Positions 1 through 64,000 of a stretch of DNA of 64,000 bases are shown piece after piece. This DNA comes from Fictibacillus sp. FJAT-27399 (GTDB lineage: Bacteria > Bacillota > Bacilli > Bacillales > Fictibacillaceae). The DNA is taken from positions 1 to 64,000 of the forward strand of contig NZ_LMVC01000003.1 of NCBI RefSeq assembly GCF_001510655.1. Reading direction: 5' to 3'. Under the pieces are notes generated by a model, which was not told where the DNA came from, ran no database searches, and saw only the letters and a program-made list of their open reading frames with translations. Numbering within the stretch: position 1 is the stretch's first letter; each line of letters starts with the position of its first letter. The translations under genes and the position numbers were made by a program.

Positions 1-101
1 GAGGGCTAGCCCTCCAACCACTCTCCCCCAAAATTAAATAAAACGGACAAACGAGAGCCTCTACTTATAATTGGCATACACAGACTATTTGACACAACCG
101 A

Positions 102-153
102 TTTACCCGCCGAAATGAGAATTTTACCCGCCAGAATTGCACATTTACCCGCC
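102..153 (+). repeat. Three-unit direct repeat TTTACCCGCC, 21-bp period
   Basis: TTTACCCGCC starts at 102, 123 and 144, exactly 21 bp apart, with 11-bp unrelated spacers between copies. It lies in the 272 bases before the first gene, which hold no other feature I can name. The same architecture recurs elsewhere in the window with different words (1793, 11298, 11548, 17277, 22031, 39332, 39595). Confidence 0.8.
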
Positions 154-272
154 AAAACTGGATTACGTAAACTAGCGACCCATCACCCCACGCTCAAACA
201 ACAAACAAAAAAAAAGAAGCATTATTGATGAACATATGGTATTTTTAGGGAAAAAGAAAAGAGGGGGAATGG

Positions 273-608
273 ATGATGGCCAACCTGCTGTTCAGTCTGC
301 TGATTGGTGTAATCTTCTTTTTAGCTGGACTTTTCATGAAAGTGAAGCCTCCGGCCAAAATCAATCCACTGTACGGCTATCGCACGTTTCGTTCCATGAA
401 GAATGAGAAGCTCTGGAACGAAGCCAATACGTATTGTGCCGGCCTTATGATGAAATATGGTGTGGCGATGGCAGTGTTCGGCGTGGTCTTCAGTCTATTG
501 ATAAAAAACGAGCTGGCAGGGGTGTTTGCCACGATGGGAGTGATGCTGCTGTTCATCGTCCTGCTTTTCGTAAAAGTGGAGAAGCGGCTGAAGGAAATCG
601 GCCAGTAA
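273..608 (+). CDS. SdpI/YhfL-family membrane protein
   Basis: A 111-residue integral membrane protein. Residues 35-52 carry the SdpI-family signature (GYRTFRSMKNE, then W and AN), the conserved loop of proteins related to SdpI, the immunity protein against the SdpC toxin in Bacillus subtilis. Three hydrophobic segments lie at about residues 3-22, 61-78 and 82-101. That is shorter than SdpI itself and closer to the small single-domain members. No SdpC-like toxin gene is adjacent, so a toxin-immunity role is not shown. A GAGGGGG ribosome binding site at 261 fits the ATG at 273 or the one at 276. The next gene starts 81 bases downstream on the same strand. Confidence 0.8.
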   Translation: MMANLLFSLLIGVIFFLAGLFMKVKPPAKINPLYGYRTFRSMKNEKLWNEANTYCAGLMMKYGVAMAVFGVVFSLLIKNELAGVFATMGVMLLFIVLLFVKVEKRLKEIGQ

Positions 609-689
609 AAATGCCGCCAAGTTTCCAAGACGGCTATAACGGGAAATAAGGGAGTCATACATATTCATACATAAAGGGAGCTGGAATAG

Positions 690-1721
690 ATGATCAATGT
701 GGCACTATTAAGCAAATGGCATGTTCATGCGAAGGATTACGCGAAGGAAGCAAGCGAGAACAAGGACATCAACATCAGCGTCGTTTGGGATGAAAACAGC
801 GAACGGGGCGAACAGTGGGCTCAAGAGCTTGGCGTCCCGTTTGAAGCCGATCTTGAAAACGTGTTCTCCGACAGCTCCATCCAGGGGGTCATTGTGACGA
901 CGCCAACGACCGCTCATACCGAGATCATCACCGCTGCTACAAGGCATGGCAAGCACATTTTTACGGAAAAAGTGCTGGCTCCAACAGTGAAAGAGTGCGA
1001 TGAAATCTTTTCAGCGGTGGAGGAGGCAGGCGTTCAGCTGATGGTTTCCTTGCCGAGGCTAACAGAACGATTCTACCTTTACGCGCAAAAAATATTGGAC
1101 GAGGGCTGTCTTGGGAATCTGACGTCCATCCGATGCCGAGTAGCCCATCATGGTGCTGTCCCGACAGAAGAAAGCCAGCATGGCTGGCTGCCTGGGCAAT
1201 TTTTTAACAAAGAAGAGGCAGGCGGCGGGGCACTCATCGATCTCGGGGCGCATCCGATCTATCTTTCCAACCGCTTAGGCGGAAAAGTAAAAGCAGTGAC
1301 GGCACGTCTGCAGCAGACCAACCGCCATGACGTAGATGACAATGCAGTTGTCATCGTTGAGTTTGAATCAGGCGCGCTCGGAACCATTGAGACCGGATTC
1401 CTTTCCTACGGATGCCCGGATCAGCTCGAGCTTTACGGAACCGAAGGCACACTGCTGATCGAGAACCGCGAACCGAGAGAGCTGATCAGCGACCGTGTGG
1501 AAAAAGAAGGCGTCATCATGTCCGATCAGCTGCCAAAAGCATTGCCTTCAGCGATGGAGCAATGGGTGGCCGCGATTACGAACAATACGGCTCCTGCCAT
1601 AACCAAAGAGGACATTCGTAATTTGACGCTAGTGAACGAAGCGGCTGCACTCTCTCATAAAGAGGGCAGGAGAGTCGAGCTTACTGAGATTGAAAAAAAT
1701 TATTCTGCGATAACCAGGTAA
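690..1721 (+). CDS. Gfo/Idh/MocA family oxidoreductase
   Basis: A 343-residue putative NAD(P)-dependent dehydrogenase. The N-terminal half is a Rossmann fold whose usual GxGxxG loop is degenerate (ALLSKWHVHAKDY). The family's EKP motif is EKV at residues 93-95. The C-terminal half has the DLGAHPIYL stretch at 184-192, matching the family's catalytic D-x-G-x-H region, and GGGAL before it. AAGGGAG about 10 bases upstream supports the ATG at 690. The substrate cannot be assigned; relatives act on inositols, sugars or sugar acids. The altered EKP and nucleotide loop suggest a divergent subgroup. The gene ends at a shared terminator facing the cta operon. Confidence 0.85.
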   Translation: MINVALLSKWHVHAKDYAKEASENKDINISVVWDENSERGEQWAQELGVPFEADLENVFSDSSIQGVIVTTPTTAHTEIITAATRHGKHIFTEKVLAPTVKECDEIFSAVEEAGVQLMVSLPRLTERFYLYAQKILDEGCLGNLTSIRCRVAHHGAVPTEESQHGWLPGQFFNKEEAGGGALIDLGAHPIYLSNRLGGKVKAVTARLQQTNRHDVDDNAVVIVEFESGALGTIETGFLSYGCPDQLELYGTEGTLLIENREPRELISDRVEKEGVIMSDQLPKALPSAMEQWVAAITNNTAPAITKEDIRNLTLVNEAAALSHKEGRRVELTEIEKNYSAITR

Positions 1722-1792
1722 AGTGCTGTTTTGGGGGATTGCGAGGATAGAGTGACAAAGGCCGACCGCTAGTTTACCATAATTCCGGTTTG

Positions 1793-1822
1793 GCCAGTAA
1801 ATTTCTCATTCTCGCCAGTAAA
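1793..1822 (+). repeat. Two-unit direct repeat GCCAGTAAA, 21-bp period
   Basis: GCCAGTAAA starts at 1793 and 1814, 21 bp apart, followed in both copies by similar pyrimidine-rich tracts. It lies between the oxidoreductase stop and the terminator. It is a minimal member of the 20-21 bp array class seen across the window. Confidence 0.5.
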
Positions 1823-1867
1823 CCTCTCACTTGCTTCCTCAACCCTCAATAAACAACCAAATGAACG

Positions 1868-1906
1868 AAAGCCCGGCCCGCTTTTTCGCAGTGGGACGGG
1901 CTTTTT
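1868..1906. terminator. Intrinsic terminator between convergent genes
   Basis: The stem AAAGCCCGGCCC pairs with GGGACGGGCTTT around a short loop and is followed by a T run. It ends the oxidoreductase transcript and may also serve ctaE from the other side. Confidence 0.8.
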
Positions 1907-1907
1907 C

Positions 1908-2513
1908 TTACAAAAACTCCCCTAATCCATATAGCAGAACGAAAATAAATACCCAAACGGAGTCGACGAAGTGCCAGTAGATCCCAAACGAAGCAAAGCG
2001 GCCTCGGTTCGCTTCGGTATCACCTTTTGTCTTCACATGCTTCAGCAGGAGACCCATCCACAAGACTCCAAACAGGACGTGGCAGCCGTGCAGTCCGACC
2101 AGCAGATAATAGGAGGACACGAATGGACTTCGAGACAGCGTGTTTCCGTCACTCACATTCTGCAGAAACTCCAACACTTCTAAACTAAGGAACCCGAGAG
2201 CGAGCGCGGCAGTAATGGCTGTAAACATCAGCGCTTTGCCGCTTTCTCTCATCCGCAGTGTTACATCGGCAAAGTACCAGGTCAGGCTGCTGGACACAAG
2301 CAGGACAGTGGGAAGGATGATTTTTTTAAAATGAAAGAACTCGTTAGGACCTGGCCCGTTACCCTGGTGATGCAGCATGACAAAATAGGTTGCAAACAAA
2401 CAGCCGAAGATAACGGCTTCCGCACAAATGAAAAGAAACATCGCTGTCTTTCTTTGGGAATGATGTTCAACAACACTTTCGGCCGTATCCTGCACCGTCG
2501 TCTCCATACCCAT
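1908..2513 (-). CDS. ctaE: Cytochrome c oxidase subunit III
   Basis: A 201-residue polytopic protein of the haem-copper oxidase subunit III family, with five hydrophobic helices. A conserved E lies in the early MFLFICAEAVIFG segment, and the C-terminal stretch is FGIYWHFVDSVWVFIF. Subunit III supports proton uptake and stability of the oxidase. Its ATG directly follows the ctaD stop codon (TAA then ATG), and an AAAGGAGG site lies inside the end of ctaD, so the two are translationally coupled. In B. subtilis ctaF (subunit IV) follows. Here the next feature is a terminator, so subunit IV is missing from the operon. Confidence 0.93.
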   Translation of the reverse strand: MGMETTVQDTAESVVEHHSQRKTAMFLFICAEAVIFGCLFATYFVMLHHQGNGPGPNEFFHFKKIILPTVLLVSSSLTWYFADVTLRMRESGKALMFTAITAALALGFLSLEVLEFLQNVSDGNTLSRSPFVSSYYLLVGLHGCHVLFGVLWMGLLLKHVKTKGDTEANRGRFASFGIYWHFVDSVWVFIFVLLYGLGEFL

Positions 2514-4466
2514 TTAACTTTCCTCCTTTCTGATGGCTTTCTCCAGCTGTTTGCTTGTATACAGCTTGATGTTCCGCTCAAAAGAAATCGACCGCCAGCC
2601 CATCAGCAAGAGAATTCCCACCGCTCCAATGACTGCAATCCACAGAACTTTAAAAATAAGCCCGAATGAAAGGGTGAAAAAACCGCCGCTGAGAAGGACA
2701 GGCAAGATGGTCGGTTTCTCTACAAAGATTTGGCTCTCTTCTTTCGCAGAAGGAATCAGCGTTCCGTCTCCCCGTTCTTTTTCATGCCAGAAGGCTTCAA
2801 GATCCCGGACGAGCGGGGCACGCGGCCAGCGCATGTGGGAGGAAGGCGAGGAGACCGCCCACTCCAGCGTCCGGCCGTTCCATGGATCAGCCACACCACT
2901 TTTCTCTTTCTTTCGGTAGCTTAAGAAGAGATTCCAGGCAAACAGCAGCACGCTGATGCCCATTAAGTAGGCGCCCATCGTACTGATGAAATTGAGCTCA
3001 AACAAGCCGTCTTCGGGCAGGTAGGTGAAGGTTCTCCGCGGCATGCCCTTCAAGCCCGAAATGTGCATCGGAAAGAAGGTGACATGAAAGCCGATAATAA
3101 AGGTCCATGCCTGCCATTTGCCGATCTTTTCGTCCAAAATATAGCCGAACATTTTGGGCCACCAATAATAGAATCCTGAAAATGCCCCGAAAATGGTGCC
3201 TGCGATCATGACGTAATGAAGGTGGGCGACGACAAAATAGGAATCATGATATTGGTAATCGGCAGGAACGACGGCCTGCATGACCCCGGTTACACCACCG
3301 ATTACAAAGGACGGTATGAAGGCGAGAGAAAACAGCATGGCCGTCGAAAAGCGGATCGAGCCTCCCCTTAGGGTGAACAGCCAGTTAAAGATTTTAATCC
3401 CCGTTGGAACGGCGATCAGCATGGAGGTGATCCCAAATACGACATTGGCGAGCGGTCCAAGCCCTACCGTAAACATGTGGTGAATCCAGACCATAAAGCT
3501 TAAAAAGCCGATGACGAGCATGGATAAGACCATGGAGGAATAGCCGAAGATTCGTTTGGATGAAAAAGTGGCGATCACCTCTGAAAAAATACCGAATGCC
3601 GGCAGAATGACAATATAGACCTCCGGGTGGCCGAACGCCCAGAATAAGTGCTGCCAAAGAACAGGACTTCCGTTTCCTCCGTCATAAGCTTGAGTTCCGA
3701 ACTGATTATCAAAGATAAGGATGATCAGGGCGGCGCTTAATGCCGGAAAAGCCAAAAGAATGAGAATCGAGGTAATCAGAGCGGACCACGTGAACAGAGG
3801 AATCTTCATGAAGCCCATGCCGGGTGCCCTGTTCTTCAAGATCGTGACGATGAAATTGATGGCCGTCATGATCGTTCCAATTCCCGAGACCTGCAGGCCC
3901 ATTGCATAAAAGGCTGTTCCGTTTCCGGCGATATCCTTATCGACGGCAAGGGGGACATACGAAGTCCAGCCGGCGGAAGGGGCACCGCCCAAAACAAAGC
4001 TTAAATTAATGAGAACACCGCCTATTACGAACAGCCACATGCTTAGGGAATTAAAGAAAGGGAACGCCATATCCCGTGTTCCGATCTGCAGTGGAACAGC
4101 GATGTTCATCAATCCGATCAGGAAAGGCATGGCGACAAAAAAGATCATGAGCGTACCATGGGTCGTCATGACTTGATTGTACTTTTCGCCATGAAAGACC
4201 CAGAAATGGAAGTCCGGAAAAGCGAGCTGGGTTCGCATGAGCATGGCATCAAGGCCGGCGCGCAGGAAAAATAGAAAACCAAAAGCGATATACAGAATCC
4301 CGATTTTACGATGATTGGTCGTCCGAATCAACATCCAGAGGGCTTTCCATTTTTTCGCGACGGTAAGAAAAACAAGTGCTGCGATCATCATGACGATGAT
4401 TGAAAGGTCTGCCGCAATAATATCAGAAGCGAGTTTGATGTGTGTGTTGAAAAACGGTATCGACAT
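2514..4466 (-). CDS. ctaD: Haem-copper oxidase subunit I (caa3 operon, QoxB-like layout)
   Basis: The 650-residue catalytic subunit of the terminal oxidase. Haem and copper ligands are visible: H103 (TTHGTLM), the cross-linked HPEVY at 280-284, H329/H330 (WIHHMF) for CuB, and H415/H417 (VAHLHYVM) for the haems. It has an extra N-terminal helix (about residues 16-37) before the IRTTNHRKIGILY segment. In length and sequence it resembles the quinol oxidase subunit QoxB more than the roughly 620-residue B. subtilis CtaD. Yet it sits between a subunit II with CuA and cytochrome c domains and a ctaE. An AGGGGG site precedes the ATG at 4466. It is clearly an active oxidase subunit I; the symbol rests on operon context. 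Confidence 0.9.
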   Translation of the reverse strand: MSIPFFNTHIKLASDIIAADLSIIVMMIAALVFLTVAKKWKALWMLIRTTNHRKIGILYIAFGFLFFLRAGLDAMLMRTQLAFPDFHFWVFHGEKYNQVMTTHGTLMIFFVAMPFLIGLMNIAVPLQIGTRDMAFPFFNSLSMWLFVIGGVLINLSFVLGGAPSAGWTSYVPLAVDKDIAGNGTAFYAMGLQVSGIGTIMTAINFIVTILKNRAPGMGFMKIPLFTWSALITSILILLAFPALSAALIILIFDNQFGTQAYDGGNGSPVLWQHLFWAFGHPEVYIVILPAFGIFSEVIATFSSKRIFGYSSMVLSMLVIGFLSFMVWIHHMFTVGLGPLANVVFGITSMLIAVPTGIKIFNWLFTLRGGSIRFSTAMLFSLAFIPSFVIGGVTGVMQAVVPADYQYHDSYFVVAHLHYVMIAGTIFGAFSGFYYWWPKMFGYILDEKIGKWQAWTFIIGFHVTFFPMHISGLKGMPRRTFTYLPEDGLFELNFISTMGAYLMGISVLLFAWNLFLSYRKKEKSGVADPWNGRTLEWAVSSPSSHMRWPRAPLVRDLEAFWHEKERGDGTLIPSAKEESQIFVEKPTILPVLLSGGFFTLSFGLIFKVLWIAVIGAVGILLLMGWRSISFERNIKLYTSKQLEKAIRKEES

Positions 4467-4493
4467 GTTGGACCCCCTTCGTTACTGGATGAC

Positions 4494-5489
4494 TCATTTT
4501 TTGAGTGTCTGCAGGTAGTGGGAAAGCGCTGTGTAGTCGTGTTCGCTGAGCCCTTCAGGTTTCGGCATATGTGAGCCTGGTTTTACTTTTTCAGGATCCT
4601 TCAGCCACTGTTTGAGATTTGGCGGAGTATTTTTTAACACTCCTGCCACATGATCCCGGTCACCAAAGTCGGCCAAGTTGGGGCCTTTTTTGTCAGCACG
4701 GATTAATCCGCTTGTTGCATGGCAGCTTAAACAGTTCTTACCAAAGAGCTTTCTGCCTTCAGTCTCGTCAGCACTGAGCTTTTGGCCGCTGCTTTGGTCT
4801 TTTTTCATGTGATCCAGCCATTTTTCATAATCTTGTTTGCTGTCCACTTTAACGGTAAACCGCATGTAAGAATGGCCGGTCCCGCAAAATTCTGCACACT
4901 TCCCTTGATAGGTGCCGATTTTCTCTGGTGTGATGGCGAGTTTGTTTGTCCGTCCGGGAATGAGGTCCTGCTTGCCGCCAAGCTGCGGCACCCAGAACGA
5001 ATGGATGACATCCTTGGAATGAAGTTCGAGGACCACGCGTTGATCCTTTGGAAGGTGAAGCTCCTGAGAGGTCACGACACCTTTTTCTGGATATTCAAAT
5101 TTCCACCAGAACTCACTCGCTGTAACCTTTATTTTCATAGCTTTGGAATTGTCCATCTGAGCTTCTCCAAACACACTCTTCACCATTGGAACGGCAAGTA
5201 TGAAGAGGAGGATGAATGGAAGCACGGTCCACGTGATCTCCAGTTTTTTATTGCGGTTTTCCTGGCGGGGTAAGGGTTGATGGCCTGGCCTTGCTCTGTA
5301 CTTATAGACAAACCAGATGAAGAGAACGACAACGACAAAAATGACGATCATCATAATATAAATGCTCAGCTTAATTAAGGAGAGTTGTTCGTTTCCCTGG
5401 CTACCTTTCGGATTCAGCACATCGATCGAGGAACAGCCGGATATAAAAAGAAGGCAGCAACTGCTGAACAAATACAAGATTTTTTTCAT
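4494..5489 (-). CDS. ctaC: Cytochrome c oxidase subunit II with fused cytochrome c domain
   Basis: A 331-residue lipoprotein subunit II of a caa3-type oxidase. A signal peptide ends in FISGC, with the lipidated cysteine at 19. Two membrane helices span about 41-62 and 88-107. The CuA site is complete: H163, C198, C202, H206 and M209 in CAEFCGTGHSYM. A C-terminal cytochrome c domain carries CLSCH at 253-257 and an axial M308. The protein takes electrons from cytochrome c and passes them to subunit I. It is the first gene of the ctaC-ctaD-ctaE operon, with 27 bases to ctaD. AAAGGAG precedes the ATG. Confidence 0.95.
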   Translation of the reverse strand: MKKILYLFSSCCLLFISGCSSIDVLNPKGSQGNEQLSLIKLSIYIMMIVIFVVVVLFIWFVYKYRARPGHQPLPRQENRNKKLEITWTVLPFILLFILAVPMVKSVFGEAQMDNSKAMKIKVTASEFWWKFEYPEKGVVTSQELHLPKDQRVVLELHSKDVIHSFWVPQLGGKQDLIPGRTNKLAITPEKIGTYQGKCAEFCGTGHSYMRFTVKVDSKQDYEKWLDHMKKDQSSGQKLSADETEGRKLFGKNCLSCHATSGLIRADKKGPNLADFGDRDHVAGVLKNTPPNLKQWLKDPEKVKPGSHMPKPEGLSEHDYTALSHYLQTLKK

Positions 5490-5733
5490 AGGAACTCCTT
5501 TCAGCTGAATGGAGGCGGGATCTTAAAGCAGGAAGAGTGGCAGGCAGCTGCCTGTATGTAAACGGACTTTTATGTGTTTAATCCCCTCTTTGCCCAGAAT
5601 AAAACGTTGAACTCTTACATTGACGTTAATCATCATAATTTTTACGTTTAAATAGTTTATCGCGTTCGTTAATGAGGGAAATGAAACAAGGATAGGAACA
5701 GACTAACCAATCCGGGAAGAGTGAGGTGAACCC

Positions 5734-5841
5734 ATGAATGATTTGCAGCAGTTATGTGCAGTTACTTGTTTATTAAGGAGGCTGCACTCCCTATTCGTGG
5801 CTTATCATTTCCGTGTATCTTTTTTGCTGGATAATTCATAA
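5734..5841 (+). CDS. Possible 35-residue small ORF
   Basis: An ATG at 5734 is preceded by a good ribosome binding site (GAGGTGAACCC) and opens 35 codons ending in TAA at 5841. The predicted peptide begins MNDLQQLCAVTCLL and matches nothing I recognise. Good spacing to a site this strong is suggestive, but AT-rich intergenic DNA yields such ORFs by chance. Confidence 0.25.
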   Translation: MNDLQQLCAVTCLLRRLHSLFVAYHFRVSFLLDNS

Positions 5842-5920
5842 AGTTAGCTATTTACTTTTTATAATTTCGTGATAAAAGTTTTACCTTTTTAATAACTAAT
5901 GGCCATTTTGTAAAGAACCT

Positions 5921-6155
5921 TCATTGACAAGTTGATTGGAGTGCAAGGTGTGAGACTCCTCGAAAATGAATTTCACATTTTCTTCGTGCGATATAACGCT
6001 GCCGAAGCCTTCCTTGTCCTGCGGGAGCAGCGGGACAGGTGAGACCCGCAGGCGCAAGCGCCGAGGGGTTCAGCGCACGCCCCGCGAAAGTAGGCGTATA
6101 TGCCGGTAAAAGCGAGCATCCTGAAACGGAAATCAACCACTCCAAAGAACAGTAA
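5921..6155 (+). repeat. Bacillaceae GC-rich interspersed repeat, copy with insert
   Basis: It starts TTCATTGACAAGTTGATTGG and runs through GAGACTCCT, GACAGGTGAGACC, CGCACGCCCCGCG and AAGCGAGCATCCTGAAACGG to GAAATCAAC. The same blocks occur at 56972 and 62430. This copy is longer because about 50 extra bases (starting CGAAAATGAATTTCACATTT) interrupt it after GAGACTCCT. The interrupted version recurs, reversed, at 39646. Such elements are common between genes in this family; their role is not settled. Confidence 0.8.
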
Positions 6156-6194
6156 TGGTTACTAAAACAGCCTAACAAAAAAAGGAGGAGCTTC

Positions 6195-9140
6195 ATGAAA
6201 AAAGAGGTTTCAGTCATTGTAAACGGAGATCAGTACCAGGCAGATCAAGGACAGACGGTTCTTCAGCTCCTGCTTGATAAGAACATTGAAATTCCTCACG
6301 TCTGCTACCATGAAAGCCTGGGAAGCATTGAAACGTGCGATACGTGTGCCGTACTTGTAAACGGCGAGGTAAAAAGAGGCTGCGGGACGTTTTTGGAGGA
6401 AGGGATGGACATCAGGACGAGCACTCCTGAGGTGAAAGAAGCACAGTTCAATGCAATGGATAATATTCTGGAGAACCATGAACTGTATTGTACGGTCTGT
6501 GACAATAATAATGGAGATTGCACCCTTCATAACACGGTCAAAGATATGGGCCTCGAGCATCAGATTAAGGAGTTTAAGCCGAAGGAATATGACATAGACC
6601 ACGGACAGTTTTACCGGTATGACCCGGATCAGTGTATCCTGTGCGGTAGATGTGTGGAGGTGTGCCAGACGGTTGAGGTCAATGAAACCCTTTCGATCGA
6701 CTGGGATCTCATGCAGCCGAGGGTTATTTGGGATGACAATGTACCGATTGAGGAATCCTCCTGTGTCAGCTGCGGACAATGTGTCACGGTCTGTCCGTGC
6801 AACGCCTTAATGGAGAACAGCATGCAGGGGCAAGCGGGTTTTCTGACGGATATCCGTCCTGATTATCTGCGTTCCATGATCGAAGTGACAAAGGAGGCGG
6901 AGACTGGTTTTGGCCCGCTGTTCGCCGTTTCAGACTCTGAAGCGAAGATGAGGGAAGACCGGATCGAAAAAACGAAGACCGTTTGTACTTACTGCGGAGT
7001 AGGCTGCAGCTTTGAGGTGTGGACAAAAGACCGGGAGATTCTGAAAATCGAACCGGTAGAGGAAGCTCCGGCCAACGGCATCTCCTCTTGCATCAAAGGG
7101 AAATTCGGCTGGGGCCATATCAACAGTGCGGCCCGCCTGACCCGGCCGCTCGTCCGTGACGGAGAATATTTTAAAGAAGTCGAATGGGACGAAGCGATCA
7201 GTCTGATCACGGAGAAGTTTAAAGAGATCAAAGAAAAACACGGACCGGATGCGCTGGCTTTCATTGCTTCTTCCAAAGCGACGAACGAGGAATCCTACCT
7301 GATCCAAAAGCTGGCCCGACAGGTCATCGGCACGAATAACATTGACAATTGCTCACGCTACTGCCAGTCTCCTGCTACGATGGGGCTGCAGCGGACCGTC
7401 GGCTATGGAGGCGACGCCGGTTCCATGGAAGAACTGGAGAACGCGGAGCTTGTCATCATTGTTGGTTCCAATACAGCAGAAGCCCATCCTGTTCTCGCTT
7501 CAAAAATCAAACGTGCCCATAAGCTGTTTGGCCAGAAGCTGATCGTAGCCGATCTTCGCAAGCATGAGATGGCGGAGCGGGCCGATCTTTACATTCATCC
7601 GAATCCTGGGACAGACCTCGTATGGCTTTCCGCGGTCACGAAATACATCATCGACCAGGGATGGCATGATAAAGAATTTTTATCTGGAAAGGTGAACGGT
7701 TATGCAGAATATTTAGAAAGCCTGCAGCTTTTTACCCTTGGAATGGCGGAAGAAATCACCGGGATCTCTAAGGAGGTTCTGATCCAAACGGCAGAAGCAA
7801 TCGCCGATTCAGATAAAACATGCATCTGCTGGGCGATGGGCGTGACCCAGCACCAAATCGGTTCTGATACATCGACCGCCATCTCCAATCTTTTGCTCGT
7901 GACGGGCAACTATGGCCGTCCGGGAACCGGAGCCTATCCGCTGCGCGGCCACAACAATGTGCAGGGTGCGAGTGATTTTGGAAGCATGCCTGACACACTC
8001 CCGGGTTATCAGAAGGTAACGGATGATGAAGTGATTGCGAAGTTTGAAAAAGCATGGGGCGTCGACCTGCCGAGAGAAAAAGGAATGGACAACCATGAGA
8101 TGGTGCAGGGCATACATGACGGCAAGCTCAAAGCCCTGTACGTGACCGGCGAGGATATGGGTGTCGTTGATTCCAATATCAACTATGTGACCAATGCTTT
8201 TGAGAAGCTGGACTTTTTCGTCGTACAGGAAATGTTTTTAACGAATACCGCACAGTACGCGGATGTTGTTCTGCCAGCCTCTCCAAGCCTTGAAAAAGAA
8301 GGGACGTTTACGAATACAGAACGAAGGATTCAGCGCTTGTACCCGGCGTTAAGCCCGCTTGGCGAATCCAAGCCGGACTGGGAAATCTATTGTGAGATAG
8401 CAAAAGAAATGGGCTTTGACTGGAACTATTCTTCTCCTGCCGACATCATGGCGGAAGCAGCAAGCCTCGTGCCTATGTTTGCAGGTGTAAGCTACGAACG
8501 CCTCGAAGGATTCAAGAGCCTGCAATGGCCGGTCAGTGAGGATGGATCGGATACACCGCTTCTTTATACGGAAGGTTTTCATTTTGATGACGGAAAGGCG
8601 AGACTGCATCCTTTGGAATTCGTCCACCATTATCGTACGACGGAAGAACATAACTTTCATATTAATAACGGCCGGATCCTCGAGCATTTTCATGAAGGCA
8701 ACATGACGTACCATACAGAAGGCATCCGCAAGAAAGTGCCGAACTCATGGATCGCTGTATCCGAAGAAGCCGCTGAAAAATACGGAATGGAAGAAGGCTC
8801 GACCATTCGGATGGAAAACCCTTCAGGTGAAACGGTAGCCCGGGTGCATGTTTCCCCTGAAGTGTTCGGAAACGAGATGTACCTGCCGCTTAATGACAAC
8901 GGCAAGAGCGCCATCAACTATTTAACGAACAACGATACGGATAAAGATACGAACACCCCGGCTTACAAAGAGATTCCGGCAAAAGTGGAAGTGCTGGAGA
9001 AGAAGGGCGATTCGCCGCTGCCTCTGTTCAATTACAGACGCGGGCACCGCAATCCCCAGCCGGGCGTGAACGTCCAGAAGAAGTGGGATCGAAAAGACTA
9101 TATTTACCCTGGAAGCAAGGAGGTTAGACAAGATGGCTGA
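6195..9140 (+). CDS. fdhF: Formate dehydrogenase alpha subunit, molybdopterin and Fe-S protein
   Basis: A 981-residue cytoplasmic-type formate dehydrogenase resembling B. subtilis YrhE/YjgC. Order of domains: an N-terminal 2Fe-2S ferredoxin (C37, C48, C51, C63); a NuoG-type H/C cluster near 95-109; two 4Fe-4S motifs at 147-157 and 190-202; then the molybdopterin domain with its own 4Fe-4S cluster (C264, C267, C271, C299). The residue equivalent to selenocysteine in E. coli FdhH is cysteine, C390 in SRYCQSP. A C-terminal dinucleotide-binding domain follows from about 830. There is no signal peptide. AAAGGAGGAG sits just upstream of the ATG. The next gene overlaps by eight bases. No fdhD maturation gene is in the window. 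Confidence 0.93.
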
Positions 9141-9630
9141 GCGGATCAAGGACATTAAACGCATGGAGATACCCAAGGAAAAAATACGAGAAGACAATCT
9201 GAACGAACTGCTGGATGCCTTGTCTGACAATAAGGAGGCGATGCTGGAGACGATCCGATTCTCCTCTTTGCTGCATGAGACCGGCAACATGTCCATGCTG
9301 AACGCGATGATCTCCCAACAGCAGCACATCATGGGGAACATTGCGTATGAAGCCAATCAAAAACCGAATTCTACCATCCTGCATAATGCCACCCGATTAA
9401 TAGAATTGCTCGGCATGCTTGACCTTGAAGGCATCGACCATCTTACGGCTCGGTACACGAGAAAAGAGAAAGAAGAAGGTACAGAGGTGCCGGTTGTCAA
9501 AAATGTAGGGTTCTTCGGATTGCTGAAAGCACTGCGTGACCCTGAGATCAACCGCGGGATCTATATCCTTCTTCAGATTCTGCGCGGGCTCGGGCATGGA
9601 CCGAAGGATAAGGCCCCCTCTAAAAAGTAG
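9133..9630 (+). CDS. DUF1641 protein, formate dehydrogenase partner (YrhD/YjgD type)
   Basis: A 165-residue soluble protein of the DUF1641 family, which in Bacillus is encoded directly after the YrhE or YjgC formate dehydrogenase. It overlaps the fdhF reading frame by eight bases, so it is almost certainly co-translated. Charged helical residues at both ends surround a more hydrophobic middle (LARYT...[18 protein letters not shown]). Its job is unknown; an accessory or electron-transfer-linked role is inferred only from the fixed neighbourhood. Confidence 0.85.
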
Positions 9631-9647
9631 ATAACAAGCATAATTGA

Positions 9648-9680
9648 GGCAGCTCTTCCAAGGAGCTGTCCTTTTTATTG
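9648..9680 (+). terminator. Intrinsic terminator after the fdhF operon
   Basis: The stem GGCAGCTC/GAGCTGTCC with a short loop is followed by TTTTT, 18 bases after the DUF1641 stop codon. Confidence 0.75.
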
Positions 9681-9886
9681 AAATTCATACTGTTGCTGAG
9701 ATGAACCCTCGAGGGCTTGTCATCACCGCTAAGCGGATGGATGGGACAAAGTCCCGTCCGGCGCTCTACTTACATAAGGGCGATTCTATCATTTTTGACA
9801 ATCTAGTAAAAGCATGGACAAACACCGTTTCCCTTTCTGGCAGTTTTCATAGAATAGTACAACTTCTAAACAAAGGGGGAAAAACG

Positions 9887-11188
9887 GTGTTTGGTTTTTC
9901 TATGATAAAAATGGTTCGCCAGCATGCCAATAAGCTGGACCGGTCAATGCGTTTACAGCTCGTAAATTTATATCGGCCGTTTCAAAAAGTTCCCTGTTTT
10001 CTTCATACCATGCTGGAAAATCGATTGAAAAAGAGAAATAAACTGCCGGTGATTATTGAGTTTTATGAAGAGGGTGACGCATGCTCTTTAGGACTGGAAC
10101 AAGTTCATCAGACGGTTTCAGGCAATCGTAAGTGTGCCGTCCATCATCAGTTCACAAGTATTCCTTTTTGCTCTGCGACATTAACTGCCAATGTGATAGA
10201 GGAACTTTTAAATAATTGCACTCATATTAAGAAAATACACCATGACCGCGAAGTTAAAGCTTTGCTGGACAAGGCTTCACCCTCCATTCGGGCGGATGTC
10301 CTGAACTCATCCGGAGTCACAGGAAAGGATGTCACGATTGCGGTAGTCGATACTGGGGTCTATCCTCACGCCGATTTGAAAGACCGTATTGCAGCGTTTA
10401 AGGATTTAGTAAACCAGAAATCGGAAACCTACGATGATAACGGGCATGGCACACACTGTGCAGGGGATGCAGCAGGAAACGGCTACTTGTCGGATGGAAA
10501 ATACAAAGGCCCTGCGCCGGAAGCGAACATTGTAGGCGTAAAAGTGCTGAATAAGACGGGCTCTGGTTCTTTGTCCACCGTTATTGCGGGTGTGCAATGG
10601 TGCATTGATAATAAAGAGAAGTATGGGATTAAAATTATCTCCATGTCGCTTGGAAGCCAGGCGACTCAGCCGGCTGCTGAAGATCCTGTTGTGAAAATTG
10701 TAGAGGAAGCCTGGAAACAAGGGATCGTTGTCTGTATCGCTGCCGGCAACGAAGGACCAGATGAAAAAACGATTTCCAGTCCAGGAATCAGCCCGAAAGT
10801 CATTACAGTCGGCGCGATGGACGATCAAAATACGATTGAACGCACGGATGATATTCCTGCCGATTTTTCCAGCAGAGGTCCTACGATTGACGGAATAACA
10901 AAGCCAGACCTTCTGACCCCGGGCGTCAATATTGTTTCACTGCGTTCGCCGGGTTCTTACTTGGACAAGGTTTCTAAGAGCAGCCGTGTAGCCGAGAATT
11001 ACTTCTCACTTTCCGGCACTTCCATGGCAACACCGATCTGTGCGGGTGTGGCAGCGCTCGTTCTTCAGCAAAATCCGGAACTGACGCCTGACGAAGTAAA
11101 AGAAAAGCTGCTTCATAGCGCTGAAGACTGGGGATTGCCGGGGAATACGCAAGGAAAAGGCTATCTCGATGTCAGCAAGTTAATATAG
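9887..11188 (+). CDS. aprX: AprX-like intracellular subtilisin-family serine protease
   Basis: A 433-residue S8 protease close to B. subtilis AprX (442 residues). The GTG start at 9887 (VFGFSMIKMV, aligning with the AprX N-terminus MFGYSMVQMV) has AAAGGGGG 10 bases upstream. An upstream ATG-less extension to 9644 runs through the fdhF terminator and is rejected. There is no signal peptide. The catalytic triad is D155 (VVDTGVYPH), H187 (GHGTH) and S379 (SGTSMATP), with the oxyanion Asn in AAGNEGP. An N-terminal region of about 120 residues precedes the catalytic domain. Transcribed alone, with its own intergenic flanks. Confidence 0.9.
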   Translation: MFGFSMIKMVRQHANKLDRSMRLQLVNLYRPFQKVPCFLHTMLENRLKKRNKLPVIIEFYEEGDACSLGLEQVHQTVSGNRKCAVHHQFTSIPFCSATLTANVIEELLNNCTHIKKIHHDREVKALLDKASPSIRADVLNSSGVTGKDVTIAVVDTGVYPHADLKDRIAAFKDLVNQKSETYDDNGHGTHCAGDAAGNGYLSDGKYKGPAPEANIVGVKVLNKTGSGSLSTVIAGVQWCIDNKEKYGIKIISMSLGSQATQPAAEDPVVKIVEEAWKQGIVVCIAAGNEGPDEKTISSPGISPKVITVGAMDDQNTIERTDDIPADFSSRGPTIDGITKPDLLTPGVNIVSLRSPGSYLDKVSKSSRVAENYFSLSGTSMATPICAGVAALVLQQNPELTPDEVKEKLLHSAEDWGLPGNTQGKGYLDVSKLI

Positions 11189-11297
11189 AAGAAGAAAGAG
11201 GGGGTTCCTTGAGGGCCGCCTTTTTTTGGTGGAGGTGGTAGGTTGCTGCGGAAATGTTTGTGTCAAAACTTGTCGGATGGTGTCGCGTATAAACGGA

Positions 11298-11388
11298 TCG
11301 ATAATAAATGGAGGTTTTCGATAATAAAATGAGATTATCGATAATAAAATTGCTTTTTCGATAATAAAAAGCTAATTTCGATAATAAA
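11298..11388 (+). repeat. Five-unit TCGATAATAAA array, 20-bp period
   Basis: TCGATAATAAA begins at 11298, 11318, 11338, 11358 and 11378, exactly 20 bp apart, with 9-bp spacers that differ in sequence. The array follows aprX on the same strand. The same word forms arrays at 17277, 22031 (reverse) and 39332. Confidence 0.95.
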
Positions 11389-11514
11389 TCGTCATGGAGC
11401 TTTATTTCAGGGGTGAAAACTGGCGCTAACCTCCAGGAATCACAATCGCGTTAAAAGCATTTCAGAAATATCCCTTCGCGTTGGAGCGATGAAGCACTGC
11501 AATCCTTTAAAATA

Positions 11515-11546
11515 AAAAATAGAGTGCGAGCAGCACTCTATTTTTT
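11515..11546. terminator. Symmetric hairpin with T runs on both sides
   Basis: AAAATAGAGTGC pairs with GCACTCTATTTT around a 5-base loop, with A and T runs giving terminator potential on both strands between convergent genes. Confidence 0.75.
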
Positions 11547-11547
11547 A

Positions 11548-11631
11548 GATTGGCGTGTATTTTGGGAAGATTGGATCGTAAAACCGGAAGATTCGCGCGT
11601 ATTTTAACCCAATCGGCGCGTATTCCTGAAA
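11548..11631 (-). repeat. Four 21-bp imperfect repeats, open as 7-residue repeats
   Basis: Units start at 11548, 11569, 11590 and 11611 and share the pattern GATTSGCGCGTATTTT with changes. On the minus strand they lie in an open frame giving IRADWVK, IRANLPV, LRSNLPK and IHANLKN-like heptads (11507-11728). No good ribosome binding site supports that ORF, so I list it as a repeat array. Confidence 0.75.
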
Positions 11632-11777
11632 AAAACTCACGAAGGCTTTCTAGATCCACTACGTTATCTCCCTGTTTCGCATGCTTTTTACGAATGCTAA
11701 TCAAAAAAAGAGCGCTTAATTGAAGCAAAACGCTTCAAAAAAGCCCTCTTCGGCACTTCGTTTCCCCAAAAACCACT

Positions 11778-12527
11778 CTACTCAAACAAAATCAGCAGCG
11801 CAGCGACCACCGGCGTGGCAACCATCGCAGTCTTCAGCACGGGTTTCGGAGCAAACTTCGTCAGTTTGGCGCCAAGGTAAGCACCAGCCATCGTACCGGC
11901 CAGCACCTGAAACAGCAGCATTAAATCAAGATAGCCTTCCATAATGTACCCAAACCCGCCGCCAGCCGCGATCGGCAGAATAACGAGCATCGTTGTTCCG
12001 ATCGATTGGCGGATGGACAGCCCGAACAGCAGCATGAGCCCGATCTGAATGAACGGGGCAGAACCGATGCCGAACGCTCCGGATAAAAGCCCGGTTGTCA
12101 TACCGAGCAGAAGCGCTTTTACCAGCAAGGTAGGGTAGCCGAGTGTTTCATCGATGACTTCCTCCACTTTGCGCTTCATCATAAAGAAACGCAAAATAAA
12201 CAAGATTGCTGACAGGAACAGCATGCCAGCTGTCAAATAATGCAGATGTTCACTGGGAATGAGAGAGGACAGCCTGGATCCGAAGAACGCAGCGATGGCT
12301 CCAAATCCGCCTGTCCAAACGCCGGCCTTGAGCGATATGTTTCCTTCCCTCAAATGGCTGTAGGCTCCTGACAGGGTTGTAAAGGCCATGGCGGCGAGCG
12401 AAGTGCCGAGCGCTGTGTGGATCGGAATATGAAAAAGCACCAATATAGCGATGATAAAACCTGCTCCGCCGACTCCGACAAAACCGCAGATCAGTCCGAT
12501 GACGAGCATGGTTAACGTAATAAACAA
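11778..12527 (-). CDS. TSUP (TauE/SafE) family membrane permease
   Basis: A 249-residue inner-membrane protein with about seven to eight helices. It shows the two internally repeated TSUP motifs: GFVGVGGAGFIIAILVL near residue 15 and GLLSGAFGIGSAPFIQIGLML near 140. Family members export or import sulfite, sulfoacetate or related organosulfur anions; this member's substrate is not evident from its neighbours. Single gene, divergent from the downstream secreted protease. The 3' side has an A/T-rich hairpin at 11705-11757 that could terminate it. Confidence 0.85.
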   Translation of the reverse strand: MFITLTMLVIGLICGFVGVGGAGFIIAILVLFHIPIHTALGTSLAAMAFTTLSGAYSHLREGNISLKAGVWTGGFGAIAAFFGSRLSSLIPSEHLHYLTAGMLFLSAILFILRFFMMKRKVEEVIDETLGYPTLLVKALLLGMTTGLLSGAFGIGSAPFIQIGLMLLFGLSIRQSIGTTMLVILPIAAGGGFGYIMEGYLDLMLLFQVLAGTMAGAYLGAKLTKFAPKPVLKTAMVATPVVAALLILFE

Positions 12528-12869
12528 GAGGATCGTTTCCTTTCTTTGGCGGATCTTCCGTCATTCTTGTTATGATTCTTTATTTAACTAAAGCAAATTT
12601 TCCCATAAAAATCAATGAAAGGGGACTGAGCGGATCCCCAATGACGAGAATTGTAAATTTTTATAAAAAATATGGTTTGCTAGTTTTGGTAACAGAGTAG
12701 GAAATAATTACCATTTTACGGTAACTGAGGCCGTTTACGTAGGCCGATAGAATGTTTTTCTGCTAATTTTAGAAGATTTTACCTATTAATCTGCTGAATG
12801 TGTTTAAATAGCGTTATGGGCGAAACAGGCCCTTTTCTTTTTTTGACCATAACCCAAGGAGGCATCGGA
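12528..12869. other. Divergent promoter region, no gene seen
   Basis: This AT-rich stretch separates the TSUP permease from the large subtilase. It contains GGTAAC-type words at 12689 and 12719 and a small GGCC-stem hairpin near 12728-12750. I could not match it to a known riboswitch class. Confidence 0.5.
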
Positions 12870-15572
12870 ATGAGAATGAGAAAGACATCGAGTATGACAG
12901 CCTTATTGCTCGTATTTGCGCTGATCGCAGGCATGTTTTCACCAGCGGCAGCACGTGTAGCGAAGGCAGAAGGCGGCTCGTCCCTTGAAAAAGCGGCACC
13001 GCTCGAAAAGGATCAAACGGTGGATGGAACGTTCGACCAGCCTGAACAAACACAATGGTACAAGATTACACCGAATCAAGAGGATATTCAAAAAGATTCT
13101 CATATGCGAATCTCATTAACTAGTGATGCAAATTTAAACATTTCCGTATATCCAAGCATAGAAAAAGCAGGAAATGATGAAACATTTAGCATGTATCGCG
13201 GCTTTACAACGACCGAAACACCTGACAAACCGGTAAAACTGGACGTGCCGTATGCATGGCAGGGACCTTATTACATAAAGATGGAATACCTCGGTGAAGA
13301 TACCGAAACACCTGAGGATCCGCCGGCTTCTGCTGAGCCGAAAAAAGCAAATTACTCACTCGGATATAAAGGAGTTAAACTTCCGCCATCCGTTGAATCA
13401 GCCGGGGAAGAAGAATGCCCGGTAGAAATGAGTACCGGCCAGCAGAAATCTGGAAAAGCGCTTTTAACACAGCTTCGCCAGCTGCGTGACGGCTTGCTGT
13501 CAAAGACAGAGGAAGGCAGATCTCTTTCCTCCCTCTATTACAATACCGCACCATTCCTCGTAGTAAAGATGGTGTTCAGCAAGGATCTTCGCCAAGATGT
13601 GTACAACAATCTAGTAGCTCTAAAACCTTTATTTAATGAACTGGCAGAGAACGGTGCACAAAGCACGTATGTCCTCTCCAGCAAAGACCAGAACTCGATT
13701 AAGGAACTTTATGATATTGTGCTGAAAGCCTCTCCTGATGCTTATAAGGACGATATCGAAAAAATCGGCAAGCAGGTAGGCGTTTCTTCGCTTGCAGGGG
13801 AGAGACTGTCTGATCTTTTAGGAAAAGCAGAACTCGTTCCGCAAAGCACAAAAGAAATGTCCAGCAAGCTTATTGTTAAAATGAAAGACGGCTATACCAG
13901 CAAGTCACTAAACAACAAGCTTCAAACCTATGGCATCGAATCAGCTGCAAAATCGGCATTCAAATCCGAAGATAAAATTCTTGGCAGCATGTATGTGGTG
14001 AACGTGGATGGAGCAGATGATTCAGGCAAATACAGCGCCACATCAAAAAGTGGAGCAGCGTCAGTAAAAGCAGCAGCGGCAAAGCTTGCAAAGCTGCCGG
14101 GCGTAGAATTTGTTGAACCTGTTCAGCATTATCACTCCATGTCCAATGATGTTCAGTACAACGATCAATGGTCACTGAAGAATACAGGAAAAAATGAAGG
14201 TGCTGCAGGAGCAGACATCAATTTTGAACCGATGAAAAAGCTCGCAGATCAATCAAACCTGAACAGCACACTGATCGCGGTTGTTGATACCGGGGTAGAT
14301 TATACCCTCGCTGATTTGAAAGACAAAGTACGTCCTGACCTCGGGAAAAATTTTGTCACATCTGGTGAGGCTCCATTGGATGATATGGGCCACGGTACTC
14401 ACGTATCCGGCATCATCGCTGCAGCCGCAGACAATGGCTACTCCATGGCAGGAATCAACCCGAACGCACAAATTCTTCCGGTCAAAGTTCTTGACGCTTC
14501 TGGCTCCGGGGATACCGAACAGATCGCAAAGGGAATTAAATACGCGGCAGATAAAGGGGCAAAGGTCATCAACCTTAGCCTTGGCGGCGAATACAGCCGT
14601 GTGCTTGAATATGCGATGAAATATGCTTCTGACAAAGGTGCGACCATTGTTGCAGCGACTGGAAATGACGGCGATTCCATGGTCGGCTATCCAGGTTCTT
14701 CGAAATACGCGATCGGTGTTGGCGCAACAAATGATATGGATGTCGTGGGCGACTATTCTAACTATGGCAAAGGACTTGATCTCGTAGCACCGGGCTCCAA
14801 CATTCCAAGTCTTGTGCCTAACGGAAACGTCACGTATATGTCAGGAACGTCCATGGCCACACCGCACGTTGCAGCGGTTGCAGGGCTCTTGCTGTCTGAG
14901 AACCCGCGCTTAAAAGCAAAAGATATTGAAAGAGTTCTAACACAGAGTGCGGATGACATTGCCTTTGGCGAAGTCGATAAGCCGGATGACCAATATGAAG
15001 AAGGTCCAAAACCGGTTCCAGGCTATGATGAAGCATCAGGATGGGGAAGACTGGATGCGTTCAGTGCACTTAGTGCGGTTAAACTCAACGCAAAAGTGAA
15101 CCCGGTTCTTGATAATCTGAACACCCTTTCCGGTATCGCAGCGAAAGGCTCTAAAGTTACCGTGAAGAACGGCAAGAAAGTGCTTGGAAAAACAACGGTA
15201 CCCGTGTTAGGAACATTTGCCGTTAAAATTCCGGTTCAAAAAGCAGGCCAAGTGCTCCACGTTGAAATTGCCAACGCTTCAGGATCTGAAAAAACAGCCC
15301 TGAAAGCAGTGGTAGGAAAAGCTCCGGCTCCTGATATGCCAAAAGTGGACAAAGTAACGACGAAATCCACCGCAGTAACGGGCAAAGCAGTAGCCAACGG
15401 AACGATCAAAGTGAAAGACAAAGCCAAAAAGGTCATCTCTTCTGCAAAAGTAAGCGCAAAAGGAACCTTCAAAGCCAGCATCAAGAAACAAAAGAAAGGC
15501 ACTGTCCTTTACGTAACCGTGACGGATGCCGCTAAACGCGAAAGCAAAGCTGCGAAGGTGACAGTGAAGTAA
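12870..15572 (+). CDS. Large secreted subtilisin-family protease with Ig-like tail
   Basis: A 900-residue exported S8 protease. The start at 12870 follows AAGGAGG and gives a typical signal peptide (MRMRKTSSMTALLLVFALIAG ... ARVAKAEGG). Next comes a PPC-like beta domain (about 36-140), a helical linker, and an I9-like propeptide segment (about 335-420). The catalytic domain has D473 (VVDTGVDY), H508 (MGHGTHVSG) and S661 (SGTSMATPH). The last roughly 165 residues form two bacterial Ig-like modules rich in Lys and Val (GKAVANGTIKVKDKAKK), which may bind the wall. A strong terminator follows. It probably degrades external protein. Confidence 0.9.
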   Translation: MRMRKTSSMTALLLVFALIAGMFSPAAARVAKAEGGSSLEKAAPLEKDQTVDGTFDQPEQTQWYKITPNQEDIQKDSHMRISLTSDANLNISVYPSIEKAGNDETFSMYRGFTTTETPDKPVKLDVPYAWQGPYYIKMEYLGEDTETPEDPPASAEPKKANYSLGYKGVKLPPSVESAGEEECPVEMSTGQQKSGKALLTQLRQLRDGLLSKTEEGRSLSSLYYNTAPFLVVKMVFSKDLRQDVYNNLVALKPLFNELAENGAQSTYVLSSKDQNSIKELYDIVLKASPDAYKDDIEKIGKQVGVSSLAGERLSDLLGKAELVPQSTKEMSSKLIVKMKDGYTSKSLNNKLQTYGIESAAKSAFKSEDKILGSMYVVNVDGADDSGKYSATSKSGAASVKAAAAKLAKLPGVEFVEPVQHYHSMSNDVQYNDQWSLKNTGKNEGAAGADINFEPMKKLADQSNLNSTLIAVVDTGVDYTLADLKDKVRPDLGKNFVTSGEAPLDDMGHGTHVSGIIAAAADNGYSMAGINPNAQILPVKVLDASGSGDTEQIAKGIKYAADKGAKVINLSLGGEYSRVLEYAMKYASDKGATIVAATGNDGDSMVGYPGSSKYAIGVGATNDMDVVGDYSNYGKGLDLVAPGSNIPSLVPNGNVTYMSGTSMATPHVAAVAGLLLSENPRLKAKDIERVLTQSADDIAFGEVDKPDDQYEEGPKPVPGYDEASGWGRLDAFSALSAVKLNAKVNPVLDNLNTLSGIAAKGSKVTVKNGKKVLGKTTVPVLGTFAVKIPVQKAGQVLHVEIANASGSEKTALKAVVGKAPAPDMPKVDKVTTKSTAVTGKAVANGTIKVKDKAKKVISSAKVSAKGTFKASIKKQKKGTVLYVTVTDAAKRESKAAKVTVK

Positions 15573-15585
15573 GACAGACGAGGTG

Positions 15586-15631
15586 AAAACCACCCTGTTC
15601 CGCCTGGCGGCAGAGCAGGGTGGTTTTTTGT
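15586..15631 (+). terminator. Intrinsic terminator after secreted subtilase
   Basis: AAAACCACCCTG pairs with CAGGGTGGTTTT around a GC-rich loop that can itself pair, and is followed by a T run. Confidence 0.85.
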
Positions 15632-15658
15632 TCGGACGTTTGAGGGTGCCCGTTTGAG

Positions 15659-15708
15659 GGTGCCAGGCACCGCTTTTTGACATATGTCAAAAGCCGGTGC
15701 CTGACACC
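15659..15708. repeat. GGTGCC palindromic element, core A
   Basis: A 50-bp inverted repeat: left arm GGTGCCAGGCACC, core TTTTTGACATATGTCAAAA, right arm GGTGCCTGACACC with one change. A partial duplicate of the left flank (GTTTGAGGGTGCC) lies just before it at about 15638-15651. Confidence 0.95.
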
Positions 15709-15785
15709 ACAAAAAAGCAAGTCGGCTCAATAGCTTTACGTAAACGTTTAAGATAAGATGAAGACAATAATAACTATAAAAGGGA

Positions 15786-17207
15786 ATGAGGCTCAAAAAA
15801 GGAATGGAAACATCAAGTTATAAACAGTCTACCATCGTAGCGCTCCTGCTCGCAGGATCTTTTATCGCTATACTGAACCAAACGCTCATGATCACAGCGA
15901 TACCGCCGGTTATGAAAGAGATGCACATTACAGCAAACAGTGCCCAATGGCTCACAACCGTGTTCATGCTTGTGAACGGGATCATGATTCCTGTCAGTGC
16001 TTTTTTATTGGAACGCTTTTCAACGAGGCAGCTTTTTATCACCGCCATGAGCGTATTTGCTTTTGGTACATTAGTGGCTGGATTTGCCCCTAATTTTGAG
16101 ACATTGCTGCTTGGGAGGGTCATCCAGTCGAGCGGTGCAGGGGTCATGCTTCCGCTGATGCAAACTGTATTTTTAATGATTTTCCCTGTGCATAAGCGCG
16201 GCGCAGCCATGGGATTAATCGGTCTCGTCATATCCTTTGCACCAGCGATCGGTCCCGCATTATCAGGCTGGGTAACCTCTCATTATTCATGGAGAGTTCT
16301 GTTTTTTATCATCTTACCGATCGCACTTATTGATATTTTGATCGCCTATTTTGCTTTGAAAAACGTGACAGAAGTGACGAAACCGAAAGTGGATGTTCTC
16401 TCCATCGTTTTGTCTTCGGTTGGTTTCGGAGGTCTGCTGTACGGGTTTACGTGCGCGGGCAATTACGGATGGACGGCGAAGAGTACGGTGATCTCCCTCT
16501 TGGCGGGTGCGGCAGCACTCGTGCTGTTTATTACAAGGCAGCTGCGCTTGAAACACCCGATGCTTGAGTTCCGTGTCTTCACGAAAGGAATCTTCCCAAT
16601 CACTGTTTCCATTGGAATGATCACCTTTATGGGATTGATCGGAGCGGAAACAATCATTCCGTTGTTTATGCAGAACATGAGAGGCTTCACAGCGTTTGAA
16701 GCAGGTCTGGCCCTGTTGCCTGGTGCCTTGATCACCGGCCTTATGTCACCGATCACAGGCAGGATCTTTGATCGGATCGGAGCGAAATGGCTGGCGCTAA
16801 CCGGCTTAACCATCATTACGGTATCATCATTCGCCTTTTCCTTTTTAGGACCGGCGACATCGTTCACACATATCACCGTATTGTATGGAGTCCGAATGTT
16901 CGGTTTGTCCATGGTCATGATGCCAGTAGCCACCGCAGGTTTAAATCAGCTGCCAAAACGGCTCATTCCTCATGGAGCGGCCATGGATAATACGATGAGG
17001 ATGATTGCTGCATCTGTTGGTACAGCGATCCTTGTTACGGTGATGACGACGACCGAAGAAACGGCCAAGCATCTCCCTGACATTGCTCATCCGGATATGT
17101 ATGGCGCGAACATAGCCTTTATGGTCATTTCTGTTCTTTCTCTCATTGGAATTGTACTTACCTTTTTTATTAAAAAAGAAAAAGCCGTTGAGGGAGCAGG
17201 AGAATAG
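15786..17207 (+). CDS. MFS drug-efflux transporter, DHA2 (EmrB/LmrB-like)
   Basis: A 473-residue transporter with about 14 predicted membrane helices. The N-terminal LNQTLMITAIPPVM segment corresponds to the DHA2 motif LDxTIVNVALP, and the GRVIQSSGAGVMLPL and RGAAMGLIGLVISFAPAIGPALSGW segments match motif C and its surroundings. Such proteins export drugs or lincosamide-type compounds by proton antiport. The start is uncertain: ATG at 15786 and ATG at 15804 both have purine-rich sequence almost touching them, with GAGG at 15788 better spaced for the second. No adjacent TetR-type regulator is present. Confidence 0.85.
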   Translation: MRLKKGMETSSYKQSTIVALLLAGSFIAILNQTLMITAIPPVMKEMHITANSAQWLTTVFMLVNGIMIPVSAFLLERFSTRQLFITAMSVFAFGTLVAGFAPNFETLLLGRVIQSSGAGVMLPLMQTVFLMIFPVHKRGAAMGLIGLVISFAPAIGPALSGWVTSHYSWRVLFFIILPIALIDILIAYFALKNVTEVTKPKVDVLSIVLSSVGFGGLLYGFTCAGNYGWTAKSTVISLLAGAAALVLFITRQLRLKHPMLEFRVFTKGIFPITVSIGMITFMGLIGAETIIPLFMQNMRGFTAFEAGLALLPGALITGLMSPITGRIFDRIGAKWLALTGLTIITVSSFAFSFLGPATSFTHITVLYGVRMFGLSMVMMPVATAGLNQLPKRLIPHGAAMDNTMRMIAASVGTAILVTVMTTTEETAKHLPDIAHPDMYGANIAFMVISVLSLIGIVLTFFIKKEKAVEGAGE

Positions 17208-17215
17208 AATGAAAG

Positions 17216-17251
17216 ACAGCCGTGTTTACAGTTAAGCGCGGCTGTTTTTTT
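17216..17251 (+). terminator. Intrinsic terminator after MFS gene
   Basis: ACAGCCGTG pairs with CGCGGCTGT around a 12-base loop and is followed by TTTTTTT. Confidence 0.8.
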
Positions 17252-17276
17252 ATGTTTGAAGAAGGAATGGAGCGAA

Positions 17277-17329
17277 TCGATAATAAAAGAGCCGTTTTCG
17301 ATAATAAATGGGTAGAAATCAATAATTTA
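17277..17329 (+). repeat. Three-unit TCGATAATAAA array, 21-bp period
   Basis: Units at 17277, 17298 and 17319; the third is diverged (TCAATAATTTA). The array sits just after the MFS terminator on the same strand, matching the placement at 11298. Confidence 0.85.
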
Positions 17330-17502
17330 TGGGCTCGGAACCCATTTCCAGCCGCTCTCAGCAGCCAATTTTCTAATGAATTAGGGTGTTTTCCCCCCTT
17401 TAGCAGCTTCATCCTGTCTGTAAAACAAGAAACAGCGAATTTTTCACCACTTTTTTCAAAAACTCATTGTTGCCTGTCCTGAATTGTTTTTCATAGGGCA
17501 AT

Positions 17503-17531
17503 TTAACTGCGAGGCCTTTTCATGCTATGAT
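17503..17531 (+). promoter_or_regulatory. Sigma-A promoter of the esterase gene
   Basis: A -35 TTAACT at 17503-17508 and -10 TATGAT at 17526-17531 are separated by 17 bp. Transcription would begin near 17538, downstream of the ATG at 17484, which rules that ATG out as the esterase start. Confidence 0.65.
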
Positions 17532-17573
17532 AATTCTTGGATAAAACAGAGCAGTCAGTCAGGAGGGTTACCC

Positions 17574-18302
17574 ATTAGTCTATTAATCAATGAAAATCGA
17601 ATGCACAGCAGCCAGTTAAACCGCGAGATTGACGTGAAGTGGCTGTTTTCTGATCAGCTTCAGGAAGGGGATGTGCAGCTTCTCTTCGTGCAGGACGGTT
17701 ATTATTACATGAAACTCGGAGGACTCCAGGAAACGTTTGAAAAGCTGCTGGAGGAAAAGCCTGAACTCGCCAAGAACCTAGTCATGGTAACGGTCAGCCC
17801 GGGATCTCCCTCACAGCGCAGAGAGGTGTATCATCCGAACGGCGAGCACTTTGAGGCGTTTACCGAATTCTTTTATAACGAAGTGCTGCCGGACGTGCAG
17901 AAAAAGCTGAAGGCCATCAATATGAACGTGGTCAAAATGGGATCACTCGGTGATTCGCTTGCTGGAGTCATCTCACTTTACCTCGCCATGAAAAAGCCGG
18001 AGATATGGTCTCACCTCATGCTGCAGTCAGCCGCATTTGATGACGAGATGGCGGAGGATGCACGGCGTCAGATCCAGCAGCCGAACTGGAAGATCTATCA
18101 GGTCGTCGGTGAGCGGGAGAATAACTTTAAGTCGCCGGTTACCGGGGAAATCGCCCATATTTATGACGGCAACAAAAGCATGATGAAGGTGTTTGGGGAG
18201 AAAGAGCTTTCCCTTGATTATCATGTGGAAGACGAAGAGCACCGCTGGATCTTCTGGAAGGACGATCTGCCAAGGGCGCTGTGCTTCTTCCTGAAAAACT
18301 AG
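17574..18302 (+). CDS. Alpha/beta-hydrolase esterase, probable ATT start
   Basis: About 242 residues resembling the putative-esterase (Fes/esterase D-like) family. The acyl hydrolase nucleophile is probably the Ser in GSLGDSLAGV, and the histidine lies in DEEHRWIFW near the C-terminus. Start choice: AGGAGGG at 17561-17567 is six bases from an in-frame ATT at 17574. The first downstream ATG (17601) has no ribosome binding site, and the upstream ATG (17484) precedes the promoter. ATT starts are rare but documented for infC. Substrate unknown; relatives hydrolyse siderophore or other small esters. Stands alone between two repeats. Confidence 0.75.
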   Translation: MSLLINENRMHSSQLNREIDVKWLFSDQLQEGDVQLLFVQDGYYYMKLGGLQETFEKLLEEKPELAKNLVMVTVSPGSPSQRREVYHPNGEHFEAFTEFFYNEVLPDVQKKLKAINMNVVKMGSLGDSLAGVISLYLAMKKPEIWSHLMLQSAAFDDEMAEDARRQIQQPNWKIYQVVGERENNFKSPVTGEIAHIYDGNKSMMKVFGEKELSLDYHVEDEEHRWIFWKDDLPRALCFFLKN

Positions 18303-18322
18303 AGATGTTTCAAAATTGTTTT

Positions 18323-18372
18323 GGTGCCAGGCACCGTCTTTTGACATATGTCAAAAAGCGGTGCCTGGCACC
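18323..18372. repeat. GGTGCC palindromic element, core A
   Basis: A 50-bp element with arms GGTGCCAGGCACC and GGTGCCTGGCACC around TCTTTTGACATATGTCAAAA. It begins 20 bases after the esterase stop codon and may serve as its transcript end. Confidence 0.95.
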
Positions 18373-18487
18373 AAACATTTACCCCTCGCAAGACTAATGA
18401 TTCATTTTTTTCCAAATCGTACGTAATAAATTGACTGAATTTACAGACTTCTACTAATATAATCAAAAAGCGAGGGAGGTTTTAGGA

Positions 18488-20611
18488 TTGGGAAAACGTA
18501 AAAATTCCGGATCACTTAGGAAGAAGTACCTGGCAAGCAGCATGGCGCTTGCACTTTTGGCATCCGCAGCTCTGCCTTTCACACATGCATCCGCACAGAC
18601 AAAGCAAGAGGATCTGACAGGTTTTGCAAAGGACAAGTCCGATTGGCAGACAGAGTTTGAAACGAAATTCCAGAACGGTGTAAAGGAAAACTCGATCAAG
18701 AAGTACGGCAGAGCGCTAAGCAAACGACCGGCTTTGGTCGGCACGAAGGGCAATGATGCCGGCGTCCAATATGCGCTCAACGAACTGAAGAAAGCAGGCT
18801 TAAAGCCGAAGGTCCACACCTACGATGTCTACCTATCCCACCCCAACAGCATCTCCGTCACCCAGACCGCACCGTTTCAGCGAGAACTCAAAGTCACCGA
18901 AGATTTAAAGAAAGGCACGCCTTTTAAAAATGAAGTCGTTGAAGGCTATAACGCCTATTCCCCTTCAGGAGATGCAGAAGGTGAGCTTGTATATGCCAAC
19001 TACGGTACACCTGAAGACTTCAAGGCTTTGGCCATGCAGGGCGTATCGGTCAAAGACAAGATCGTCATCGTCCGCTACGGCAAAAACTTCCGCGGCGTGA
19101 AGCCGGATCTTGCCTCCCAATACGGAGCGAAAGGTGTTTTAATCTATTCCGATCCGAAAGATGACGGATATGTCAAAGGGCCGGTATACCCTGAAGGACC
19201 GTGGCGCCCGAAAGATGCCATCCAGCGCGGAAGTATCCTCTATATCTACCGTTACCCGGGCGATCCGCTGACTCCCGGGAAAGCATCGGTCGACGGTGTG
19301 AAACGAATCCAGGCCAATAAAGCCAATTCACTGCCAAGAATCCCGACAACGCCGATCTCCTACGGCGAGGCACAAGGACTGCTCCAGGCCATGGGCGGCA
19401 AAGAGGCGCCAAAAGCATGGCAGGGAGGCCTTCCTTTTAAATATCACCTCGGAAATGAAGCTTCCAAGGTTCGCCTCAACCTTGATATTGAGTATGAAAC
19501 AAAACCGATTCATGATATTACCGTGACGTTTAAAGGAGCCAAGTATCCGAATGAAAAAATCATCATAGGCGGCCACAGAGACACGTGGACGTATGGTGCA
19601 AGTGATAACATTTCCAGCTGGTCCACGATCATGGAGATGGCCCGTTCCCTCGGCAAGCTGTATGAAAACGGCTGGCGCCCGGATCGTACGATTGTCCTTG
19701 CAGGCTGGGATGGAGAAGAATACGGACTGCTTGGTTCCACTGAATACGCGGAACAGCACCAGAAAGAACTGACGAAGGATGCTGTCGCTTACATTAACAT
19801 GGACGGTATCGCCGGACAGTTTTTCGGTGCCGGTGCTGTGCCTTCTCTAAATCCTTTGATCTATGATGTGGCCAAAAAGGTCACAGAACCGCGATCAGGT
19901 CTGTCCGTTTATGATGACATGCTCGTCAGAAACGACGGCAAAGAACAAGAGATCGACTTGTTGGGCAGCGGCTCAGACTATACGGCCTTTCTTCAGCACC
20001 TCGGTGTGCCTTCTGCTGATGTCGGCTTTGGTGCAGCGGGCGGCCTTTATCACAGTGCCTATGATAACTCAGATTCTGTGGAACGTTTTTTTGACCCAGG
20101 CTACAAACACCAGGCTGCAGCTGGACGTTTTACCGGTCTCATGGCCCTGAGGCTGGCCAACGCACAAGTTCTTCCGTTCCAATACTCCGAGTATGCGGAA
20201 TCTGTGCAAAAACTGCTTGCTGACGTGGAGAAAGACGGAACACTAGGTGTGGATATCAGCGGTTTAAAAGCAAAGGCGAAAGAGTGGGAAGAAGCCTCGA
20301 AACAACTGGAAACTTACAGCCAAGGGCTCCTGAACAGCGGAAAAGGGAAGCCGAAGCAATGGAAACAGCTGAACTCCGCATTGATCCAGCAGGAGCGTGA
20401 CCTGATCAGCAAACAGGGGCTTGCGAGCCGAAGCTGGTTCAAGCATCAGATTTTTGCACCGGGACTCACTACCGGTTACGCCGCTCAGCCATTGCCGGCA
20501 TTAGTTGAAGCACAGCAGGCGAAGGATCCTGAAGCCTTCAAAAAAGCAGTGAAACAACTGGAAAAATCGCTCACAAAAGCAGCCTGGACAGCAGAGGAAG
20601 CAGTCGAATAA
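18488..20611 (+). CDS. Secreted M28 metallopeptidase, PSMA-like with PA domain
   Basis: A 707-residue exported zinc peptidase of family M28B, the glutamate carboxypeptidase II/PSMA type. The TTG start at 18488 follows GAGGGAGG. A signal peptide ends near ASAQ. A PA domain covers about 140-290 (YNAYSPSGDAEGELVYANYG is very PSMA-like). Co-catalytic zinc ligands and the general base are all present: H363, D373, E410/E411, D439 and H522. A helical dimerisation-type tail ends the protein. It likely trims peptides released by the secreted subtilases. A TATAAT -10 lies at 18458-18463. Confidence 0.9.
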   Translation: MGKRKNSGSLRKKYLASSMALALLASAALPFTHASAQTKQEDLTGFAKDKSDWQTEFETKFQNGVKENSIKKYGRALSKRPALVGTKGNDAGVQYALNELKKAGLKPKVHTYDVYLSHPNSISVTQTAPFQRELKVTEDLKKGTPFKNEVVEGYNAYSPSGDAEGELVYANYGTPEDFKALAMQGVSVKDKIVIVRYGKNFRGVKPDLASQYGAKGVLIYSDPKDDGYVKGPVYPEGPWRPKDAIQRGSILYIYRYPGDPLTPGKASVDGVKRIQANKANSLPRIPTTPISYGEAQGLLQAMGGKEAPKAWQGGLPFKYHLGNEASKVRLNLDIEYETKPIHDITVTFKGAKYPNEKIIIGGHRDTWTYGASDNISSWSTIMEMARSLGKLYENGWRPDRTIVLAGWDGEEYGLLGSTEYAEQHQKELTKDAVAYINMDGIAGQFFGAGAVPSLNPLIYDVAKKVTEPRSGLSVYDDMLVRNDGKEQEIDLLGSGSDYTAFLQHLGVPSADVGFGAAGGLYHSAYDNSDSVERFFDPGYKHQAAAGRFTGLMALRLANAQVLPFQYSEYAESVQKLLADVEKDGTLGVDISGLKAKAKEWEEASKQLETYSQGLLNSGKGKPKQWKQLNSALIQQERDLISKQGLASRSWFKHQIFAPGLTTGYAAQPLPALVEAQQAKDPEAFKKAVKQLEKSLTKAAWTAEEAVE

Positions 20612-20618
20612 AACCTTC

Positions 20619-20654
20619 AAGCATGGTATTCGGAATGAATATCATGCTTTTTTT
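20619..20654 (+). terminator. Intrinsic terminator after M28 peptidase
   Basis: AAGCATGGTATTC pairs with GAATATCATGCTT and is followed by TTTTTT. Confidence 0.8.
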
Positions 20655-20743
20655 GCGTGAACAATAAGGGTTCGAACGGGTTTCTCGAGGACAGCTTGTG
20701 TTAGAATTTAAGAAATCAGAATTTTAGAGAGGAGATCATTACG

Positions 20744-21793
20744 ATGACAAAGTACTCAGGCTATATCGGAACCTATACTAAAGGTGAAAGCAAAGGTATC
20801 TACTCTTTTACGCTCGATACAGAAGAAGGCAGAATTACAGATATTAAAGCAGCAGCTCAACTAGGGAATCCTACATACTTAACGATCAGTGAAGACAATC
20901 AATATCTTTATGCCGTAAAAAAGGACGGAGATATGGGAGGCGTTGCTGCTTACTCGATCACCAATGAATCAAGAGGGCTGACACTGCTGAACAGCCAGCT
21001 GACAGAGGGAGCTTCTCCTTGCCATGTCAGTGTGGACCGTGAAAACCGCAACGTGCTGACGGCGAACTATCACAGAGGAACGGTTGAGCGTTTGGCGGTC
21101 GAACAAGGAAAAGGCGTGCACCCTGCAACTTCCGTTATCCAGCATGAAGGTTCTGGCCCCGATGAAAGACAGGAAAAGCCGCACACCCACTATGCAGGTT
21201 TTACTCCGGATGAAAAATATGCAGCTGTCGTTGATCTTGGAATCGACAAGCTCATCACATATCAGCTCTATAACGGAGAGCTAAAAGAGGTGAGCAGCCT
21301 GTCTGTGAAGCCTGGGAGCGGTCCGAGGCATCTCGAGTTCCATCCGAACGGAAAAATCGCCTACCTCATGACGGAGTTCAGCTCGGAAGTCATCGTATTG
21401 GCATACAACGAAGAAAATGGAAGCTTTTCGATCCTTCAGTCCATTTCCACCATTCCTGAAGATTTTACGGAAAACAACCAAGGAAGTGCGATTCATGTTT
21501 CTTCCGACGGCCGTTTTGTTTACGCAGGTAACCGCGGACACAACAGCATCGCAATCTTCAGCGTGAAGGATGAATCAGGCGAACTGACCTTTGTCGACCG
21601 CACGCCGACAGAAGGCGACTGGCCGCGTGATTTCATGCTCGATCCTTCCGGAAAATTCATCGTGGCTTCCAACCAGGAGTCAGGCAACCTCGTCCTGTTC
21701 TCAAGAGACGAAAATACAGGCAAACTGACGCTTTTACAATCGGATGCGTTCGTTCCTTATCCGGTTTGCGTGAAGTTTTTGCATGTGAACTAA
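20744..21793 (+). CDS. Lactonase family beta-propeller (6-phosphogluconolactonase-like)
   Basis: A 349-residue seven-bladed propeller of the YkgB/Pgl lactonase family, hydrolysing 6-phosphogluconolactone in the oxidative pentose phosphate pathway. Repeated blade signatures are visible, such as GNPTYLTISEDNQYLYAV, HYAGFTPDEKYAAVVDLG and GPRHLEFHPNGKIAYLM. Length matches the family. AGAGGAG precedes the ATG. It is monocistronic with its own terminator, and no zwf or gnd is nearby. The biochemical call rests on family; other members act on different lactones. Confidence 0.85.
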   Translation: MTKYSGYIGTYTKGESKGIYSFTLDTEEGRITDIKAAAQLGNPTYLTISEDNQYLYAVKKDGDMGGVAAYSITNESRGLTLLNSQLTEGASPCHVSVDRENRNVLTANYHRGTVERLAVEQGKGVHPATSVIQHEGSGPDERQEKPHTHYAGFTPDEKYAAVVDLGIDKLITYQLYNGELKEVSSLSVKPGSGPRHLEFHPNGKIAYLMTEFSSEVIVLAYNEENGSFSILQSISTIPEDFTENNQGSAIHVSSDGRFVYAGNRGHNSIAIFSVKDESGELTFVDRTPTEGDWPRDFMLDPSGKFIVASNQESGNLVLFSRDENTGKLTLLQSDAFVPYPVCVKFLHVN

Positions 21794-21802
21794 AGTTAAG
21801 TG

Positions 21803-21837
21803 CCACAGAAGGTGTGTTCCTTCTGTGGTTTTATTTT
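21803..21837 (+). terminator. Intrinsic terminator after lactonase
   Basis: CCACAGAAGG/CCTTCTGTGG with a 6-base loop, then TTTTATTTT. Confidence 0.85.
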
Positions 21838-22030
21838 GCTCTTCTCATATGCTGCGTTTTTTAGCTTTTTTTGAAAGATTTGAAGTGTTTTTGATGAATA
21901 AATAAGTAAATAGTTCTACATACGCTTAAAACCGTGGCATTTCGGCTTTTGTGAGGTGTGGGAAGCCTTTTTACTGCATGTTAAGGAGGATTTTCAGCTT
22001 ATTTATCTTGTCCATCCACTGTCCAAGGCT

Positions 22031-22122
22031 TTTATTATCGATAAAACGGATATATTATCGATATTCTATTTTTATTATCGAAAACCGGGATTTATTATCG
22101 AAAAGGACATTTTTATTATCGA
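22031..22122 (-). repeat. Five-unit TTTATTATCGA array, 20-bp period (reverse)
   Basis: Reverse-complement form of TCGATAATAAA. Units at 22031, 22051 (diverged, TATATTATCGA), 22071, 22091 and 22112, so the period is 20, 20, 20 and 21. It lies between the two terminators of convergent genes and is oriented with ctaA. Confidence 0.95.
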
Positions 22123-22193
22123 TTGGATTCCTTTCGACATGAATTGACCGGTTTCGACGCAATCATTTTCATCTGGCTAAGTACAAGCAACAT

Positions 22194-22232
22194 AAAAAAG
22201 CGGCCCAGGCTACTCGTCCTGGACCGCTTTTC
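22194..22232 (-). terminator. Intrinsic terminator of ctaA
   Basis: Read on the minus strand, AAAAGCGGTCCAGG pairs with CCTGGGCCGCTTTTTT across a short loop. Confidence 0.85.
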
Positions 22233-22236
22233 TTCA

Positions 22237-23133
22237 TTATTCGGGTTTTTTCCTCGTCTGCAATGCAATATAGAACAGCACCGCAAACAGCAGAGTGATT
22301 AAAGCTGAATGAGACAATGTAGCAAAAATGTTCAAGCGGGTAAGAACGACGAGCACGCCGCTGACACCCTGCAAGAGTGTTAAAATAAACGCGGTAAGTG
22401 ATGCGTAATAAAGATCCGGCCGGTTGCCGCGCAAATGCCTGTAGGAGTAGATCAACAATCCAAGTACAAGACAGAACAGTACGACAGCTGCCATACGGTG
22501 AAGGTAGTGAATACCAGGCAGTCCGGAAAGCGGCAGAAAATTGCCGGGATAGCAGCCAGGAAAATCAGTACACGCCAGACTTGCTTTTACGTGGCGCAAG
22601 TACGCACCGGAATAGATATCAAGATATGCATAAGCGACCGTAATCCAGGCAAACCACTTAAAACGCTTCGATACGGCACTTTTAACGAGCAAATGGGACC
22701 TGTCCTTTTGTACGACAAACACACTCAAGAGAACTACACCTGTAAAGGCTAACAGCGAAAATCCGAAATGCATCGCAAGAACCTCAGCCGATTGCGGCCA
22801 TAAAACAGCTGCTGCACCAATAATGGATTCTACGATAATAAAACTGATTCCGAGAATGGCAAGACCCTTCACTTCACGGATGCCGCGGTAACGGCGCCAT
22901 GCCCAAATCGAGAAAATAATAACAACAATCCCTGCAAAACCGGTGATCAGACGATGCGTATATTCGATCATCGTTGCAACGGTATATTCGGGAATAAATT
23001 TACCATTACATAATGGCCAGTCACTGCCGCACCCCATGCCGGAGTCTGTGTCAGTCACAAGAGTACCGGCGATCATTAATAAAAACATGATGACACTTGT
23101 AAAGACGGCCATTGCTTTAAAGGCTTTATCCAT
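22237..23133 (-). CDS. ctaA: Haem A synthase
   Basis: A 298-residue membrane protein of the COX15/CtaA family that oxidises haem O to haem A for cytochrome oxidases. Eight hydrophobic helices; conserved histidines in EYTHRLITGF, AMHFGFSL, HYLHRMAAV and LSHSAL; and the Bacillus-type cysteine pair CGSDWPLC. A second Cys pair lies in CTDFPGC. The ATG at 23133 has AAAGGAGCT eight bases upstream, so the longer frame to 23226 is rejected. In B. subtilis ctaA sits beside ctaBCDEF. Here it is alone, 17 kb from ctaCDE, and no ctaB is in the window. Confidence 0.93.
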   Translation of the reverse strand: MDKAFKAMAVFTSVIMFLLMIAGTLVTDTDSGMGCGSDWPLCNGKFIPEYTVATMIEYTHRLITGFAGIVVIIFSIWAWRRYRGIREVKGLAILGISFIIVESIIGAAAVLWPQSAEVLAMHFGFSLLAFTGVVLLSVFVVQKDRSHLLVKSAVSKRFKWFAWITVAYAYLDIYSGAYLRHVKASLACTDFPGCYPGNFLPLSGLPGIHYLHRMAAVVLFCLVLGLLIYSYRHLRGNRPDLYYASLTAFILTLLQGVSGVLVVLTRLNIFATLSHSALITLLFAVLFYIALQTRKKPE

Positions 23134-23273
23134 AGAGAAAAGCTCCTTTAGTAATATATACTCACACTTGACATCATGGGGTATACGGAGCCGGTAGTCA
23201 ACTGAGTTGAAGCAAATGACAAACATTTGTCAAAATAAGGCGCAGATCCATCACACACCTTGGATTTTCACCG

Positions 23274-23675
23274 TCATTGCACCCATTTTACGGCAGTGAT
23301 GGTCGTGCCAGCCCCGTCGTGTGAATCGATGATAAATTCATCCATCAGCCGTTTTACCCCGGGCAGCCCCATTCCAAGGCCCCCTGAGGTAGAGTAGCCG
23401 TCTTCCAGCACTTTTCGAACCTCTTTGATCCCAGGCCCTTGATCAGAAGCAATGATTTTAATGCCGGATTTCTGCTGTTTAAAAAGGGACTCAAACGTTA
23501 TTTTGCCCTTTCCTGCGTATAAATAAATATTTCTGGCAAGTTCTGAGACAGCTGTAGTAATCCGAATCTGGTTGATCGTTGAGAATTTTAGCTTTTTGGA
23601 GAGTCGTTTCCCATGCTGTCTTGCATCCACGATATCCTGTTCTGAGTGAATATTGACAATGATGGTATCAAGCAT
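23274..23675 (-). CDS. rsbT: RsbT-like switch-protein kinase
   Basis: A 133-residue GHKL-fold serine/threonine kinase, the same length as B. subtilis RsbT and highly similar: ARITTA-like start of the N box (RITTAVSELARNIYLYAGKG), the G1 box DQGPGI and the G2 box STSGGLGMGLPGVKRLMDEF. In the sigma-B pathway RsbT phosphorylates RsbS and RsbR in the stressosome and then activates the phosphatase RsbU. Unusually no rsbR, rsbS, rsbU, rsbV, rsbW or sigB gene is adjacent. An orphan paralogue with a separate partner is therefore possible. RsbR-type proteins occur at 26845 and 54842. Confidence 0.85.
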   Translation of the reverse strand: MLDTIIVNIHSEQDIVDARQHGKRLSKKLKFSTINQIRITTAVSELARNIYLYAGKGKITFESLFKQQKSGIKIIASDQGPGIKEVRKVLEDGYSTSGGLGMGLPGVKRLMDEFIIDSHDGAGTTITAVKWVQ

Positions 23676-23836
23676 AGCGCGTTACCCTTTGTTTTCCTGT
23701 TAAATTTCCTATGTGGTGATTATGTAGCATGCGTACCATCCCCTTTGCTGCACATCATAAAAAAACGCCAAAAAGAGGGCTGTGACATCCTTCCTTTTGG
23801 CTTACATCTAGTTCCATGCCTAGCTTGTTGCTGCCC

Positions 23837-24528
23837 TTATGAAATTGGTTCTAATATTAATATCGCAGCGCTCCGGTCAAGCTCAAAATCCCAGTCAATA
23901 AAATAGTCAGCAATCGTGGTGCCAAGAAGCTTCTCCAGCTGTGGCGTATGTTCACCCAGCAGCCTTCTTTCCAGCCTCCGCTTTGCGATTCGGAGCGTTT
24001 CATCGGCCCCCTGAGCGATCATTTCTTTTTCAATATTAACCAAAATTTTGTCGCGGAAAATAATCAGCGTTCTGGCATTCAGCAGGTAGGACGAAATTCC
24101 TTCGGGGCTCTTTTCCGCCTCAAAGCTCATCCGGTCGATCTCATCATGCACTTGCCTTTGGTTTGTATATATGAGGTCAGATAATCCAGCTTCGGAGTCC
24201 TTACTGACAGCAACAAACATGCCTGTCTGGGTCTCCAGGTTCCAATCATAATAAAATTCCTGAACATCGATCCCAAGCTGCAGTTTAAGGTAATCCGAAA
24301 TTTCCCCAATGACCTGCTCCATCAGCATATCCCGTATCTTTTGGATAAAAGCTGCCTGGTTGGTGTTAAGCAGTGAACGTTCGGTGGGTGAAAGAAATTT
24401 TGTAAAGTACATTGTCACATAGGGTTTGGACAGTGTGACAAAACAGAGCCAGGTCCTCTTCCAAAATGATCTCTAAGAATTCTTCCGATATAACTGCTTA
24501 AATCCTTTTCTGCTTTCAATTTATCCAT
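23837..24528 (-). pseudogene. DUF2294 double-domain gene with frameshift
   Basis: From an ATG at 24528 (AGGTGG site upstream) the frame reads a DUF2294 start (MDKLKAEKDLSSYIGRIL ... GPGSVLSHCPNP) and hits TGA after 37 codons. The rest continues in another frame from about 24418 (VTMYFTKFLSPTERSLL) for 193 residues. One missing base in the CCC before TATGTG would join them as PNP-Y-VTMYF. The joined protein of about 231 residues has two DUF2294 (MpsC-like) repeats, each ending with a FYYDW or YFIDWDFELD motif. The function is not established. It could be a true decay event or a base-calling error. Confidence 0.75.
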
Positions 24529-24979
24529 CGAGTTCCACCTGAATTTTTTAGTTTTATGATGACATTTCAGATCATTTTTTCAAACAGGGTACCTCTTTTA
24601 TTCCTAATATAGTATTCGTTGTTTCCTCCCGATTTACTGCTGTTAACCATCCCGTTCTAACAGGTCCGGCTCGCTAGTTTCATCTAATCGGCTAAGCTGC
24701 TCTTCATAAACAATGGTGCTGAAAACAGGATGTCCTCACCGATTTTTTCTGAAAAACCCTTTCTTGCATCTGCTGTAATCTTGAAGCACTCGACGGAGCT
24801 CTTTCATAAACAACAAAATCTCGTGTTGGTCAGCAATATCGACAAAACCCCTTTGTTATAACTTGCTCGTCCGATTAGCTCTTTCCGGACGCAAAAAGAG
24901 CCGAAAAGAAAAGGACTGCCCTTCACTCTTCGTTCGGCTCATGTTTGACACACATTGTCCAATTCATTACTGCCGCACG
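24529..24979. other. Interval between the two damaged DUF2294 genes
   Basis: I see no intact gene here. Minus-strand fragments around 24659-24850 read like short protein pieces interrupted by frame changes but match no family I know. A hairpin at 24898 probably terminates transcription from the right. Confidence 0.45.
24898..24940 (-). terminator. Intrinsic terminator downstream of truncated DUF2294 gene
   Basis: On the minus strand GAGCCGAA pairs with TTCGGCTC over a long loop and is followed by TTTTTG. Confidence 0.6.
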
Positions 24980-25378
24980 TTATTCTTTTGGTTTTAAAAT
25001 GAACGTAATCACACTGTTATCCAGTTCGAAGTCCCAGTCCACAAAAATATCCAGGATATCTACATTCAATATAGAAACATAGTCATCAAATTGCTGCAAG
25101 AGGCCTTTTTCCAGCTGTAGCTTGGATACCCTCAGCGTCTCATCAATTCCAAAAGAGATCAATTGCTTTTCGATGGCAACTAAAACTCCTTCTCGGACAA
25201 CAATGAGCGTACGGGGACTAAGTTTATAGGAAGTAACCTGTGTTGATGCCTTTTCTGCAAGGCTACTCATCTTGATCACGCGCCCGTGTATCTGCTCTTT
25301 GCCTTCATAAGGCTCGCCATCACTAAGATCCGATTGCAATTCCTCCAGGCACACACCGAACGTTAAAATTTGTGGCAA
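24980..25378 (-). pseudogene. Truncated DUF2294 paralogue
   Basis: A 132-codon frame covering only the end of the first domain and all of the second DUF2294 repeat (KLSPRTLIVVREG ... LDIFVDWDFELDNSVITFIL), aligning with the second half of the neighbour at 23837. The first domain is absent. The frame opens at a TTG directly behind an in-frame TGA, with no ribosome binding site. It looks like the 3' remnant of a tandem duplicate. A functional single-domain form like B. subtilis YbcI cannot be fully excluded. Confidence 0.65.
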
Positions 25379-25490
25379 TCATTCAACAGGAAGATGAAAA
25401 ATAATGGAATATTCGGCTATCATAAAGTAGAATAAACTTATGTAGTATTATAAAATACTCCTCTTTAGTAGTTTTAAGAAACACTACTGC

Positions 25491-25503
25491 GGTGCCTGGC
25501 ACC
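25491..25503. repeat. Solo arm of the GGTGCC element
   Basis: GGTGCCTGGCACC alone, without core or second arm, 21 bases before the TrmB start codon, close to its promoter and leader. Confidence 0.8.
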
Positions 25504-25524
25504 GAAATAATCGGAGGGAAAATA

Positions 25525-26313
25525 ATGATTGATCTATTGAAAAAACTAGGAATGACGGAACTCGAGGCTAAATGCTATATCACATTGCACGAAGAACCTG
25601 AACTGACAGGCTATGAAGTGGCGAAAAGGGTAGCGGTGTCACGGGCAAATGTGTACTCCGCGCTAAGGTCTCTCGCGGAAAAAGGGGCATGCCGAAGCAA
25701 GGAAGGAGATTCGGTTCGATACAATGCCGTGCCGATCGAGGATTTGGTGCGTCTTTTTCAAACAGAATTTGAGCAAACGTCCAAAGTGCTTATCCAAGAA
25801 TTGAAGACTCCTCCGCAGCCTGCACCCGCCTTTTATAATTGGCAGGGAAACAGGGGACTTGATCTTGCACTCCGCAGAGTGATCGCCAATGCGGAAACAT
25901 CGATTGTAGCTGAAATCTGGGCAGAGGACCTTTCATGGATGGAAGACGTACTGCTCGACGCAGAAAAACGGGGAGTAACGGTTGTGCTCATATCGATTGG
26001 AGAAACAAGCATACCCTTGGAAAATGTGATCGTCCGCCAAAGAGATGATCAATGGCATACAGATGAACGTAAATTCTCTCTTCTATGCGATTCAAAAACA
26101 GCTTTTATAGGGAGCTTTGGCGGGACACTCAAACCGTCTTCGGCAGAGACAGATCATCCAGCTGTAATTGAGATGCTGAAAAATGGCTTCTACCATGACC
26201 TGATCATGCAGCAGATCGAACAGGACTTCAGCAAGGAATTGGACGAGAAGTACGGTGAAAACTATAAAAAACTATTAAACTATTACATTAACGAATTGGG
26301 GTGGAAGGTATAA
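25525..26313 (+). CDS. TrmB-family transcriptional regulator
   Basis: A 262-residue regulator. Residues 1-75 form a winged helix of the TrmB type (LLKKLGMTELEAKCYITL, then AKRVAVSRANVYSALRSL as recognition region). The C-terminal part is a PLD-like sensor domain (AETSIVAEIWAEDLSWMED, KFSLLCDSKTAFIGSFGG). TrmB proteins usually sense sugars and repress transport genes. The start at 25525 follows CGGAGGG; an upstream GTG start would lie inside the repeat arm. No obvious target operon is adjacent. Confidence 0.85.
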   Translation: MIDLLKKLGMTELEAKCYITLHEEPELTGYEVAKRVAVSRANVYSALRSLAEKGACRSKEGDSVRYNAVPIEDLVRLFQTEFEQTSKVLIQELKTPPQPAPAFYNWQGNRGLDLALRRVIANAETSIVAEIWAEDLSWMEDVLLDAEKRGVTVVLISIGETSIPLENVIVRQRDDQWHTDERKFSLLCDSKTAFIGSFGGTLKPSSAETDHPAVIEMLKNGFYHDLIMQQIEQDFSKELDEKYGENYKKLLNYYINELGWKV

Positions 26314-26844
26314 GGGGTATAGAACAGGGACCTCTAAATTACTTTTATTCTTCATTGCTATTTATGTAAAATAATATTTGTTATTTTCCCATAAATAAAA
26401 TAGCGAAGGTTGTTTGGTTTAATTTGGAAAAAGTTATTTTCATCAATTACGGCCCTTTTATTTGTGGCCAAAGCATAAGTTAAGAAAAAGACAGATGTTC
26501 AGGGAAGAATTATATTAAAATAAGAAAAGTGTTTGTAACCCCGAATCTAAGATGCTTTTAAAAAGGCCATGATTCGGTTTTTTGTGTGTTGGCAGAAAAA
26601 ACCTAGTGATCTCGAAACATTGGGAATTAAAAGTATAGGTATCGTGTTTGCAGGAAAGCTCGGCGATAGGGGATTGAGGCAACGTACTATTCAGAGGTAA
26701 AAAAAGTCTATTAACTACCCTAAACCTTGCTTTATTGTAATCTTCCATAGTCCATGAAGAAGCATTTTAAAAGACAGGCTGTGAACTTTGAATGACTAAG
26801 ATTAAATGAATAGAAGACTCTGCGGCAATTCAAATTCAGTTAAC
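26314..26844. other. AT-rich intergenic region, no gene supported
   Basis: It contains one terminator-like hairpin (CCGAATC at 26541 pairing with GATTCGG and a T run at 26578). A 77-codon minus-strand ORF lacks a ribosome binding site and family likeness and is not called. Confidence 0.5.
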
Positions 26845-27684
26845 CTAAATCTTCACTTTTTTCTTAGGTTCAAGTAAATGGGCCAAGGCGACTTTAAGAC
26901 TTCCAAACGTTAAGATATCCGAGAAATTCAAACCAAGCTTGATACTGGTTTGTGCAATCTCCGGACGAATTCCAGATATGATTGCTTTGATGCCGAGCAA
27001 GGATAGCTGCTTGATGACCGTAAAGAGCTCATCGGCTACCGTGGTGTCGAGAGTATAGACACCGGACAGATCAATGATCAAATACTGAAGCTTCAGGCTG
27101 CTTGCCTTGTTTAGTGTCTGCTCCTGAATGAAAGTGGCCCGAAATGTATCCAATTCACCGACTAGCGGCAAAATTCCAATGTTCTCAGTAATGGGGATAA
27201 CGGGAACTCCCATCTGGATCATGTTTCGATGCTCGAATGTTACGGCATCGTCGAATTGGTGATAATGGCTGGTGAAAACTTCAATCACACGGTCAAAAGC
27301 ACGGTTAAACTGTAAACTCCACGCACCGATGTGAGAGGTGCGGACGTCTTCGGCATAGGAATCGGCAAACTGCTGGATATACCGCCAGGAAATCTCTCGG
27401 CAGCGGTTGAAATTCTGAAGAATTTTAATAAGCGGAACGCCAGCACTCTTCCTTTGTTGGGCGAGTTCTTTGGCCCACGGATAAGGATCGTGCCCACTCA
27501 TCATGCAGTCAGCGAGCATATTGGTGAATTTAATATGCTGTTTTCGAAGCGTACTTTCAATCTCTCTTGAAGCGTTAAGCGAATAAATATAATATTCTTC
27601 TGTGGCTCTGCTTTGAAGCCAATCTTCTGCCATGTGATGTGAATGGTCTAGCATAAACGTATAGAGCTGTTTTTCGATCACCAC
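26845..27684 (-). CDS. RsbR-type stressosome protein (STAS domain)
   Basis: A 279-residue RsbR paralogue. Residues 1-150 form a helical, globin-like N-terminal sensor domain. Residues 160-275 form a STAS domain with the RsbR signature VPVIPITENIGILPLVGELDT and the phosphoacceptor region DLSGVYTLDTTVADELF. In stressosomes such proteins hold RsbT until stress triggers phosphorylation of the STAS threonines. The GTG start has GGGGAGG upstream. It lies 3.2 kb from rsbT with damaged genes between, so a functional pair is plausible but unproved. Confidence 0.85.
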   Translation of the reverse strand: MVIEKQLYTFMLDHSHHMAEDWLQSRATEEYYIYSLNASREIESTLRKQHIKFTNMLADCMMSGHDPYPWAKELAQQRKSAGVPLIKILQNFNRCREISWRYIQQFADSYAEDVRTSHIGAWSLQFNRAFDRVIEVFTSHYHQFDDAVTFEHRNMIQMGVPVIPITENIGILPLVGELDTFRATFIQEQTLNKASSLKLQYLIIDLSGVYTLDTTVADELFTVIKQLSLLGIKAIISGIRPEIAQTSIKLGLNFSDILTFGSLKVALAHLLEPKKKVKI

Positions 27685-28075
27685 TTATTGAACCTCCCCT
27701 TTTTTAAAAAATTTTCCGTGCAGAATGGCATGTTTCCGTTCGTAAGCGCAACAATGGCTGTGATGAAACGGGTAAGCATCTACTGTATCGATTAAGTTGA
27801 AATCAGGGAAGTAGTGGTGTTCGTTTGGATTCTTATACTGAAATTATTTTTCTATCCTACTAAATTCTTTGCTTAAGAAACAAAATCCTCTTTACCTAAC
27901 CCAAATATTAATGCGGCTAACAATTGGATTGTTTGGTGGAGGGGTTTGGTGGAGAATTGTTTGGTGCCAGGCACCGCATTTTGACATATGTCAAAAGCCG
28001 GTGCCTGGCACCAAACCAAAACCGAAAATGGTAAACTAGAAGAAATGTGATGAAAAGAGGAAGGAGGGACCTACC
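27685..28075. other. Divergent region between RsbR paralogue and response regulator
   Basis: Contains one full GGTGCC element at 27963. I found no gene and no convincing sigma-B promoter. Confidence 0.5.
27963..28012. repeat. GGTGCC palindromic element, core A
   Basis: A 50-bp copy with perfect arms and core CATTTTGACATATGTCAAAA, about 48 bases before the ribosome binding site of the response regulator, so it is probably within its promoter or leader. Confidence 0.95.
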
Positions 28076-28726
28076 TTGATTAGGATTTTGCTTGTGGATG
28101 ATCATGCGGTGGTGCGGCAGGGGCTCATGATGCTGCTGAACGCTCATCCGGATTTCGATGTAGCCGGGGAGGCATCGGAAGGTAACGAAGGGATTCAAAA
28201 AGCACTGGAGCTCAAGCCGGATGTTGTCATCATGGATTTGAGCATGCCGCATGGCAAGGATGGGCTGTCGGCGACCTCTGAGTTAAAGAAGCAGCTTCCT
28301 GACTGTGCCATCCTGATTTTAACGATGCACAACGATGAGGAATATTTATTTCAGGCGATTCAGGCAGGTGCTTCAGGATGTATTTTGAAAAGTGCACCGC
28401 ACGAAGAACTCATGGCAGCCATCCAGAGTGTCTATCATGGAAATGCTTATTTGAATCCGGCGGCTATCAAACGCCTTATGGAAGAATATTTAAATCATGT
28501 GAAACAGGGAACAACGGATACCTACAGGTTGCTGTCAGACCGTGAAAAGGAAGTATTGACCTTGATCGCCAAAGGCTATTCTAATAAAGAAATCGGTGAA
28601 CAGCTGGTTATCAGTGTGAAGACGGTGGAGACCCATAAAGGCCATCTAATGGAGAAACTTAAATTGAAAACCAGGCCAGAACTGGTTGAATATGCTCTAA
28701 AAAAAGGACTCCTAGGGTATAAATAG
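28076..28726 (+). CDS. NarL/FixJ-family response regulator
   Basis: A 216-residue two-component regulator. The receiver domain has the acidic pocket VDDH at 8-10, the phosphoacceptor D54 (VVIMDLSMP) and a conserved lysine in CILKSAPHEE. A LuxR-type helix-turn-helix occupies about 148-212 (LSDREKEVLTLIAKGYSNKEI). The TTG start at 28076 follows AAGGAGGG. The partner histidine kinase follows 18 bases downstream, so the pair forms one operon. Targets are not evident from the neighbourhood. Confidence 0.92.
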   Translation: MIRILLVDDHAVVRQGLMMLLNAHPDFDVAGEASEGNEGIQKALELKPDVVIMDLSMPHGKDGLSATSELKKQLPDCAILILTMHNDEEYLFQAIQAGASGCILKSAPHEELMAAIQSVYHGNAYLNPAAIKRLMEEYLNHVKQGTTDTYRLLSDREKEVLTLIAKGYSNKEIGEQLVISVKTVETHKGHLMEKLKLKTRPELVEYALKKGLLGYK

Positions 28727-28750
28727 CTCTTTTGAAAAGAGGGGATGAAA

Positions 28751-30064
28751 GTGGACCAAAAGGATAAAGGGAGGAAAGGACAGATAATCATTGATTCCTC
28801 CGGTGCGGTTAAGTCAATGAATGAAGCGGCTCGAGATAGATTTGGATGGCCGAGTTTAGATGAGGTTAAGATTGAAGAACTGGTTCCTGTCTTGAACATC
28901 GAGAAGCTGGAAGAGGAGAAATTGGTCCCCTGCTTTGGGAAAGAAAAGAGCTGCCGTGAATTTCCTCTTTTTATAAGAAAGAGTTCATTTGAGCTGGATG
29001 GTGCGACGTATTCTTTGCTGCTCCTTCAAGATATTGAGATTGAGGCAGAGGATGCTGCTGGCACTTATGCCCGCGAAAAGGAATTGGCCGACTTTAAATT
29101 TGCACTGGACGAGTCAGCGATCGTGGCGATTACCAACCGCAGGGGGATCATCACCTACGTGAATGATAAGTTTTGCAGCGTGTCCCAGTATCCGAGGGAG
29201 GAGCTGGTGGGCCGGGATCACCGTCTGATCAACTCGGGCTATCATCCTAAGGCGTTCATGCAGAACCTTTGGTCAACCATTTCAAGCGGCAAGGTATGGC
29301 GTGGTGAAGTGAAAAACCGGGCAAAGGATGGATCCTATTACTGGGTGGACACGACCATCGTCCCATTTCTTGATGAAAGCGGAAGACCTTATCAGTACTT
29401 GGCCATCCGTTCTGAGATTACTGATAAAAAGCGGGTGGAGAAGGAGCTTCAGCATATGATGACCCGCTTGCTGGACGTACAGGAGGAAGAACGGAAGCGT
29501 CTGTCGCGGAATTTGCATGACGGCATCGGGCAAAATTTGTACAGTCACTTGATTACGATCAACCGGATGCGTTCGGAAAAGGAGCATCCACTGCTGGAGC
29601 AAATGCAGCAGGAGGCATCAGAACTGATTGAAGAAGTGCGCGATATTTCCTGGGAATTGCGCCCGTCCGTTCTGGACGATCTTGGACTTGTTCCTGCCAT
29701 TCGTTCATTTTTGTCTCGTTTCGGTGAAAACTATGGGATTGACGTGAAGTTTGATTGCTCGCTTTTCGGAAGGCTGGGCATTGAAAAAGAAACGACCATT
29801 TACCGGGTTATTCAGGAGGCGCTAACGAATGTGCGGAAATACGCAGGTGTAACTGAAGCGGCGGTATCGATTCAGGGCACGGATACGGATGGGAGTGTCC
29901 ATGTGAATGTGAGCGATAATGGCCGAGGGTTCGATGCTGAACATGATGAACCTGGTGTCGGTTTGTTCAGCATGGAAGAAAGAGCACGGGCTGTAGGCGG
30001 GACGCTGGAAGTTCATTCAGAGGTGGGAAAGGGAACAACGGTGTCGCTGGAACTGTCTGTATAG
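28751..30064 (+). CDS. Cytosolic PAS-domain sensor histidine kinase
   Basis: A 437-residue kinase without membrane helices. An N-terminal region of about 95 residues reads as a degenerate PAS fold (GQIIIDSSGAVKSMNEAARDRFGW). A PAS domain follows at about 115-235 with a PAC-like end (DGSYYWVDTTIVPFLDESG). Then come a HisKA_3 dimerisation domain with H256 (LSRNLHDGIGQ) and a HATPase domain (EALTNVRKYAG, DNGRGFD). GAGG at 28739 is well spaced for GTG at 28751. The ATG at 28745 touches the ribosome binding site and is less likely. The signal is probably intracellular. Confidence 0.9.
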   Translation: MDQKDKGRKGQIIIDSSGAVKSMNEAARDRFGWPSLDEVKIEELVPVLNIEKLEEEKLVPCFGKEKSCREFPLFIRKSSFELDGATYSLLLLQDIEIEAEDAAGTYAREKELADFKFALDESAIVAITNRRGIITYVNDKFCSVSQYPREELVGRDHRLINSGYHPKAFMQNLWSTISSGKVWRGEVKNRAKDGSYYWVDTTIVPFLDESGRPYQYLAIRSEITDKKRVEKELQHMMTRLLDVQEEERKRLSRNLHDGIGQNLYSHLITINRMRSEKEHPLLEQMQQEASELIEEVRDISWELRPSVLDDLGLVPAIRSFLSRFGENYGIDVKFDCSLFGRLGIEKETTIYRVIQEALTNVRKYAGVTEAAVSIQGTDTDGSVHVNVSDNGRGFDAEHDEPGVGLFSMEERARAVGGTLEVHSEVGKGTTVSLELSV

Positions 30065-30095
30065 GAGTTTACATAATGGTGCCACTCTACTTGAT

Positions 30096-30145
30096 GGTGC
30101 CAGGCACCGCGTTTTGACATGTGTGTAAAAGGGGTGCCTGGCACC
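30096..30145. repeat. GGTGCC palindromic element with hybrid core
   Basis: Both arms are intact, but the core reads GTTTTGACATGTGTGTAAAA: the left half is core A and the right half is like core B. A partial arm (GGTGCCA) occurs 18 bases earlier at 30078. Confidence 0.9.
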
Positions 30146-30166
30146 ATAATCAAAACAACGAATAAC

Positions 30167-30217
30167 TAAATCCCGCAACTGCGAGTCAATCGCAGATGCG
30201 GGATTTTTATTTTTATA
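30167..30217 (+). terminator. Intrinsic terminator of the two-component operon
   Basis: AAATCCCGC pairs with GCGGGATTT; the loop has an inner TGCGA/TCGCA stem. A T-rich tail follows. Confidence 0.8.
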
Positions 30218-30390
30218 TAGGAAACAGCCAATTGGTCTATGAACCGTAATCGGGCTTTACTCTAGAATAAGAACAGTCCCTACGCCTGGGATTCTAGTAG
30301 AGGGCTTTAAGTTTATTGTTATATTAAAATTAATTTTCTTTTCGCATGAGGAATATATTGGGAAGAAATTCAAGGGTTGGGGGGCTTCGT

Positions 30391-31857
30391 ATGGTAAGAA
30401 GGATCCTATCAGAAGATGAAATGCTGAACGTGATCAGGAACGGGCTGGAACCTGCTGCAGCCCCAAAGAAAATAATAGTGGCCGGGGCTGGAATAGCAGG
30501 GCTGGTAGCAGGGACGCTGCTCCTGGATGCTGGCCATGATGTACGTATCCTGGAGGCGTCTCAGCGGGTCGGAGGACGAATTTACTCCGTCCGATCACCA
30601 TTTTCAGAAGGGCACCATTTTGAGGCAGGGGCTATGAGGATACCTGAAAATCACAAGCTGGTGTTTGAGTACCTTCATAAGTTCAAACTGCCGTATAACC
30701 GATTTGTTAACGCCCTGCCGGATGATTTATTTTATATTAATGGAAAAAAAGTCCGTTCTGGTATTTATGATAAGAATCCCGATCTGCTTGGCTTCCCGGT
30801 TGCTGCGCATGAGAAAGGAAAAACGGCAGAAAACCTTTTAAGATATGCCATTCAGCCGCTCGTGGATTATGTGAACGAGGATTCTGAACGGCATTGGCCC
30901 CTCATCATCAAACGCTTCGGAAACTATTCGGTAGATGGTTTCCTGAAACATAACCCCTTCGGCAGGTCTTTATCTTCAGGTGCGGTGGATAAAATCAAGG
31001 TGCTTCTGTCACTGGAAGGATTTCCTGAGCTTTCTTTTCTGGAAACGTTCCGTGATATTCTGCTCATCTTTATTAAACCAGAGCTAAAATGGTATGAGGT
31101 TACAGGAGGAAATGACCAACTGCCGAGAGCTTTTGTGCCTAGGCTTGGTGAACGGCTGCAGATGGGTAAAAGATTGACCGGGATCATACAGAGCCCCAAA
31201 AATGTTATGCTTTATACCGAAAATCCGTCCAGCAGAGAAAGAGAAACTTTTGAAGCAGACCGTGCCATCATCACCCTGCCTTTTTCAGTTCTGAACTTTG
31301 TGCGGATCGAACCTGAGCAATCGCTGTCCTATTATAAAAGAAGAGCGATCCGTGAGCTTCATTATGTGCCTTCCACAAAAGTGGGACTGCAATTTAAAAG
31401 GCGATTTTGGGAAGATGAGGGTTTGCGGGGAGGAAAAGCAGTATCTGACCAGGCATCACGGTTTACGTATTACCCGAGCCACTATCCAAACGGCAGCCAG
31501 GCTGGAGTGGTGCTTGGAAGCTATACGTGGGAGGATGATTCCAACCTTTGGAGCTGTCTGCCGAACAAGACAAGAGTTCAGGAAACCTTGCGGTGCTTCT
31601 CCCTTTTTCACGGATCTCAAGTGTTTCGGGAGTTTTTAACCGGTGCATCCTATTCCTGGACGAATAACCAGTATGCCGGCGGGGCGTTTACGATGTTCAA
31701 GCCATATCAGGAAAAAGAGTTCGGGGAGGCGATATCCTCACCAGAAGGGAGACTCCATTTTGCAGGAGAGCATGCGACTAAGACCCACGGCTGGATTCAA
31801 GGCTCCATTGAATCCGCTATACGTGCGGCTCACGAGGTGCACCAGGAGTTAACATAA
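30391..31857 (+). CDS. Flavin-dependent amine oxidase family protein
   Basis: A 488-residue FAD enzyme of the monoamine/L-amino-acid oxidase family, similar in layout to B. subtilis YobN. The dinucleotide motif GAGIAGLVAG sits near residue 30, then GGRIYSVRSPF and EAGAMRIPENH. The C-terminal FAD contact region is YAGGAFTMFKPYQ ... GRLHFAGEHATKTHGWIQGSIESA. It should oxidise an amine or amino acid and release peroxide and ammonia. The start at 30391 has a G-rich site (GGTTGGGGGG) upstream. There is no signal peptide, and the gene ends one base before a GGTGCC element. Confidence 0.85.
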   Translation: MVRRILSEDEMLNVIRNGLEPAAAPKKIIVAGAGIAGLVAGTLLLDAGHDVRILEASQRVGGRIYSVRSPFSEGHHFEAGAMRIPENHKLVFEYLHKFKLPYNRFVNALPDDLFYINGKKVRSGIYDKNPDLLGFPVAAHEKGKTAENLLRYAIQPLVDYVNEDSERHWPLIIKRFGNYSVDGFLKHNPFGRSLSSGAVDKIKVLLSLEGFPELSFLETFRDILLIFIKPELKWYEVTGGNDQLPRAFVPRLGERLQMGKRLTGIIQSPKNVMLYTENPSSRERETFEADRAIITLPFSVLNFVRIEPEQSLSYYKRRAIRELHYVPSTKVGLQFKRRFWEDEGLRGGKAVSDQASRFTYYPSHYPNGSQAGVVLGSYTWEDDSNLWSCLPNKTRVQETLRCFSLFHGSQVFREFLTGASYSWTNNQYAGGAFTMFKPYQEKEFGEAISSPEGRLHFAGEHATKTHGWIQGSIESAIRAAHEVHQELT

Positions 31858-31858
31858 T

Positions 31859-31908
31859 GGTGTCAGGCACCGCGTTTTGACATATGTCAAAAGCCGGTGC
31901 CTGGCACC
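31859..31908. repeat. GGTGCC palindromic element, core A
   Basis: It starts one base after the amine oxidase stop codon. The left arm has one change (GGTGTCAGGCACC); the core is GTTTTGACATATGTCAAAA. Its position suggests it forms the 3' end of the transcript. Confidence 0.95.
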
Positions 31909-32081
31909 ACTTTTTTCACGAAAAAACTTCTAAATCGGACGGAACTTTCATATCCTCTGTACCATGTCCATCTTTTTAAAGGTGTAGTGGGACTGCCTTT
32001 CATTTGCATTTATTTTTATGATATGTATAATCTTTGTATAATTGCTGAATGACTTGATGGCCGTAAAGAAAGGGGGCTAAT

Positions 32082-32900
32082 ATGACAGCTGCTGATATTC
32101 TAAAGAAGCTCGCCAACCGCTTTTTTACGCTGAGAGTATATGATTTGTCTGCCCAAATGGCCTATTACTTTTTGATGTCTGTGTTTCCGTTTTTATTGGT
32201 GATTTATTCTTTATTGTCCTACATGCCCATACAAGAAGAAAACATCTTGGAACTAGCAAAACCATACGCTCCTGAAAATACGTATCACTTGATCGAGAAG
32301 ACCCTGACGTACACCGTTACGAACCAGCAGGGAAATCTGTTGTCATTCAGTTTGATTTTCACCTTATGGCTCTCTTCCATGGGCTTTCAATGTATCAAAC
32401 GTGTATTGAATGATGCCTATGGTGTGGAGGTCAAGGAAAGCTTTTTAAAACAAATTCTAGAAGGAATCATACTTACGATCGGCTTTATGATCGCAATCTT
32501 GTTCTCCGTTTTCGTTCCGATCATTGAACAGCTGATGAAGCATTATTTAAACGATGTTTTTTCATTAGATGGCTATCATAAATTATGGATTTTCATGCAA
32601 TGGGGATTAGGCAGTCTCTTCTTATTTCTATTCTTCATCGGACTCTATTATTTTGCACCGAACGTGAAGCTGAACGTGACGAAAGTGATTCCGGGCGCCT
32701 TTTTTTCCATGATCGGCTGGCAGCTCGTTTCCATGGGATTTGCCGCTTATGTCAGGGGAAACAACTATTCGGCGCTCTATGGCCAACTCGGCGGAATTGT
32801 CGTTCTGATGCTTTGGTTTTACTTGTCCGCCATGATCATCATCATTGGCGCCTTATTGAATACCATCGTCTATCCCATCAATGGACACAGAAAGGACTAA
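32082..32900 (+). CDS. YihY/BrkB-family membrane protein (YfkH-like)
   Basis: A 272-residue membrane protein of the YihY/UPF0761 family, formerly mislabelled ribonuclease BN. Six membrane helices; typical conserved words include SAQMAYYFLMSVFPFLL, GFQCIKRVLNDAYGV, YYFAPNVKL and the C-terminal NNYSALYGQLGGIVVLMLWFYLSA. Function is unknown; some members act in export or cell-envelope processes. AAAGGGGG precedes the ATG. A TATAAT-like box lies upstream near 32025-32040. It is followed five bases later by the LapA-domain gene, so the two are co-transcribed. Confidence 0.85.
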   Translation: MTAADILKKLANRFFTLRVYDLSAQMAYYFLMSVFPFLLVIYSLLSYMPIQEENILELAKPYAPENTYHLIEKTLTYTVTNQQGNLLSFSLIFTLWLSSMGFQCIKRVLNDAYGVEVKESFLKQILEGIILTIGFMIAILFSVFVPIIEQLMKHYLNDVFSLDGYHKLWIFMQWGLGSLFLFLFFIGLYYFAPNVKLNVTKVIPGAFFSMIGWQLVSMGFAAYVRGNNYSALYGQLGGIVVLMLWFYLSAMIIIIGALLNTIVYPINGHRKD

Positions 32901-32905
32901 AGAAT

Positions 32906-33226
32906 ATGAAAGCACAAGGTTATTTGCTTTTTGGTTTGCTGTTCGCTGTGTTGATCGCCGTTTTTGCGGTAGTCAACGGCAATAATGTAGAATTTAATTA
33001 TATTTTTGGAAGTGTCAAATGGCCGCTTGTTCTCATTATTTTAGGCTCTGCTGCCATTGGGGGACTGGCTGTTGGACTTCTTGGATTCATTAAGATCATT
33101 CAATTAAAAAATGCCGTAAAACGCCTGGAGAGGGAACGTCCAGTGAAAGTGGAAACTGCAGAGGTGCAGCATCATTCACCTGTAGATACTGACGTAGACA
33201 CATCCGGATCCCGTTTGCAGGAATAA
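32906..33226 (+). CDS. LapA-domain (DUF1049) membrane protein, YrvD-like
   Basis: A 106-residue protein with two membrane helices (about 4-24 and 40-62) separated by NGNNVEFNYIFGSVKWPL, the LapA-domain signature. A charged cytoplasmic tail follows (AVKRLERERPVKVE). The Gram-negative LapA proteins assist lipopolysaccharide assembly. The role in Bacillaceae, which lack LPS, is not known. The start at 32906 follows AAAGGACTA, five bases after the YihY stop codon. Terminator at 33231. Confidence 0.85.
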   Translation: MKAQGYLLFGLLFAVLIAVFAVVNGNNVEFNYIFGSVKWPLVLIILGSAAIGGLAVGLLGFIKIIQLKNAVKRLERERPVKVETAEVQHHSPVDTDVDTSGSRLQE

Positions 33227-33230
33227 AAAA

Positions 33231-33267
33231 GAGAGCTTTTCTGCTGATCCCAGAAAGGCTCTTTTTC
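33231..33267 (+). terminator. Intrinsic terminator after the yihY-lapA pair
   Basis: GAGAGCTTTTCTG pairs with CAGAAAGGCTCTT and ends in a T run. Confidence 0.8.
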
Positions 33268-33279
33268 CTTTGCAAAAAA

Positions 33280-33813
33280 CTATTGGGTGCGGATTCCTTC
33301 AAAATAGCCGCTGTGGACCGTAGCCAGAACAGTAGACTGAAACAAGGCTTGTACAGTCTCTCCTTGCTGAAGAAAGACCTGGGTGGTGCATCCTGAAATT
33401 TGAACGCACTGGTTTCCTTGGATTGTAACTGAGCCTAATTCAGCAATAAATCCTTGAGATGACCGGTTTTTAAATTAAAATAACTGACCGTTCCCGCCGC
33501 CAGGCTGAGAACCGCGTAATTTGACTTGAGCACAAAACGTATAGAAACCTGTGCGTGTTGCTGTGAATTCAGAAGCAAATACGTTAAATTCGTTGTTTCG
33601 GTCAAAAATTACGTCATTAAACGTGACGACATCGATAAAATTCGCCATGAATGGCTGCGGCGTTGTCTTTAAAGCTTGAAAATATGTGAATCCTGGAGGT
33701 CCAGGGTTCAATGGGATAATAGGGCCTGGTATGTTGCAGTTGATCCCAGGTTTGTTCTGGCTAGAACTGCTAGAACTAGAGCTTGAGCTGCTGCTCTCAT
33801 TTTTTTTACTCAT
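33280..33813 (-). pseudogene. C1q-like domain protein interrupted by an in-frame stop
   Basis: The ATG at 33813 has GGAGGAG upstream. The protein starts MSKKNE, a 12-residue serine run and a Pro/Gly-rich linker. A C1q/TNF-like jelly roll follows (FDRNNEFNVFASEFTATRTG, FYTFCAQVKL). A TAA at 33475-33477 ends it at 112 residues. The same frame then stays open for 64 codons to TAG at 33280 and continues the fold (GSVTIQGNQCVQISGCTTQVFLQQGETVQALFQ ... HSGYFEG split here by ellipsis). So a nonsense change probably broke one gene of about 177 codons. Poly-Ser plus C1q heads are typical of surface or spore proteins. Sequencing error or readthrough are alternatives. Confidence 0.8.
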
Positions 33814-34454
33814 AAATTTCTCCTCCATACATTTTGAAACTAAACACATGGTGTGCGTGTTTCTAGCAGTATATGAGGACAGGCATAATCTACTTGGGAC
33901 AATCCCTAGTGAGAAGATAAACTCTAATGCAAATTTGAAGGGCTAAAAATAAAGCTGGTTAGCAGTTAGATTATGGGTAGAATGTGAATCATTTCCTGCA
34001 ACCAAGATCGTTGTGCTTTTCCCGGGAAATATGTCGAAATTATAGACATAAGCATCCTGCAGAGACGCCTCATGACACTACAAGCGTGCAGGGTTCGTAA
34101 AGTCTAATGAAAAACCTATAAAGAAATTGCAGCTCCCAAAACCGCCGTTTTTGCTGCAGCCTTGCAGTGTGTTCATTTTTAACTCTAGTTTGTAAAGCTG
34201 TTTTTTCTTAAACAAAGTGTTAAAGGGGAAGGGAGCAAATTAAATCACTTATTCGTTAGTATTACAAGGTGTTATTAAGTTGTGTTTAATAATGTTGAGG
34301 TATGATAAAATTTCATCTGTGCGGTGCCAGGCACCGCGGTCCAAAGCTTCAAAAATAGTTTTTATGAACAAAACAGTTATGATATAGATTAAAAAATGGT
34401 AAACTATTATAATGTGGTAATAGAAAAATTAATTGTTATAGATAAGGTGGTTTC
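33814..34454. other. Long intergenic region upstream of TerC-family gene
   Basis: There is no gene here. Stretches at about 34035-34165 can form several GC-rich hairpins (CCTGCA near 34060 with TGCAGG near 34087; AAAACCGCCGTTTT near 34138). I checked for a yybP-ykoY manganese riboswitch, expected in front of some terC genes, and did not find its conserved core. A solo GGTGCC arm lies at 34323 and a TATAAT box at 34408. Confidence 0.5.
34323..34335. repeat. Solo arm of the GGTGCC element
   Basis: A single GGTGCCAGGCACC, flanked by GC on both sides (GC-arm-GC), with no core following. Confidence 0.8.
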
Positions 34455-35111
34455 ATGGATAATTTATTGGTTAATCTCTTGGAAATCCTCCTCATTAATA
34501 TTGTATTGAGCGGAGATAATGCGGTCGTCATCGCGCTTGCCTGCCGGAACCTGGAGGAGCGGCACAGGAACAAAGCGATTTTCTTAGGAACGTTCGGGGC
34601 GGTATTTCTAAGGGTAGTTTTAACATTTGCTGCAGTATACTTACTGAAAATTCCTTTCTTGAATTTTGTTGGCGGACTGCTGCTTTTATGGATCGCCATC
34701 AGTCTTTTGAAGGGAGAAGAAGATGAAGACATCGAGGCGAATTCCAGCCTTTCTGGAGCCATTAAAACGATTATTATCGCCGACTTGGTTATGAGTCTGG
34801 ATAACATTGTAGCCGTGGCGGGAGCAGCGAACGGGAACATTGTACTCATCATTCTTGGTTTGATCATCAGTATTCCGTTAATCATTTGGGGAAGCCAGCT
34901 GCTTATGAAGATCATGGCGAAATTCCCAATTATCATCATCATTGGTGCTGCACTTTTAGGCTACACAGCTGGCGAAATGATGTTAAAGGACAAGGCTGTC
35001 GGACATTACTTAGAGGGAGTTCATTTTAACCTTCATCTCGTCTTGCCGATTGCACTCGCTATTCTTGTTGTAGCGGTAGGCAAGTTCAGTGGCAGGCGCG
35101 CGAATAGCTAA
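34455..35111 (+). CDS. TerC-family membrane protein (YjbE-like)
   Basis: A 218-residue polytopic protein with about seven helices. It carries both TerC signatures: LSGDNAVVIALACR near residue 19 with R and N/D acidic partners, and the repeated ADLVMSLDNIVAVAGAANG near 109. Family members in B. subtilis include manganese-export proteins that metallate secreted enzymes; metal handling is therefore the likely role. AAGGTGG lies upstream of the ATG. A symmetric terminator follows. The ZIP-family transporter on the opposite strand converges on it. Confidence 0.88.
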   Translation: MDNLLVNLLEILLINIVLSGDNAVVIALACRNLEERHRNKAIFLGTFGAVFLRVVLTFAAVYLLKIPFLNFVGGLLLLWIAISLLKGEEDEDIEANSSLSGAIKTIIIADLVMSLDNIVAVAGAANGNIVLIILGLIISIPLIIWGSQLLMKIMAKFPIIIIIGAALLGYTAGEMMLKDKAVGHYLEGVHFNLHLVLPIALAILVVAVGKFSGRRANS

Positions 35112-35135
35112 AAATAACACAAATAGTGCCGAGTA

Positions 35136-35178
35136 AAATAAAGGGCTCTTTCTCATTGAGAAAGGGCCCTTTATTTTA
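35136..35178. terminator. Symmetric terminator between convergent metal-transport genes
   Basis: AAATAAAGGGC(T)CTTTCTC pairs with GAGAAAGGGCCCTTTATTT; A and T runs flank both sides, so it can act in both directions. Confidence 0.85.
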
Positions 35179-35187
35179 TATTGGCTT

Positions 35188-35224
35188 CCGCTTTTGAACT
35201 ATATCAAAGAGCGGTGCCTGGCAC
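35188..35224. repeat. Degenerate GGTGCC element, left arm lost
   Basis: The core is CTTTTGAACTATATCAAAGAG (close to core A), followed by the right arm GGTGCCTGGCAC. The left arm is missing. Confidence 0.7.
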
Positions 35225-35260
35225 TGCCATACTACCAAGGACTGACACCACATGACATGA

Positions 35261-35992
35261 TTAAATTTTTGTCAAAATAAGAGAAGCGAGCAATCCGATG
35301 GAAGCAATCAAACCGACGAGGGATCCTCCTTCTTCAAAAGCTTCGGGCAGCATGGTTGAGCCGACCATAGTTATGATACCGCCTGCCGCAAAGGAGGCAA
35401 TGATGGCCATCAGATCTTCAGAAGCATCTTCAAGAAAAATATAGCCAGCCCACGAACAGAAGGCAGAAATCACCAGGACCGTAATCCAGAGGATGAGGAT
35501 CTTCTGTTTACTTATATTGCTTTTAAGCATACCGGATGTACTCGAGAGCCCCTCAGGTATATTACTGATAAAGATAGCGATGACGAGCAGCCAGCTGACA
35601 CTGTTATTTTCAATGAGACTGGCCCCGATAATAATGGATTCGGGTATGGCGTCCATCACAGTTCCGATAAAGATCGCAAGGCCGGAGCCGCTGGGTGCTC
35701 CATCCTGGCCGGCAGACCGTTTCCTTTTTTGTGCCCCTTTCCGGGAAACAATGAGATCCAGCACGGTAAACACAACCGCACCAGTTACAAATCCCATCGA
35801 TGTTGGAAACAAACCTCCAGAATGAACGGATTCTCCCAGCAGTTCATATGTGGCTGCGCCGATCAACACACCCGTCCCAAACGCCATGATGAAGCCGATG
35901 ATTTTCTTTTTGATGGGGAATGCCATAGCTGCTATAGCACCCAGTAAAACAGCAGAGCCGGAAATGCCTCCCCACATGGCTGCACTCCACAT
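35261..35992 (-). CDS. ZIP-family divalent metal transporter
   Basis: A 243-residue membrane protein of the ZIP family with eight helices. Metal-site motifs are visible: GTVMDAIPESIIIGASL in helix IV and FISNIPEGLSSTSG in helix V. A short charged cytoplasmic loop (VSRKGAQKRKRSAGQ) separates helices III and IV. Likely imports Zn, Fe or Mn. The ATG at 35992 is preceded by AGGGAGG. A longer frame starting at 36028 would run into the GGTGCC repeat and is rejected. Confidence 0.85.
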   Translation of the reverse strand: MWSAAMWGGISGSAVLLGAIAAMAFPIKKKIIGFIMAFGTGVLIGAATYELLGESVHSGGLFPTSMGFVTGAVVFTVLDLIVSRKGAQKRKRSAGQDGAPSGSGLAIFIGTVMDAIPESIIIGASLIENNSVSWLLVIAIFISNIPEGLSSTSGMLKSNISKQKILILWITVLVISAFCSWAGYIFLEDASEDLMAIIASFAAGGIITMVGSTMLPEAFEEGGSLVGLIASIGLLASLILTKI

Positions 35993-36011
35993 ACAACAAC
36001 CTCCCTTAAAC

Positions 36012-36061
36012 GGTGCCTGACACCGCAATTACACAAGTATGTAACGCCGGTGCCTGGCACC
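36012..36061. repeat. GGTGCC palindromic element, core B
   Basis: Arms GGTGCCTGACACC and GGTGCCTGGCACC around ATTACACAAGTATGTAAC. This is the first core-B copy in the window, placed in the leader of the ZIP-family gene. Confidence 0.95.
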
Positions 36062-36089
36062 GACTATGTGGTACCGGTTAACAACTCAT

Positions 36090-36656
36090 TCAATCTCTTC
36101 CCCGCCGCACCCTTGCATAAACCGCCACGATCAGACCGCCCGCCATGCCGAAGATGATATCGAGCATCGTGTCTTTGTTTCCGCCCATCTGCATCGTGTG
36201 GGTGAAGAACTGATCGCCCACGAACTCATAGGTCTCCCAAAATACCGTGGCGATAACAGGAAGAGAGAAGACGAAGAGGAAGATCAGCCAGGGGGAAACA
36301 TCATTCCTTACACGTGCTGGCACAATCATTTTATATAATGAAATAGCGGCGAACCCGACAAAGACTCCCTTATAGAGATGAAGCGTCGAATCCCACCATT
36401 TGAAATGCAGATAAAAACTCGCAATAGAGCCCAAATACGTAGTACAAAAAAGAAACAGATAATATCCAATAATAAGGGCGGTATTAAAAGGAACCGGTTT
36501 TAACCGCAGCAGCAAAAGCGGCAGCGCACTAACCGCGACACCACCTAAAGCGACCTGCCAGCGAGACGAATCTCCCTTGATGAGGTAAACGATGAACAGG
36601 ACAAGCATGAAGATCATAAAGAGTATGCTTAACACCCAGATAGTTTTTCGCCTCAC
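36090..36656 (-). CDS. Membrane protein with DUF2238/YjdF-like features
   Basis: A 188-residue protein with five or six helices. Conserved-looking acidic and histidine residues sit at helix ends: WWDSTLHLYKGVFVG, VFWETYEFVGDQFF and DTMLDIIFGMAGG, the pattern seen in DUF2238 (YjdF-type) proteins. No biochemical function is known for the family. No strong ribosome binding site is visible before the ATG at 36656. It lies between a repeat and a divergent hypothetical gene. Confidence 0.65.
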   Translation of the reverse strand: MRRKTIWVLSILFMIFMLVLFIVYLIKGDSSRWQVALGGVAVSALPLLLLRLKPVPFNTALIIGYYLFLFCTTYLGSIASFYLHFKWWDSTLHLYKGVFVGFAAISLYKMIVPARVRNDVSPWLIFLFVFSLPVIATVFWETYEFVGDQFFTHTMQMGGNKDTMLDIIFGMAGGLIVAVYARVRRGRD

Positions 36657-36817
36657 AACCTCACCCCCTCATCTCTAGAATCCTTACCATTATGGCCAAA
36701 GAGAAGGGCGGCGAACCATTCGATTCTGTCATCCAAAGTCAAAGTATCATCCGCCCAGTCTTTTCATATACTGCCTAAGAAACATTACGCTCACTCATCA
36801 TTTGGAGGAGGCAGAAC

Positions 36818-37279
36818 ATGAAGTTTACCGTGCAATACATCCCTCTGAGCAGCATCAAACCCGGCATCTCCATAAAAATAACGGAGCATTTAAAGAAGCT
36901 CCGTACCATCATGTGGGACTGCATGCATGTGCTCGTGGTCCAAAAATGTAAAAAAGACGGCCATTATGTAGTGGTTAGCGGACAGGACCGGCTGGATTAT
37001 CTGAAAAAACATACGAAAAACAAATACGCTCCGTGCATTGTCGATGAACCATCCAGCCTCAAAACGTGGCTCACACGTTTCAGCGGCCGTCAGCCGATCG
37101 ATGATTTTCCAATGCATCCGAAAAGCTGGTCCATCGTCCGATCTTTTTTAATGAAGGAACCTCGCTTTAAAAAACTGTCGCGGCCCCAGCAGATCAAAGT
37201 TTTGCTGCTTGCTGTCAAGTACAAGAAAACCGTCATCGCATCCATGCAAAACAGAGTCAGCCAAATCCTAAACAAGTAG
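36818..37279 (+). CDS. ParB-like N-terminal domain hypothetical protein
   Basis: A 153-residue soluble, very basic protein. The first 75 residues follow the ParB/Srx pattern: YIPLSSIKPGISIKITEHL, then HVLVVQKCKKDGHYVVVSGQDRLDYLKKH, the usual 'xVxxxG.RR' region. The C-terminal half is helical and lysine-rich. There is no ParB helix-turn-helix and no chromosome-segregation context. TTTGGAGGAGG precedes the ATG. Possibly a DNA-associated protein; the function is unknown. Confidence 0.6.
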   Translation: MKFTVQYIPLSSIKPGISIKITEHLKKLRTIMWDCMHVLVVQKCKKDGHYVVVSGQDRLDYLKKHTKNKYAPCIVDEPSSLKTWLTRFSGRQPIDDFPMHPKSWSIVRSFLMKEPRFKKLSRPQQIKVLLLAVKYKKTVIASMQNRVSQILNK

Positions 37280-37452
37280 AGCGGCGAATTGATTAAATTT
37301 CGTCGTTTTTTTTTGTGGACTATAATATCAAAAAATAGGGAATGAAAAAGCTAGTTATTGTTTCTATATTTTTACATAATAAAAAGTCATCCAGCATACG
37401 ATGGAACGATAAGGCATGTCCATACCAAACCTTAAGGGAGGAAAAATCCGGC

Positions 37453-38169
37453 ATGAAAAAGGGCTTTCTAAAAATCGTAGTGATTCTATTGCTGGCCATC
37501 GGGCTCGTCACTTCTCTTTTTCCGTCCCAAATTGCGCAAGCCTCACCTGCAAAAATCGCCTATGTGGATGTTACATCAGGCAAGCTAAACGTCAGAAGCG
37601 GACCAGGAACACAGTATAAAGTAATCGGGTCCCATAAAGACAACACCAGGCTGACCATCTATTCCCAAACGAAAAGCGGATGGTCCAAGATCAAATACAA
37701 CAAGAAAAACGGCTATGTTGCGACAAAATACTTGAGGTTCTACCACACGATGTCCCGTACAGAAGCAAAATCGATTACAGACAAAGCCATCAGCCTGCAG
37801 AACAAGATAGCAAGCAACAAAGCGTATACGAAAAAGCAGGTTCATCAGATACTGTCACCCACCCACACGTCAGCCTACATCGACAAACTCATAAAATATG
37901 ACATGGCGTCCTACAAAAAAGATAAAAAAGGCAACAAACTCTATGAGTGGCTCGCGACAGACTTTCCAGCGTACAGAATCTGGGGATTTGACTGGAGCGG
38001 GAAAGAGGCGCCTAAAAAGCCTTCCGTTACGTATTATTCGAAGAACGGCAAGTGGTATTTGAAAGTCTATCAATATCACAAAGATGATATGTACACCTAC
38101 CACCAAACTCTCTATCTCTCAAAATCCAGTTCCAAAGCCGCTTGGAAAATTTACAATTATAAGTGGTAA
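37453..38169 (+). CDS. Secreted SH3b-domain protein
   Basis: A 238-residue exported protein. GGGAGG lies before the ATG at 37453; an upstream in-frame ATG at 37342 lacks one. The signal peptide spans residues 1-29 (ends AQAS). A bacterial SH3 domain follows at about 32-92 (GKLNVRSGPGTQYKVIGSHKDN, WSKIKYNKKNGYVATKYL). SH3b domains bind cell-wall peptides. The remaining roughly 145 residues are basic and aromatic-rich and match nothing I recognise. Terminator at 38175. Confidence 0.85.
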   Translation: MKKGFLKIVVILLLAIGLVTSLFPSQIAQASPAKIAYVDVTSGKLNVRSGPGTQYKVIGSHKDNTRLTIYSQTKSGWSKIKYNKKNGYVATKYLRFYHTMSRTEAKSITDKAISLQNKIASNKAYTKKQVHQILSPTHTSAYIDKLIKYDMASYKKDKKGNKLYEWLATDFPAYRIWGFDWSGKEAPKKPSVTYYSKNGKWYLKVYQYHKDDMYTYHQTLYLSKSSSKAAWKIYNYKW

Positions 38170-38174
38170 AAGAA

Positions 38175-38206
38175 ACCGCGAGCATCAGTGCTTGCGGCTT
38201 TTTTCA
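38175..38206 (+). terminator. Intrinsic terminator after SH3b gene
   Basis: ACCGCGAGCA pairs with TGCTTGCGGC(T) around a 4-base loop, then TTTTTT. Confidence 0.8.
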
Positions 38207-38278
38207 TTATTAGTTATTCTTGTTGGAGTGTAATTAATTGGTAAACAAGTTAATTAAGTACAGGGAGGGATACGTATC

Positions 38279-38824
38279 ATGATCGTTAGCAAAAAAGAAT
38301 TTCATGTTAAGGGGTTAGATTACAAGATCAGGTCTGCAATGGATAAGGATGCAAAAGAACTCTCTGATTTAAGAGTGCAGATTGATGGAGAGACCGAAAA
38401 TTTAGACAGAGAAAAAGGAGAGGCGTTCATCGATGCCTCAGGTTTTGAACAAATCATTCAAACAGATCGTGAAAATAAAACGAACTTATTTTTAGTTGCG
38501 GCAGTTGATGATCGAATCGTCGGGTTTTCAAGGTGCGAGGGAAATCCGTTAACTCGTTTCTCCCATAAAGTCGAATTTGGAATATGCATTTTAAAAGAGT
38601 TTTGGGGATATGGTATTGGAAAAAATCTTTTAAAAGAATCGATAGCCTGGGCGGACTCCAATGAAATTAAAAAAATCACATTGAATGTATTAGAAACAAA
38701 TGAGAACGCTGTTCATCTTTATGAAAGACTTGGCTTTGAAATAGAAGGGGTATTAAAAAATGACAAGATCCTTTCTGATGGTAAATACTATAACACCATT
38801 ATGATGGGAAGATTTAATGGCTGA
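38279..38824 (+). CDS. GNAT-family N-acetyltransferase
   Basis: A 181-residue acetyltransferase. The acetyl-CoA loop is FWGYGIGKNLLKES near residue 112, followed by the RimI-type C-terminal pattern TLNVLETNENAVHLYERLGFEIEG. The substrate is unknown; the resemblance is to amino-acid or protein N-acetyltransferases. AGGGAGGG supports the ATG at 38279. It is visibly more AT-rich than its neighbours. Confidence 0.85.
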   Translation: MIVSKKEFHVKGLDYKIRSAMDKDAKELSDLRVQIDGETENLDREKGEAFIDASGFEQIIQTDRENKTNLFLVAAVDDRIVGFSRCEGNPLTRFSHKVEFGICILKEFWGYGIGKNLLKESIAWADSNEIKKITLNVLETNENAVHLYERLGFEIEGVLKNDKILSDGKYYNTIMMGRFNG

Positions 38825-38980
38825 TTTCGTACAACCAAGCGTTGTACGGTTTCTTTTATCTTATTCCGTTTCCTTTCACCCTTTTTCACAGCGACTTTGT
38901 AAAAATCGTAAACATTTTCGTTTTTAGGATTAAACAAAGGATAGAAGAGGAAAGTAGCCCATAAAGAAGGAGGCCGACCC

Positions 38981-39259
38981 ATGACAGAGAATTTCCCATT
39001 GCCCATCGGATCAGTGATCACCCTGGAAAACACCGACCGGCCGGTGATGATCTACGGAAGGCTTCAATCCGCCGGAGAAGGTGAAGTGCTTTTTGATTAC
39101 ATCGGTTGTTTTTACCCTGGCGGACATATCGACGGCAACAACACCATCTATTTTCAGCACCATAAAATCAACTCCCTCCTTCATAAAGGCTATGTTTCAG
39201 AGGAAGAAGAGGAGCTGCACAGAAAGCTGGCGGAAAAGAAAAGTGAGTTTCCTGAATAA
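38981..39259 (+). CDS. DUF4176-domain small protein
   Basis: A 92-residue protein matching the DUF4176 pattern: FPLPIGSVITL, then RPVMIYGR and FDYIGCFYPGG, with an acidic tail. In Bacillota the family often accompanies type VII (ESX/WXG100) secretion and polymorphic-toxin genes. None of these is present here, so this is a stand-alone copy. AAGGAGG precedes the ATG, and a terminator follows. Confidence 0.8.
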   Translation: MTENFPLPIGSVITLENTDRPVMIYGRLQSAGEGEVLFDYIGCFYPGGHIDGNNTIYFQHHKINSLLHKGYVSEEEEELHRKLAEKKSEFPE

Positions 39260-39263
39260 ATGA

Positions 39264-39304
39264 AGCTTGCAGTCCCGAATCAAAAGGGCTGCAGGCTTTT
39301 TTTA
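39264..39304 (+). terminator. Intrinsic terminator after DUF4176 gene
   Basis: AAGCTTGCAGTCCC pairs with GGGCTGCAGGCTT and runs into TTTTTT. Confidence 0.8.
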
Positions 39305-39331
39305 TGTTGCGGGGTGTCGTGTATATACCGT

Positions 39332-39423
39332 TCGATAATAAAAGTGGACTTTTCGATAATATATCGGCGTTTTCATTAATAAAATCAGAATTTCGATAAT
39401 AAACTCCTGTTTTCGATAATAAA
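39332..39423 (+). repeat. Five-unit TCGATAATAAA array, 20-21 bp period
   Basis: Units at 39332, 39353 (TCGATAATATA), 39373 (TCATTAATAAA), 39393 and 39413. It lies directly after the DUF4176 terminator on the same strand. Confidence 0.93.
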
Positions 39424-39594
39424 AAGATCTGGCAGAGCATTCTGCCTAAGTTTTTTGTGGAAATCAACGCAACCGAAAAGCAATAGGGTCTTTTATGAAT
39501 GATTTTGAGTAAATTTTACCTCAGTGGTTAATCTTGCGGCGAAAGCGAGCACTGAATCGGCTCTTTTTACATGCGAAGTCTTCGCCCTAGATAT

Positions 39595-39646
39595 TTTATT
39601 TTCAAATTTATAGGGTTTTTGTTCAAAAATACCGATTTATGTTCAA
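39595..39646 (+). repeat. Three-unit TTTATGTTCAA array, 20-21 bp period
   Basis: TTTATTTTCAA at 39595, TTTTTGTTCAA at 39616 and TTTATGTTCAA at 39636. The array ends exactly where the GC-rich repeat fragment begins. Confidence 0.75.
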
Positions 39647-39746
39647 GGAAGGCTTCGGCAGCGTTATATCGCACGAAGAAAATGTGAAATTCATTTTCGA
39701 GGAGTCTCGCACCTTGCACTCCAATCAACTTGTCAATGAAGCCTAT
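39646..39746 (-). repeat. Fragment of the GC-rich repeat, reversed, with the shared insert
   Basis: Read on the minus strand it runs GGCTTCATTGACAAGTTGAT ... GAGACTCCT, then the extra block also found at 5950-6010, and stops at GAAGCCTTCC where the full copy at 5921 would continue. About 95 bases match that copy almost base for base. Confidence 0.88.
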
Positions 39747-39800
39747 TTACAAAAAGATTCCCAAAGCAACATCTTTTAGAAAAGAGCCTTAGGGAAAGAC

Positions 39801-40016
39801 CTATTCCGAAATACCTGGATCACGATACAGTTTCTCAAACAGCTCAACAGGCATGGAAAAGCGAGTCGTTTTTTCGTTTCGCCAGTACGTTGTCAAAACC
39901 ACTTGATTGCCTTTGCGTTCAGCTTCAAATAAGGCATTTTCTCCTTTATCCCGGACTTCAATGTAGCTGGTTCCGTTTCGTTTTTCTTTTTGTTTGTAGT
40001 CATAGTTTAAATGCAT
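39801..40016 (-). CDS. Small conserved-looking hypothetical protein
   Basis: A 71-residue charged soluble protein, predicted mostly beta (TSYIEVRDKGENALFEAERKG, VVLTTYWRNEKTTRFSMP). I do not recognise the family. GGGGAG sits 7-8 bases before the ATG, which supports real translation. It lies between a repeat fragment and the LCP-family gene, which it follows on the same strand after a terminator. Confidence 0.6.
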   Translation of the reverse strand: MHLNYDYKQKEKRNGTSYIEVRDKGENALFEAERKGNQVVLTTYWRNEKTTRFSMPVELFEKLYRDPGISE

Positions 40017-40064
40017 GAGAGGCTCCCCATTTGTAAAATATTTCTATATAAATGGTTTAGCATA

Positions 40065-40101
40065 AAAAAGCAGCGACCCTCGTGCAAGGATCACTGCTGT
40101 C
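40065..40101 (-). terminator. Intrinsic terminator of the LCP gene
   Basis: Minus strand: GACAGCAGTGATCC pairs with GGGTCGCTGCTTTT, then a T run. Confidence 0.75.
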
Positions 40102-40104
40102 ATC

Positions 40105-41046
40105 TTAAAGTTCAAGCTGTTCTTTTAACGTGGTTTGAATTTTGGTTTTCTCGTCTTCCGGCACGATGAGGTAGTAAATGCCGCCGATTCGCTGGCCTTG
40201 GCCTTTAATCTCGATGTTTTCTACATTTTTACGTGCGCCTTTATACTTCGATTGAATGTCTTTCATTTCGTCAAACGTCATGTTTGTTTTTACGTTAGTG
40301 CCGACTACGTCCAGAATGTCGCCCATTTTTGTAACCGAAGAAATTTGAGCTCCTTCGTTGATGATTGCGCTGATCACCTGGCGCTGGCGTTCGTTACGGC
40401 CGAAGTCACCCTGTGGATCCTGTTTTCTCATACGGGTGTAAGCAAGTGCTTCTTTTCCGGACAGCTTCAGCTCGCCTTTAGGGAACGAGTAGCCATCGTA
40501 ATTAAACGCCAGACGTTCGTTATCTACAGTGACGCCTCCAAGGGCATCCACGATTCCTTTGAAGCTTTCCATGTTTACTTTCAAGAAGTAATCGACTGGT
40601 ACGTCGAGGAAGTTTTCTACCGTTTTGATCGCCATTTTCGTACCACCGAATGCGTACGCATGGTTAATTTTATCTTCCTTGCCTTTTCCAACGATTTCTG
40701 TGCGCGTATCACGCGGGATGCTGGTCATTACCATTTTGTTTGTATTCGGGTTAACGGTGACAAGAATTAGCGTATCGGATCGGCCGCGGTCACCTTGCCG
40801 CTCATCAACACCCAAAATCAAAATAGAAAGCGGGTCGCCTTTTGAGGGAGTAAGCTCTTTCTTTCGTTTAGAGGAACCGTCCCACGCAGAACTATCATGC
40901 ATTTTGTTGGCCGTATTTTTCACCGAGCCATAAACATAGTAGAAACCGCCTGCTCCAATGAGCAAGAGAACTCCAAGTATAATCAGTGTAACTTTTAAGC
41001 CCGTGCGCTTTTTCTTGCGCTGCTGTTTTGCTGAACGTCTGTCCAT
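40105..41046 (-). CDS. LytR-CpsA-Psr (LCP) family wall glycopolymer ligase, TagU-like
   Basis: A 313-residue membrane-anchored enzyme. A basic cytoplasmic start (RRSAKQQRKKKRTG) precedes one helix at about 17-39. The extracellular LCP domain has the catalytic and lipid-binding pattern ILGVDERQGDRGRSDTLILV, TSIPRDTRTEI, DKINHAYAFGG and YTRMRKQDPQGDFGRNERQRQV. LCP enzymes transfer teichoic acids or other anionic polymers from lipid carriers to peptidoglycan. Single gene with its own terminator. Confidence 0.92.
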   Translation of the reverse strand: MDRRSAKQQRKKKRTGLKVTLIILGVLLLIGAGGFYYVYGSVKNTANKMHDSSAWDGSSKRKKELTPSKGDPLSILILGVDERQGDRGRSDTLILVTVNPNTNKMVMTSIPRDTRTEIVGKGKEDKINHAYAFGGTKMAIKTVENFLDVPVDYFLKVNMESFKGIVDALGGVTVDNERLAFNYDGYSFPKGELKLSGKEALAYTRMRKQDPQGDFGRNERQRQVISAIINEGAQISSVTKMGDILDVVGTNVKTNMTFDEMKDIQSKYKGARKNVENIEIKGQGQRIGGIYYLIVPEDEKTKIQTTLKEQLEL

Positions 41047-41293
41047 TTCATCAACCTCTTCTTTAAAATTAAAAACGACTGTATATAATTTTTGGAATAT
41101 AATAGTTTAAAAGTTGCAATATCTTTTATAATATAACAGAAAATGACAGGTTTGTTTAAAAATATTTTAAAATTTACTCATTCCTCATGATTGGTTGGAG
41201 CCTAAGGTTGGGCACTTCATTAGGCTGGTTGCCTTCCATTTACAAGATTCCGCAAATGACATGCATTATTTGCCATTTATTTTCAGTATAAAC

Positions 41294-41307
41294 CGAACAT
41301 ACATTCG
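41294..41307. promoter_or_regulatory. LexA (DinR) box upstream of yolD-like gene
   Basis: CGAACATACATTCG matches 13 of 14 positions of the Bacillus LexA box CGAACRNRYGTTYG. It lies just before a TATAAT -10 box (41310-41315), so bound LexA would cover the promoter. This predicts SOS induction. Confidence 0.75.
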
Positions 41308-41330
41308 CATATAATAGGGTGAGGAAGGTG

Positions 41331-41666
41331 ATGAATATGCTTCGGGACCGCGGAAAGATGAAATGGCAAGGGATGTTTATGCCTGAGCATGTGAAGGGTT
41401 TAAGGGAGTTTGACTGGGATCATAAAAAGAAGACAAAACCGGAACTGGATGAACAGCAATACGAGCTGATGGAAGAGACGATCTGTGAAGCGATGGCTGA
41501 GGATTTGGATCTGTGTATGACCGTTTTTGAAAAAGGGGATTTTCATTTACTGATCGGGAGGGTCCATTATGTAGATTCCTATAAAAAAGAGTTGCGCGTC
41601 GTAGATTTCCACCATGAGGTCCATCGGGTGAAGATGTCTGATCTGGTGGATGTGAAAATAAAATAA
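41331..41666 (+). CDS. YolD-like protein
   Basis: A 111-residue member of the YolD-like family, with the signature RDRGKMKWQGMFMPEHVKGLREF near the N-terminus and a C-terminal beta part (FHLLIGRVHYVDSYKKELRVVD). In Bacillus such genes usually precede an error-prone Y-family DNA polymerase (uvrX, yqjW). Here no polymerase follows; a repeat and a convergent protease do. GAGGAAGG supports ATG at 41331, and the TATAAT box is so close (41310) that a short leader is expected. A LexA box lies upstream. Confidence 0.85.
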   Translation: MNMLRDRGKMKWQGMFMPEHVKGLREFDWDHKKKTKPELDEQQYELMEETICEAMAEDLDLCMTVFEKGDFHLLIGRVHYVDSYKKELRVVDFHHEVHRVKMSDLVDVKIK

Positions 41667-41680
41667 GGAGGAGTAAATTT

Positions 41681-41730
41681 GGTGCCAGGCACCGCTCTTT
41701 GACATATGTCAAAAGCGGGTGCCTGGCACC
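41681..41730. repeat. GGTGCC palindromic element, core A
   Basis: A 50-bp copy with core CTCTTTGACATATGTCAAAA lying between convergent genes, 14 bases after the yolD-like stop and 6 bases from the protease stop. No other terminator is visible for either gene. Confidence 0.95.
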
Positions 41731-41736
41731 AATTTT

Positions 41737-43170
41737 TTATTTCGTTAATGCATTATAGATGTTGGCTTCTCCAGACCCGAATAGTGGATCTTGTCCCACT
41801 TTTCCGAGATCAACAGCTGTCTGGCGCAGCTTGGCCTGAACTTGTGCTGGCGAATATTCAGGATGCTGTGATTTGATGACCGCTGCGATACCGGCTACTT
41901 TCGGTGCAGCCATGGAAGTACCGTGAAGAAGGGCATAACCTTTTAAGTTTCCTGTTACATAGGGTGCCAGGTAGGTTGGCCAGGTTGAGAACGCGCGGTA
42001 CATAAAGTCACGCTTATCAAGATAGTTTCCTTTTGGATCCTGGCGGTATAGGGCATCGTATGTCGGGCCGTTGTCGCCGCCAGGAGCAGCTACATCAATC
42101 ACGCTTCCGTAGTTGGAATAGAACGCAATTTTATCCTTAGACCACTCATTGGAAGAGGATACCGTAACGACTCCAGGAACCTGTGCAGGTGCTACACGGG
42201 AAGGTCCTTTAATATCCAATCCGTACGTTTCCTTCCAGTAAGCTTGCATGTCATGGATGTCGTTCAAGTTGCGGGAGTCATTGCCGGCAGAAACGACTAC
42301 CGTCACACCTTTTTGCGTAGCGTACTGCATGGCACGGTGATAAGCCACCATGGAAGCGGAATCGCCTTTGTCGCCAAGATTGTTTGCCATCCAGCGCCAT
42401 CCGCCAAGGCTCATGTTGATGACCTCAACTCCATCGTTCGCTGCAGACACGATCGCATCGGTAATCCAAGATTGCTGTGCACCGCCTGTAGCACCGAAAA
42501 CCCGGTACGAGCGTACGGTTAAGTTCGGGCCGACGCCGTATACCTTACCGTTACCAGCAATGGAACCGGCTACGTGTGTTCCATGGCCGTTTTCGTCCCG
42601 GGCATCTTTCGTGCCAGGCACAAAGGTTTTACTGCCGGCAAGATCGGCATTTGCTTTTAAATCAGGATGATTGAAGTCCATACCAGTGTCAATGATCCCG
42701 ACGACGGTATTATGGTTTCCTTTGTTGATGTCATAGGATTTAAAATCGTTCGTGATCTTCTTTATATCCCACTGGAGTTCATGGTAGTTTTGGTTCGGAT
42801 CGTTCCAGTCGGGCTGCGGAATGGATGTAATGGGTTGTCCGTCAGCTGGATTTGGATCGTCTTCCAAATAAACTTCCAATTCTTTGTCCGCGGCTTGAAC
42901 ATTTGAATCTGCATTCACTTTGGCAAGAAAATCAGGGGAGGATGATTTGGCTTCTACAACACCAATTTCCTCAACGACACGTTCCACAGAACCGCCGGCT
43001 TGTTCAATTTTTGCAGAAAGGTTGGAAGGGACGTTGTTGCCTTTAAACGTTAGAAGATAATGCACCTGTGAGGCTGATTCCTCAGCGCTGGCAGGCTGGG
43101 AAACAAGTCCCGAAAACAGTGAGAATGACAGGGCTGAGCACATTGAAAGTACAGCAAGCTTTTTCTTCAA
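41737..43170 (-). CDS. Secreted subtilisin-family protease with I9 propeptide
   Basis: A 477-residue exported S8 protease. The signal peptide ends near residue 29 (PASAE). A propeptide of about 90 residues follows (VHYLLTFKGNNVPSNLSAKI). The catalytic triad is D161 (IIDTGMDFNHPD), H196 (GHGTHVAG) and S419 (LHGTSMAAPKVAG), with the oxyanion Asn in SAGNDSRN. It resembles the lantibiotic-leader-peptidase/Epr branch of subtilases. Residues FVPGTKD near 183 are encoded by an 11-bp match to the GGTGCC arm. Distinct in sequence from the proteases at 9887 and 12870. Confidence 0.9.
   Translation of the reverse strand: MKKKLAVLSMCSALSFSLFSGLVSQPASAEESASQVHYLLTFKGNNVPSNLSAKIEQAGGSVERVVEEIGVVEAKSSSPDFLAKVNADSNVQAADKELEVYLEDDPNPADGQPITSIPQPDWNDPNQNYHELQWDIKKITNDFKSYDINKGNHNTVVGIIDTGMDFNHPDLKANADLAGSKTFVPGTKDARDENGHGTHVAGSIAGNGKVYGVGPNLTVRSYRVFGATGGAQQSWITDAIVSAANDGVEVINMSLGGWRWMANNLGDKGDSASMVAYHRAMQYATQKGVTVVVSAGNDSRNLNDIHDMQAYWKETYGLDIKGPSRVAPAQVPGVVTVSSSNEWSKDKIAFYSNYGSVIDVAAPGGDNGPTYDALYRQDPKGNYLDKRDFMYRAFSTWPTYLAPYVTGNLKGYALLHGTSMAAPKVAGIAAVIKSQHPEYSPAQVQAKLRQTAVDLGKVGQDPLFGSGEANIYNALTK
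42611..42621. repeat. Eleven-base GGTGCC-arm match inside the subtilase gene
   Basis: GTGCCAGGCAC, the inner 11 bases of the arm, in coding sequence for VPGT. It could be chance; listed because arm-like sequence is also in frame in rbsD. Confidence 0.4.
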
Positions 43171-43300
43171 ATTTCTATCCCCTTTTCATCAATATAAGAC
43201 TGCAGTTAATAATTTATCAAAAAATATCAGAAAATTGTGTCGAAATACTTTGTAATAAAAAATTTTATTTCGACAATACGAAAAGTGGGGTTACAAAATT

Positions 43301-43350
43301 GGTGCCAGGCACCGCTCTTTGACATATGTCAAAAGCGGGTGCCTGGCACC
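43301..43350. repeat. GGTGCC palindromic element, core A
   Basis: Core CTCTTTGACATATGTCAAAA, identical to the copy at 41681. The two copies bracket the subtilase gene at a distance of 1.6 kb, in the same orientation. Confidence 0.95.
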
Positions 43351-43359
43351 AAAATAATA

Positions 43360-43977
43360 TTATTTAGCAAATATATGATTGCCGATTCGGGTAACGCTTG
43401 GGCGTGAAAAGATCCAGTTGTTCGATGCAAGGTGAGGATTGTAATAGAAAATAGAACCGTGTGTAGGGTCCCAGCCTTTCATGGCATCAATGGCAGCACG
43501 ATAGGCGGAAGCGTTAGGAGAGATATTATACTGTCCATCATGGACGGCAGTGAAAGCGTTGGTCTGGTAGACGACATTAAACGTATCTTTTGGAAAACGT
43601 GAATCTTCAAGGCGGTTTAGGATGACCGCAGCTACGGCGACTTTCCCAAGGTAGGATTCCCCGCGCGCTTCTCCGTTGACTACCCTTGCCATAATTTCGA
43701 CATCGTTTAACTTACCGAATGTGCGCGGGCCGGCAACTCCGTCAGGAACAATGCCAGTGGCCAGCTGAAAATTAGCGACAGCATACTTTGTGAGAGGTCC
43801 ATAATAGCCGGTAACAGGACCATGAAAGTAGCCTGCATTCTTCATGCGGCTCTGCAGGGTCTTAACCTCATTGCCTGTACTTCCCTTACCCAGTGTTTGT
43901 GCGTACGATAAACTTGGTGTTGCGGCTAGCGTGAATCCCATAACAATCAGAACCAGCATTTTTTTTACCATCTTCAT
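43360..43977 (-). CDS. SleB/CwlJ-type cell wall hydrolase
   Basis: A 205-residue exported hydrolase. The signal peptide ends near SYAQ. A peptidoglycan-binding domain follows (LGKGSTGNEVKTLQSRMKNAGYF ... YGPLTKYAVANFQ ... PDGVAGPRTFGKL). Then comes the hydrolase_2 (SleB) domain with the conserved glutamate in MARVVNGEARGESYLGKVAVAAVILNR. Homologues are spore cortex-lytic enzymes that act in germination. It lacks genes such as ypeB next door, so a vegetative role is also possible. AGAGGTG precedes the ATG at 43977; a TTG three bases earlier is less likely. Confidence 0.88.
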   Translation of the reverse strand: MKMVKKMLVLIVMGFTLAATPSLSYAQTLGKGSTGNEVKTLQSRMKNAGYFHGPVTGYYGPLTKYAVANFQLATGIVPDGVAGPRTFGKLNDVEIMARVVNGEARGESYLGKVAVAAVILNRLEDSRFPKDTFNVVYQTNAFTAVHDGQYNISPNASAYRAAIDAMKGWDPTHGSIFYYNPHLASNNWIFSRPSVTRIGNHIFAK

Positions 43978-44099
43978 CAAAACACATCACCTCTCGCTAT
44001 TTTTTGCGCTACCATTTTACAGTAACAAACAAATAGGAAAGTATTATCCATCAATGGGTTTATTTTATAGTAAGCAAGAAGTATGCTTTTTAATAAATT

Positions 44100-44150
44100 G
44101 GTGCCAGGCACCACAAATTACACAAGTGTGTAATTGAGGTGCCTGGCACC
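44100..44150. repeat. GGTGCC palindromic element, core B
   Basis: A 51-bp copy with core CAAATTACACAAGTGTGTAATTG and perfect arms, ending 9 bases before the dehydrogenase stop codon region. Confidence 0.95.
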
Positions 44151-44159
44151 GTTTACCGT

Positions 44160-45143
44160 TTACAGCATGATGCCGCTTTTTAGTTCCTGGACAATGTTTG
44201 GCGGCTCGTTTCCGGTAACTGCAGCGACCAGGTTTTTGGCAGCGAGCATGGCCATATCAAACCTCGTCTGGTGAGTCGCTGAACCGATATGAGGCAGGGT
44301 CACCACGTTAGGAAGCTTCAACAGCGGATTGCTTGTTGAGACGGGTTCCTGGTCAAATACGTCGAGTCCGGCAGCCAGGATTTCTTTGTTTTGCAGAGCT
44401 TGGATCAAGGCGTTTTCATCGACCGTCTGTCCACGTGAAGTGTTGATGAAGATGGCGGAGTTTTTCATGAGTGCAAATTGCTCTTGACCCATAAGGTGCC
44501 TCGTCTCCTGAGTAAAAGGAACCATTAACAGTACGAAGTCCGAGGATTGCAGCAATTCCTCCAGCGGAACATAGTCAGCATCCAGAATCTTTTCTGATCC
44601 AGGTTTCCTGTGCCGGTTATGATACTGAATGTTCATATTAAAGCCGAATTTGGCGCGCTTTCCAATAGCCTCGCCAATTCTGCCCATGCCGATGATACCC
44701 AATGTTTTTCCGTGAACATCGACACCGAAAAGCGGTTCGTCGTCTTGCTCCTCCCACTTGCCGTCCTTCACCAGCTTGTCCAGCTCGGGGATGCGGCGTG
44801 CTGTGGAAAGCATTAAGGCCAGAGCCAGATCAGCCACCGTTTCATTGAGAACATCAGGGGTATTCGTACCCATAATGTTCCTTTTTTTCATGGACTCAAG
44901 GTCAAAATTGTTATAACCAACGGAAATATTACTGACGACTTTTAGCTTTGGGGCATGATCCAGCAGTTCGTCATTAATTTTTTCCCCGGTAATGAGCAGT
45001 CCTTCTGCATCCTCCAACCTTTCTAGCAGTTCACTTCTCGTTATCGGTGCAGAACCTTGCCATTTTTCGTATGTGCAATGCTCTGAAATATACGCTTCTG
45101 CCTCAGCAGAGATAGGTCTTGCGAGAAAAACTTTCGGTTTCAA
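44160..45143 (-). CDS. D-2-hydroxyacid dehydrogenase (glyoxylate/hydroxypyruvate reductase-like)
   Basis: A 327-residue NAD(P)H-dependent enzyme similar to B. subtilis YvcT and GhrB. The NAD loop is GIIGMGRIGEAIGKRA. The catalytic Arg, Glu and His lie in NTSRGQTVDE, DVFDQEPV and PHIGSAT. It reduces glyoxylate or hydroxypyruvate, or works on gluconate-derived 2-keto acids. AGGAGG precedes the ATG. It lies 18 bases downstream of the sugar-acid transporter gene on the same strand, so uptake and conversion of one substrate is likely. Confidence 0.9.
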   Translation of the reverse strand: MKPKVFLARPISAEAEAYISEHCTYEKWQGSAPITRSELLERLEDAEGLLITGEKINDELLDHAPKLKVVSNISVGYNNFDLESMKKRNIMGTNTPDVLNETVADLALALMLSTARRIPELDKLVKDGKWEEQDDEPLFGVDVHGKTLGIIGMGRIGEAIGKRAKFGFNMNIQYHNRHRKPGSEKILDADYVPLEELLQSSDFVLLMVPFTQETRHLMGQEQFALMKNSAIFINTSRGQTVDENALIQALQNKEILAAGLDVFDQEPVSTSNPLLKLPNVVTLPHIGSATHQTRFDMAMLAAKNLVAAVTGNEPPNIVQELKSGIML

Positions 45144-45161
45144 TAGTGCTCCTCCTTATCC

Positions 45162-46460
45162 TTATTCTTGAATCGGATTCTTGACGATAAACCAATAACA
45201 TAATGCCGCACAGCCTGCGATCAGACCGCCGGAGATAAAAGCAAGAGAGTAGGAACCTGTAGTATCCACGATTATTCCGGCTACAACAGGAGAAAAGGCT
45301 CCTCCAAAATAGCCGCCAAAATTCTGGATGGCACCGACTGATGCAACCATGGAAGGCGGTGCGATATCACCCGCGAGCGCCCAGGCGCTTCCCGTCATTG
45401 CTGAAATAAAGCATAGAGCAAGCGTCAACAGTGTGAGTGTGATCGCAAGTCCTGTCACGAACGGAACGGCACAAACCACGACGGCCGCAGAGATGGCACA
45501 GATACTAATAAGCGCACGCTTTGCTTTGATCGGTGTAGTAACTTCCTTATCCACGAGCTTTTTCGTAAGGTATCCACCAAAAATATTTCCGAAGATCCCG
45601 CCAAGCCATGGAATTCCTGCATAAATACCCAGTTCCTTTAAAGAGACATGATGAACATTGGTCAAAAATAGCGGAAGGAAAACAAGGAAGATATTCCAGA
45701 TCCAAATCGTACAGAAAAAGCCAAGAATCATCCCCCATACACTTCGATACTTAAATAATTCTCCCCATTTAATTTTGGATGTTTGAATGCTATGTTCCGA
45801 ACCAGCGCCTTCCGATTGTATATATTCCAGCTCCATCTCGGAAAGCTTGCGGCTTTTGTCCGGATTTTTATAAAAGATGAAAAATCCGATGGCAAAAACT
45901 ATGCCGATGGCCCCCGTGATATAAAAGAGGGCTCTCCAGCCAAAAGTTACCATGAGAAAAACGAGCAATGGCGGTGCTATAGCGGGTCCCCACTTGGAGG
46001 ATGAGTCCCATATCCCAGTCGCAAGCCCTCTTTCCTTTTTCGGAAACCAATAAGAAGTAATCTTGGCCATGGTCGGAAAACATGGAGCTTCACCGACGCC
46101 AAGCAAAACCCGGGCCATGATAAAGGTAGACATTTTATGTACTGCCCCAGTCAGCATGGTAGCGCCGCTCCACCAAATCAATGCGATTGTATAGACCCTT
46201 TTCGTTCCGAAACGGTCGATAAGCCAGCCGGAAGGGAGCTGCATCAGCGCATAACTCCAAGAAAAAACGGTTCCCAGCAATCCGATGTCTGTGGCAGTCA
46301 GCCCGAGTTCTTTCATCATTTCTGGAGCTGCTATGGAAAGATTCGCCCGGTCTAGATAGTTGATGATACCCCCGATCAACAACCAAACAACAACCGTCCA
46401 GCGAAATTTCCGTGCGAAATTCACCGGCTTAGCTTGCTTTGTCTCAAGTCTTGCTTCCAT
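45162..46460 (-). CDS. MFS transporter, anion:cation symporter (sugar-acid) type
   Basis: A 432-residue permease of the ACS branch (GudP/ExuT-like) with twelve helices. Typical words include INYLDRANLSIAAPEM near the N-terminus, LPSGWLIDRFGTKRVY (motif A) and VGEAPCFPTMAKITSYWFPKKERG. Substrates of relatives are glucarate, galactarate, hexuronates or tartrate. The ATG at 46460 has AAGGAGGG; the longer frame to 46511 is rejected. A consensus cre site lies between promoter and start. First gene of a two-gene operon with the dehydrogenase. Confidence 0.88.
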   Translation of the reverse strand: MEARLETKQAKPVNFARKFRWTVVVWLLIGGIINYLDRANLSIAAPEMMKELGLTATDIGLLGTVFSWSYALMQLPSGWLIDRFGTKRVYTIALIWWSGATMLTGAVHKMSTFIMARVLLGVGEAPCFPTMAKITSYWFPKKERGLATGIWDSSSKWGPAIAPPLLVFLMVTFGWRALFYITGAIGIVFAIGFFIFYKNPDKSRKLSEMELEYIQSEGAGSEHSIQTSKIKWGELFKYRSVWGMILGFFCTIWIWNIFLVFLPLFLTNVHHVSLKELGIYAGIPWLGGIFGNIFGGYLTKKLVDKEVTTPIKAKRALISICAISAAVVVCAVPFVTGLAITLTLLTLALCFISAMTGSAWALAGDIAPPSMVASVGAIQNFGGYFGGAFSPVVAGIIVDTTGSYSLAFISGGLIAGCAALCYWFIVKNPIQE

Positions 46461-46496
46461 ACCCAATCCCTCCTTGTTTTTTATAAAACGCCAAAA

Positions 46497-46511
46497 TGGC
46501 AGCGCTTTCAA
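46497..46511 (-). promoter_or_regulatory. cre site (CcpA) of the transporter operon
   Basis: On the minus strand TTGAAAGCGCTGCCA fits the cre consensus WTGNAANCGNWNNCW at every position. It sits 37 bases before the transporter start, so CcpA would block transcription when glucose is present. Confidence 0.8.
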
Positions 46512-46716
46512 AAGATAAAAATTAGAGCGTTAAATCTGTCTTTTATGTATAAACAAAGAGGTAAATGATTTATTTGTTTTATAATATAAAACTAAGTTTT
46601 GGAATAGGAACAAAAAAATAAACAGATAATTCTATCTATTCTGTCAGTTATCTTATTATGATGATGAGCTCTTGTCAATAGGGATAAAGTTTGGCTGTAA
46701 AAGTTTTTCTAACAAT

Positions 46717-46766
46717 GGTGCCAGGCACCGCTTTTTGATAGATGTCAAAAGCCGGTGCCTGGCACC
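46717..46766. repeat. GGTGCC palindromic element, core A variant
   Basis: The core is CTTTTTGATAGATGTCAAAAG, with ATAG replacing ATAT at the centre. The arms are perfect. It lies 37 bases upstream of the rbs promoter. Confidence 0.93.
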
Positions 46767-46802
46767 AAAAAAAGCTTTCTACAAATTTCTATATTTTTTT
46801 CT

Positions 46803-46831
46803 TTGACAACTCAAAGGGAGGAGATTATACT
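46803..46831 (+). promoter_or_regulatory. Sigma-A promoter of the rbs operon
   Basis: TTGACA at 46803-46808, 17-bp spacer, TATACT at 46826-46831. The predicted start near 46838 falls inside the first operator. Confidence 0.85.
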
Positions 46832-46834
46832 GTG

Positions 46835-46893
46835 TGTAACCGGTTACATAAGCTATAGCCGATTTTTATTTCAACGGTATGTAACCGGTTACA
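46835..46893 (+). promoter_or_regulatory. Two RbsR operators TGTAACCGGTTACA
   Basis: Two perfect 14-bp palindromes at 46835-46848 and 46880-46893, centres 45 bp apart (about four helical turns), which favours looping or cooperative binding. LacI-family operators have this central CG. The first overlaps the transcription start. Confidence 0.88.
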
Positions 46894-46960
46894 CATCATG
46901 ATGTTATAGTGAATTCTTAACTAACTTTTTAAAATAGCAGTTTATCGGAGTTGTTTGATT

Positions 46961-47944
46961 ATGGCAACCATTAAAGATGTCGCGAAACAGGCAGGTGTTT
47001 CAGTTGCGACGGTGTCCAGGGTGATCAACAGCAATGGGTACGTGAATGAAAATACGAAGAAAAAGGTTGATGCAGCGATCCAGCAGCTGAATTACAAGCC
47101 AAACGCAGTAGCCCGAAGCCTTTACAAAAAAACATCGAAAACCATCGGGTTAATGGTGCCGGATATAGTTAACCCTTTTTTCCCGGAGCTTGCTAGGGCA
47201 GTGGAAGACACGGCACATAAGCTGGGCTATAACGTTGTCTTCTGCAATACCGATGAAAACGCAGAAAAAGAAGAAGACTATCTTGAAATTCTGCTTCAAA
47301 AGTATGTTGACGGGCTCATTGTAGCTTCCAATACATTGACGGCCGCGAAAGTGAAGCAGTTGAACATTCCGGTTGTCAGTATTGACCGGAAAATCAATGC
47401 AGACATTCCTACTGTCGTTGTAAAAAATAAGAGCGGTGCACAAAAAGCGGCGAGTTTTTTAAAAGAAATAGGCTGTAAACGAATAGCCCACCTTAGCGGC
47501 CCAGAGCATATTGATAATGCGATGGAGCGGCGTGCCGGTTATCTCGAAGAAGTGGGAAGTGAACCGTGGTTTGACGCCACCTATATTGAGGATGGCAACT
47601 ATGAGATGAAGACAGCGATCAAGGCAACACTTGAATTGCTGAACCGCCACCCTGAGATTGACGGCATATTTGCCGGAAACGATGTGATGGCAATTGGCGC
47701 GATCAAAGCGGCCCATCAGTTCGGAAAGAAGGTACCGGAGGAGCTGGCGATTATCGGCTTTGACGGCATCGTACTTTCTGAAGCAACAACACCGGAGCTG
47801 ACCACCGTTGGCCAGCCGATCTACAAAATGGGAACGATTGTTGCAGAAATGCTTGTGAAACTGATCGAGAAAAAACAGGTGGAAAACACCTTCTATGAAT
47901 TGGATGTTGAACTGATCGAACGAGAATCAACGCGGAAGGTCTAG
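46961..47944 (+). CDS. rbsR: LacI-family ribose operon repressor
   Basis: A 327-residue repressor. The N-terminal LacI helix-turn-helix (ATIKDVAKQAGVSVATVSRVIN) and hinge helix (NAVARSLYKK) precede a periplasmic-binding-like sensor core (VPDIVNPFFPELARAVED, GIFAGNDVMAIGAI, GFDGIVLSEATTPELTTVGQP). It should release the two operators upstream when ribose is present. The ATG at 46961 follows CGGAG; a TTG six bases earlier is possible. It heads the rbs operon, as in B. subtilis. Confidence 0.93.
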   Translation: MATIKDVAKQAGVSVATVSRVINSNGYVNENTKKKVDAAIQQLNYKPNAVARSLYKKTSKTIGLMVPDIVNPFFPELARAVEDTAHKLGYNVVFCNTDENAEKEEDYLEILLQKYVDGLIVASNTLTAAKVKQLNIPVVSIDRKINADIPTVVVKNKSGAQKAASFLKEIGCKRIAHLSGPEHIDNAMERRAGYLEEVGSEPWFDATYIEDGNYEMKTAIKATLELLNRHPEIDGIFAGNDVMAIGAIKAAHQFGKKVPEELAIIGFDGIVLSEATTPELTTVGQPIYKMGTIVAEMLVKLIEKKQVENTFYELDVELIERESTRKV

Positions 47945-47947
47945 GAT

Positions 47948-48024
47948 GGTGCCAAATTCCCGTAAAGAGCGGCGGGAACTCGGCACCGCAATTACACACT
48001 TGTGTAACGACGGTGCCTGGCACC
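47948..48024. repeat. GGTGCC element, core B, with a 27-bp insertion in the left arm
   Basis: The right arm and core (ATTACACACTTGTGTAAC) are normal. The left arm is split after GGTGCCA by 27 bp that itself contains TTCCCG and CGGGAA as a stem, then GGCACC resumes. The total is 77 bp, exactly 50 plus 27. It lies between rbsR and rbsK. Confidence 0.9.
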
Positions 48025-48074
48025 GAATCAATGACACCGAAACAAACACAATCAAACAAAAAGGAGGGCTGGCG

Positions 48075-48953
48075 ATGGCAGCTAAGATTACGGTAGTGGG
48101 AAGCATCAACATGGATCTGGTGACGATTTCGGACAAGGTTCCGAAGATGGGGGAGACGCTCCTCGGGCAGGAGTTTAAAACGATTCCTGGCGGAAAAGGG
48201 GCGAACCAGGCGGTGGCTGCCGCAAGACTTGGAGCTGATGTCCGAATGGTGGGCTGTGTAGGTGACGATGTTTTCGGCTCTGAGCTTGTGAATCACCTTA
48301 ATAAGCAGGGTGTAGACGTAACACATGTAGAGCAGGTCTCCGGATCCACGGGAACAGCCACCATCCTTGTATCAGAAGGTGATAACAGCATCATCGTCGT
48401 GCCGGCCGCCAATCATCAAGTGACACCTGAATTTGTCGAGAAGAAGCGTGAGATAATAGCCGGCAGTGATTTTCTCCTTGTGCAGCTTGAAATACCGCTG
48501 GAAAGCGTTCAGAAAGCAGTGAGCATCGCCAAGGAAAACGGCGTAAAGGTAGTCCTAAATCCTGCTCCTATTCAGGAGTTGCCTGAAGAACTCCTTCGGG
48601 AAGTCGACTACATCACACCGAATGAACACGAGCTCGAATTGCTGCTTCAAGGCCGCAATGAGCAGTTTATCAAGGAAAAGGTCATCGTAACGAAGGGCTC
48701 AAATGGTCTTACTTTTTATAAAGATGGAGAAGAAATCAACGTCCGTTCTTACAAGGTGGATGTTAAAGATACGACAGGGGCCGGCGATTCCTTCAACGGC
48801 GGGCTTGCCGTTGGATTAAGCCAGGGGCTGTCGCTGAAAGCGGCCTGTAAATTTGGCAACGCGGTTGCGGCCCTCTCGACGACAAAGCTCGGGGCGCAGA
48901 CAGGAATGCCAACGAAAGAAGAAGTTGAGCAGTTCATCGCGGTTAACGGCTGA
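48075..48953 (+). CDS. rbsK: Ribokinase
   Basis: A 292-residue PfkB-family kinase that phosphorylates D-ribose to ribose 5-phosphate. PfkB signatures are visible: GGKGANQAVAAARLGADV near residue 40 and DTTGAGDSFNGGLA with the catalytic base D near 240. AAGGAGGG supports ATG at 48075. The longer frame from 47946 translates the upstream repeat and is rejected. Second gene of the operon. Confidence 0.95.
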   Translation: MAAKITVVGSINMDLVTISDKVPKMGETLLGQEFKTIPGGKGANQAVAAARLGADVRMVGCVGDDVFGSELVNHLNKQGVDVTHVEQVSGSTGTATILVSEGDNSIIVVPAANHQVTPEFVEKKREIIAGSDFLLVQLEIPLESVQKAVSIAKENGVKVVLNPAPIQELPEELLREVDYITPNEHELELLLQGRNEQFIKEKVIVTKGSNGLTFYKDGEEINVRSYKVDVKDTTGAGDSFNGGLAVGLSQGLSLKAACKFGNAVAALSTTKLGAQTGMPTKEEVEQFIAVNG

Positions 48954-49001
48954 TCCAACATTTACTTAACCAATAGACAGCATGAGGAAGAGGTGGTGCA
49001 G

Positions 49002-49394
49002 ATGAAAAAACAAGGGATATTGAACAGCGAGATTGCTTCGGTTCTCGCACGAATGGGCCACACAGATACGATTGTCATCGCAGACTGCGGCTTACCGATT
49101 CCGGACGATGTTAAACGCATTGACATCGCCCTGACGATGGGGACACCAGGCTTTTTGGAAACGCTGCAGGCGGTCGCGGATGACATGCAGGTGGAGGAAG
49201 TAACGCTTGCTCAGGAATTGAAGGAGAACGAAGCGTATCTCAGCAAGGTCCTCGAAGCGGTGCCAGGCACCGCGCAAAATATGGTCTCTCATGAAACGTT
49301 CAAGGAATTAACGAAGAATGCGAAAGCGGTCATCCGTACGGGTGAAACAACGCCTTATGCCAACATCATTTTACATGCGGGGGTGATTTTCTAA
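49002..49394 (+). CDS. rbsD: D-ribose pyranase
   Basis: A 130-residue pyranase that converts beta-ribopyranose to the furanose form for ribokinase. Conserved N-terminal H ([17 protein letters not shown]) and the C-terminal [22 protein letters not shown] are present. Between them, residues around 86-92 read EAVPGTA, encoded by a perfect 13-bp GGTGCCAGGCACC arm. B. subtilis RbsD has unrelated sequence there (loop between the two conserved blocks). It starts at 49002 and overlaps rbsA by one base. Confidence 0.92.
49259..49271. repeat. GGTGCC arm inside the rbsD coding sequence
   Basis: A perfect GGTGCCAGGCACC followed by GCG, in frame within rbsD, read as VPGT. No core or second arm follows. 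Confidence 0.75.
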
Positions 49395-50890
49395 TGAGTG
49401 ACAAGACACTTGTTCATTTAACAGGTATCTATAAATCATTTTCAGATGTTCATGTGCTGAAAAATGTGAGCTTTGACGTGCAGACTGGCGAAGTTCATGC
49501 TCTCATGGGAGAAAACGGCGCGGGGAAATCGACACTGATGAAAATCATGGCCGGCATCTATGAACGAGACAAAGGGACAATCACAGTAAAAGGGAAGGAC
49601 GTACATTTCTCCAATCCGAAAGAGGCAGAGGAGATGGGGATCGGAGTCGTGCACCAGGAGCTGAATATCATTCCTTACCTGACCGTGACGGAAAATCTTT
49701 TCCTGGGAAAAGAGCTGACTTACGGCAAGACTGGCATTTTACGGACGTCCGATATGCGAAAACGAACGAAAAAAGCACTGCAGCAGCTCGGGGTGGAAAT
49801 CAATCCTGATGCGGTTGCCGGCGAGCTTTCGGTCGGACAGCAGCAGATGATCGAGATCGCCAAAGTGCTTGAAACAAATTCGGATTGCATCATCATGGAC
49901 GAACCGACAGCCGCACTTACCGACCGTGAAATAGAAGCGCTTTTTACCGTGATTGAAAAGCTGAAAAAGCAAGGCGTCGGCATCGTCTACATCTCCCATC
50001 GGATGGAGGAAATCTTCCAGATGTGTGACCGGATCTCAGTTCTTCGTGACGGTGATTTTATCGGTACGAAAATCGTTAAAGAAACGAATTTTGATGAGAT
50101 TGTTTCAATGATGGTCGGCCGACAGCTTGGCGAGCGGTTTCCTGAGCGGAAGGCGAAGATCGGCCCGGAACGGCTGAGAGTGGAAGGACTTTCTAGAAAA
50201 GAGCACTTCGAAGACATTCACTTTGATGTCAAGCAGGGCGAGATCCTCGGTGTAGCAGGCTTGATGGGCGCGGGCCGGACCGAGATCATGGAAGCCATCT
50301 TCGGCTATAAGAAAAAGGATGGCGGCAGCATTTATCTCGACGGCAAACCGATGAACATCTCGAAGCCATCAGATGCGATTGAGGCCGGATTGGCCTTTGT
50401 CACAGAGGACCGCAAAGATAAAGGGCTTGTTGTAGGGATGACCGTTCGTGAAAATTTCACGCTAACCAATTTGAAAGCGGTGTCAAACGGCGGTGTGATC
50501 TCCGCAAGTGCCGAACAGAAAGAAACGGAGCGGCTCATTAAAAAACTCCACGTGAAAACGTCCGGCGGGGAACAGATCGTCAAATCACTGAGTGGTGGAA
50601 ATCAGCAAAAGATCGTCATCGGAAAATGGGTGAACAATCAGCCGAAAGTGTTGATATTGGACGAGCCGACCCGTGGCGTGGACGTTGGTGCGAAAAAAGA
50701 AATCTATCAGATTATGAATGAACTGACGGAGCAGGGAGTGTCCATCATTATGGTATCCTCCGAGCTCCCGGAAATTTTAGGAATGAGTGACCGGATCCTC
50801 GTCATTCATGAAGGAAAAATCAGCAGGATTCTCAACCGCGAAGAAGCGGATCAGGAAAAAATCATGCATGCTGCAACAGGAGGGATGTAA
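49394..50890 (+). CDS. rbsA: Ribose ABC transporter, fused double ATPase
   Basis: A 498-residue ATPase of two tandem ABC domains. The first has an intact Walker A (GENGAGKST), [12 protein letters not shown] signature and DEPTAAL Walker B. The second has the typical degenerate P-loop (GLMGAGRTE), [14 protein letters not shown] and [12 protein letters not shown]. It powers ribose uptake with RbsC and RbsB. The ATG overlaps the rbsD stop codon by one base (TAATG), giving translational coupling. Confidence 0.95.
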
Positions 50891-50891
50891 C

Positions 50892-51836
50892 ATGTCAGCC
50901 TCAACACGAAAGATTAGTATATTTCAGAAGCTCGGTCCGCTCATCGGACTCGTCATTATCTTAATTGTTCTATCCATCTTAAGTCCGGAGTTCTTCACGT
51001 TAACGAATATCCTCAACGTGCTTCGGCAGGTCTCCATTAACGCGCTCATTGCGTTTGGACTGACATTCGTCATCTTAACGGGAGGCATCGACCTTTCCGT
51101 TGGTTCGATGCTGGCACTGTCCGGAGCGATCACAGCCGGACTGATGGCTGGCGGAACAGACCCAGTTCTCGCGATGCTGGCAGGTCTGGCTGCGGGTACT
51201 GTAATGGGAGCCATCAACGGAATCATTATCAGCAAAGGGAAAGTGGCGCCGTTCATCGCAACACTTGCGACGATGACCATTTTCCGAGGTTTGACGCTCG
51301 TTTATACCGAGGGAAAACCGATCACCGGCCTCTCGGATGATATGAGCTTTGTCTTGATGGGACGTGGGTATTTCCTTGGAATTCCTTTCCCGGTCATCTG
51401 GATGCTGCTCGCGTTCGCGGTCCTCTGGTTCATCCTGAAAAAGACGACCTTTGGAAGAAGAACGTATGCGATAGGCGGAAACGAGGAAGCATCATTGCTG
51501 TCAGGTATTAAAGTCGGCCGAATCAAAGTTATGATCTACTCGCTGACAGGTTTGCTGTCCGCATTTGCCGGCATCATTTTAACGTCACGTTTGAATTCTG
51601 CACAGCCAACGGCAGGTACAGCGTATGAACTCGATGCCATCGCAGCTGTCGTGCTTGGCGGGACAAGCCTTTCCGGTGGTAAGGGATGGATTTTCGGTAC
51701 ATTAGTCGGTGCCCTCATCATTGGTGTACTGAACAACGGCTTGAACCTATTAAACGTTTCATCCTTCTACCAGCAGGTGGTTAAAGGCGGAGTAATTCTG
51801 CTCGCAGTGCTGATTGATCGGAAGAAGGCGGCTTAG
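50892..51836 (+). CDS. rbsC: Ribose ABC transporter permease
   Basis: A 314-residue membrane permease of the BPD_transp_2 family with about eight to ten helices. Conserved words are LTGGIDLSVGSMLALSG and the EAA-like loop YAIGGNEEASLLSGIKVGRIK, which contacts RbsA. The ATG at 50892 lies one base after the rbsA stop and has AGGAGGG upstream within rbsA. An alternative frame starting inside rbsA at 50787 is rejected. Confidence 0.95.
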   Translation: MSASTRKISIFQKLGPLIGLVIILIVLSILSPEFFTLTNILNVLRQVSINALIAFGLTFVILTGGIDLSVGSMLALSGAITAGLMAGGTDPVLAMLAGLAAGTVMGAINGIIISKGKVAPFIATLATMTIFRGLTLVYTEGKPITGLSDDMSFVLMGRGYFLGIPFPVIWMLLAFAVLWFILKKTTFGRRTYAIGGNEEASLLSGIKVGRIKVMIYSLTGLLSAFAGIILTSRLNSAQPTAGTAYELDAIAAVVLGGTSLSGGKGWIFGTLVGALIIGVLNNGLNLLNVSSFYQQVVKGGVILLAVLIDRKKAA

Positions 51837-51853
51837 ATTATTCGAGGAGGTTC

Positions 51854-51903
51854 GGTGCCAGGCACCGCAATTACACACTTGTGTAACGCCGGTGCCTGGC
51901 ACC
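51854..51903. repeat. GGTGCC palindromic element, core B, between rbsC and rbsB
   Basis: Perfect arms around GCAATTACACACTTGTGTAAC. It lies 17 bases after the rbsC stop and 35 bases before the rbsB start, inside the transcript. Confidence 0.95.
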
Positions 51904-51938
51904 AAACAAACTGCAAACAAAAAAAGGGAGGATTTACG

Positions 51939-52865
51939 ATGAAAAATATGTTTAAGGGTTTAATTATTCTCGTCATAGGGGCTTTGATGCTTACGGCTTG
52001 TTCCACAAAAGCGCCGGGAACAGATGACAACAAGAAAAAGGGCAAGGGTGATCTAAAGATTGGTCTTTCCGTTTCAACTTTAAATAACCCATTCTTTGTT
52101 ACGTTAAAAGAAGGGGCTGAAAAAGAAGCAAAGAAAGCTGGCGTACAGCTGAAAACAGTAGATGCACAGGATGATTCTGCCAAACAGGTCAATGACATTG
52201 AAGACTTGATCCAGCAAGGCGTGGATGTACTGCTAGTGAACCCAACAGATTCAGCAGCGATCTCTTCAGCGATTGAATCGGCGAACAGCGCCAACATTCC
52301 GGTCATCACGGTTGACCGCAGTGCAGAAGGCGGAAAAGTCATTTCTCACATTGCATCAGATAACGTCAAAGGCGGTCAAATGGCCGGCGACTATATCGCG
52401 AAGCAGCTTAAAGGAAAAGGTAATGTAGTAGAGCTTGAAGGAATCTCTGGATCTTCTGCAGCGCGCGAGCGTGGAGAAGGCTTCCATAAAGCAGTCGATA
52501 AAGAAAAAGGCATTAAAATCGTAGCGAAACAAACAGCAAGCTTTGACCGTGCTAAAGGATTGAACGTAATGGAAAACATCCTGCAAGGCAACAAAAAAGT
52601 AGATGCGGTGTTTGCTCATAACGATGAGATGGCGCTCGGGGCGCTTCAGGCATTGGAAGCAGCCGGTTTGAAAGACGTCGTTGTTGTCGGATTTGATGCA
52701 ACGGACGATGCGCAAAAAGCAATCAAAGAAGGCAAGATGGCGGCAACTGTTGCACAGAAGCCTGACATGATCGGTTCCGAGGCGGTTCAAACAGCGGTCA
52801 AAGTGAACAAGGACGAAAAGGTAGAGAAGTTCGTTCCAGTAGATTTGGATCTAATTACGAAATAA
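51939..52865 (+). CDS. rbsB: Ribose-binding lipoprotein
   Basis: A 308-residue substrate-binding protein of the peripla_BP_4 type. The lipoprotein signal ends in MLTAC, followed by a Lys/Gly linker. Sugar-binding words include VSTLNNPFFVTLKEGAEKEA, DRSAEGGKVISHIASDN and NDEMALGALQALEAAG. It delivers ribose to RbsC. AGGGAGG lies 8 bases before the ATG at 51939. In B. subtilis rbsB also closes the operon, and binding proteins are usually made in excess of the permease. The palindrome just upstream could contribute to that. Confidence 0.95.
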   Translation: MKNMFKGLIILVIGALMLTACSTKAPGTDDNKKKGKGDLKIGLSVSTLNNPFFVTLKEGAEKEAKKAGVQLKTVDAQDDSAKQVNDIEDLIQQGVDVLLVNPTDSAAISSAIESANSANIPVITVDRSAEGGKVISHIASDNVKGGQMAGDYIAKQLKGKGNVVELEGISGSSAARERGEGFHKAVDKEKGIKIVAKQTASFDRAKGLNVMENILQGNKKVDAVFAHNDEMALGALQALEAAGLKDVVVVGFDATDDAQKAIKEGKMAATVAQKPDMIGSEAVQTAVKVNKDEKVEKFVPVDLDLITK

Positions 52866-53275
52866 CAAAAAACGGTGCCAGGCACTCCAATTACACAAGT
52901 GTGTAATGGAGGTGCCTGGCACCATTTCTATTTCCGGGGAAATTCCACAATTTTTGCATGAAAATAACAAAAAGAATGAGCAGCTCGGAGATGTTTGATA
53001 CGTTCTACGATTCAAATTCCACCAAAACACAACGCAAAATTAAACCTATGTTTTACTACTGCTAAAATTTTTTCTGGAATTTAATCCCGGCATAAAAGGA
53101 AGTCCTATGCATGGCTTTATGACAATCCGGGTGCTGCTAAATCCTATTTTTGAAAGTATTACGAAATTTTTTATAAAGGTAAAACCAAAGAGAAGACAGG
53201 AAAGAAGTCTATTGGTAAATTATTGGGGCATATTAGTAAAATTCGGTAAAAATTTTAACATGGAGGATACGTTAT
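52866..53275. other. Intergenic region between rbs operon and hmp
   Basis: Contains one GGTGCC element (52874) that may end the rbs transcript and an AT-rich promoter region for hmp. I found no NsrR or Fnr site that I would defend. Confidence 0.5.
52874..52923. repeat. GGTGCC palindromic element, core B, after rbsB
   Basis: Core TCCAATTACACAAGTGTGTAATGGA makes a longer stem than other copies. The left arm reads GGTGCCAGGCACT. It starts 8 bases after the rbsB stop codon and is followed by ATTTCTATTTCC; it is the only terminator-like structure there. Confidence 0.93.
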
Positions 53276-54496
53276 ATGCTTGATGAAAAAACCATTAATA
53301 TCGTACAATCAACCGCCCCTGTTTTAAAAGAGCACAGTAAAGAAATAGGAAAAAGATTTTACGAACTATTATTTGAAAAAGCTCCTGACTTACTTAACAT
53401 CTTCAATCAAACCAATCAAAAAAGAGGTCTCCAGCAGGAAGCATTAGGATATGCCGTTTATGCAGCTGGAGAATACATTACAAATCTGGATACTCTTAAA
53501 CCAGTTATTGAAAGGATTTCACAAAAACATCGGGCCATTGGAATAAAACCTGAACAATATCCTGTTGTAGGTGAAACATTGCTTCAAGCAGTAAAAGATG
53601 TTCTTGGTGATACTGCAACAGATGAAATTATCGAAGCGTGGGGTAAAGCATATGGATATATTTCTGACGCTTTTATTAATCTTGAGAAAAAACTTTACGA
53701 AGAAACCGAACAACAGCCAGGAGGCTGGGAAGGATATCGGGCTTTTTACGTAGATAAGAAAGTAAAGGAAAGCGAAGAGGTCACTTCATTTTATTTAAAG
53801 CCTAAAGACGGTAAGGCAATTGCTTCGTATAAAGCTGGTCAATATCTTACGATTAAGGCAGAAATTCCTGGCGAGAAATACACGCATATTCGCCATTACA
53901 GCTTATCTGAAGCACCTGGTAAAGATTACTACCGCATCAGCGTTAAGCGTGAAGATGAGCATGGAGATTCTCCAGATGGAATTGTTTCAAACTATCTGCA
54001 TAATCACATTCAATCTAGTGATGCACTTCAATTTTCTGCCCCTGCTGGTGATTTTGTTCTCAACAATGATCATTTACCAATTGTGCTGATTAGTGGAGGA
54101 ATTGGAATTACTCCTTTATTAAGTATGTTAAATACAATCGTCGAAGAAAGAGCACCAAACCAAGTTACGTTCATTCATGCAACAAGGAACAGCAAAACAC
54201 ATGCATTTAAAGAACATGTGAAGCAATTGGAAAACGATTATGAAAATGTAAAATCATTTATTTGTTATGATTCACCCACTGAAGAGGATAAAAAAGCCAA
54301 AAATTATGATAAAGAAGGATATATTGATTTGGACTCCCTGCAATCCATACTCGCTAAGAAAGAAGCTAATTTTTATCTCTGCGGTTCCATTCCGTTTATG
54401 GAAGCGATTATTAAAGCCTTGAATGAATGGGAAGTTCCCAAGGAACATATCCATTACGAGGTTTTTCGTCCGGTGGCAATATTGGGAGAAAAGTAG
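53276..54496 (+). CDS. hmp: Flavohaemoglobin, nitric oxide dioxygenase
   Basis: A 406-residue protein that converts nitric oxide to nitrate using NADPH and FAD. The globin domain (1-140) has Y29, Q53 and proximal H85 (QKHRAIG). An FAD-binding ferredoxin-reductase domain follows (IRHYSLSEAPGKDYYRISVKRE), then the NAD domain (LISGGIGITPLLSML, LCGSIPFM). AACATGGAGG precedes the ATG. Codon use is clearly more AT-rich than in the flanking rbs genes, suggesting a different history. Monocistronic. Confidence 0.95.
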   Translation: MLDEKTINIVQSTAPVLKEHSKEIGKRFYELLFEKAPDLLNIFNQTNQKRGLQQEALGYAVYAAGEYITNLDTLKPVIERISQKHRAIGIKPEQYPVVGETLLQAVKDVLGDTATDEIIEAWGKAYGYISDAFINLEKKLYEETEQQPGGWEGYRAFYVDKKVKESEEVTSFYLKPKDGKAIASYKAGQYLTIKAEIPGEKYTHIRHYSLSEAPGKDYYRISVKREDEHGDSPDGIVSNYLHNHIQSSDALQFSAPAGDFVLNNDHLPIVLISGGIGITPLLSMLNTIVEERAPNQVTFIHATRNSKTHAFKEHVKQLENDYENVKSFICYDSPTEEDKKAKNYDKEGYIDLDSLQSILAKKEANFYLCGSIPFMEAIIKALNEWEVPKEHIHYEVFRPVAILGEK

Positions 54497-54841
54497 AATT
54501 TTATTGAGTGCATTTACATAAAGAATTTAAAAATATGAGCCTGTGGAATGATAGGGAAAATGGGTCAACATAGGAAGTTGGCTTTTCAAGAAATGCACCT
54601 AAAATATACTTTGATAAATGGCGGAGCATGAAGACGCTCCGTTTTCTCTTGCGCCTTCCATAAAACTGCGAATTTCTTTGTTGCATTGATATCCTCAGAT
54701 CCTCATTTGGTTCATGCCAAATTCCGTTCCTCGGAATCTGCTGCTCCTCGAACTTCTTGTTTCTTGAGCCGCGCTGTCTTGGTGTAAAAAAATAGTGTTT
54801 TGTTTTATAATAAACCTATGCCAGTTTAAGGAGATGCTTGC
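54497..54841. other. Intergenic region, terminator only
   Basis: It contains a hairpin (CGGAGC/GCTCCG at 54622-54641, then TTTTCTCTT) and an AT-rich promoter-like stretch near 54790-54820. No gene seen. Confidence 0.5.
54622..54650 (+). terminator. Probable terminator after hmp
   Basis: CGGAGC pairs with GCTCCG around an 8-base loop and is followed by TTTTCTCTT. Confidence 0.6.
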
Positions 54842-55582
54842 ATGCATCAAGTACCATTTGATCTATCTAGTACTGATGTTTTGAACAGTATTGGTGAAGT
54901 CATCATTCTTGCAGATAAAGAGTATAAAATTATATGGATGAATATAAAGGCGAAGGAGATTTTAGGAACGATTGCTCCGTATTATGGTCTTTCCAGTTCA
55001 GATGATTTTATAGGTTTGAATATGGACTATTTTCACAACAAGCCTGATCATCAACGCAGAGTAATGGGACGGCTCGAGGGAGGACATAGGGCAAGGATTA
55101 ATATTAAGGACAAAGTGATTGCAGATATCGTAATTACACCCATTCGAAAAGAACAAGGTTTTATGGTTATGTTGATGGACGTTACCTCAAAGGTTGAAGA
55201 GGACAAGAGAAAAGAAAGATTAATTAAAGATCTTTCTGTGCCGATACTGAATATTTGGGATAGAACGATCGCTCTAACGCTCATAGGAAGCCTGGAAATA
55301 GATCGCGGAGAACATATTATAACCACAGTGTTGGAAGAATGTGTAAAAAATGGTGTCAGGTTTGTAATGGTCAGTTTAAGAGGTATAACCACATTTGATG
55401 ATAGTGTTAGATATAATCTAACCAAACTATATGACTGTCTAAATCTGATTGGGGTAGAGTGTGTTATAGTTGGCATTAATCCTGAATTAGCAATGAGCAT
55501 ACAGGAGTTAAATCAGATCCCAACATTTAAAGATGCTCATGCTGGCTTAAAATATATTATTTCTTTTGAAAATAATAATTAA
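54842..55582 (+). CDS. PAS-STAS stress protein (RsbR-like)
   Basis: A 246-residue soluble protein. The PAS domain covers about 10-120 (GEVIILADKEYKIIWMNIKAKEIL, then NMDYFHNKPDHQRRVMGRL and GFMVMLMDVTSKVEE). The STAS domain covers about 130-243 with the RsbR-type start LSVPILNIWDRTIALTLIGSLEIDR. The usual phosphoacceptor region reads VSLRGITTFDDSVRYNLTKL; threonines are present. It lacks the LOV cysteine motif of YtvA, so the PAS ligand is unknown. Isolated from rsbT by 31 kb. AAGGAG precedes the ATG. Confidence 0.82.
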   Translation: MHQVPFDLSSTDVLNSIGEVIILADKEYKIIWMNIKAKEILGTIAPYYGLSSSDDFIGLNMDYFHNKPDHQRRVMGRLEGGHRARINIKDKVIADIVITPIRKEQGFMVMLMDVTSKVEEDKRKERLIKDLSVPILNIWDRTIALTLIGSLEIDRGEHIITTVLEECVKNGVRFVMVSLRGITTFDDSVRYNLTKLYDCLNLIGVECVIVGINPELAMSIQELNQIPTFKDAHAGLKYIISFENNN

Positions 55583-55589
55583 ATCATTG

Positions 55590-55620
55590 AGGTAAGAGCA
55601 TCCAGGAGGGTGCTCTTTTG
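55590..55620 (+). terminator. Intrinsic terminator after PAS-STAS gene
   Basis: AAGAGCATCC pairs with GGTGCTCTT around AGGAG, then TTGTTG. Confidence 0.75.
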
Positions 55621-55728
55621 TTGTGGCCAAAAAAGGGAAGGCAACATCATTAGGCTGTTATAGGCCCAAATTCTTTGGGTGCTATGCAGCCTGATTTTTT
55701 TGTATTTTAATCAGGGCCGTAAAAACTT

Positions 55729-55778
55729 GGTGCCAGGCACCGCAATTACACACTTGTGTAACGCCGGTGCCTGGCACC
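55729..55778. repeat. GGTGCC palindromic element, core B
   Basis: Same arms and core (ATTACACACTTGTGTAAC) as the copy at 51854. It lies 9 bases from the stop codon of the LacI-family gene and is its only visible terminator-like structure. Confidence 0.95.
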
Positions 55779-55786
55779 AATAAGAA

Positions 55787-56800
55787 CTACCTTTTTGCCG
55801 TCGACTCCCGCACAATCAACTCTGCCGGAAGCAGCAGCTCAATAATCGGTTCATCCTTATAATGCATGCGCCATGTGAGCTGCTCGACGGCTTTCCGGCC
55901 ATACAGCTCCAAATCAATATTCATCGTGGTGATCTTCGGGGTAGACAAGCGAGAAAGCATTCCGTTGTCAAAACTGCACACAGAAGCCTCACCCGGAACA
56001 GCAATGCCGTGCTGCTGCAGGGCAGACCTCACAAAAAAGCCAAACCCATCATTCACGCAAAACCAGGCACTGGGCTGAACATCCAGCCCCTGCACGAGCC
56101 CGGTTACATCCTGATCATCCTCAAGAACGTCACTAAACACAAACTCCTCATTAAGCTCGATCCCATGCTCCTGAAGCGCGAGCCTGTAGCCTTCCAAACG
56201 CTCCTGATAACTCGGGGACAGCCTGACGTTTCCAACATACGCGATGTTCCGGTGTCCAAGCTCGATCAGATGCTTGACCGCGGTATAGGCGCCGAACCGG
56301 TTGTTCGTCAGAATGGCATCCGCCTGAATCAAGGGATGGTGATGGTCAATAATGACCGTCGGAATGCCGGTCGCGATGACTGCGTTACTATACTCCGTGC
56401 TGATGTGCGAGAGAATCAAGACACCATCGACCTTGCCCTCTGCTATAAAGGAAGGAAGGACTAGATTGTCACGCGCCACAGTATTGATCGACTGAATGAG
56501 CAGGTTCATCCCGCGTTCGGTCACTTCTTTTTCCACACTCAAATAAATTTCCCCGAAAAAGCTTTTCAGCGAGAAGGCATAATCCGAAGCGATCAGCCCG
56601 ATGCTGCCTGTGCCGCTCCCAACCACACCAGCGGACACAGACGACTTCCTCACACTGTATCCCATCTCTTGAGCTGTTTTTTCAACAAGTTGCCGAGTTG
56701 CTTCACTTACACCCGGTTTCCCCGACAGCGCTTGGGAGACGGAGTTTTTCGATATATTCAATGCATCTGCAATGTCCTGCATGGAGACCTTTTTCGCCAT
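55787..56800 (-). CDS. LacI-family regulator of the adjacent ABC/GH130 operon
   Basis: A 337-residue repressor. The helix-turn-helix is VSMQDIADALNISKNSVSQALSGK and the hinge region EMGYSVRK. The effector domain (IGLIASDYAFSLKSFFGEIYL ... ILTNNRFGAYTAVKHLIELGHRNIAYVG) is of the sugar-binding kind. It is divergent from the carbohydrate operon at 57320, whose expression it probably controls. A near-palindromic operator lies 51 bases upstream of its own start. The ATG has GAAAGG upstream. Confidence 0.88.
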   Translation of the reverse strand: MAKKVSMQDIADALNISKNSVSQALSGKPGVSEATRQLVEKTAQEMGYSVRKSSVSAGVVGSGTGSIGLIASDYAFSLKSFFGEIYLSVEKEVTERGMNLLIQSINTVARDNLVLPSFIAEGKVDGVLILSHISTEYSNAVIATGIPTVIIDHHHPLIQADAILTNNRFGAYTAVKHLIELGHRNIAYVGNVRLSPSYQERLEGYRLALQEHGIELNEEFVFSDVLEDDQDVTGLVQGLDVQPSAWFCVNDGFGFFVRSALQQHGIAVPGEASVCSFDNGMLSRLSTPKITTMNIDLELYGRKAVEQLTWRMHYKDEPIIELLLPAELIVRESTAKR

Positions 56801-56850
56801 TGTTATTCAAACCTTTCAAATAAAATCATCATATGGATTACATAAATTAC

Positions 56851-56868
56851 ATTTGTCACGTTACAAAT
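56851..56868. promoter_or_regulatory. Candidate operator of the LacI-family regulator
   Basis: ATTTGTCACGTTACAAAT is a near-palindrome with the central CG typical of LacI-family sites. Its right half, GTTACAAAT, recurs at 57214-57222 near the operon promoter. Confidence 0.55.
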
Positions 56869-56971
56869 TCACTATAACCTAATCAACAACCCTCGTAAAC
56901 CACAACAAGAAAATTATCCCTATTAATTTTCTGACAAGACTCTTTTCTATGCTTTGTGCTATTTTTGTAAC

Positions 56972-57130
56972 TAGACTTCATTGATTGTTGATTGGAGTGC
57001 AAGGTGCGAGACTCCTGCGGGGGTAGCGTGACAGGTGAGACCCAAAGGCGCTTGCACCGTGGGGCTCAGCGCACGCCCCGCGGAAAGCGAGCATCCTGAA
57101 ACGGAGATCAACTACTCTCAAGAGCAACAA
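56972..57130 (+). repeat. Bacillaceae GC-rich interspersed repeat, short copy
   Basis: Starts TTCATTGATTGTTGATTGG and contains GAGACTCCTGCGGG, GTGACAGGTGAGACCC, CGCACGCCCCGCGGAAAGCG and CATCCTGAAACGG. It lacks the insert seen at 5921. Short inverted ends GTTGAT and ATCAAC are visible. Confidence 0.85.
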
Positions 57131-57277
57131 CGTTTGCGAAAGGCAAAAAGAATTGACAGAACTTTTGTAATCATGTAAAACTGTAATTGTAAAGTTATTA
57201 ATCACATTACAAAGTTACAAATAGAATAAAAAGTAATGTTTTTTCGACCGAGCAAGCGCAAAATTTTTTCATAATAA

Positions 57278-57292
57278 ATGACAGCGCTTACT
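57278..57292 (+). promoter_or_regulatory. cre-like site before the ABC/GH130 operon
   Basis: ATGACAGCGCTTACT fits the cre consensus with one mismatch (C for A at position 5). It lies 28 bases before the start codon at 57320, downstream of the promoter, where CcpA would block elongation. Confidence 0.65.
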
Positions 57293-57319
57293 CAAACTAT
57301 CGTATTGGGGGATATTGTG

Positions 57320-58642
57320 ATGAAAATGAAGAAGGCCGCATCACTTTTGCTTGGAGCATCATTAACAGTTTCTGCTCTGTCAGCTTGTTCGACCGGAAAC
57401 CCGGCAAGTGAAGATTCATCAAAGAACGGCACCACCACGATTGAATTCTGGGCCGCACCAAACCCGCCGCAGCAAGCGTACTGGAAAGAAACAGCCAAAG
57501 CGTTTGAAAAAGATCACCCGAAAATCAAGATCAAAGTAAGCCCGATCAAGGAAAGTCCGACGTCTGAAGCGAGCATCCAATCCGCGATCGCTGGTAAGGA
57601 AGCACCGACGATGTCCGAGAACATCAACCGCGGATTCGCGGCACAGCTGGCGGAAAGCAAAGCGATCGAACCGCTGAACAAGCTTGATGGCTACAATGAC
57701 ATCATCAAATCACGCAATATGAACAACACGATCAAAGGCTGGAAGTTCTCTGACGGCAACCAATACGTACTGCCAATCTACTCCAACGCCATGCTGTTCG
57801 GCTGGAGACTCGATATCCTGAAAAAGCTGGGGTACAACGAGCCGCCAAAAACATACAGCGAAGTACTCGATGTAACGAAAAAACTAAAAGCGAAATACCC
57901 GGATAAATACTTGTGGGCAAAGCCTGACCTTGCCGATCCGACCGCCTGGAAGCGCTGGTTTGACTTCTTCATGCTTTATGACGCTGCGTCACAAGGCAAC
58001 AATTTTATAGAAGGAAGCAAGCTTGTGGCTGACGATAAAGCCGGAGTGGATGTGCTGAACTTCATGAACGACATCCGCAAGGAAAAAGGCATCCTTACCA
58101 AGCAGTCGAAGGATCCGTTCGAAACAGGACTCGGCATCTTCACTGACATCGGACCGTGGACACTTTCTTACTGGGCAGAGAAGTTCCCGGAGATGAAATA
58201 CAATGAAACGTTCGCTTTATCAACACCGCCAATGCCGGACGGAGCCAGCACAAAAGATGTATCCACGTTTGCTGATACAAAAGGTCTTGTGATCTATTCC
58301 TCCGCTCCTGAAAACGAGAAAAAAGCAGCGATGGAATTCATGAAATGGGTGTATTCAAAACCTGAAAATGATGTGAAATGGATGGAGAAAACGAACCTTC
58401 CGCCTGCACGCGACGATTTGGCGTCCAACGATTCGTTCAAAGCGATCTTTGACAAGAATCCTGCGCTCAAGCCCTACGCAGAGGCCATTCCGAACGCCGT
58501 GCCGTCCATTGATAACGCAAAATACAACGAACTTCAAACCTATATTGGCCAATATGCCGTCAACCCTGTAGTAAAAGGGGAAGTGCAGCCGAAGAAAGGC
58601 TGGGAAAAGATGAAGCAGGCCATTGAGGGGGATCTCAAGTAA
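57320..58642 (+). CDS. Sugar ABC transporter substrate-binding lipoprotein
   Basis: A 440-residue family 1 extracellular solute-binding protein. The lipoprotein signal ends in ALSAC. Typical body words include IEFWAAPNPPQQAYWKETAKAFEK near the mature start and MEFMKWVYSKPENDVKWMEKT. It should capture an oligosaccharide, most likely a mannoside given the GH130 gene in the operon. The ATG at 57320 lies behind a G-rich site (TTGGGGGATATT). The next gene overlaps by one base (TAATG). Confidence 0.88.
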   Translation: MKMKKAASLLLGASLTVSALSACSTGNPASEDSSKNGTTTIEFWAAPNPPQQAYWKETAKAFEKDHPKIKIKVSPIKESPTSEASIQSAIAGKEAPTMSENINRGFAAQLAESKAIEPLNKLDGYNDIIKSRNMNNTIKGWKFSDGNQYVLPIYSNAMLFGWRLDILKKLGYNEPPKTYSEVLDVTKKLKAKYPDKYLWAKPDLADPTAWKRWFDFFMLYDAASQGNNFIEGSKLVADDKAGVDVLNFMNDIRKEKGILTKQSKDPFETGLGIFTDIGPWTLSYWAEKFPEMKYNETFALSTPPMPDGASTKDVSTFADTKGLVIYSSAPENEKKAAMEFMKWVYSKPENDVKWMEKTNLPPARDDLASNDSFKAIFDKNPALKPYAEAIPNAVPSIDNAKYNELQTYIGQYAVNPVVKGEVQPKKGWEKMKQAIEGDLK

Positions 58643-59523
58643 TGAGAACCAAGCATAATAACAGATTGGGCTGGCTATTCGCCAGTCCTTACCTTTTATA
58701 TGGGCTGATCTTTTTCCTGATTCCGCTCGGCTGGTCGTTCTATCTGTCGATCACCGACTGGAATTTGATCGCTCCCGTTTTTCATCATGTCGGCTTTGAG
58801 AATTTCATTAAAGCACTGCAAAGCCCCGGCGTTCATGCCGCATTCATTGTTACGTTCAAGTTCATGATCGTGTTCGTGCCGATGGTCATCGCGTCCTCAC
58901 TGATCGTGGCGCTCGTCGTTCACGGTTTGCCGCGGTTCAAAGGCTTGTTCCTGATCGGTTTCTTCCTGCCGTACCTGGCATCCGGCGTTGTATCTTCCTT
59001 TATCGTAAAAGGATTTCTTTCGTACAACAGCCCGGTCAGCACATTCTTGCGCAGCTCGTTCGGACTTGACGTAAACTGGCTCGGAACACCGTTTTCAGCC
59101 CTGCTGGTCGTTTCCATAATCATGGCCTGGAAGTTTACCGGCTACTACGCGCTCATCTTAACGTCAGGCTTTGAATCGATCTCCAAAGAAATTTACGAAG
59201 CGGCAGCCATCGATGGCGTAAACGGCTGGCAGCGCTTTTGGAGAATTACCTTGCCGCTGCTGTACCCGGCTCTTTTCACGACACTCATCCTTTCGATCGG
59301 TGTGACCTTCGGGATTTTTACCGAGGTATACCAGCTGACAGGCGGAGGGCCGAACTTCGCGACCAACACGTGGCAGATGGAGATCTACAAGCAGGCGTTC
59401 CAGAACCTGTCCGCCGGCTATGCATCCGCCGTTGCGCTCATTGCGTCCGTCGTTACGTTCATCTCGATCTTTATCATTCGAAAATTTTTAGAAATGTGGG
59501 GGAAACGAAATGGTTGGACATAA
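58642..59523 (+). CDS. Sugar ABC transporter permease, MalF/UgpA type
   Basis: A 293-residue permease with six helices and the EAA loop YEAAAIDGVNGWQRFWRITLPLL near residue 190, the site that contacts the ATPase. It starts within the stop codon of the binding-protein gene. No ATPase is encoded in the operon; a shared MsmX-type ATPase elsewhere is expected, as is usual for Bacillus CUT1 systems. Confidence 0.92.
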   Translation: MRTKHNNRLGWLFASPYLLYGLIFFLIPLGWSFYLSITDWNLIAPVFHHVGFENFIKALQSPGVHAAFIVTFKFMIVFVPMVIASSLIVALVVHGLPRFKGLFLIGFFLPYLASGVVSSFIVKGFLSYNSPVSTFLRSSFGLDVNWLGTPFSALLVVSIIMAWKFTGYYALILTSGFESISKEIYEAAAIDGVNGWQRFWRITLPLLYPALFTTLILSIGVTFGIFTEVYQLTGGGPNFATNTWQMEIYKQAFQNLSAGYASAVALIASVVTFISIFIIRKFLEMWGKRNGWT

Positions 59524-60340
59524 GAAAAATACGCTCATCATCCGTTATATCATCGCGTTTCTGCTCTTGTTCGTCATGGTTTTTCCGTATCTCTATATGG
59601 TCCTGAACTCGTTCGCCGACTGGAACCAGGTGGACCGGACACTTATTCCGTCTCACTTCTCGCTCCGGTCATATGAATGGCTGCTGAGCGGCGGCCAGTC
59701 CGCTGAACCGCGGCCATGGATCCGTGCCTTTTTCAACAGTTTGATCGTTTCAACCGGGTCCACGGCTCTCATGATGGTGACCGGTATCATCGTGGCGTAC
59801 TCGCTCGCCAAGCTTCAGTTCCGCGGGCGGAATTTCCTGAACAACGCCATCCTGTTTCAAATGTTTTTCCCGGCGATCATCCTGCTCGTGCCGACGTTCC
59901 TCATCATCCAGCGCTTGGGGCTGTACGACTCCTATTGGGCGATGATCCTGCCGAAAGCTCTGAGTCTGTGGGCGGTCTTCATGTACACGAACTTTTTCCG
60001 GGCAATACCCGACACGTTTATTGAAGCGGCTAAACTGGACGGCGCGTCCGACTGGCAGATCATCTTCCGGATCATCCTGCCGATGTCGAAGTCGATCACG
60101 ATCGTTGTCTTTCTCTTCCTGTTCATGGAGCGCTGGACCGAGCTCCTCTGGGACATGCTCGTCGTCAAGAGCGACAACATGCTGACCCTGAACGTGCTTC
60201 TGTCGCAGATGTTCGGTCCGTACGGCGGCTATCCTGGACCGATGTATGCGGCATCCGTGATCCTGACCGTGCCGATCATCATCCTGTTCCTGTTCTTTGC
60301 CAAAAAGTTTAAAGAAGGCATGCAATTCACACTGAAATAA
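59510..60340 (+). CDS. Sugar ABC transporter permease, MalG/UgpE type
   Basis: A 276-residue permease, six helices, EAA loop FIEAAKLDGASDWQIIFRIILPMSK. It overlaps the previous permease by 14 bases. Together they form the channel for the binding protein at 57320. Partner for oligosaccharide import. Confidence 0.92.
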   Translation: MVGHKKNTLIIRYIIAFLLLFVMVFPYLYMVLNSFADWNQVDRTLIPSHFSLRSYEWLLSGGQSAEPRPWIRAFFNSLIVSTGSTALMMVTGIIVAYSLAKLQFRGRNFLNNAILFQMFFPAIILLVPTFLIIQRLGLYDSYWAMILPKALSLWAVFMYTNFFRAIPDTFIEAAKLDGASDWQIIFRIILPMSKSITIVVFLFLFMERWTELLWDMLVVKSDNMLTLNVLLSQMFGPYGGYPGPMYAASVILTVPIIILFLFFAKKFKEGMQFTLK

Positions 60341-60354
60341 GGAGGGACAATCCT

Positions 60355-61296
60355 TTGAAACTAGTTAAATCCAACGTAAAAACTTGCAGCGAACTGCTCG
60401 CAGAATACCAGAAAAAAGTTAAGCCCGGAGATCCTGAAAAACTGCTATTTGAAGGCGTCGGTGGAAAAGATGTCTACAACATTACCGCACCGTTTGAAGA
60501 CGATGGCGAGCTTGTGATCGCCGGCAGGGTGGAGGCGCGTGACAGCGAGCGATCCGAAGTTCATTTTTTCATAAAAGCAGGGGAGACGTGGGTTCCGAGA
60601 GAAGGATCACCGGTTTACCAACTGCAGGATCCGTTCTTCACCCGGATTGCCGGAGAGCTCGTCCTTGGCGGCGTGCAGACCTTTCCGCATCCAAGTATCG
60701 AAAACGCCCTCGGCTGGCGGACTGTTTTTTATAAAGGAAGCAGCATCAATACTCTTCAAGAGTTCTTCAAAGGGCCGGATGGCATGAAGGACTTGCGGAT
60801 TGCCGAGCTGTTGAACGGATCCATCGCTGTTTTCACAAGGCCTCAAGGCGAAAAAGGTGGAAGAGGGAAGATCGGCTTCACGGTCGTTCCCGCGCTTAGC
60901 GACTTAACACTGGAGTCAATAGAAAATGCACCGCTCTTGGAAAATCAGTTTACAGACGAGGAGTGGGGAGGAGCGAACGAGCTGCATGTCCTCTCCAGTG
61001 GATTGATTGGTGTGCTCGGACACATCGCGAGTTTTGATTCGGAAGGCAACCGCCATTATTACCCGATGCGCTTTGTCGTGAATCCGAAAACAGGAGAGCA
61101 TTCCGATATCGAACTGATTGCGGTAAGAAATGATTTTCTGCCAGGAGCGTCAAAACGCCCTGATCTGGTGGATGTGGTCTTCAGCGGCGGCTTGGTGCGA
61201 AAGGAAGACGGCACCGCCGATCTATATGCCGGCATCAGTGACGCAGAGGCCCATAAGCTGACGATTCAAGACCCGTTCCTACCCTATGAGAGATAA
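60355..61296 (+). CDS. DUF1861 family protein, beta-propeller-like
   Basis: A 313-residue soluble protein of the DUF1861 family. Predicted all-beta with repeated acidic-aromatic turns (DGELVIAGRVEARDSE, LQDPFFTRIAGELVLGGVQTF, WGGANELHVLSSGLIGVLGHIA) resembling the GH130/GH43-type propeller. The TTG start at 60355 follows GGAGGG. It lies immediately before the GH130 gene, so a role in the same oligosaccharide pathway is likely. Catalytic activity is unproved. Confidence 0.8.
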   Translation: MKLVKSNVKTCSELLAEYQKKVKPGDPEKLLFEGVGGKDVYNITAPFEDDGELVIAGRVEARDSERSEVHFFIKAGETWVPREGSPVYQLQDPFFTRIAGELVLGGVQTFPHPSIENALGWRTVFYKGSSINTLQEFFKGPDGMKDLRIAELLNGSIAVFTRPQGEKGGRGKIGFTVVPALSDLTLESIENAPLLENQFTDEEWGGANELHVLSSGLIGVLGHIASFDSEGNRHYYPMRFVVNPKTGEHSDIELIAVRNDFLPGASKRPDLVDVVFSGGLVRKEDGTADLYAGISDAEAHKLTIQDPFLPYER

Positions 61297-61308
61297 GGAG
61301 ACTGCAGC

Positions 61309-62367
61309 ATGAATGTATATCGATATGAACAGAACCCCTTAGTAACACCTAGTGATGTTAAACCTCACCGTCCGGACTTTGAAGTGATCGGTGCCTTTAA
61401 CGCCGGCATCGCCCAGCACAATGATGAAGTCATCATGCTGCTGCGTGTAGCCGAACGCCCGGTGAGCGAGGACCCTGAGATCGTGAAAGCTCCCGTTTTT
61501 AATGTGGAAAAAAATGAACTCGAGATCCTGGAGCTTCAGCTTTCTGATGAAAGGTATGATTTCGAAGATCCGCGTGTGATTCGGAAAGCCGGCTCGGAGC
61601 AATTTGTCTACTTAACTTCATTATCCTATCTAAGGATTGCAAGGAGTAAGGACGGGCGGGAGTTCACGATTGATCCCGAGCCGTTCATCTATCCGTCCAA
61701 CAACCTCGAAACGTTCGGCATTGAAGATCCGAGGATCACAAAGATCGAGGACACGTACTACATCTATTACAGTGCGGTTTCACCTGTCGGAGTAGGAGAA
61801 TCGCTCGTCTCTACGAAAGATTTTAAAAACGTGGAGCACCATGGCATGATTTTCGCGCCGGAAAATAAGGATGTCCTCATTTTCCCGGAAAAAGTGAACG
61901 GAAAATACTACGCTCTTCACCGCCCGGTACCAAAAAGCACAGGAGCGCCGGAGATCTGGATCGCTGAGTCGCCAGATCTCCTCCACTGGGGCAACCATAA
62001 ATACTTGCTCGGATTGCGTGATGGCATGTGGGATGATGGACGAATCGGCGGAGGCGCTGTTCCAATCAAGACGGAAAAAGGCTGGCTTGAACTGTATCAC
62101 GGTGCGACGAAAGACAACCGCTATTGCATGGGTGCCGTCCTGCTTGACCTCAACGAACCGTCCAAAGTCATCGCCCGTTCGGAGACTCCGATCCTTGAGC
62201 CAGAAGCAGATTACGAAGTGAACGGCTTCTTCGGCAATGTCGTATTCTCGTGCGGGGCATTAGTGGAAGGGGATACCGTGAAGATGTATTACGGGGTGTC
62301 AGATACCTCGATGGCGTGTGCGGAGCTGAGTTTGAGTGAGATTATGGCATCACTAACTGAAGTGTAA
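61309..62367 (+). CDS. GH130 family mannoside phosphorylase
   Basis: A 352-residue five-bladed propeller of glycoside hydrolase family 130. Family words: FNAGIAQHNDEVIMLLRVAERP, YDFEDPRVI, FGIEDPRITKIEDTYYIYY (the catalytic Asp region), HRPVPKSTGAPEIWIAESPD and WLELYHGATKDNRYCMGAVL. GH130 enzymes cleave beta-mannosidic bonds with phosphate, releasing mannose 1-phosphate. Whether it acts on beta-1,4-mannosyl-glucose, mannobiose or beta-1,2 links cannot be read from sequence alone. AAGGAG precedes the ATG. Last gene of the operon, followed by a terminator-like repeat end. Confidence 0.9.
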   Translation: MNVYRYEQNPLVTPSDVKPHRPDFEVIGAFNAGIAQHNDEVIMLLRVAERPVSEDPEIVKAPVFNVEKNELEILELQLSDERYDFEDPRVIRKAGSEQFVYLTSLSYLRIARSKDGREFTIDPEPFIYPSNNLETFGIEDPRITKIEDTYYIYYSAVSPVGVGESLVSTKDFKNVEHHGMIFAPENKDVLIFPEKVNGKYYALHRPVPKSTGAPEIWIAESPDLLHWGNHKYLLGLRDGMWDDGRIGGGAVPIKTEKGWLELYHGATKDNRYCMGAVLLDLNEPSKVIARSETPILEPEADYEVNGFFGNVVFSCGALVEGDTVKMYYGVSDTSMACAELSLSEIMASLTEV

Positions 62368-62375
62368 AGTAAAAA

Positions 62376-62426
62376 GGGGCTGTCCAGAAAGTCGAAAATT
62401 GACCTTCAGGCAGCCCCTTTTTGGCT
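62376..62426 (+). terminator. Terminator of the ABC/GH130 operon
   Basis: GGGGCTGTCC pairs with GGCAGCCCC (with one bulge) and is followed by TTTTT. Confidence 0.7.
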
Positions 62427-62429
62427 TGA

Positions 62430-62600
62430 AAAATCTTCAATGAAAAGTTAATTGAAGTGGAAGATGCGAGACTCCTGCGGGACTAGCGTGACAGGTGAGA
62501 CTCCCGCAGGCGCTAGCGCCAAAAAGTAGGCGTTCACGCCGGTAAGGCTCACCGCACGCCCCGCGGAAAGCGAGCAGCCTGGAACGGAAATCAACAGCTT
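62430..62600 (+). repeat. Bacillaceae GC-rich interspersed repeat, third full copy
   Basis: It carries GAGACTCCTGCGGGACTAGC, GACAGGTGAGAC, GCAGGCGC, TAGGCGTTCACGCCGGTAAG, CGCACGCCCCGCGG and AAGCGAGCAGCCTGGAACGG. The TAGGCGT..GCCGGTAA block also occurs in the copy at 5921 but not at 56972. Confidence 0.85.
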
Positions 62601-62625
62601 ACAGACTTCTTGGACAGCCCCACTT

Positions 62626-63174
62626 TCATTTAACGAATTTATACATAAGAATATCATCAACATAGTCATTTTCATTCATCTTAAACTCTTTAATTTTACG
62701 GCCTTCTTCAATGAACCCCATCTTTTTGTACAGTGAGATTGCCCTATGATTCGTTGAGAAAACCCCTAAACTTGCCTTCTCGATCAAAGGATTTTTCTCT
62801 GCCCAGTCTAATAAAGCTTTTAGCAGCATACTTCCAATTCCCATTTCTCTGTAACCTTTGCTGATCATCATCCCTAAAGAACCTGTATGAGACAATCGCT
62901 TTCTATTCGGGGCAGCTTGAAATACGATCCAGCCAAGAACTTCACCATCTCTTTCAGCGACAATTAAGGTTTCATTTTCATTCTCCAATAGGCTTTGTAC
63001 CCATTCTTTTTGTTGAGATGACGTTTTATTAAACTCTTCGGATAACGAAATCAGATACTCGCCTTCGGATACGACGGACCTCTGTATGTCTAAAATGGCC
63101 TCGGCATCCTCAATTTTTCCAGTACGAACAACGTAACTAATATCTTTGGAAATGGACAACGATATCTCCCCCAA
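62626..63174 (-). CDS. GNAT-family N-acetyltransferase
   Basis: A 182-residue acetyltransferase. The acetyl-CoA loop is KGYREMGIGSMLLKALLDWAEKN near residue 105-128. The C-terminal NHRAISLYKKMGFIEEGRKIKEF is typical of the YhhY/RimI-like group. The substrate is unknown. The stop codon lies five bases from the right inverted repeat of the MITE-like element. GGGGGAG lies before the ATG at 63174. Confidence 0.85.
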   Translation of the reverse strand: MGEISLSISKDISYVVRTGKIEDAEAILDIQRSVVSEGEYLISLSEEFNKTSSQQKEWVQSLLENENETLIVAERDGEVLGWIVFQAAPNRKRLSHTGSLGMMISKGYREMGIGSMLLKALLDWAEKNPLIEKASLGVFSTNHRAISLYKKMGFIEEGRKIKEFKMNENDYVDDILMYKFVK

Positions 63175-63242
63175 ATAGAATATTTAGTTACTATTCCATC
63201 TCTCTTTATAAAATCCTTCCTGCCGAATTAAAATGCAAAGGC

Positions 63243-63314
63243 AGTAATTCTCGAACCTGAAGCAGAAGTGAACGGCTTCTTCGGCAACTGGGCTTCAGGA
63301 AGTAAACGAAAGTA
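63243..63314 (+). pseudogene. Remnant of a second GH130 gene
   Basis: The plus-strand frame from 63243 reads VILEPEAEVNGFFGNWASGS before a stop. It closely matches residues around 290-305 of the intact GH130 protein (ILEPEADYEVNGFFGN, at about 62200). No other part of the gene remains. It is probably left from a duplication or recombination event. Confidence 0.7.
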
Positions 63315-63431
63315 AATAACAAGAAATTTTCTTAATATAAGGTAATTCTTCAAAAATATGATTCGCAAATGATAGTTTAGGTGTAAAATTATTCAGATAC
63401 AATTTAATAGTCATCAGGGGGAATACAGACG

Positions 63432-64000
63432 ATGTTTACTTTTTTTACAACCATTAGTGTTATGGTTGGAATATTATTCTTATTTTTAGCTATTAAAGCT
63501 TATATGGGTGACAATGGGTTTATGAAATGGGTAGGTTATATGATTCTATCCTTTGTTATTGCCTTCATTTTTTCATGTATGAGCATCAGTACAGTGCCGG
63601 TAAGTGGAACAGATCATAAACAGGCTTCCAAGAAAGAGGTGAAGCCTGTGAAAAAGAAAACCTTATATATAAAGCAAGAGCAGGTGATCTATGATAAAGC
63701 TAAAGATACCGTTGTGTTTTCTGGAAAAACGAATTTAAATGACGGCACAGAGGTCGGTGTTGGTATTGAAGACAAAAATACAGATGAAACGTATGGTGGC
63801 GGTGGTAAAGTTAAAGACGGAAAATTCACTGTAAATATGGGGGAAGAATATTACCTTATCGAAAATGGAAACTATGAGGTATCCGCAACTGTTTATGTTG
63901 ATACAGCAAATAACCTGAAGTTTCCGGAAAAATACGGTCATTACGATACATTCCATCAAAATTATCAAGTATCAAAGGGCGAGATTGTTCCTGATGGCAA
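63432..64000 (+). CDS. Membrane-anchored extracellular protein, incomplete at window end
   Basis: An ATG at 63432 behind GGGGGAATACAGACG opens a frame that is still open at the window end (at least 189 residues). Two helices (about 1-22 and 34-52) are followed by a Lys-rich linker (HKQASKKEVKPVKKK) and a predicted beta-rich extracytoplasmic domain (TVVFSGKTNLNDGTEVGVG, GNYEVSATVYVD). I do not recognise the family. It is AT-rich relative to the neighbouring operon. Confidence 0.7.
   Translation, partial: MFTFFTTISVMVGILFLFLAIKAYMGDNGFMKWVGYMILSFVIAFIFSCMSISTVPVSGTDHKQASKKEVKPVKKKTLYIKQEQVIYDKAKDTVVFSGKTNLNDGTEVGVGIEDKNTDETYGGGGKVKDGKFTVNMGEEYYLIENGNYEVSATVYVDTANNLKFPEKYGHYDTFHQNYQVSKGEIVPDG

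Follow-up and report, generated by a model that had tools for sequence, protein, structure and literature searches.

The window, that is, the whole 64-kb stretch of DNA that was analysed, carries intergenic arrays in which a short word recurs every 20 or 21 bp, with a constant leader beside most of them. The genome under study is referred to as G000 and a second strain of the same species as G060. The arrays and their parts are the following:

102 to 153, minus strand: type C array, three units of GGCGGGTAAA (TTTACCCGCC on the plus strand) 21 bp apart, the TTTACCCGCC copies lying at 102, 123 and 144
160 to 177, minus strand: variant of the type C leader, CGCTAGTTTACGTAATCC, recognised by its likeness to type C leaders elsewhere
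1768 to 1783, plus strand: type C leader GCTAGTTTACCATAAT, an exact match
1792 to 1822, plus strand: type C array, two units of G/CGCCAGTAAA 21 bp apart, with GCCAGTAAA at 1793 and 1814
11246 to 11297, plus strand: type A leader, in which GTC(G/A) boxes at intervals of about 10 bp precede GTATAAACGG
11298 to 11388, plus strand: type A array, five units of TCGATAATAAA starting at 11298, 11318, 11338, 11358 and 11378
11548 to 11631, plus strand: type D array, four imperfect units of GGCGCGTATTTT-like words, leader not recognised
17277 to 17329, plus strand: short type A array with no recognisable leader, TCGATAATAAA at 17277 and 17298 and a degenerate third unit at 17319
22031 to 22122, minus strand: type A array, five units, one of which is TCGATAATATA
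22123 to 22174, minus strand: type A leader
39314 to 39331, plus strand: partial type A leader (GTGTCGTGTATATACCGT)
39332 to 39423, plus strand: type A array, five units, the second and third imperfect
39595 to 39646, minus strand: decayed type A array with another word (TTGAACATAAA), in which TTTATGTTCAA has one exact copy and two degenerate ones

All of the arrays named in the sequence-only reading of this DNA are present at the stated places; minor amendments concern the array at 1793, with only two copies, that at 17277, whose third copy is degenerate, and that at 39595, with a single exact copy. That reading had missed the constant leader, the typical number of units, the position-specific intervals and the switching of words between strains. 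The window also holds a 21-bp tandem pair within a listed reading frame (59421-59462) and a perfect 14-bp duplication (15637-15664), neither of which obviously belongs to the arrays. A dispersed intergenic repeat of about 224 bp with a terminator-like end (39644-39790 in the window; L013:1268-1491) has 48 matches in G000, 51 in G060 and 7 in G005, and a related copy of it seems to interrupt the TTGAACATA array at 39595.

The arrays are real. Exact word pairs of at least 9 bp in the window number 8 at a distance of 20 bp and 7 at 21 bp, against about 0.3 per distance in Markov copies. A 464-kb sample of G000, consisting of the window and 400 kb of the same genome in 20 stretches, yields 12 intergenic pairs at 20 bp and 15 at 21 bp, with none at 19, two at 22 and none at 23 bp, and its coding sequence yields none at 20 and five at 21 bp. 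When distinct intergenic places are counted (words of at least 9 bp), G000 has 15 at 20-21 bp and 0.84 per other distance. The intergenic peak is present in six of the seven sample sets, the five besides G000 coming from its family and [Bacillus] enclensis, with 7 places in G005, 13 in G059 ([Bacillus] enclensis), 4 in G001, 6 in G002-G004 and 7 in a set of nine sister-genus genomes, and the six sets have 0.16-0.84 places per other distance; nine genomes from other families of the order gave 1 place against 0.20 and are without a peak. The sister-genus and other-family sets comprised 20 kb per genome, two very short stretches being omitted. Three of the sample sets have a second, doubled peak at 40 bp.

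The period also holds for individual words. In G000, CGATAATA forms 31 pairs at 19-22 bp and none with the pattern reversed, and among 60 genomes (its own included) such pairs occur in five, with 31 in G000, 4 in G005, 38 in G059 and chance-like single pairs in G042 and G045. A scan of named contigs for the main word returned 31 stretches, from Rossellomorea (R. aquimaris, R. marisflavi and R. vietnamensis), [Bacillus] enclensis, Metabacillus mangrovi and three Bacillus records, and other words of the same period, such as TTGAAAATAAA and AAAGTGGCACAA, lie close by in those stretches. Across all genomes, the 50 TCGATAATA arrays are spaced by 21 bp (100 times) or 20 bp (49 times) and by nothing else, with 19-22 bp allowed. 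The sequence-only reading had named as counter-evidence words no commoner than in shuffled intergenic sequence, or spacing and unit number that vary freely as in slippage repeats. It withstands this comparison in that the words are commoner than in Markov copies and the spacing is fixed. The outcome for unit number is mixed, since it is nearly fixed for types A and B within the genus but runs from 2 to 7 in Rossellomorea (TCGATAATA arrays of R. aquimaris) and from 4 to 15 in type E of G001; in [B.] enclensis, TCGATAATA arrays have 2-5 units, 4 being commonest.

Within the genus, the arrays are elements with a constant leader and a typical number of units. The type A leader has the consensus AAATGAATGnGTCGAAACCnGTCGAATGGTGTCGnGTATAAACnGT (21 aligned copies), and the array follows it. 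Exactly five units are found in 19 of the 23 type A arrays of at least four units in G000 and G060; the shorter arrays L026, L035 and L040 of G000 and L238 and L240 of G060, with two or three units each, lie outside this tally. The first interval is 21 bp in 21 of 23, the second 20 bp in 22 of 23, the third 20 bp in 18 of 23 and the fourth 20 bp in 15 of 21, and this pattern is common to two word families. In the type A arrays of G060, TTGAAAATAAA forms unit 1 in 7 of 10 and unit 5 in 6 of 9, and TTGAACATAAA forms units 2, 3 and 4 in 9, 6 and 8 of 10, respectively. The type B leader, TGAAAATGATGTG(T/A)T with at most one mismatch, is present in six of the seven genomes of the genus (18 matches in G000, 12 in G060, 10 in G003, 6 in G002, 0 in G001, 6 in G004 and 18 in G005), and the reversed control gave 0-1 matches. 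By our reading of 30 of the 70 type B leader places, 24 are followed by word units and 20 by six units of 21 bp; two six-unit arrays contain one 20-bp step. Type B words are GCAAGTAA, GTGAGTAA, GCAACTAA or GCATGTAA/GCACGTAA, and TGTCGAACC occupies many of the odd spacers. The GTCGAA boxes, which lie in type B odd spacers and 10 bp apart in the type A leader (for example, at 11246-11297), resemble tandem Spo0A boxes, TGTCGAA. The type C leader GCTAGTTTACCATAAT has 16 matches, in five of six genomes, and 14 of these lead into arrays of two to five units with the word GGCCAGTAAA, GGACAGTAAA, GGCGGGTAAA, GGCTAGTAAA or GGCTTGTATT. Type E of G001 (TCGCGCGCAG) has a spacing of 21 bp in 295 of 309 cases, 4-15 units and near-uniform alternating spacers; at L054:2690-3290 of the same genome, three tandem superunits, each slightly longer than 200 bp and with a TCGCGCGCAG array, lie behind a 6-phosphogluconolactonase gene.

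The words of different arrays had been called unrelated, a description that does not survive comparison: 15 words tried from types A-D all fit the form GNNN(A/G/C)TA(A/T), the 15 being our own choice, with words such as AAAGTGGCACAA and ATCACGGAAAA and those of type E outside the set and of no obvious fit. CRISPR loci consist of long near-identical repeats with spacers of 25-40 bp and are accompanied by cas genes. With words of 8-11 bp and spacers of 9-13 bp, the arrays have spacers too short for CRISPR, as had been recognised from the outset.

Words are held by selection and spacers drift like flanks at seven orthologous arrays that keep their word, where changes were counted at 3 of 274 word sites, 16 of 271 spacer sites and 213 of 3546 flank sites. 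Eight arrays were intended for this count; that at C8:105057 had no match and was dropped, and loci with switched words were excluded by design. A comparison of 19 type B arrays gave 0.48 word mismatches (of 8 letters) within an array and 1.41 between arrays, and none of 1000 shuffles was as low; spacer difference is 0.65 within arrays and 0.57 between arrays at the same position.

The switching of words shows in the pair counts, which are 31 for TCGATAATA and 0 for TTGAA(A/C)ATA in G000 and 7 and 40, respectively, in G060. At the 11298 locus, leader and position are shared, and G060 has five units of TTGAA(A/C)ATAAA, one of them degenerate, in place of the TCGATAATAAA of G000. At L037/L211, the leader is again shared and each strain has five units in the same position, with different words, and a similar switch is seen at L012/L247, where the leader is poorer in G000. 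Five compared loci keep TCGATAATA in G060. The array at 22031 lacks exactly one 20-bp unit in that strain, that at 39332 keeps two units, three fewer than in G000, that at C8:105057 is partly missing, two TCGATAATA words are left at the L013 locus, and the short array at 17277 is nearly identical, with no change in units. Unit-exact losses, one of 20 bp and one of 60 bp, are among these differences. Although decayed in the window, the TTGAACATA array at 39595 is present with five units and a leader in G060, and the ortholog of the type C array at 1792 has five units after the same leader, against two in the window. The type D array at 11548 is absent from G060, a further word, TCGAGAATAA, is carried there in three units at L010, and at L278 a type B array in G000 corresponds to an inverted type A array in G060. 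Differences at switched loci extend to the spacers and to a stretch of tens to nearly 300 bp behind the array, so that replacement of the whole stretch by recombination is as possible as word-by-word rewriting.

It may be asked whether the arrays are nothing other than intergenic stretches exchanged by plain recombination and expanded in tandem, their words being alike through copying. The unit-exact differences, the free expansion of type E and the altered stretch behind the array at switched loci would all fit such an origin. However, type B spacers are as different within arrays (0.65) as between them (0.57) although the words are alike, leaders and intervals are common to dozens of loci, and words have changed less than spacers at the seven orthologous arrays. 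We regard this explanation, already weakened by these results, as unlikely.

The genomic surroundings agree with the sequence-only reading in the intergenic location of the arrays, mostly on the 3' side of a gene, as do the constant 20-21 bp period and the exchangeable word. Among 42 leader-bearing elements of types A and B, the upstream gene has the same direction as the array in 31. The arrays had also been placed often just past terminators, which is apt in that a T-run lies at most 70 bp upstream in 28 of the 42 and is close for part of type B, but random intergenic points reach 44% (n = 400), so the overall link to terminators is modest. Neighbouring genes are varied, and among the recurring neighbours of 151 loci, some of them overlapping (497 ORFs compared with one another, the largest clusters being judged by examples), no transposase or DNA-handling gene is prominent. 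There are about 20 dispersed array places per genome. In G060, a 450-aa AAA frame, presumably dnaA, begins at the contig start, which was therefore treated as the origin. Of the type B places, 9 of 12 are at most 424 kb from this point, as are 9 of 19 for type A and 4 of 8 for type C, against 12 of 40 for an unrelated dispersed repeat used as control. The distribution is skewed, yet no type differs from the control at 0.05 (Mann-Whitney p 0.62 for A, 0.055 for B and 0.36 for C), and origin clustering was rejected.

These results bear on whether the arrays are binding platforms owned by the host, placed behind genes for a chromosome-organising or transcription-insulating protein of fast-evolving specificity. 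Helical phasing, the typical unit number, selection on words, the co-directed upstream genes and the T-runs counted above are all consistent with such platforms. We nevertheless consider them rather improbable, as type and orientation differ between strains at L278, nearness to the origin in G060 is no different from that of the unrelated repeat, and several words occur per genome. The position after genes, co-directed in 31 of 42, might equally suit a function in RNA, as a 3' sponge or a processing signal, were it not that folding is no better than in shuffles in 9 of 10 elements, that type A mixes spacings of 20 and 21 bp, that many arrays lie just behind a T-run and that orientation can invert at a single locus (L278). 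An RNA function is accordingly very improbable.

Structured RNA was rejected on the finding that only 1 of 10 elements of types A-C has a folding z below -2 against shuffles, and Rfam at its gathering threshold gave no matches in the window. Type B was considered as a repeat protein gene (it reads MKMMCFASK...) and rejected, stops in the spacers of 25 arrays being 15 of 450 in the candidate frame against 6 of 450 and 16 of 450 in the others, as was type A as a coding repeat, given its mixture of 20- and 21-bp intervals. Coding, folded RNA and slippage are not supported as explanations for types A-C. No viral contig has an exact TCGATAATAAA pair. Three copies of GCAAGTAA are found on nine viral contigs, as coding repeats in seven and outside called genes in two that are near-identical, and the type B leader is absent from the 80 bp examined beside these copies. 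Searches with blastn gave no relevant match for single arrays of type A, type B and type C against plasmids or for arrays other than type C against phages. One viral contig, IMGVR_UViG_2716884848_000001 (L166:2960-3075), carries a type-C-like CGCTAGTTTGCC stretch with GGCGGGTAAA words, and this array-like stretch precedes a 492-aa gene that belongs to no clear Pfam family.

The proposal that two helical turns per unit fit protein binding on one DNA face is supported by the constant period, its spread and the interval data, as sites so spaced should allow protomers to line up on one face of the DNA. We consider it likely, with a probability of roughly three in four, that the arrays act at the DNA level, as sites for the side-by-side binding of about five or six copies of a protein whose specificity varies. 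The two-turn spacing, the conserved words, the neutral spacers and the typical unit number all fit such binding. The arrays would then be small dispersed DNA elements, each with a type-specific leader of about 15-50 bp followed by head-to-tail sites for one DNA-binding protein, typically five in type A, up to five in type C and six in type B, and each site would be an 8-11 bp word of the GNNN(A/G/C)TA(A/T) form, two helical turns from the next. A trans-acting protein that varies from strain to strain may determine the word, as the concerted words and the strain-specific intact families suggest; the main-word arrays of a strain are mostly intact, and, at the few loci concerned, other-word arrays tend to lose units. 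As G002, G005 and G060 each combine at least two words with one leader type, one protein per genome would be too simple.

The likeliest candidate for this protein would be a transposase of the kind that binds repeated sites at transposon ends, with the build of IS21, Tn7 or Mu, and the arrays might be non-autonomous elements, maintained in trans, that settle in harmless DNA behind genes. The chain as a whole, from bound arrays through a strain-specific protein of transposase kind to non-autonomous elements maintained in trans, is tentative, and we would put it at somewhat less than even odds. The IS21 element of G005 and the Tn7 end described below speak for it; that no transposase or other DNA-handling gene was prominent among the neighbours compared, and that neither a second, inverted end nor a target-site duplication was seen, speaks against it, as do the variable unit numbers of Rossellomorea and type E. 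It is possible, though doubtful, that the arrays constitute a new class of bacterial element, consisting of a leader and five or six phased sites whose variable triplet has changed in concert at many loci. The concerted change would come about when a strain alters the specificity of its trans-acting protein, and such a class would be the prokaryotic equivalent of a repeat that co-evolves with the protein binding it. If these proposals are correct, the DNA words read at shared loci differ between two strains of a single species, several Bacillaceae hold an undescribed element family in their intergenic DNA, and a change in the specificity of a DNA-binding protein together with its many sites becomes directly testable in bacteria. 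Should the protein be a transposase, the arrays would form a non-autonomous family whose multi-site ends are unusually regular.

A more direct relationship, in which the arrays derive from known transposon families (IS21, Tn7-like or Mu-like) as genuine ends or remnants, is improbable. The build is the same, direct repeats that recur about every two helical turns. By our reading, G005 has an IS21 element (L324:2020-4760) with GGTAAA-like words about 19-22 bp apart near both ends, and the viral contig joins a type-C-like leader to GGCGGGTAAA words. However, no transposase lies beside the arrays, no second, inverted end was seen and no transposase genes between two inverted ends were found, the last units do not, by our reading, end in CA, and the IS21 elements of G008 and contig G001:C18 differ in their words or periods. 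Neither istA nor istB was found in the examined flanks of any type A or B array, although an autonomous copy may lie elsewhere in the genomes. IS21 was rejected as the source of the arrays, IstB-like copies being present in several genomes but beside none of the examined arrays, and so were Tn7- and Mu-like transposases, Mu-transpos_C being found in only 1 of 12 genomes. A target-site duplication was not found, the clearest presence/absence locus (L272, about 288 bp) having no clean boundary. Broken IS21-like copies occur in G000 at C7:87517-88085 and C11:51671-52222.

Among known systems, plasmid iterons form short runs of direct repeats, each about 20-22 bp long and built around a conserved core, with a word that differs by plasmid, and they presumably constitute a class with a constant period and an exchangeable word. 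The arrays differ from them in being dispersed over a chromosome-sized genome, with no replication gene noted beside them. REP/BIME and similar repeats are intergenic, dispersed and often behind genes, but no palindrome was noted in the arrays, and an RNA fold is unsupported. Multi-site transposon ends include those of IS21 (L1/L2 and R1/R2), of Tn7 (TnsB sites) and of Mu. The sites in the ends of Tn7 and Mu are about two helical turns apart, and the Tn7 stretch tgtgggcggacaataaag is one that we take to be the right end, with a TnsB site. Among the open-licence PMC papers listed, none described these words or this build, and the excerpt of PMC5217627, which catalogues spaced intergenic motif pairs in other genomes, includes none of the array kind. 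The nearest dispersed repeat is the STAR element of Staphylococcus, at other sizes. As described in the excerpted text of PMC3532100, STAR elements resemble the arrays as dispersed intergenic direct repeats with a constant word, locus-specific spacers, unit-wise expansion and unknown function, but they have one GC-rich 14-bp word with at least 40 bp between copies, against words of 8-11 bp and spacers of 9-13 bp here, and in that text show no 20-21 bp period, leader or word switch.

The statement that no described class combines a constant period with an exchangeable word was too strong, as the ends of IS21, Mu and Tn7, which according to the relevant part of PMC10122671 hold several direct copies of the transposase site, are so built. 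One Tn7 end, in the portion of sequence given in PMC1475584, reads tgtgggcggacaataaag and holds GACAATAAAG, and its GACAATAAA fits the GNNN(A/G/C)TA(A/T) form. The arrays depart from transposon ends in having no transposase found with them, in being one-sided, and in their constant leader, their typically five or six units and their many copies behind genes. They share with them direct copies of a word about two helical turns apart and a word that differs by element, and a multi-site transposon end is the nearest build to that of the arrays, as an analogy and not as a claim of membership.
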